A DNA stretch of 21,081 bases, taken from positions 1 to 21,081 of the IMG/VR virus record IMGVR_UViG_3300020182_000220. One strand, 5' to 3'. The notes under the pieces are model-generated. The model saw nothing but the letters and a program-made list of their open reading frames with translations. It had not been told where the DNA came from and did not search any database. Below, piece by piece: positions 1 to 21,081 of the stretch (the first letter of the stretch is position 1; every line of letters starts with the position of its first letter). This DNA is from a virus. The position numbers and the translations under genes were made by a program.

Positions 1-683
1 TGAATAGAAAAGATTTGTTTGATGATCTCTTTGGAGAAAAAGAAAAATATGAGCTGGGAGTATATCAACCAGAAAACAAAAAATACGCAAAAGAAAATCT
101 TCCTGTAAAATACTCTGCTCCACAAGCCCAAAAACAATTAAGAAAACAATTTAAAAAATTACGGCATAAAGCTTTATATCTTAGTATGGAATATGAAGAA
201 CTAGTTGAAGAATTTGAAGAAGTTCGTCATAGGTTCATAAGCAAGATGCTAGAGTATTGTAAAAACAAAAAAATAGAAGATCCATTTGAATCAGTTGCTC
301 CAGAAAAAAAACAAAAAGAATCAATATCAGATAACGATATGAATGAATTGTTTCGCGAGATAGTCAAGAAAACACACCCCGATTTAAATAAAAACCTACC
401 AGAGGAGGAAATGGAAGAGCGAGTGGATCTATACAACGAAGCTGTAAAAGGGAAACAAGGAGGAAACTTCAGAAAAATACTTCAAGTAGCTTTAGAGTTA
501 AATGTTCAAATTAAAACTATAACCCCAGAATTCATTCATCAACTAAGATCCGAAATACAAAAAATGAACAAAAACATGAAGCACATACGCGAAGACATTA
601 TGTACAAGTGGCACAAATCTACACCACAACAAAAACAACAAATGTTTGAGATTATAACAAGAAATCAAAAACCACTACAATAG
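1..683 (+). CDS. J-domain-like phage protein (first base of start codon outside window)
   Basis: The window opens with TG followed in frame by AAT AGA AAA GAT, so the natural start is very likely an ATG whose A lies one base before the window (227 aa, beginning MNRKDLFDDLFG). The TTG at 15 is an internal codon. The N-terminal half is charged and helical, probably coiled coil. Around residues 115-165 a basic helix leads into an HPD tripeptide (residues 126-128 counting from the proposed ATG), then DLNK and a second helix, which is the helix II-HPD-helix III core of a J domain. This suggests recruitment of host DnaK/Hsp70, for instance in assembly or replication-complex remodelling; that role is inferred. 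The J domain lies in the middle of the protein, unlike classical DnaJ, and no zinc-finger or Gly/Phe region is present. It converges on the structural operon with only 2 bp between stop codons. Confidence 0.6.
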   Translation, partial: NRKDLFDDLFGEKEKYELGVYQPENKKYAKENLPVKYSAPQAQKQLRKQFKKLRHKALYLSMEYEELVEEFEEVRHRFISKMLEYCKNKKIEDPFESVAPEKKQKESISDNDMNELFREIVKKTHPDLNKNLPEEEMEERVDLYNEAVKGKQGGNFRKILQVALELNVQIKTITPEFIHQLRSEIQKMNKNMKHIREDIMYKWHKSTPQQKQQMFEIITRNQKPLQ

Positions 684-685
684 AG

Positions 686-1228
686 CTAACTATCTGGAGA
701 TCCCTTAATGATTACATCTAAAAACAAATCACCATTATCGATATCCGATGAAAATGAAACGGAGAACCCAAATTGATCGGCAGCGTATAACATGTGGGAA
801 TAATAGGATTCCGGAGGAGTGGAGCCGCTGAACCTTAAAGATGAAGCTATATCCGGCCTTCCTGTATACGAATTAGGCCCGTCGATATCAGCATACTTAA
901 CATACATATTGCTGACCCCAGATGGTATAACAACAGAGTAAGATAGGCTGGCCTCGGACAAATCTTGAATCTGGCCTTGAAGAACAGCCCCTGTCGAGTT
1001 TATAGCTTCCAAAGTCTCTAAAGAAGAATCGCCAAGTTTCCTGGTATAAACCCAGTCGCTTAGGTTATTTTCCCCAGTTTTCTCATACAAGAAATTATTA
1101 GAGGTATCAACATACTCGGAGCCAATTACTCCTGCGGCGTTATTACTGCCACTTGGGTGCCCCAAGTCAAGAATTAGTGGCTTCCTAATTCCAAGGTTTG
1201 CATTTACGAAAGTTTCGAACGCTCCCAT
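686..1228 (-). CDS. Small virion structural protein, probable
   Basis: A 180-aa protein, last gene of the minus-strand portal operon, starting 3 bp after the portal stop. The first 60 residues (GAFETFVNANLGIRKPLIL, then GVIGSEYVDTSNNFLYEKTG and a Trp) resemble the N-terminal stretch often seen in small tail, fibre or head-decoration proteins of marine tailed phages, where a Y-D-T-S-(x)n-L-Y-x-K-T-G segment is common. The middle has a short helical or linker piece (SLETLEAINSTGAVLQGQIQ), and the C-terminal half is rich in Ser, Gly and Tyr and looks all-beta. No enzymatic motif or signal peptide is visible. Virion function is inferred from operon position and composition; the exact structure it belongs to cannot be told. 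Confidence 0.5.
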   Translation of the reverse strand: MGAFETFVNANLGIRKPLILDLGHPSGSNNAAGVIGSEYVDTSNNFLYEKTGENNLSDWVYTRKLGDSSLETLEAINSTGAVLQGQIQDLSEASLSYSVVIPSGVSNMYVKYADIDGPNSYTGRPDIASSLRFSGSTPPESYYSHMLYAADQFGFSVSFSSDIDNGDLFLDVIIKGSPDS

Positions 1229-1231
1229 TTT

Positions 1232-3220
1232 CTAACCCCTTCTACTACTGTGAAATAAAAGAGCTGCAGAGTATAAATCTAAATCATGCTCTATCGAAAC
1301 TTCCTCTACTCCCTCGATAGTTCCCAAGAGAGATATTTCTTCTGCATCCTTAATGCATGAAATTAACTTGTCCCCCCACAACTCCTCGGGACTTGAAATA
1401 ACAACAGATTGACACAATTCATCAATCATTAACTTTTCTGAACTATTTAGTCTTTTTTTCTTAATCTTAGACCTCATTGCTGCATACCCATCACTCCTCA
1501 ACCCTTCTGTGGAATAAATCACTTCCTGTATGTTTTTTCTCGAATATAAACTGGGGTCACTTGCAGAGCTTTTCTCTTGTGGTACCCCAGATGTACCTAT
1601 AGGTCTGCCAACTTCCTGCTTAGGTTTTTGATCTTGACTTACTTCCGTACCAGGCTGCAAGACCATTGGGACTCCACCAACTATAGGGTTGTACATTCCA
1701 GTTTTTCTTTGTTCTATATATTTCTTTTGAGCTTCTGCCATGCCATCCGGCTTTGGATAAGAACCCTTCTCGAGAACGTCCATTCCTTGCTCTGGAGTGA
1801 TAATGCCAAGCTCCATTAGTCTTGTTGCGACCCTTTGGAGCTGGACCTCATCTTTTATGTCTGTTTGTTCAAACTTAACTACTGGATATTTTCTAAATCC
1901 CAAGTTTTGGCAAATCATCTTAACCTGAGGTTGCAGAAAATCATGAATAAACGCGTTCCTAGACTCCTCCAACCTCTCTAGGAAAATCTTAGCTTTAACC
2001 TGAGTATTACTGTATCGTTCGTCGCCAACTATAACGTTCTGAAGTCCGTCCCGAATATCGCTATTAATGACCTCATACTTTGAAGGCCCAACGACCTTTC
2101 CAATATCAGGTATAACAAAATTAGCTTTGGTTGTATAATCGCTAACCAACACTCTACCGACGCTCTCGTTCTTAAAAAGGCTCTGCATGGCTTCCATGTT
2201 TTTTGGATTAATACCCCCTTTTTCTGGCTCCGCGCCCATAGTTATTAAGAGTATAACATTCTCGATAGTCCTACATATAGCTTGGTCTATTTTTTTAAGC
2301 TCTAGCTTGAAATTAATGTCATCCAATACGGGATAACCAAAAGGAATAGCGAAAGGTTCGTAATCCTGTTTTTTGTAAAAAGAATAAACAAGATGAGCTG
2401 GATCTAGTTTCACCTTGATTCCGTCTTGATTATAAGCTCCAGACTTAATCTTCTCCTTTATTAGTGGGTCTAGAGCTTCAAAAACCTGTTCATCATAAGC
2501 TGTCTTAGGACTACGCAACCTTTCTATATCGTATTCAGATAAAATTTTCTCATAAACTCCTGTCTCAAAAGATGACCCTCTAGATGCCACAATATCATAA
2601 GGGTTAAGCAGTATATATCTAACGGGCAATTTTCCAGGTTTTAGAGCTATTGAGGATCCATAAACCTTAGTTAGGTTATCAAAGTCGGATTTGGCAAATT
2701 TACCATCAACTCTATACATAAAGATATTTCCGCTTCTGTAATACTCCCTAAAATATTGATCCTTCAAATTCCACAAATTAATCCTCTCAAACCACTTGTA
2801 AACAAAATCTCTTGAATTCTTAGTTCCTCCCTCTAGGTAAATATTAGAATTGGCAAACTCAGACATTACATCTATGGCGTTCCTGAAAACAGCTATATTA
2901 GCGTAAGCCTTTTGGCACAACTCTATAGAATCTCTAACATTAGCTCCGTCCTCACCGTAAGAATACGGCAATAACCCCCCTGCTATATTTGAAAACCTAT
3001 GCTTCTTGGCGGACTTGTGTGCGTAATTCCTCCTGGACGCCCCACTATCCGCTCCAGATTGAGCTCTTGAGTAGCTAGCGTTAGACTCCTCATAATAAGG
3101 GTCCCCAGAGGAGCAGGGCTGAATCGAGGGGACCTCCTTTTCAATTGAATCTTTACCCCTTGACTCATTATCGAACTTTTTCCAATACTTCGACTTCTTT
3201 ACGTATTTCCTCTTGCTCAT
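1232..3220 (-). CDS. Phage portal protein
   Basis: A 662-aa protein with the overall pattern of a tailed-phage portal: a low-complexity basic N-terminus (about residues 1-75), then a core with RDSIELCQKAYANIAVFRNA (mobile helix leading into the clip/wing region), FREYYRSGNIFMYRV, and PVRYILLNPYDI. The stem/crown part includes RLMELGIITPEQGMDVLEKG, very close to the ELGIxTPEE motif common in portal C-terminal regions. About 110 further residues after the Pro/Gly-rich linker near 530 form a helical tail. Portals form the dodecameric head vertex through which DNA is packaged and ejected. The ATG at 3218-3220 is fixed by a class B (late-type) promoter element 14 bp upstream. The next gene starts 3 bp after its stop. 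Terminase and major capsid genes are not in the window. Confidence 0.85.
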   Translation of the reverse strand: MSKRKYVKKSKYWKKFDNESRGKDSIEKEVPSIQPCSSGDPYYEESNASYSRAQSGADSGASRRNYAHKSAKKHRFSNIAGGLLPYSYGEDGANVRDSIELCQKAYANIAVFRNAIDVMSEFANSNIYLEGGTKNSRDFVYKWFERINLWNLKDQYFREYYRSGNIFMYRVDGKFAKSDFDNLTKVYGSSIALKPGKLPVRYILLNPYDIVASRGSSFETGVYEKILSEYDIERLRSPKTAYDEQVFEALDPLIKEKIKSGAYNQDGIKVKLDPAHLVYSFYKKQDYEPFAIPFGYPVLDDINFKLELKKIDQAICRTIENVILLITMGAEPEKGGINPKNMEAMQSLFKNESVGRVLVSDYTTKANFVIPDIGKVVGPSKYEVINSDIRDGLQNVIVGDERYSNTQVKAKIFLERLEESRNAFIHDFLQPQVKMICQNLGFRKYPVVKFEQTDIKDEVQLQRVATRLMELGIITPEQGMDVLEKGSYPKPDGMAEAQKKYIEQRKTGMYNPIVGGVPMVLQPGTEVSQDQKPKQEVGRPIGTSGVPQEKSSASDPSLYSRKNIQEVIYSTEGLRSDGYAAMRSKIKKKRLNSSEKLMIDELCQSVVISSPEELWGDKLISCIKDAEEISLLGTIEGVEEVSIEHDLDLYSAALLFHSSRRG

Positions 3221-3225
3221 CTAAT

Positions 3226-3234
3226 ATGATACAC
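3226..3234 (-). promoter_or_regulatory. Class B (T4-late-like) promoter for the portal operon
   Basis: Read on the minus strand this is GTGTATCAT, with its first G exactly 14 bp before the portal ATG. The same GTGTA-at-minus-14 arrangement precedes the genes at 3313, 8379 and 20044 (and at 15 bp for 13767). If it acts like the T4 late element TATAAATA, transcription would start on the A of the ATG. There is no Shine-Dalgarno sequence between it and the gene. Confidence 0.55.
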
Positions 3235-3235
3235 A

Positions 3236-3281
3236 AAAGTTAAAGCAAAGTCTAATTAAAGTCAAAGTTAACTTTAACTTT
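3236..3281. repeat. Inverted/palindromic repeats in the divergent promoter region (candidate operator)
   Basis: A 10-bp inverted repeat (AAAGTTAAAG at 3236-3245 and CTTTAACTTT at 3272-3281) encloses further AAAGT-type copies (around 3247-3251 and 3259-3263) and a perfect 12-bp palindrome AAAGTTAACTTT at 3264-3275. The block lies between the minus-strand portal promoter and the plus-strand promoter of the 58-aa gene. It could be an operator read by a phage or host regulator; no such protein is identified here. Confidence 0.4.
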
Positions 3282-3298
3282 CCGCCAATTAATACAGT

Positions 3299-3307
3299 GT
3301 GTATATA
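3299..3307 (+). promoter_or_regulatory. Class B (T4-late-like) promoter for the 58-aa gene
   Basis: GTGTATATA begins 14 bp before the ATG at 3313, the same distance as in four other copies (counting 15 bp at 13752). A sigma70-like TATAAT also overlaps at 3306-3311, but it is too close to the ATG to give a transcript containing the start codon. No ribosome binding site is present. Confidence 0.5.
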
Positions 3308-3312
3308 TAATC

Positions 3313-3489
3313 ATGTCAGAAGAAAAAAGAAAAAGGTGTTCAGTCTCCACCTCTCGAGGGGAAACTGAGGGTACCATAATCAGCGAATACGAAGAGGTTG
3401 GCGGTCCTGACGATGGAGCTATTTTTGCAACAATAGAGCTAGACAATGGCCAAACAGTGACGGTTAAAATATTAACGCCAGAAGAATAA
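3313..3489 (+). CDS. 58-aa protein of unknown function
   Basis: A short reading frame starting MSEEKRKRCSV and ending KILTPEE. The N-terminus is basic; from about residue 17 it is acidic and strongly beta-like (TEGTIISEYEEV, then AIFATIELDNGQTVTVKIL), reading like one small beta-barrel or OB-like domain. It has no signal peptide or membrane segment. Support for it being real: it has its own class B promoter exactly 14 bp upstream, it fills the space between the divergent control region and the LamG-like gene, and its stop is followed by the next class B element 6 bp later. I do not recognise the family. Divergent location from the portal and late-type promoter suggest a minor virion or assembly protein (inference). 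Confidence 0.6.
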   Translation: MSEEKRKRCSVSTSRGETEGTIISEYEEVGGPDDGAIFATIELDNGQTVTVKILTPEE

Positions 3490-3494
3490 TAAAA

Positions 3495-3503
3495 GTGTAA
3501 TAA
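3495..3503 (+). promoter_or_regulatory. Class B (T4-late-like) promoter for the LamG-like gene
   Basis: GTGTAATAA begins 18 bp before the ATG at 3513, slightly further than the other copies (14-15 bp), so the predicted transcript has about a 4-nt leader. It sits directly after the stop of the 58-aa gene. Confidence 0.4.
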
Positions 3504-3512
3504 AATAAACCT

Positions 3513-4511
3513 ATGAGTGATGACGCAACAAATAAAAACTTTAGATATTCTAATGACAATAGAGAATTAGATTATGGAAGCTATGATTATCCATCCCAGC
3601 AGTCGATAGACCCTTCCACCCAAAAAGGAGATAGACACTTTTACCCAAACGACAATGGAGGTCACTACCCCAATTCTAATAGATTAGATATATCCTTCGT
3701 TGACCCTTCTCCTAAAAAACAATCACCGAACACAAACAAATTGTGGACTCCTAGATCGATTATAAATGAGCTTAAAATGTGGCACGACGCAGACGACTGC
3801 AATACACTTTACTCAGATATATCAAAAACAACCCTTTCTCAAAACGACCCAAATCAAACTATAGCATTACTAGAAGATAAAATTGGATATAAAGATTTAT
3901 TCCAATCAGACCCCCTAGATCAACCCAGTTACCTCACAACACCAAACTCCAACAACAAAAAAGTTATAGATTTTGACGGAGATGACCATCTTGCATCTTC
4001 TGGAGGCTTTCAAACTGGCGGAAATTATTCTATTTTTATTGTCGCAGAATTTATCACTATTGATGGCGCGGGGGATGGATTGATTTCCGCTACAGGCCCA
4101 ATAAATAGCTGGCAAGCGATCGCGGGGTCTGGATCTAGTTTTCAATTTAAATGGGTTTCATCCGGTGCAAACAGCTCATCTAAAACTTTTGCTTCTAACG
4201 CCCAAAACGGGCCGTCAATTTATGAATTAATCTTTAATATAGATTCCTCGACCTTATCAGTTTTTATCGATGGAACTTCCTTTGGAACCACAACTTATGC
4301 AGACTTATATGGATCAGGTGCTTTTATTTTATTCGGAAATAGAGCTAGAAACCAAAATCCAAAAGGCTGGGTCGGGGAAAACATTATGGTTGATCACGCA
4401 GTTAATGAATCTTATAGAAACAAGATAGAAGGCTACCTTGCGCACAAGTGGGGCTTAGAACGAAATCTTCCAAGCAGCCATATATACAAAAAACAAACAC
4501 CAACTTTATAA
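3513..4511 (+). CDS. LamG/concanavalin-like phage protein, probable virion surface protein
   Basis: A 332-aa protein. Residues 1-75 are polar and disordered (Asn, Asp, Ser, Tyr-rich). From about 80 the segment LKMWHDADDCNTLY is followed by a beta-rich domain (roughly 150-325) typical of concanavalin A-like/LamG folds: KKVIDFDGDDHLASSGGF, YSIFIVAEF, LSVFIDGTSFG, and the closing IEGYLAHKWGL, a signature of a LamG-like group common in marine phages and in Verrucomicrobia/Planctomycetes surface proteins. Such domains bind glycans or pack in tail fibres and head decorations. No signal peptide is present, which fits a virion protein rather than a secreted one. It has its own class B promoter, and the next gene starts 4 bp after its stop. 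Role in host-surface binding is inferred. Confidence 0.6.
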   Translation: MSDDATNKNFRYSNDNRELDYGSYDYPSQQSIDPSTQKGDRHFYPNDNGGHYPNSNRLDISFVDPSPKKQSPNTNKLWTPRSIINELKMWHDADDCNTLYSDISKTTLSQNDPNQTIALLEDKIGYKDLFQSDPLDQPSYLTTPNSNNKKVIDFDGDDHLASSGGFQTGGNYSIFIVAEFITIDGAGDGLISATGPINSWQAIAGSGSSFQFKWVSSGANSSSKTFASNAQNGPSIYELIFNIDSSTLSVFIDGTSFGTTTYADLYGSGAFILFGNRARNQNPKGWVGENIMVDHAVNESYRNKIEGYLAHKWGLERNLPSSHIYKKQTPTL

Positions 4512-4515
4512 AATT

Positions 4516-6498
4516 ATGATTTTTGCAATAACAACTTTGATTTCAGCTTTAAGCATATCTTTAATCGCAGCCTATTTCAGCATTATAGGCTTAGCAACAA
4601 TTTTCCCAGGCTCAATGTATGCGGTTATAGCTATGGGTTCAGTATTAGAAATTGGAAAAATAATAGCGTCTATCTGGCTTCATAAAAACTGGAAATCTGC
4701 ACCAAAAATGATAAAGTTTTATTTATTTTCTGCGATCATTGTTCTCATGGGCATTACAAGTATGGGTATTTTTGGATTTCTCTCTAAATCACATATAGAG
4801 CATGAGCAAACAGCGGAGAAGTCTAAAGCCTTGCTTGAGCAGGTTGAGAATAAAATAACAAGACAAAGAGACTACATTCAAAGACAAAAAGATCTAATAA
4901 CAAAAAAAGAAGAAAAGTTTCAAAATCTGGGAGGGAAAACCTCCGAAAATATAAAATTAGAACAAGAGAAAATATCTCAATTAACAAACCAGCTAGATAG
5001 AGATATAAGCATTGACAACGAAATATTAAAATCCCTTAATGATAAAATTTCTTTATTAGATAAAGATTTAAATAATTTAAAAAATAAGTCTGGTAGTTTA
5101 TTCTCTAGCAAAAAGAAAGATATCGAAGTTAAAATATTAGAACAAAAAAGCGAAAGAGAAAGTATAGCTAAAAAAATAAAAACTGCCGAAGATAACATAT
5201 CTAAACAAAGAGCAGAAACTTCTGAAATAATATCAAGCATAAGAAAAAGAATACAAGAATACCAATCATTAGGCTTTGAAAAACCAGGAGAATCAGAGTC
5301 TAGAGTTGAACTCTTTAATCAAAACATATCGAAGGCTTTAGACGCAATTGACACCTTAGAACAGGAAAAGTTTAATTATAGCGACGGAACTCGACAATTA
5401 GAGGCTGAGATTGGCCCGATTAAATATGTCGCGGAATTCATTTCTGATTTGACTGGATCATCCTTTGATGTTAGTAAGGCCGTAAGAATAGTTATACTGA
5501 TATTGATTTTCGTATTTGACCCATTGGCTATATTATTAGTTCTTGCTGCGCACATAAGCTTGAGTAAGAAATTCCCAGGAGCAATGCAAGACGAATCAAT
5601 AATATTTGAGAAGATGGCCCAAGCAGAGGCGAACCAAAAAGCCTTGGAATTACAAATCCTAGATACCTCAGAAAGAAAGAAAGACCTAGATCAAGAGTTA
5701 AAAATGATAGAGCTTAACGAAAACCAAGCCCAAAAATACCAAGAAGAAATAATTGAACACAAAGAAACACTAAGGAACTTAAAAATTGAAGCTCAAAAAG
5801 AAATATTAAAAAAAGAAGATGCGTCTGAAATCATAGAAGAAATTGAGAAGTTAATGGTTCAAAAAAAATCTGCCGAGGAAGAAATTAGCGAAATAAAGAT
5901 TAAGAAAAATGGAATTTTAAATAAAGCGGAAGAAACCATCAAGAGCGCTAAGGAAATTAGGGAAATTTTTATTAAGCACGGTCAAGAAAAGAAAGAAATA
6001 GAAGAATTAAGATCTGCGATATGTATAAACCAATCTCAATTTCAGGCAATCAAGAATCAAATCCAAACGCTTGAGGCGGAAAAAGCAAAGCTATCATCAG
6101 AAAACGTTGAATTAAAAAACAGGGAAGCGCCAAACCCAAACCCAGACCTCGAAAAAAGAATAAAAGAGTTAACTTCCAACAAAAACAAACTTCTTGAAGA
6201 GAATTTAAAAATAAAGAGTCAAAAGAAATTTGTAATAAAACTTGAATCCCTACCGAAGATGCGTGCAAAAATGACAATACCTGGAGAGTCCGGTGGCGAG
6301 CATGAATACTCTAGAGCGGGCCAATTCTCCAATGAAGAAGTTTGTAAGTTTATAGAAATAAGCAGGCAATTAAGCTCTATTGAAAATGATGGTGAAAAAG
6401 CGAGACTGTTTGAGTCCTTAACGAAAGGCTCAATAGATCCAAAATTAAGCAATAGAGAATACAACAAGCTTAAAACTGATTATAAATTTATTCCTTGA
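4516..6498 (+). CDS. Large membrane/coiled-coil protein of unknown function
   Basis: A 660-aa protein. The N-terminus has three likely membrane segments (about 1-25, 30-55 and 70-90: IFAITTLISALSISLIAAYF, MYAVIAMGSVLEIGKIIASI, FYLFSAIIVLMGITSMGIFG). A long Lys/Glu/Gln coiled coil follows (95-300), then another hydrophobic pair around 322-350 (VRIVILILIFVFDPLAILLV), a second long coiled coil (360-565) and a soluble C-terminal domain (575-660). Membrane plus coil proteins of this build recur in large marine myoviruses, where they are of unknown function; tape-measure-like or host-membrane roles are possible but unproven. It lies 4 bp after the LamG-like gene, probably on the same transcript. 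Its stop codon TGA is part of the TTGACT -35 box of the next promoter. No Shine-Dalgarno sequence precedes the ATG. Confidence 0.6.
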   Translation: MIFAITTLISALSISLIAAYFSIIGLATIFPGSMYAVIAMGSVLEIGKIIASIWLHKNWKSAPKMIKFYLFSAIIVLMGITSMGIFGFLSKSHIEHEQTAEKSKALLEQVENKITRQRDYIQRQKDLITKKEEKFQNLGGKTSENIKLEQEKISQLTNQLDRDISIDNEILKSLNDKISLLDKDLNNLKNKSGSLFSSKKKDIEVKILEQKSERESIAKKIKTAEDNISKQRAETSEIISSIRKRIQEYQSLGFEKPGESESRVELFNQNISKALDAIDTLEQEKFNYSDGTRQLEAEIGPIKYVAEFISDLTGSSFDVSKAVRIVILILIFVFDPLAILLVLAAHISLSKKFPGAMQDESIIFEKMAQAEANQKALELQILDTSERKKDLDQELKMIELNENQAQKYQEEIIEHKETLRNLKIEAQKEILKKEDASEIIEEIEKLMVQKKSAEEEISEIKIKKNGILNKAEETIKSAKEIREIFIKHGQEKKEIEELRSAICINQSQFQAIKNQIQTLEAEKAKLSSENVELKNREAPNPNPDLEKRIKELTSNKNKLLEENLKIKSQKKFVIKLESLPKMRAKMTIPGESGGEHEYSRAGQFSNEEVCKFIEISRQLSSIENDGEKARLFESLTKGSIDPKLSNREYNKLKTDYKFIP

Positions 6499-6523
6499 CT
6501 TCGCGTCAGAATTAGATTAAACT
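6495..6523 (+). promoter_or_regulatory. Class A (sigma70-like) promoter for the uvsX operon
   Basis: TTGACT (6495-6500), 17-bp spacer, TAAACT (6518-6523). Six bases separate the -10 box from the GTG at 6530, so transcription should start at or beside the start codon. The -35 box contains the TGA stop (6496-6498) of the preceding gene. Confidence 0.65.
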
Positions 6524-6529
6524 GATTGG

Positions 6530-6862
6530 GTGAAAAAACTCAATAAAAAAGATTTAATCAAGAGAATGGTGGTTGAGCCAGCGACCCAAAAAAGAATGTT
6601 CTGGGCAAGGGAGATGAAAATGCTCAACGACCTAATGGAGCTCTTGCCCAACGAAGACTTTTGGAAGAAAGTTAATATTGACAAAGTTCCATCTCTAGCT
6701 ATAATTAGATCAGGAGAAGGTTTAAAAAAAATGAAGAAAAAGTTTATAGAGTTTAATTACAAAATACCCACGAAAATAGAAATACCTATAGGGAAAAAAA
6801 CAGGAGAAGATAAATATTTTCCAAAAAACAATAAAACAGTGAGGCAATTTATAGATGAGTAA
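6530..6862 (+). CDS. Small basic protein of unknown function, first gene of the uvsX operon
   Basis: A 110-aa, Lys-rich soluble protein (MKKLNKKDLIKRM... ending KTVRQFIDE). The N-terminal two-thirds look helical (RMFWAREMKMLNDLMELL, then VPSLAIIRSGEGLKKMKKKF), and the C-terminus is basic with a short beta-like piece. I do not recognise the family. It starts with GTG at 6530, placed exactly 6 bp after a class A -10 box. An ATG at 6566 (residue 13) is the alternative and would give a leader of about 36 nt. The gene overlaps uvsX by 8 bp, so translation is probably coupled. The context (recombinase and nuclease downstream) suggests a DNA-binding or recombination accessory role, which is inference only. 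Confidence 0.55.
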   Translation: MKKLNKKDLIKRMVVEPATQKRMFWAREMKMLNDLMELLPNEDFWKKVNIDKVPSLAIIRSGEGLKKMKKKFIEFNYKIPTKIEIPIGKKTGEDKYFPKNNKTVRQFIDE

Positions 6863-7961
6863 AACAAAAGAAGTAGAAACAACGGATCAAATTTCTAAAT
6901 TTTTATCAGACAAAGATAACAAAAAGTACCACTACAACTTCCACAATGCCGAAGATTACAAAATATCAAGCGGAAGCTTAAACCTAGATATTGCACTAGG
7001 CGGAGGTTTGCCAAGTGGAGCCCATAGATTCACAGGTATTAATGAAGGAGGTAAAACTAGCTGCGCGATGACTTTTGCAAGAAACTTCCAAAAACACTTT
7101 GGCAAAAAAGGTATGATAATATATATCAAAAGCGAGGGAAGAATGAGCAAGGAAATGATTGAAAGAATGGGTATAGACACGGATCCACAAAAATTCTTTG
7201 TATTTGACTGTAATATTTTCGAGAAAGTTTTTGAACTTATTAGAGAGCTCGTTTTTGAGAACGAAGATGACAAAAAGTACATGTTTATAATAGATAGCGT
7301 TGACGCTCTTTGCAGAGTTGGTGATATAAACAAGCCCTTCGCAGATTCTGAGCAGGTAGCTGGCGGAGCGTTGATCACATCAGTTTTCCTGAAGAAAATG
7401 GTTTTGCCCATCACCAAAATGGGGCACACAATGATACTTACATCTCAAGTAAGGGTTGAGGTTGCAACGAACCCATATGCAGCTAGAGGTGGGCCCAAGC
7501 AGAAACAAGCTGGAGGAAACGCAATAAAACATTACGCTAATTTTATACTAGAATTCGAAGAAAGGTATACCTCAGATTTAATTTTCAAAAACCCTACGGC
7601 GACAAAGCTTGAAGAAAAAGGGAGGCCAATAGGTCACTACTGTAAGATAAAATTCAGAAAGAGTATAAACGAAAGAACAGGATCAACAGCTAGGTACCCA
7701 ATAAAATACGGAGAGAAGGACGGAAAATCAGTATGGAGGGCTAGAGAAATATTAGATATGTTATACTTGTTTAACCTTATAGAAAAAAAGGGGGCTTGGA
7801 TTTCTGTTTCAGAAGATCTAATTTCAGAAATAAAATCAAAAAAACTAGAGATCAACGACAAGTTTCAAGGCGAGCTTAGGTTAATAGAGTTCCTAGAAGA
7901 CAATGCAGAGTTGTCCGACTTCTTATATGAGGATTTTAAAAAGTTAACAAATGCGCTTTAA
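6855..7961 (+). CDS. uvsX: UvsX/RecA-family recombinase
   Basis: A 368-aa RecA-fold ATPase that would form filaments on ssDNA and promote strand exchange in recombination-dependent replication and repair. Walker A is GINEGGKTS (residues 61-69), the catalytic Glu region IKSEGRMS gives E94, Walker B is MFIID (143-147) followed by SVDAL, then MILTSQVRVEV (193-203) and GGNAIKHYANFILEF (220-234), the L2/ATP-cap part of RecA/UvsX proteins. Length is between bacterial RecA (about 350) and T4 UvsX (391). All arginine codons I noted are AGA/AGG. It overlaps the gene before it by 8 bp and the nuclease after it by 11 bp, making one early operon from the promoter at 6495. A weak GAGG lies about 13 bp upstream of the ATG, one of the very few purine-rich sites in the window. 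Confidence 0.9.
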   Translation: MSKTKEVETTDQISKFLSDKDNKKYHYNFHNAEDYKISSGSLNLDIALGGGLPSGAHRFTGINEGGKTSCAMTFARNFQKHFGKKGMIIYIKSEGRMSKEMIERMGIDTDPQKFFVFDCNIFEKVFELIRELVFENEDDKKYMFIIDSVDALCRVGDINKPFADSEQVAGGALITSVFLKKMVLPITKMGHTMILTSQVRVEVATNPYAARGGPKQKQAGGNAIKHYANFILEFEERYTSDLIFKNPTATKLEEKGRPIGHYCKIKFRKSINERTGSTARYPIKYGEKDGKSVWRAREILDMLYLFNLIEKKGAWISVSEDLISEIKSKKLEINDKFQGELRLIEFLEDNAELSDFLYEDFKKLTNAL

Positions 7962-8361
7962 CACGCTACAAGGCTCACAAAGAACAGTTAAAAAAGCGAA
8001 AAAGTACTTAATAGACTGGGAGGGGCCAAGTAGGAGTAAAATACAATTTGCGGTCAAGCAGTTTTTAAAAAAATATTGGACAAGCCATATAGTGTTTGAA
8101 GAATTTCCCGTAGCAGGAACAAAACTTTCCTTAGATTTTTATAATGCTAATAAAAAGATAGCTGTGGAGGTTCAGGGCAGGCAGCACACAAAATACGTAC
8201 CATTTTTCCATGGGGGTAATAAAATAAACTACCTAAACCAACTCAAGAGAGATCAAGATAAATTTAGATTCTGCGACATGAACAATATCAAACTTGTCGA
8301 AGTGTATGAAGGAGAGGAAGCTTCCGAAAAACTTTTCGAAAATTTTGGAGTTATACTGTAA
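7951..8361 (+). CDS. Vsr/DUF559-like PD-(D/E)XK endonuclease
   Basis: A 136-aa protein with the compact nuclease core of the Vsr/DUF559 type: SLDFYNANKKIAVEVQGRQH gives D62, E73, Q75 and H79, followed by LKRDQDKFRFCDMNNIKLVEV (R100, D101, K104), which corresponds to the helix and last strand of the fold. The active-site Lys of PD-(D/E)XK is Gln here (EVQ), as is usual in this subgroup. It likely cleaves DNA with Mg2+; a branched-DNA or repair-type substrate is inferred from its place in the recombinase operon. The N-terminal 50 residues are basic and could bind DNA. It overlaps uvsX by 11 bp. It is too small and lacks an extra DNA-recognition domain for an obvious homing enzyme, but that alternative is not excluded. 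Confidence 0.7.
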   Translation: MRFNTLQGSQRTVKKAKKYLIDWEGPSRSKIQFAVKQFLKKYWTSHIVFEEFPVAGTKLSLDFYNANKKIAVEVQGRQHTKYVPFFHGGNKINYLNQLKRDQDKFRFCDMNNIKLVEVYEGEEASEKLFENFGVIL

Positions 8362-8364
8362 ACC

Positions 8365-8373
8365 GTGTAATAT
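8365..8373 (+). promoter_or_regulatory. Class B (T4-late-like) promoter for the 93-aa gene
   Basis: GTGTAATAT begins exactly 14 bp before the ATG at 8379, just after the nuclease stop. It places a late-type element inside the early replication cluster and predicts a leaderless transcript. Confidence 0.5.
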
Positions 8374-8378
8374 AAAAT

Positions 8379-8660
8379 ATGAATGAAGATTATTTTGACC
8401 CAGACGACTTAGAATTATTTACCCTACCTGAAAACATGCTATCCCAACTATTTGAGTTTTCAGGCTCAACAGGGGGAGATAGTGGCTTTATATTAACGTA
8501 CGTAAATCAAAAGGGCACTCCTTCAATTATAACAAAAGCTAACTCCCCAATTGTTGAGATGGGCTTGAGGCAAGCTTTAACTCAATACTTAGACCAGGTC
8601 GCCGCCCAAGAATTGGGGAAAAGTTTCCCACAAGACTTTGGCGACGAAGAAACGCCTTGA
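8379..8660 (+). CDS. 93-aa acidic protein of unknown function
   Basis: A strongly acidic protein (MNEDYFDPDDLELF... ending FPQDFGDEETP). The acidic ends flank a middle with a short beta hairpin (SGFILTYVNQKGTPSIITKA) and a helix (SPIVEMGLRQALTQYLDQVA). No signal peptide, membrane segment or known motif is visible, and I do not recognise the family. It has its own class B promoter, unlike the early operons on either side, so late expression is predicted. Its stop codon TGA (8658-8660) is embedded in the TTGACT box of the helicase promoter. Confidence 0.6.
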   Translation: MNEDYFDPDDLELFTLPENMLSQLFEFSGSTGGDSGFILTYVNQKGTPSIITKANSPIVEMGLRQALTQYLDQVAAQELGKSFPQDFGDEETP

Positions 8661-8685
8661 CTTTTTAGCCTGGCTCTGCTATGAT
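8657..8685 (+). promoter_or_regulatory. Class A (sigma70-like) promoter for the helicase-primase operon
   Basis: TTGACT (8657-8662), 17-bp spacer, TATGAT (8680-8685). Exactly 6 bp separate the -10 box from the ATG at 8692, so the transcript should begin on the start codon. It also decides the helicase start: the upstream in-frame ATG at 8638 would lie before the promoter. The -35 box contains the TGA stop of the 93-aa gene. Confidence 0.75.
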
Positions 8686-8691
8686 GTAAGA

Positions 8692-10209
8692 ATGGTATAT
8701 TCTTACGAACTAGAGCAACATTTAATAGCTGGACTAATAAAGTATCCAGAGTCATATCCTTTAATCGCAGCCTTCATAAATCAAGACGACTTTTATGACA
8801 AAAATACAATAGTCAATAGGACTATATATTGCGTCCTAAAACAGGCCCTAGAATCTTCTGACGCGCTTGATGAGGTTTTATTGGCTCAAAGAGTTCAATC
8901 CTTGAATATTTCTTTTGAAGATAATATCAATATCTCAGACTACATCAAAGGTTTGTCGATGAGGCAAATATCAAAAGATGGAGTACTTAGCGCCGCAAAA
9001 GAATTAAAGAAAATTACAGTCAGGAGGGAGATATATAACGCGTCAACAGAAGTCGCTAAAAATATGAAATCAATGGCGTCAAGCGCATCATTTGACGACA
9101 TAGTTGGTCAAGCCGATAAAGTGTACAATGAAAAAGTTAACCTTTACGAAATGGGATCAAATAAGCCTGAAAATTTATTTGACGAAATGGAAGAATTTAT
9201 CGAAGAGAGAGGTAATAACCCCATTGATCAGTTTGGGCTTATGGGGCCGCACGAAAGAGTGAATAATCTTTATGGCTCTCTACTTAGGCCTGGAAACATA
9301 ACTGTTGTCGTCGCAAGAGCTGGGGTTGGGAAAACTCAGTTCTGTATGGATTTTTGCACAAAAGTTTCAGCAATGAATGACAATGTTCCGATACTCCATT
9401 TTGATAATGGAGAAATGAGTAAAGAGGAGCTGATTGTGAGGCAATGCTCTGCGCTTTCAGGTGTCCCAATGCATCTTCTTGAGACGGGGAGGTGGAGGCA
9501 GGCAGGAGCGGAGGTAATCGATAAGGTTAGAGACACTTGGAAGAAAATAAAAAACTTTAAATTCTATTATTACAATGTGGCAGGCCACTCGATAGATAGC
9601 ATGTGCAACATCATTAGAAGGTTTTATTATTCGGAGGTTGGAAGGGGGAACCAGATGATATTTAGTTTTGACTACATTAAGACTAGTTACGAAAGACAAA
9701 ATGGAGCAAGCTCCTGGGAGACCGTAGGGAGAATGGTTGATAAGTTTAAGCAGTTGATTCAGAAAGAGCTTTGTTTTAACGGTTCTCCAACAGTCGCGAT
9801 GCTAACCAGTGTTCAAAGCAATAGGCTCGGAATAACTAACAACAGGAGGTCCGAAAACGTGGTTGACGATGAAAGCATTGTTTCCTTGTCTGACCAAATA
9901 ACTCAATTCTGTTCGCACTTGTTCTTGTTGAGGCAAAAAACCATGGACGAAATACAGTCTGAGCCAGACGGCTTTGGGACTCACAAATTAATATGCCTGA
10001 AGTATAGGTGGTTGGGCCAAGATGTTCACAGAGCGTTGCAGCCGGTGGAAATGCCAGACGGAAGCAAGACAAAAAATTACATAAACCTTCACATGGAAAA
10101 CTTCAACCTAAGGGAATGTGGAGATCTGCAGGACATGGTCTCCCACATGGAGTCGGAAGGGGTTGGGGCAATGCTCACAGATGGGGATGAAGTTCCATCT
10201 TTCGCATGA
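8692..10209 (+). CDS. Replicative DNA helicase, DnaB/T4 gp41 type
   Basis: A 505-aa hexameric helicase of the DnaB family, the motor that unwinds DNA at the phage fork. The N-terminal domain begins YSYELEQHLIAGLIKYPE, a DnaB-N-like helical domain. The RecA-like domain has Walker A ARAGVGKT (208-215), the family's catalytic Glu in FDNGEMS (E241), Walker B MIFSFD (322-327) and ARG-rich segments further on. The start at 8692 is preferred to the in-frame ATG at 8638 because a class A promoter ends 6 bp before it and because the upstream start would overlap the preceding gene and fall outside the transcript. The stop overlaps the primase start (ATGA at 10206-10209), matching the helicase-primase pairing of T4-like phages. 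The C-terminus is acidic. Confidence 0.88.
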   Translation: MVYSYELEQHLIAGLIKYPESYPLIAAFINQDDFYDKNTIVNRTIYCVLKQALESSDALDEVLLAQRVQSLNISFEDNINISDYIKGLSMRQISKDGVLSAAKELKKITVRREIYNASTEVAKNMKSMASSASFDDIVGQADKVYNEKVNLYEMGSNKPENLFDEMEEFIEERGNNPIDQFGLMGPHERVNNLYGSLLRPGNITVVVARAGVGKTQFCMDFCTKVSAMNDNVPILHFDNGEMSKEELIVRQCSALSGVPMHLLETGRWRQAGAEVIDKVRDTWKKIKNFKFYYYNVAGHSIDSMCNIIRRFYYSEVGRGNQMIFSFDYIKTSYERQNGASSWETVGRMVDKFKQLIQKELCFNGSPTVAMLTSVQSNRLGITNNRRSENVVDDESIVSLSDQITQFCSHLFLLRQKTMDEIQSEPDGFGTHKLICLKYRWLGQDVHRALQPVEMPDGSKTKNYINLHMENFNLRECGDLQDMVSHMESEGVGAMLTDGDEVPSFA

Positions 10210-11240
10210 GTCCGGAGAAGATAAAGGACTCCCTATCGCAGTTGGGTTATAAACTTAACGACAGAGGCTCTTATTGGCAGACCAACGCTATATTCAGAAA
10301 TGGAGACAATCGCACGGCAATACAGATATATAAAAACACGGGAGTATGGAAAGATCATGTTCAAAACAGCGTGTTCTACCCTTTTCAAAGGCTCGTTGAG
10401 GCAACACTGGGAACTAACGACCCAAACAAGGTAAAAGAATTTATAGAAGAGGACGACCTTGGAGCGAATTACAATAAATTAACAAATTCAGAGAAACTAG
10501 AAATGGAAGAAATATACCCAGAAGACTGCTTGGCGAGGTTATTGCCGCATTATAATTTTTACGAAAAGAGAGGGATTTCCAGAGAAGTTCTAGAGGGCTT
10601 GAAAGGAGGGTATGCAACAAATGGAAAATTAAACAGTAGGTTTATATTTCCAATATATAACGAACACAAACAAATTCACGGTTTCTCAGGTAGGGATATG
10701 AAAGTTTCAGAACTAAGGCCCAAGTGGAAACATGTTGGAAAGAAAAAAGGATGGATCTACCCGCTTTTTGTAAACCCAAAAACCAGAGAGTCTATACAGA
10801 GTTCTGGGACCGTGATATTCGTAGAGAGCATAGGGGACTTATTAAACCTTAATGAGAATGGATACCATAACGTGCTCGTCACATTTGGCCTTGATATATC
10901 AACAAAATTAATTTGCGCAACGCTTTCGTTAAACCTTAAGTCTATAATAATTAGTTTAAATAACGACTCCAATTCAGAAAGGAACAGGGGGTTAGAGGCA
11001 AGCGTAAAGAACTACCTTAAACTATTAAACTACTATGATCCTGAAAAAATCAAGATATGCCTTCCTGCAAAAAAAGATTTTGGAGAAATGTCTAAAAATG
11101 ATTTTAATTCTTGGAGAAAAAAGCTATCATCAATAGATACCAAAAGCCAGCAAAAATTCATTCTAAAAGAAATCAGTAATCTAGGAAGCTCTATACCAAA
11201 ATCTTTATTAAAAAATAAAAAAATAATAACCAATGAGTGA
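10206..11240 (+). CDS. DNA primase with TOPRIM domain, T4 gp61-like
   Basis: A 344-aa primase expected to lay RNA primers with the helicase encoded just before it. Residues 22-55 (SYWQTNAIF to GVWKDHVQN) look like a CHC2-type N-terminal fold but contain no zinc-binding cysteines. The TOPRIM core has the glutamate in VIFVESIGDLL (E207, D211) and the later acidic motif in IIISLNNDSNSERNRG (N252-N253-D254), where the usual DxD begins with Asn; this NND form is common in T4-like phage primases. DFGEM (291-295) is the third TOPRIM-type motif. Arginine codons are almost all AGA/AGG. Start and helicase stop overlap by 4 bp; its end overlaps the next gene by 8 bp. Confidence 0.82.
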   Translation: MSPEKIKDSLSQLGYKLNDRGSYWQTNAIFRNGDNRTAIQIYKNTGVWKDHVQNSVFYPFQRLVEATLGTNDPNKVKEFIEEDDLGANYNKLTNSEKLEMEEIYPEDCLARLLPHYNFYEKRGISREVLEGLKGGYATNGKLNSRFIFPIYNEHKQIHGFSGRDMKVSELRPKWKHVGKKKGWIYPLFVNPKTRESIQSSGTVIFVESIGDLLNLNENGYHNVLVTFGLDISTKLICATLSLNLKSIIISLNNDSNSERNRGLEASVKNYLKLLNYYDPEKIKICLPAKKDFGEMSKNDFNSWRKKLSSIDTKSQQKFILKEISNLGSSIPKSLLKNKKIITNE

Positions 11241-12318
11241 ATTAACTAAACTATCAGCCAGCAGAATTAAAACCGCGCAAACTTGCTCCTGGACATATTG
11301 GTGCAATTATAAATTAAAACTACCCCAAACTGGAAATGACGGGTCTAGTAGGGGGACTATATGCCATAATATATTCGAGCTTTTGGGAGAGAAGCATAAG
11401 GTTGAATTTAATAAAATAATAAAAGAAGGAACGATTTGGAACACTAAAGTTGTTGCGTCCCAAGTCAAAGATGAAGCTCGAGAGCTAAAGGTCGACGATC
11501 AAGAAAATTTAGATTTAATTGACGAAATGATTGTTGCTGGACTTCGTTGTGATTTTTTTGGAGACGAAAGCGAGAAGCCTGAAGTAGCTGAATCAGAAAG
11601 GTTTTTTGATCTTGAAATTAACAAGCCAGAAAAAGGAATTAAATATGCAGTAAGGGGTTACATAGATAAGTTGTTCAGATATAAAGATAATTCTGTAATT
11701 ATCAGAGACTTCAAAAGCAGTAAATCTGTATTTAAAGGTAAAGAGGTTACGGACAACTTGCAAAATTTAATTTATAGCCTAGCTGTTAAACATTTAATGC
11801 CTGAGACGGACCCTCAGAGCGAGTTCATATTTCTCAGGTTTGACCTAGATAGAGACGTTCTTGGGGCTAGAGGCAAAGGCTACTTGAAAATGGATAAAAT
11901 TTCAGAAGAGGAGCTTGAAGGTTTTGAGTATCAATTGACGCAATTCCAGGAATACCTAGACGCCTTTGACGAAACTTCCGCCAAGTCCAATTTCGCAGCT
12001 AAACAAGATTATCCTCGAGATGGAACCTTTGGTGGGCCCCTTGCCTGCGGAAAAGATGGGTTTAAGATTTCTAGAGGAGAGCCACTCTTAGACAATAGCG
12101 GAGAGCCAATAAAAGCTTTCATATGCCCATATAGAAAGCCAATGGAATACTATGCAATACAAGATAAGGGGGGTAAGGTTATAAAAACCTGCGCTCTTGA
12201 GAAAAAAGATTCCCTAGAAGCTAACGAAGAGAATGGCGAAAAGATTGTAAAAATGAATTATGAAGGTTGTCCGCACTGGCAAAACAAAGTTAAAATAGAT
12301 GACTTCCTCGACGGATAA
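11233..12318 (+). CDS. RecB/Cas4-family PD-(D/E)XK exonuclease, possible Fe-S protein
   Basis: A 361-aa nuclease of the RecB/AddB/Cas4 group. Visible motifs: LSASRIKTAQTC (N-terminal helix), RGTICHNIFE with H45, GYIDKLF with D145, IIRDFKSSK with D159 and K161, and NLQNLIYSL with Q177 and Y181, which is the full set of RecB-type catalytic and DNA-binding residues. Cys18 and Cys24 near the N-terminus and Cys272, 298, 320 and 346 in the C-terminal part could hold a 4Fe-4S cluster as in AddB and Cas4 (one N-terminal plus three C-terminal Cys); which cysteines are ligands is not certain. No helicase domain is attached. It overlaps the primase by 8 bp and the Nudix gene by 20 bp. It likely resects DNA ends in phage recombination or degrades host DNA. 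Confidence 0.78.
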   Translation: MSELTKLSASRIKTAQTCSWTYWCNYKLKLPQTGNDGSSRGTICHNIFELLGEKHKVEFNKIIKEGTIWNTKVVASQVKDEARELKVDDQENLDLIDEMIVAGLRCDFFGDESEKPEVAESERFFDLEINKPEKGIKYAVRGYIDKLFRYKDNSVIIRDFKSSKSVFKGKEVTDNLQNLIYSLAVKHLMPETDPQSEFIFLRFDLDRDVLGARGKGYLKMDKISEEELEGFEYQLTQFQEYLDAFDETSAKSNFAAKQDYPRDGTFGGPLACGKDGFKISRGEPLLDNSGEPIKAFICPYRKPMEYYAIQDKGGKVIKTCALEKKDSLEANEENGEKIVKMNYEGCPHWQNKVKIDDFLDG

Positions 12319-12709
12319 GTATGACGCAGCAGGGTTGCTCGCAAAACTAGACAATTTGGTACTGCTGGGCAAAAGGTCTAAAATTTGCGCTAACCTCCCC
12401 GGATATTGGTCGCTGCCCTGCGGAGCTGTAGAAAAGGGAGAGTCCTCATACGAGGCCTGCATTAGAGAATTCAAAGAAGAAACAGGAATAAATGTCTCGA
12501 GCGAAATAAAATACCTCAACTCGTTTCCAATGGAAAACGGGGGCACTTTTTACGCATATTTCATGAACATAAAATCTTTAATTTTTCCAAGTAATGAGGC
12601 TATAGACTCAATAGAGCACGAAGAATGGGGGTTTTTTAGGGTACAAGAAAATTCTCTGCCAGAGCCAATGACAAAAGAAACAAGAGAAACAATTTTAAAA
12701 CTAAAATGA
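12299..12709 (+). CDS. Nudix hydrolase
   Basis: A 136-aa Nudix protein. The full Nudix box runs from G42 to I64 (GAVEKGE, then REFKEETGI) and matches GX5EX7REUXEEXGU at every fixed position, so it should be an active Mg2+-dependent pyrophosphohydrolase of a nucleoside diphosphate linked to another group. The start of the fold, AGLLAKLDNLVLLGKRS, and GYWSLPCGAVE are typical. The substrate cannot be told; a damaged or non-canonical nucleotide, a nucleotide sugar or RNA caps are all possible. It overlaps the nuclease by 20 bp and gmd by 4 bp (ATGA at 12706-12709). Its arginine codons (AGA/AGG) match the replication operon and not the gmd that follows. Confidence 0.85.
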   Translation: MTSSTDKYDAAGLLAKLDNLVLLGKRSKICANLPGYWSLPCGAVEKGESSYEACIREFKEETGINVSSEIKYLNSFPMENGGTFYAYFMNIKSLIFPSNEAIDSIEHEEWGFFRVQENSLPEPMTKETRETILKLK

Positions 12710-13737
12710 AAAAAGTAATAGTAACAGGTGTAACGGGTCAAGACGGAAGTCATATGGTGGATTATTTATTAAAGAATACGGATCATGAAATTTATGGTTC
12801 GGTAAGAAGATTGAGTGTGAAAAATCACGAGAATATTTTGCATCTAGAAAATGAGCAGCGATTTCATTTGATTGACATGGATCTAAATGATGCTCACAGT
12901 ATGCGCGACGTGATACTCGATATCAAGCCCGACTATTTTATCAATTTTGCCGCGCAATCATTTGTTGCTGGCAGTTGGAATTACCCAATTCAAACATGGG
13001 ACACTGATGCAGATGCAGTGCTACATATTCTTGAATCAATTCGTCGATTTGTTCCTGATTGTAAATTTTATAATGCTGGATCAAGCGAAGAGTTTGGTGA
13101 CGTCGTAACAAACCCTCAAAACGAAGATCACCCTCTGCGACCACAAAGCCCTTATGGCGCAGCAAAATGCGCAGCTAGGCACCTTGTACGCGTCTACAGA
13201 GAGTCTTATAACCTCTACGCTGTTCAAGGTTGGCTGTTTAATCATGAAGGAAGTCGTCGCGGCCTTGATTTTGTGACTCGTAAAATTTCTCACACAGTAG
13301 CAAGAATAAAAATTGCTCTAGAATCAAACAAAACAATTCCTATCTTGAAACTTGGAAACATTGAAGCCCAACGCGATTGGAGTGACGCAGAAGACTTTAT
13401 GGAAGGTGTTTGGTTGATGCTCAATCAAAAGGCTCCAAAAAATTATGTATTGGGTAGTGGTGAGATGCACACAGTACGTGAATTTCTTGAAGAAGCTCTA
13501 AAATGCGCAGGTATCGAATTTGAATCGCGAGGCGCAGAAGCTGATGAAAAATATTATACCAAAGATGGTATATTAATTTTTGAGGTTGATCCAAAATTTT
13601 ATCGACCTGCAGAAGTGCACGAATTGTGCGGTGATTCAACGCTCGCAGAAAACGAAATGGGGTGGGCACGCAAAACAGATTTTGCCGGACTCGTTAGAAA
13701 AATGTATCAAAGTGATTATATGCTCCTAACAAGGTAA
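12706..13737 (+). CDS. gmd: GDP-mannose 4,6-dehydratase
   Basis: A 343-aa short-chain dehydrogenase/reductase converting GDP-D-mannose to GDP-4-keto-6-deoxymannose, the entry to fucose, rhamnose, colitose or perosamine sugars. The NAD(P)-binding motif GVTGQDG spans residues 8-14; NAGSSEEFG gives S126 and E128, and SPYGAAK gives Y150 and K154, which line up at a constant offset of 6 with the E. coli catalytic T132, E134, Y156 and K160. GWLFNHEGSRRG is also typical. It is about 30 aa shorter than the E. coli enzyme. Arginine codons are mostly CGN (about 14 CGN to 7 AGR), unlike the AGR-only genes upstream, so it was probably acquired. It is joined to the Nudix gene by ATGA. Known phage gmd genes are thought to alter surface glycans; that role here is inferred. 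Confidence 0.9.
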   Translation: MKKVIVTGVTGQDGSHMVDYLLKNTDHEIYGSVRRLSVKNHENILHLENEQRFHLIDMDLNDAHSMRDVILDIKPDYFINFAAQSFVAGSWNYPIQTWDTDADAVLHILESIRRFVPDCKFYNAGSSEEFGDVVTNPQNEDHPLRPQSPYGAAKCAARHLVRVYRESYNLYAVQGWLFNHEGSRRGLDFVTRKISHTVARIKIALESNKTIPILKLGNIEAQRDWSDAEDFMEGVWLMLNQKAPKNYVLGSGEMHTVREFLEEALKCAGIEFESRGAEADEKYYTKDGILIFEVDPKFYRPAEVHELCGDSTLAENEMGWARKTDFAGLVRKMYQSDYMLLTR

Positions 13738-13751
13738 AAATAAAAAAAATC

Positions 13752-13760
13752 GTGTAAATA
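13752..13760 (+). promoter_or_regulatory. Class B (T4-late-like) promoter for the 349-aa gene
   Basis: GTGTAAATA begins 15 bp before the ATG at 13767. TGTAAATA differs from the T4 late promoter TATAAATA at one base. It is one of the two best copies in the window. Confidence 0.6.
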
Positions 13761-13766
13761 ATATTT

Positions 13767-14816
13767 ATGGAAAATCAAAACAACAACTTCTCAGATAGGG
13801 TGTTAAATGCTTTGAAAGAAAAAGTCGTTGCGCATAATGCAAAATACTCTCAAAAAGTAACTCTCAGTCAATTACAAAAAGTATATCGCCGCGGATCAGA
13901 AATGTTCAGCGAATTTGGGCGACCAGGAAAAACTCGCGGTCAATGGGCAATTGCCCGGGTCAACATGTTTTTAAAAATGGTTAGCGGATCGAATGTAAAA
14001 GATGCTTATCGCAAAGCAGATCAAGACATATCCAAGGCAGGAATTATCCTTGATGACGGAGTGCGCGAAGAGTCAAAACTTTTTGCCGAGGAAGATCTTA
14101 TCGCCGCAAAGCTTGATATTCACAACAATCAATTGCAAGACGATCCAAGTTTTACAAAAGAAATGTGGAGCACAATTTTTATTGAGACCGACGAGCTTGG
14201 ATTTGAAGAATATATTGACGAACAAAGCTGGGCCTCAGAAAAAAACAAAGGTAAAAAATTAAACAAGCCATTTCGTACTTCTGGTGGACCTAAGAAATTT
14301 TCAGTTTATGTAAAGAACGAAAAAGGTAATGTCGTAAAAGTTAATTTTGGTGACCCAAATATGGAAATAAAACGCGACGATCCAGCTCGCCGAAAAAGTT
14401 TTAGAGCTAGACACAACTGTGAAAATCCAGGGCCCAAGACTAAGGCTCGTTACTGGAGTTGTAAAATGTGGAGCAAAAAGAGTGTTACTAAAATGACAAA
14501 AGGAGAAGAGAAGACTCAAGAAGAGATCGAAGAAATTGAAGAAACAGAAGAAACTGTAGAAGCAAAAACAGGTCTCTGGGACAATATTCGCGAAAAGAAA
14601 AAGCGTATGGGGAAAAAATACAAACCTTCAAAACCTGGTAGTAAAGATCGTCCCAGTAAAGAGGCTTGGAAAAAAGCTCAATCTGCGGACGAAGAAAAAG
14701 ACTTCAAACCTCATATGATGTACAACAAAAAAACAGGAAAGCCAATCAAGGCCGAAACTTACAAACAACATTTAGAGTTAAAAGAAAAAGGCTTCACTCA
14801 CGAAAAGCCTGCCTAA
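13767..14816 (+). CDS. Conserved phage protein of unknown function, modular and basic
   Basis: A 349-aa, Lys-rich protein with three recognisable pieces. Residues 30-75 (LSQLQKVYRRGSEMFSEFG, then QWAIARVNMFLKM) form a helical module seen in marine phage proteins. Residues about 170-235 hold KFSVYVKNEKGNVVKVNFGD, PNMEIKRDDPARRKSFRARH and CENPGPKTKARYWSCKMW, a block I recognise from uncharacterised cyanophage and related phage proteins, with two Cys that might bind metal. After an acidic Glu/Thr linker (250-270), residues 272-310 (GLWDNIREKKKRMG, KPGSKDRPSKEAWKKAQ) form a third basic module. Head or DNA-packaging roles have been suspected for such proteins but are unproven. Arginine codons are almost all CGN (about 16 to 3), matching gmd and not the core genes. 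It has a class B promoter and ends at a strong terminator. Confidence 0.65.
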   Translation: MENQNNNFSDRVLNALKEKVVAHNAKYSQKVTLSQLQKVYRRGSEMFSEFGRPGKTRGQWAIARVNMFLKMVSGSNVKDAYRKADQDISKAGIILDDGVREESKLFAEEDLIAAKLDIHNNQLQDDPSFTKEMWSTIFIETDELGFEEYIDEQSWASEKNKGKKLNKPFRTSGGPKKFSVYVKNEKGNVVKVNFGDPNMEIKRDDPARRKSFRARHNCENPGPKTKARYWSCKMWSKKSVTKMTKGEEKTQEEIEEIEETEETVEAKTGLWDNIREKKKRMGKKYKPSKPGSKDRPSKEAWKKAQSADEEKDFKPHMMYNKKTGKPIKAETYKQHLELKEKGFTHEKPA

Positions 14817-14841
14817 TCTCACTATTAACAACTTAAAATTT

Positions 14842-14879
14842 AAACCCCCGTTTCGATTATTCGAGCGGGGGTTTTTTTT
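14842..14879 (+). terminator. Strong rho-independent terminator
   Basis: A 9-bp stem AAACCCCCG (14842-14850) / CGGGGGTTT (14866-14874), with a smaller TCGA/TCGA stem inside the loop, followed by a T-run (14872-14879). It closes transcription after the 349-aa gene and separates the gmd-side cassette from hsp20. Confidence 0.92.
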
Positions 14880-14913
14880 GGCACGATTATAGCAACCGTA
14901 CAAGCGCAAGCTC

Positions 14914-14941
14914 TTGAATATACTTATTTTAGAGACATTAT
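14914..14941 (+). promoter_or_regulatory. Weak candidate promoter for hsp20
   Basis: TTGAAT (14914-14919), 16-bp spacer, CATTAT (14936-14941). Both boxes match the consensus at only 4 of 6 positions. A promoter is expected here because a strong terminator lies just upstream. It would give a leader of about 30 nt that is rich in A and C (ACAACAACAAACAAAA), in contrast to the leaderless genes elsewhere. Confidence 0.3.
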
Positions 14942-14978
14942 TACCCACAACAACAAACAAAAAACACAAAGAGACAAA

Positions 14979-15383
14979 ATGACATACTATATTAAAAACC
15001 CGCAAAATGATTCGATCGACAATTTGCTTGACTCCTGGCTTCAAGAAATGGTCAACAATAACCCTACATCAACCCAAAGAAATTCAAACGTAATATCTAC
15101 CGAGGATTTCGTAGAAATCCAAATAGAAACGACAGGCTTAACAAAAGAAGATGCTATCATTGACATACAAGACGGTATATTGTCCGTATCCTATGACAAT
15201 AAGGACGTTGAGCAAGTTCAATATACCCAACAGCAGATATTCATCGATTCATTTACAAATAAATACAAATTAAAAAATAACATGGATCAGGATAATATAT
15301 CGGCGACAATGCTTAATGGATTGCTATATATAAAAATACCTAAAATTAAAAACAAAACAGCGTCAAAAATAAAAATAACTTGA
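14979..15383 (+). CDS. hsp20: Hsp20/alpha-crystallin small heat-shock protein
   Basis: A 134-aa small heat-shock protein. After a 35-residue N-terminus, the alpha-crystallin domain begins about residue 40 (NVISTEDFVEIQIETTGLTK), continues through DGILSVSYDNK and the IFIDSFTNKYKLKNNMDQDN strand region, and closes with ATMLNGLLYIKIPKIKNK, matching the A-x-x-x-N-G-x-L signature of the family. It has a short tail ending KIKIT. Small Hsp20 proteins are core genes of T4-like cyanophages and act as ATP-independent holdases, here perhaps for virion or replication proteins. It has its own transcription unit after the terminator at 14842. Its TGA stop is embedded in the TTGACA box of the next promoter. 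Confidence 0.85.
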   Translation: MTYYIKNPQNDSIDNLLDSWLQEMVNNNPTSTQRNSNVISTEDFVEIQIETTGLTKEDAIIDIQDGILSVSYDNKDVEQVQYTQQQIFIDSFTNKYKLKNNMDQDNISATMLNGLLYIKIPKIKNKTASKIKIT

Positions 15384-15408
15384 CATTTGTATAAAAATGC
15401 TTTAATAT
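15380..15408 (+). promoter_or_regulatory. Class A (sigma70-like) promoter for the outer-membrane protein gene
   Basis: TTGACA (15380-15385), 17-bp spacer, TAATAT (15403-15408), one of the two strongest promoters in the window. The predicted start near 15415 gives a leader of about 10 nt before the ATG at 15425. It rules out the in-frame GTG at 15410, which would lie before the transcript. The -35 box contains the hsp20 stop codon. Confidence 0.8.
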
Positions 15409-15424
15409 AGTGCTCTTTAATATT

Positions 15425-16075
15425 ATGAAGAAAACAAAATTAATTATTACCGCCCTTTTAGGGTTTTTTATTAACGCAGCCTTAGCTGAAAACACAGCAA
15501 GTATTGGATACTCATCCGATTATTTCTACAGAGGCTCTCAACAATCTCAAGAAGCAGTTCAAGCTGCAATTGGTTTTGAGCAAAACGTCGCCGGCTTAAA
15601 CGCCTCCCTTGGATTGTTCACAAACCAGTCTGTTGATTCGAGCGCCGATAGCTATATCGTTTCCGCTGGGGTTACCGAGTCCTTTTTGGACGGATTATTG
15701 GAAGCTTACGTCGGATTTAACCATGTCGAAAATGTTCCAGGGGCCGCTTTTTCGGAAGTGCAGACTTTAGTCTCTGTTGATTGTTTGCTTAATCCAACCT
15801 TATCTGCGTATAGAAATCTCGATGATTCTCTTTATACATTTGAGCTGTCCGCCTCTCATGATGTTGAGCTTGGTTTTGCTGATTTAGGCCTAGGAGCCTT
15901 AGTTGGCAATACGGATGTTTCAAATACTGATTCCAGAACTTACTATTCTGTTGGAGCTGGTATTAGCAAAGATTTAAGCAAGTCTGCCTCCGCTTCTTTG
16001 TCTGTCGATTATGTCGATGCAGATGACATCGAAAGAGAATTTGTATTCGCTACAGCGTTAACGCTCCAATTCTAA
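15425..16075 (+). CDS. Outer-membrane beta-barrel protein, Gcw_chp/TIGR02001-like
   Basis: A 216-aa secreted protein. The start is taken at the ATG at 15425 because it begins a perfect Sec signal peptide (MKKTKLIITALLGFFINAALA, cleavage after ALA near residue 21). The mature protein is all-beta, with alternating strands and a C-terminal ALTLQF ending in Phe, the BAM signal of outer-membrane proteins. The first strands (ASIGYSSDYFYRGSQQSQEA) match the opening of the Gcw_chp/TIGR02001 family, which is usually a chromosomal proteobacterial gene. A single Cys is present in the mature part. Phage-encoded outer-membrane proteins can block or alter receptors and give superinfection exclusion; that role is inferred. 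It lies under a strong early-type promoter and 19 bp before the small membrane protein gene. Confidence 0.72.
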   Translation: MKKTKLIITALLGFFINAALAENTASIGYSSDYFYRGSQQSQEAVQAAIGFEQNVAGLNASLGLFTNQSVDSSADSYIVSAGVTESFLDGLLEAYVGFNHVENVPGAAFSEVQTLVSVDCLLNPTLSAYRNLDDSLYTFELSASHDVELGFADLGLGALVGNTDVSNTDSRTYYSVGAGISKDLSKSASASLSVDYVDADDIEREFVFATALTLQF

Positions 16076-16094
16076 TTAACCCCCAATATAATAT

Positions 16095-16334
16095 ATGAAA
16101 AATACAATCGATACGATTAAATCATATGCAGGAGGCGTCACAAGCGTTCTTTTGTCAATAATCGGCCTTTTGGTCGTAGCTCAAGTCGTCTTTGGCGAAG
16201 GAGCTCCTATTAACGTAATCGGCAATCTTCAAGATGTCGTAACTGGATTCGTCGGACAGGGAGCTTCCTTAGCGGGAATTATCACCTTACTATTATTAGT
16301 AGCTCTACTAAGACCAAGTCCCGATAAAGGCTAG
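16095..16334 (+). CDS. Small membrane protein, holin-like
   Basis: A 79-aa protein with two membrane segments: residues 15-35 (VTSVLLSIIGLLVVAQVVFG) and 55-74 (GASLAGIITLLLLVALLRPS), separated by a short amphipathic loop (INVIGNLQDVVTGF). The N-terminus is weakly charged and the C-terminus ends RPSPDKG. Size and layout fit a class II holin or another small inner-membrane protein; no endolysin gene is nearby, so a lysis role is unproven. A pilin- or coat-like small membrane protein is an alternative. It may be cotranscribed with the outer-membrane gene. A CCCCAATATAAT stretch upstream resembles the A/T-rich half of the class B element but lacks GTGTA. A terminator follows 25 bp after the stop. 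Confidence 0.55.
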   Translation: MKNTIDTIKSYAGGVTSVLLSIIGLLVVAQVVFGEGAPINVIGNLQDVVTGFVGQGASLAGIITLLLLVALLRPSPDKG

Positions 16335-16359
16335 TAAATAATCTACCCCAAAAACAATC

Positions 16360-16383
16360 AAGCCGCTTTCGAGCGGCTTTTTT
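16360..16383 (+). terminator. Rho-independent terminator with UUCG loop
   Basis: AAGCCGCT (16360-16367), loop TTCG, AGCGGCTT (16372-16379), followed by a T-run ending at 16383. It closes the outer-membrane/small membrane protein unit. The rest of 16384-16468 holds no gene; a GTGTA at 16412 has no start codon at the right distance. Confidence 0.92.
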
Positions 16384-16468
16384 GTGCGCCATAACCCTTG
16401 TCCAATTTATTGTGTATTTTATATTCCACCATCTTCAGAAAAAGTTGTTTACAGCGGTTAGTTTTAAA

Positions 16469-16497
16469 TTGACATATGCTCATTAAAGTGGTATCAT
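16469..16497 (+). promoter_or_regulatory. Class A (sigma70-like) promoter for nrdA
   Basis: TTGACA (16469-16474), 17-bp spacer, TATCAT (16492-16497). The predicted start near 16504 gives a leader of about 7 nt before the ATG at 16511, too short for a Shine-Dalgarno sequence. Confidence 0.8.
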
Positions 16498-16510
16498 TAT
16501 AAAATCAAAT

Positions 16511-18946
16511 ATGAACATAAACGTAAAAAAACGAAACGGTAGACTACAGCCTTTTTTGGTAGAAAAAATCAACGCGAACGTAGAGCGAGCGTGCGAGGGA
16601 ATCGAAGATACCTCCGTTAGCGAAGTTCTTTTGGATGCGCAATTACAGCTATTCGACAAAATAACAACGAGCGAAATAGATATGGCTCTCACGCTTTCCG
16701 CCAGAGAAAAGATAGAAAAAGAACCAAATTATAGTTTTGTCGCTGCGAGATTATTGTTGAATACTGTATACAAAGAAGTATTCAAAGAAGGGGTTGACTC
16801 AGATACATTTAAACTTCAATACAGAAAAAGCTTTATACAAAATATAAAAAAGTTAGTTAAGCTAGAAAAACTCAACCCCAAGATGCTTGAGTTTGACCTT
16901 TCAAAGCTATCTGAAGCGTTAAGAATCAGAAGAGATGAATCCTTCAAATACTTAGGCATTCAAATCTTAACTGATAGATACTTTATTAGGCACGACGATA
17001 AAATTATGGAAGCTCCACAATGCTTTTGGATGAGGGTTGCAATGGGACTATCCTTGAACGAAGAAAACAAAGAAGAAAGCGCAATAAAAATATACGATAT
17101 GTTTAGCCAGTTTTTATATACCTCTTCTACCCCGACTCTATTCAATAGCGGCACCACTCATTCTCAATTAAGCTCTTGTTACCTCAATACCTTTGATGAC
17201 AGTATAGATGGCATTTTTGATGGCGCATGGCAAGAAGCTCGAAAATCAAAATTTGCAGGAGGATTAGGGTTTGACGTAACACCCTTTAGATCTTCAGGCT
17301 CCCACATTAAAGGCACGAATGGCATATCTGGAGGCTTAATACCTTGGCTTAAAATTTATAACGATCTTCTTGTGGCGGTAAATCAAGGGGGAAAAAGGCC
17401 TGGAGCAGGATGCGCCTATCTCGAGCCCTGGCATTTAGACTACGAAGACTTCCTTAATTTAAGAAGGAATACTGGAGATGACCGCTTGCGGTGTCACGAT
17501 ATGAACACTGCCTCTTGGATTCCTGATGAGTTCATGCGCAGAGTTCAGTCTGAAGACGCTTGGTATTTCTTTGATCCGAAGGAGACTAAAGACGAAGAAG
17601 GTAAAACTCTTCACGATTGCTTCGGCAAGGAATTTGACAAGCGATACTCTGATTTATGCCGAGACGCAGAAGAAGGTTTGATTAAAAACTATCGCGTGAC
17701 CCCAGCAAAAGAACTTTGGAAAAAGATGCTTAAAGTCTTATTTGAAACCTCTCACCCATGGAATACATTCAAAGACCCCTGCAATATACGCTATACAAAT
17801 CAACACGAAGGAGTGGTTCATAGCAGCAATCTTTGCACAGAAATCACCCTTCACACAAAAGCTTCGAAGTACGACAAAGGTGAAAAAACAGAAATAGGCG
17901 AAACAGCGGTCTGTAATCTCGGATCAATCAATATTCTTAATCATATGAATGAAGATGATACAATTGATTACGGCAAATTAAAGAATACAATTCACACAGC
18001 AATTAGGGCCCTAGACAACGTGATAGATTTAAACTTCTACCCAACAAAAGAAGCTAGCAATTCTAATTTGAAAAATAGACCTATTGGTCTAGGAATGATG
18101 GCCTTGCACGATGTACTGCATCGAATGAATATAAATATCGACAGCGATGAAGCTGTTAAGTTTAATGATAAATTGTTCGAGTTTTATTCTTATCACTCTA
18201 TTCTTGCCAGCTCTCATCTCGCCAAAGAAAAAGGGTCTTATAAAACATATAAAGGGTCTCTATGGAGTCAAGATAAGCTACCGATCGATTCTTACGCAGA
18301 TCTAATGAAATATAAAGGCAAGAAAACAAACCTTGAGTCCTTATTAGATTGGAGCGAGGTTAGAGAACACATTGCCGAGCATGGCATGAGAAACTCAAAT
18401 GTGATGGCCATTGCCCCTACGGCAACCATTGGATACATAAACGGAGTAGAACAAAGCGTTGAACCAAACTTCTCTGTGCTATTTGTTTACGAAAATAAGA
18501 GCGGTAATTTTTACATAACTAATCAGCATTTCATAAATGACATGAAAAAAGAAGGGATATGGAACGCTAATGTTGCAAAGCTAGTTAAGGACGCTGACGG
18601 AGATTTGTCTGTATTAAACGGAGATATCCCTGAGTGGATAAAGCTAAAATACAAAACAGCATTCGATAGAGATATGTTCAAATTGATAGAGTGTAATGCA
18701 ATTAGGCAAAAATGGATAGATCAAGCTGTAAGTTTTAATTTATATAATAAAGGCACATCCTTAAAATACTTAAATGATGTTTATATGTCTTGCTGGGAAG
18801 CTGGATTAAAAACAACTTACTACCTAAGAAATAGAGCTGCATCTAAAGTTGAAAAATCAACATCAGAATCAGACAAGACAGAAGAAGGGTCAGCTTGCAG
18901 TATTGAGGCTATGAAAAATGGAGAAACGTGCGAGAGTTGTCAATAA
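16511..18946 (+). CDS. nrdA: Ribonucleotide reductase, class I large (alpha) subunit
   Basis: An 811-aa NrdA that reduces ribonucleotides to deoxyribonucleotides for phage DNA synthesis. The N-terminus (NVKKRNGRLQPFLVEKIN) is an ATP-cone domain for allosteric control. STPTLFNSGTTHSQLSSCYL gives the redox Cys C223, SSNLCTEI gives N440, C442 (thiyl radical) and E444, AVCNLGSINI gives C468, the second redox Cys. RPIGLGMMALHDVL, APTATIGYINGVEQS and KTTYYLR (Y770-Y771, radical relay) are typical, and the C-terminal CESC (C807, C810) is the thioredoxin-type relay. All catalytic residues are present. It has its own class A promoter, and the gap to nrdB is 51 bp. Arginine codons are mixed, roughly 11 CGN to 22 AGR, between the core and the imported genes. 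Confidence 0.95.
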   Translation: MNINVKKRNGRLQPFLVEKINANVERACEGIEDTSVSEVLLDAQLQLFDKITTSEIDMALTLSAREKIEKEPNYSFVAARLLLNTVYKEVFKEGVDSDTFKLQYRKSFIQNIKKLVKLEKLNPKMLEFDLSKLSEALRIRRDESFKYLGIQILTDRYFIRHDDKIMEAPQCFWMRVAMGLSLNEENKEESAIKIYDMFSQFLYTSSTPTLFNSGTTHSQLSSCYLNTFDDSIDGIFDGAWQEARKSKFAGGLGFDVTPFRSSGSHIKGTNGISGGLIPWLKIYNDLLVAVNQGGKRPGAGCAYLEPWHLDYEDFLNLRRNTGDDRLRCHDMNTASWIPDEFMRRVQSEDAWYFFDPKETKDEEGKTLHDCFGKEFDKRYSDLCRDAEEGLIKNYRVTPAKELWKKMLKVLFETSHPWNTFKDPCNIRYTNQHEGVVHSSNLCTEITLHTKASKYDKGEKTEIGETAVCNLGSINILNHMNEDDTIDYGKLKNTIHTAIRALDNVIDLNFYPTKEASNSNLKNRPIGLGMMALHDVLHRMNINIDSDEAVKFNDKLFEFYSYHSILASSHLAKEKGSYKTYKGSLWSQDKLPIDSYADLMKYKGKKTNLESLLDWSEVREHIAEHGMRNSNVMAIAPTATIGYINGVEQSVEPNFSVLFVYENKSGNFYITNQHFINDMKKEGIWNANVAKLVKDADGDLSVLNGDIPEWIKLKYKTAFDRDMFKLIECNAIRQKWIDQAVSFNLYNKGTSLKYLNDVYMSCWEAGLKTTYYLRNRAASKVEKSTSESDKTEEGSACSIEAMKNGETCESCQ

Positions 18947-18962
18947 TTGATCTTTTTTAAGG

Positions 18963-18991
18963 TTGACTTCGTTATTAATATATGATATATT
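18963..18991 (+). promoter_or_regulatory. Class A (sigma70-like) promoter for nrdB
   Basis: TTGACT (18963-18968), 17-bp spacer, TATATT (18986-18991). Exactly 6 bp separate the -10 box from the ATG at 18998, so the transcript should begin on the start codon. A TATAAT at 18991-18996 overlaps but has a 22-bp spacer. nrdB therefore has a promoter independent of nrdA. Confidence 0.72.
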
Positions 18992-18997
18992 ATAATT

Positions 18998-20011
18998 ATG
19001 CAAGATAAAACAGGAAAACTATTAACTGAAGATGTGGCGGGCGTAAATAGAATATTACCCCATAAGCATAAATACGCATGGGATTTATTCTTAAAAAGCT
19101 GCGCAAACAATTGGATGCCAACAGAAATCTCAATGCAGGCTGACATTAAACAATGGAAAAACAATGAAATTACAGAAGATGAAAAATTACTTGTTAAGCG
19201 CTGCCTTGGGTTCTTTGCTGGATCTGAGTCTTTGGTTGGTAATAATCTTTTGTTATCTGCCTTTCGCTATGTTACGGACGCTGAGTGCCGTCAGTACATC
19301 CTTCGTCAAGCGTTTGAAGAAAGCCTTCACAACCTCACGGTAGTTTATATTTGCGATAGCCTTGATCTTGACATAGAAGAGGTTTTTAACGCTTATGAAA
19401 CGATCCCCAGTATAAAAGCCAAGGATGATTTCTTGATGCAAATAACTAATGATATTAGTGCTCAAGATTTTGACGCAAACTCAATAAAGGGCAAGCAAGA
19501 AATATTAAGAAACTTCTTAACATACTGGATAGTGTGCGAAGGAACATTCTTTTTTAGCGGCTTCGCAATGCTTCTTGCGTTAGGCAGGCAAAACAAACTG
19601 CAAGGCGTTTCAGACCAAATCAAGTATACGCTAAGAGACGAAAGTTCTCACATAGCGTTTGGTACTTACTTGATCAATACAATCATAGAGCAAGAGCCAG
19701 GAATCTGGACAAAAGAAATGCAAAACGAATTTGTTGAGCATATGAAAAAAGCCGTAGAGCTGGAAATAGCTTATGCCCACGACGTTCTTCCGACTGGCAT
19801 TCTAGGTTTGAACGCAGATATGTTTGTTGATTACATGCACTATATTGGTAATCGCAGGCTAGAAGCAATAGGCTTGGACTATAGATTTCCAAGTGACAAA
19901 AACCCATTTCCCTGGCTAGGAGAAGTGGTCGATGTTCAAGCAATGGGAAACTTCTTCGAGAGGAGAGTTAGGGAGTATCAACAAAGCGGATCTCTTGAGG
20001 ACGACTTCTAA
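18998..20011 (+). CDS. nrdB: Ribonucleotide reductase, class Ic-type small (beta) subunit
   Basis: A 337-aa R2 subunit that makes the oxidant for NrdA. Metal ligands are E77 (in FFAGSESLVGNN), E108 and H111 (in FEESLHNLT), E181 (in CEGTFF) and E215 and H218 (in RDESSHIAFG). The first ligand is Glu, not Asp, and the radical-tyrosine site (four residues after H111) is V115. This is the class Ic pattern: all seven positions sit at a constant offset of 12 from the Chlamydia trachomatis R2c residues E89, E120, H123, F127, E193, E227 and H230, and W39 and Y210 align likewise with its relay residues W51 and Y222. A Mn/Fe cofactor without a tyrosyl radical is therefore expected. The tail ends SLEDDF, the usual R1-binding peptide. 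Confidence 0.93.
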   Translation: MQDKTGKLLTEDVAGVNRILPHKHKYAWDLFLKSCANNWMPTEISMQADIKQWKNNEITEDEKLLVKRCLGFFAGSESLVGNNLLLSAFRYVTDAECRQYILRQAFEESLHNLTVVYICDSLDLDIEEVFNAYETIPSIKAKDDFLMQITNDISAQDFDANSIKGKQEILRNFLTYWIVCEGTFFFSGFAMLLALGRQNKLQGVSDQIKYTLRDESSHIAFGTYLINTIIEQEPGIWTKEMQNEFVEHMKKAVELEIAYAHDVLPTGILGLNADMFVDYMHYIGNRRLEAIGLDYRFPSDKNPFPWLGEVVDVQAMGNFFERRVREYQQSGSLEDDF

Positions 20012-20029
20012 TGTAAAAGTTTTAATTTG

Positions 20030-20038
20030 GTGTAAATA
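20030..20038 (+). promoter_or_regulatory. Class B (T4-late-like) promoter for the 33-aa gene and DUF1501
   Basis: GTGTAAATA begins exactly 14 bp before the ATG at 20044. TGTAAATA is one base from the T4 late promoter and lies at minus 13 to minus 6 if transcription starts on the ATG. It predicts late expression for both genes. Confidence 0.6.
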
Positions 20039-20043
20039 GTATT

Positions 20044-20145
20044 ATGAATAAGTTAATAATTATTACACTTTTATCAATACTTTCATCAATATCATCTTTC
20101 TCTTCAATCAATAGAGATTTTTACTCAAAGAGTAAGATAAAATGA
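20044..20145 (+). CDS. 33-aa hydrophobic peptide
   Basis: A very short frame: MNKLIIITLLSILSSISSFS, then SINRDFYSKSKIK. The first 20 residues look like a signal peptide or one membrane segment, with a positive charge at each end. No family is recognised. Support for it being real: a class B promoter exactly 14 bp upstream, and an ATGA overlap (20142-20145) with the DUF1501 start, the same junction used by other genes here. It may act mainly as a leader for translational coupling of DUF1501, or it could be a small membrane or lysis peptide; nothing in the sequence decides this. Confidence 0.5.
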   Translation: MNKLIIITLLSILSSISSFSSINRDFYSKSKIK

Positions 20146-21081
20146 AAACAGATATTAAAAAATTAGACGAATTAAAAAGAAGAGAGTTTATTACAAGCGC
20201 GGCAAAGGCATGTCTCGGAGTTGGGCTCCTGCCAATGGCTGGTTCTTATATCCATAACAGCGCTGAAGCTTTTACTACTGGCCCTAGGCCCGCTACCGCC
20301 CGTTATGTTATTTACTTAAATATGAGTGGGGCGATGTCTCATCTCGATACATTTGGAACAAACCCAGATGTGCCAGAGATACAAGGGCCAACAAAATCTA
20401 TTCCGACTTCTGCTGATGGGGTTATTCTTTCTGAGAATCTTCCGTTAACCGCAAAACATATGCATAATGCTGCAATCATTCGAACAATGTCAACAAGTCA
20501 AGGGGCTCACGAACAAGCGAGTTACTTGATGCATACAAGCTATTTAAAGCGAGGCACGATTGCTCACCCTACATTCGGAAGTTGGGTGTCAAAACTTTCG
20601 GGATCGATAAATAGCACCATCCCGTCAAATGTGCAAATCGGATCTAATCCAGCAGGAGCTGGATTTCTTGAGTCTAAATTTGGACCCCTCCCAATAGGTA
20701 ATCCAAGCAGTGGCTTGGCAAACAGTAAGCTTGCAGACTATATTGATCAAAATCGATTTGGGGGCCGTTTATCTATGGCTCAAAAAATGAACTCCTCTTA
20801 CCTTAACCAATATGATCAGAAGCAGGTTCGAGCTTACTCTGATCTTTATAAAGACGCGGTCAAACTCATGCGAAGCGAGGACTTAAAAGCTTTTGATATA
20901 ACTCTTGAGCCAGAGTCAATGCATGAACTTTACGGAAAAACCAATTTCGGGCAAGGCTGCTTGCTTGCTCGCCGCTTAATAGAAAATCAAGTTCGTTATG
21001 TGGAGGTTAGTCGAGGAGGGTGGGACACCCACGATAATAACTTTGAATCCGTTGCGGACAATTGCGCAGACATTGATAAAG
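20142..21081 (+). CDS. DUF1501 family Tat-exported protein, 3' end outside window
   Basis: The first 313 residues of a longer protein. Residues 14-40 (KRREFITSAAKACLGVG) are a twin-arginine signal peptide, as usual in this family. Then RYVIYLNMSGAMSHLDTFGT, a position where family members have a SGGxSHxDTFD motif, an HEQASYLMHT segment, and GCLLARRLIENQVRYVEV with GGWDTHDNN, all hallmarks of DUF1501, a relative of the alkaline phosphatase/sulfatase fold common in Planctomycetota, Verrucomicrobiota and some Proteobacteria. Its function is unknown; secretion to the periplasm or cell surface is expected. About 10 CGN to 3 AGR arginine codons set it apart from the phage core. It is coupled by ATGA to a 33-aa gene under a late-type promoter. 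Such a gene is unexpected in a lytic phage. Confidence 0.82.
   Translation, partial: MKTDIKKLDELKRREFITSAAKACLGVGLLPMAGSYIHNSAEAFTTGPRPATARYVIYLNMSGAMSHLDTFGTNPDVPEIQGPTKSIPTSADGVILSENLPLTAKHMHNAAIIRTMSTSQGAHEQASYLMHTSYLKRGTIAHPTFGSWVSKLSGSINSTIPSNVQIGSNPAGAGFLESKFGPLPIGNPSSGLANSKLADYIDQNRFGGRLSMAQKMNSSYLNQYDQKQVRAYSDLYKDAVKLMRSEDLKAFDITLEPESMHELYGKTNFGQGCLLARRLIENQVRYVEVSRGGWDTHDNNFESVADNCADIDK

Follow-up and report, generated by a model that had tools for sequence, protein, structure and literature searches.

The window analyzed here is the whole of IMG/VR record IMGVR_UViG_3300020182_000220, a stretch of 21,081 bases from a virus. In it, a 92-bp region (positions 3221 to 3312) separates a 662-amino-acid (aa) gene on the minus strand (1232 to 3220), the ATG of which is the complement of 3218 to 3220, from a 58-aa gene on the plus strand (3313 to 3489) that has no assigned function and is 59 and 62% identical in loci L002 and L004. 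Each gene is preceded by a putative late-type promoter element with a GTGTA box, GTGTATCATATTAG-ATG on the minus strand (3221 to 3234) and the divergent GTGTATATATAATC-ATG on the plus strand (3299 to 3312). “Class B” and “late-type” are labels from an earlier note on this DNA, and the promoter role is putative. Between the two elements lies an array of six boxes (3236 to 3281), comprising AAAGT at 3236, 3247, 3258, and 3264 and ACTTT at 3271 and 3277. A 10-bp inverted repeat has the arms AAAGTTAAAG on the left (3236 to 3245) and CTTTAACTTT on the right (3272 to 3281), and the central dyad is the 12-bp palindrome AAAGTTAACTTT (3264 to 3275), which has a single exact copy in the window record. 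The earlier note had described two class B elements facing apart, each exactly 14 bp from its ATG, with the inverted repeat, the palindrome, and several AAAGT copies between them; the placement of these elements, each of which starts with its GTGTA box 14 bp before the ATG, is correct to the base, and all of the repeats are present as claimed.

That the minus-strand gene encodes a portal protein had merely been asserted in the earlier note, and three lines of evidence now back the assignment. The 662-aa window protein had no Pfam or PHROG match at an E value of 0.001, but PHROG 16240 (“portal protein”) was matched by 7 of 19 family members at E ≤ 0.1, with a best value of 1.4e-5 and a value of 0.026 for the window's own protein. 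A structural model of low confidence (mean pLDDT, 56.5) was compared with solved portals by Foldseek, with a best E value of 1.1e-5 at probability 1.00; all 18 matches at E ≤ 0.001 were portal, portal-vertex, or neck structures. The model resembles the portals of phages G20c, P23-45, and T4, a likeness that at this pLDDT is supportive rather than precise. Finally, among 18 records searched for the large terminase, its match ends upstream of the portal match by no more than 80 nt in 13 and by no more than 1.1 kb in 4 more; in one record, G008, it lies about 10 kb away on the other strand. Together, the fold, the PHROG matches, and the adjoining large terminase support a portal-like identity for the predicted product of the 662-aa gene.

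Other phage genes in the window encode a UvsX-like recombinase, a DnaB-like helicase, a primase, and a ribonucleotide reductase, and an HNH/homing-endonuclease-like open reading frame (7951 to 8361) directly follows the UvsX-like gene. Directly before the terminase gene in another locus (L042:2579-3154 and L042:3139-4068) are a 2OG-Fe(II) oxygenase-like gene and a gene for a protein with a C2H2 zinc finger and an ERCC4-type nuclease. No relatives of the portal were found in 50,697 phage records at an E value of 1e-5, and terminase matches in the same records were 21 to 27% identical (30 listed among 64). Portal relatives were found in assembled-genome contigs at 10 loci, in bins named for Halobacteriovorax, Neomarinimicrobiota, Verrucomicrobiales, Patescibacteria, Rhodospirillales, Flavobacteriaceae/Flavobacteriales (four loci), and one unnamed bacterium. 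We dropped host assignment from these bins, as their names disagree and binning of phage contigs is unreliable.

The portal protein was used to fetch IMG/VR loci, and in almost all of the best 80 of at least 591, AAAGT/ACTTT boxes followed by a GTGTA box lie upstream of the portal gene. These loci and the window gave 68 rows after the removal of 12 duplicates and of L058, a contig that begins inside the gene. Within 75 nt upstream of GTGTA, the number of boxes per row ranges from two to eight, with four or more in 65; the others are L053 and L069 (three each) and L005, which is cut by a contig end. Neighboring boxes are commonly spaced 6 to 8 nt apart, and their order and orientation vary between genomes. 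Removal of near-copies from the 68 rows left 44 non-redundant arrays, in 33 of which the last ACTTT starts at −5, −6, or −8 from GTGTA, placing the proximal box 0 to 3 nt from the promoter element; it is farther away in L031 and L057 (21 nt before GTGTA) and in L038 (27 nt before it, with the same array in L039 and L042). The dyad form AAAGTnnACTTT occurs 26 times in the 44 arrays, with TA at its center in 19 cases and CG in 3. The exact palindrome AAAGTTAACTTT is absent from G001 despite the array there, and a second copy in G004 (at 32488) is isolated, with no other box within 200 nt on either side. The portal promoter element itself is GTGTAWNATA-like. An outward-facing second GTGTA box, at a varying distance from the array, is present in the window, L002 to L004, G034, and G035. 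The divergent setting described in the earlier note is not essential to the array; most of the relatives that were read have it behind the terminase gene.

The repeat cluster beside the portal gene is not a product of chance. It is the densest AAAGT/ACTTT cluster in the window, with six boxes in 70 bp and three in the next best, and when the 60-nt window array was shuffled 20,000 times with dinucleotides preserved, six boxes never arose (shuffle mean, 1.36). The 44 non-redundant arrays hold 228 boxes, compared with a highest total of 72 in 1,000 shuffle sets, or a mean of 5.2 per 60 nt compared with 1.2 in shuffles. The earlier note had allowed that the repeats might be unconserved in relatives and equally common by chance in A/T-rich sequence; the shuffles, the conservation, and the linkage to the portal described below all speak against this.

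Linkage was also evident in a search that did not use the portal. A scan of IMG/VR DNA with the pattern AAAGTYRACTTTNRACTTTN{4,8}ACTTT returned at least 120 loci, and all of the 120 listed are portal-linked. In 115 of these, the start of a portal gene lies no more than 200 nt away on the same strand; the array was read on the opposite strand, beside a portal, in L177, L245, L253, and L030, and the contig ends in L195, yet the next codons are those of the portal N terminus. A single cluster of at least five boxes per 66 bp, at the portal, was found in 11 of 12 array-clade records (the window, G001, G002, G004 to G009, G034, and G035), and the twelfth, G003, has a four-box array at the same place. 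No cluster of that density was found in four sister contigs. Looser four-box stretches occur elsewhere in G001 (two), G002 (three), G003 (one), and G004 (one).

The GTGTA box has a wider distribution than the array. It is a general gene-start box in G001 to G003, with GTGTAA seen 27 times against 2.2 expected in G001 and 12 against 1.3 in G003; in G004 and G005, GTGTA was not among the top upstream words. Among 120 genes with a GTGTA box in the window and G001 to G009, the preceding 60 nt held no AAAGT/ACTTT box in 88, one in 19, two in 4, and four or more in 9. The last nine are eight portals and the window's divergent 58-aa gene; the G006 and G007 portals were missed by the rules of that count, and the dense clusters in those records are still at the portals. 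In the records examined, no other operon carries the array, and thus there is no sign of a regulon. The array is at the portal in G008 although the terminase gene is far away, and it is kept in the window, L002, L003, and L005, where the genes after the portal depart from the usual head-gene order. Because it is retained despite a moved terminase gene or changed downstream genes, the portal gene, rather than the head operon or the terminase, appears to be the target, a pattern that is also compatible with a DNA site travelling with the portal.

The earlier note had suggested comparing the region among relatives, and this comparison revealed a feature of one clade. The pooled portal-fetched sets comprised 321 sequences, 314 of them with a start that could be read and 110 nt of preceding sequence, which formed 168 clusters. 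One rule served for all groups: every box in the 90 nt preceding the start was counted, and a few of those counted fall in the terminase end or beyond GTGTA. Four or more boxes were present in all 75 core-clade clusters and, as scripted, in 26 of 30 clusters of the L263 subgroup. The start had been set too far upstream in L384, L389, and L393, each of which has five boxes after correction, and L357 has three exact boxes and a one-base variant. The array therefore precedes the portal in 105 of 105 clusters of the window's clade (101 as scripted, three with corrected starts, and L357 with its three exact boxes). None of the 63 sister-group clusters reached four boxes in the 90 nt before the portal start, while 59 of them keep the GTGTA box; over all 168 clusters, GTGTA was found within 60 nt of the portal start in 161 as scripted.

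In a tree of 58 portals, 36 array rows and 22 no-array rows were split by one branch with support of 100/100 (with a long-branch warning and a midpoint root). Because the GTGTA box is common to both sides of the split, it is more likely that the array was gained than that it was lost. The split is a single evolutionary event, and any correlation with it counts once. In part of the L344 sister group, AAAGT overlaps the promoter box (AAAGTGTAAT) at portal starts, and it is possible that such an overlapping AAAGT was the seed from which the array grew.

We postulate that the block is a portal-specific operator array on a phage late-type promoter, bound by a putative, probably phage-encoded protein, and we consider this reading reasonably probable. 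Such a protein would be an oligomer that recognizes AAAGT half-sites (ACTTT when read on the opposite strand) and spans the central dyad AAAGTYRACTTT and the flanking boxes, and the flanking direct repeats beside the late-type promoter would also be bound; binding would set the timing or the amount of portal made. We infer all three components: the promoter role of GTGTA, the binding of a protein to the boxes, and the effect on portal expression. The boxes keep their content and their nearness to the promoter box but not their arrangement, a combination that fits an oligomeric binder. The suggestion in the earlier note that the repeat block binds a regulator gains support, as the array is conserved, in most cases directly adjoins the promoter box, and occurs specifically at the portal gene. 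The sequences upstream of genes are enriched for TTGACA in G001 and G002, and this word is not among the top ones in G003 to G005, so the hosts seem to differ, and for this reason the binder is likelier to be phage encoded than host encoded. As to the sign of control, we slightly and only tentatively favor repression or dose limitation, since the GTGTA box serves without an array in sister phages and the proximal box would fall within the stretch occupied by RNA polymerase; activation by the array is almost as likely.

An alternative hypothesis is that the array is a unique packaging-start (pac) site, bound by a small-terminase-like protein, and that its place beside the portal reflects the clustering of packaging genes. 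The presence of just one dense array in each long contig (11 of 12 records), in most cases directly after the large terminase gene, would suit this idea, as would a conserved, predicted all-helical protein of 353 aa encoded near the terminase. The HK97 small terminase is among the weak Foldseek matches of that protein (rank 25; E value, 3.1; probability, 0.77), none of which reached E ≤ 0.001, and a second structural look covered mainly its long helices. However, 9 of 11 sister records without the array also encode the helical protein, there is no need for a packaging site to sit 0 to 3 nt from a promoter box, and the array remains beside the portal where the terminase gene has moved away. The array is also internal in long contigs, which gives no fixed genome end, a point that leaves headful packaging unaffected. 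On balance, we consider a pac site unlikely. A replication origin, in which the boxes would be iterons for a replication initiator and the GTGTA transcript perhaps a primer, is likewise unlikely. The occurrence of just one A/T-rich cluster of repeats in each genome, next to a promoter-like box, is compatible with an origin, and excerpts of a source on T4 describe transcript-primed origins in that phage (PMC3016281), but we identified no initiator and saw no GC-skew switch at the array in five contigs (5-kb steps), a measure that is confounded by gene direction and weak in phages.

It is very unlikely that the repeats act as RNA, as a hairpin or terminator in the transcript from the terminase gene. 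Some arrays fold well (z scores of −3.27 in the window, −3.27 in L075, and −3.09 in L009), but z was between −1.5 and 0.13 in 5 of the 8 arrays folded, and the predicted folds differ between arrays. Moreover, the order and orientation of the boxes vary between genomes, and the genes on either side of the window array diverge, so that a terminator is not needed there. Both the packaging-site and the origin readings, which with an enhancer role were the other options of the earlier note, are weaker than the operator reading.

If the array is an operator, its binder could be the portal itself. In this scheme, a conserved basic N-terminal tail ([KR].Y.K.S.YW) would read AAAGT, and unassembled portal would shut off its own synthesis. 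All 105 tail clusters have the array (three of them with corrected starts, and L357 on the strength of three exact boxes), and each of the 63 clusters without the tail lacks the array; this co-occurrence is weak evidence because it reflects one evolutionary split, and we regard autoregulation as improbable. In G034, a second protein (L504 18576-19373) ends in KKKKRKYTKRSDYWKKKESK plus six residues, the same basic motif, and its gene has no array. The shared motif may be a peptide recognized by a shared partner.

A sigma-like protein (L042:752-1531 in G001), encoded near the terminase, matched Pfam Sigma70_r2 with an E value of 1.4e-4 and 22.0 bits, below the cutoff of 24, and is present in all of 13 further records. 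The same phage encodes another, different sigma-like protein (L088:5896-6510), which weakly matched PHROG 351 (E value, 8.9e-4) and, among the records compared, occurs only in the array clade. The gene content of G001 was compared with that of 11 array-clade records and a sister pool of incomplete coverage, and ten of the candidates without a sister match were scanned; nothing ties any of these regulator candidates, including L088:5896-6510, to the boxes.

The T4 late promoter element is an 8-bp, TATA-type sequence with the spelling TATAAATA. This string is found within 60 nt upstream of 0 of 227 genes in G001, 1 of 240 in G002, 0 of 85 in G004, 0 of 79 in G005, and 0 of 20 in the window; G003, with 4 of 116, is the sole count that points the other way. 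Excerpts on T4 late transcription describe promoters with a TATA element and no upstream or −35 element, and a gp45 that is not site specific (PMC2988020). The putative GTGTA promoters are like those served by gp55, gp33, and gp45 in that one short element, roughly a helical turn away from the start, is used at many genes and on both strands (PMC2988020), and the array phages also encode the protein with the weak sigma-region-2 match near the terminase. They differ in that the portal element is not a TATA box, in that GTGTA at the portal is so near the ATG that it would leave little or no leader, and in the conserved repeat array, for which the T4 late promoters, as excerpted, have no upstream counterpart (PMC2988020). 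The T4 protein DsbA has A/T-rich sites at two late promoters, which, unlike the portal array, are bound with low affinity by the product of a non-essential gene and form no repeat array in the excerpts available (PMC2988020). Of the 38 gene-start sites listed for G001, 27 have 9 to 15 nt between the end of the GTGTA box and the ATG, with little room for a leader or a ribosome-binding site, and late transcripts of these phages may be leaderless or nearly so.

Excerpts on T4 middle transcription describe MotA boxes as single (a/t)3TGCTTtA sites 12 ± 1 bp from the sigma70 −10 element of nearly 60 promoters (PMC2988021). The likeness to the portal array is that of phage elements with a CTT core, sited upstream of a −10 element and recognized by an activator of the phage (PMC2988021); the difference is that the boxes described here have an ACTTT/AAAGT core, number two to eight in both orientations, and occur at essentially one promoter per genome. 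Phage Mu Mor at Pm, in the available part of its source, is similar in that a phage activator dimer binds 5-bp inverted repeats upstream of one promoter, but it uses one 16-bp element centered at −43.5 of a sigma70 promoter (PMC4390567) in place of many boxes, the proximal of which usually adjoins GTGTA. The portal site thus resembles the T4 late and MotA middle promoters in kind and is a member of neither class. A literature search, with most subscription journals outside its coverage, found no description of an element combining GTGTA with a repeat array; the string AAAGTTAACTTT was found in one paper, on ribosome stalling, in the part of it available.

Each phage head has a single portal ring of twelve subunits, and to our knowledge, how phages hold the portal supply to one ring is poorly understood. 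The proposed operator would be a dedicated, clade-wide control site for the portal, in a large group of uncultured phages without a portal relative among 50,697 phage records, and the array would offer a short DNA bait with which its regulator may be fished out.
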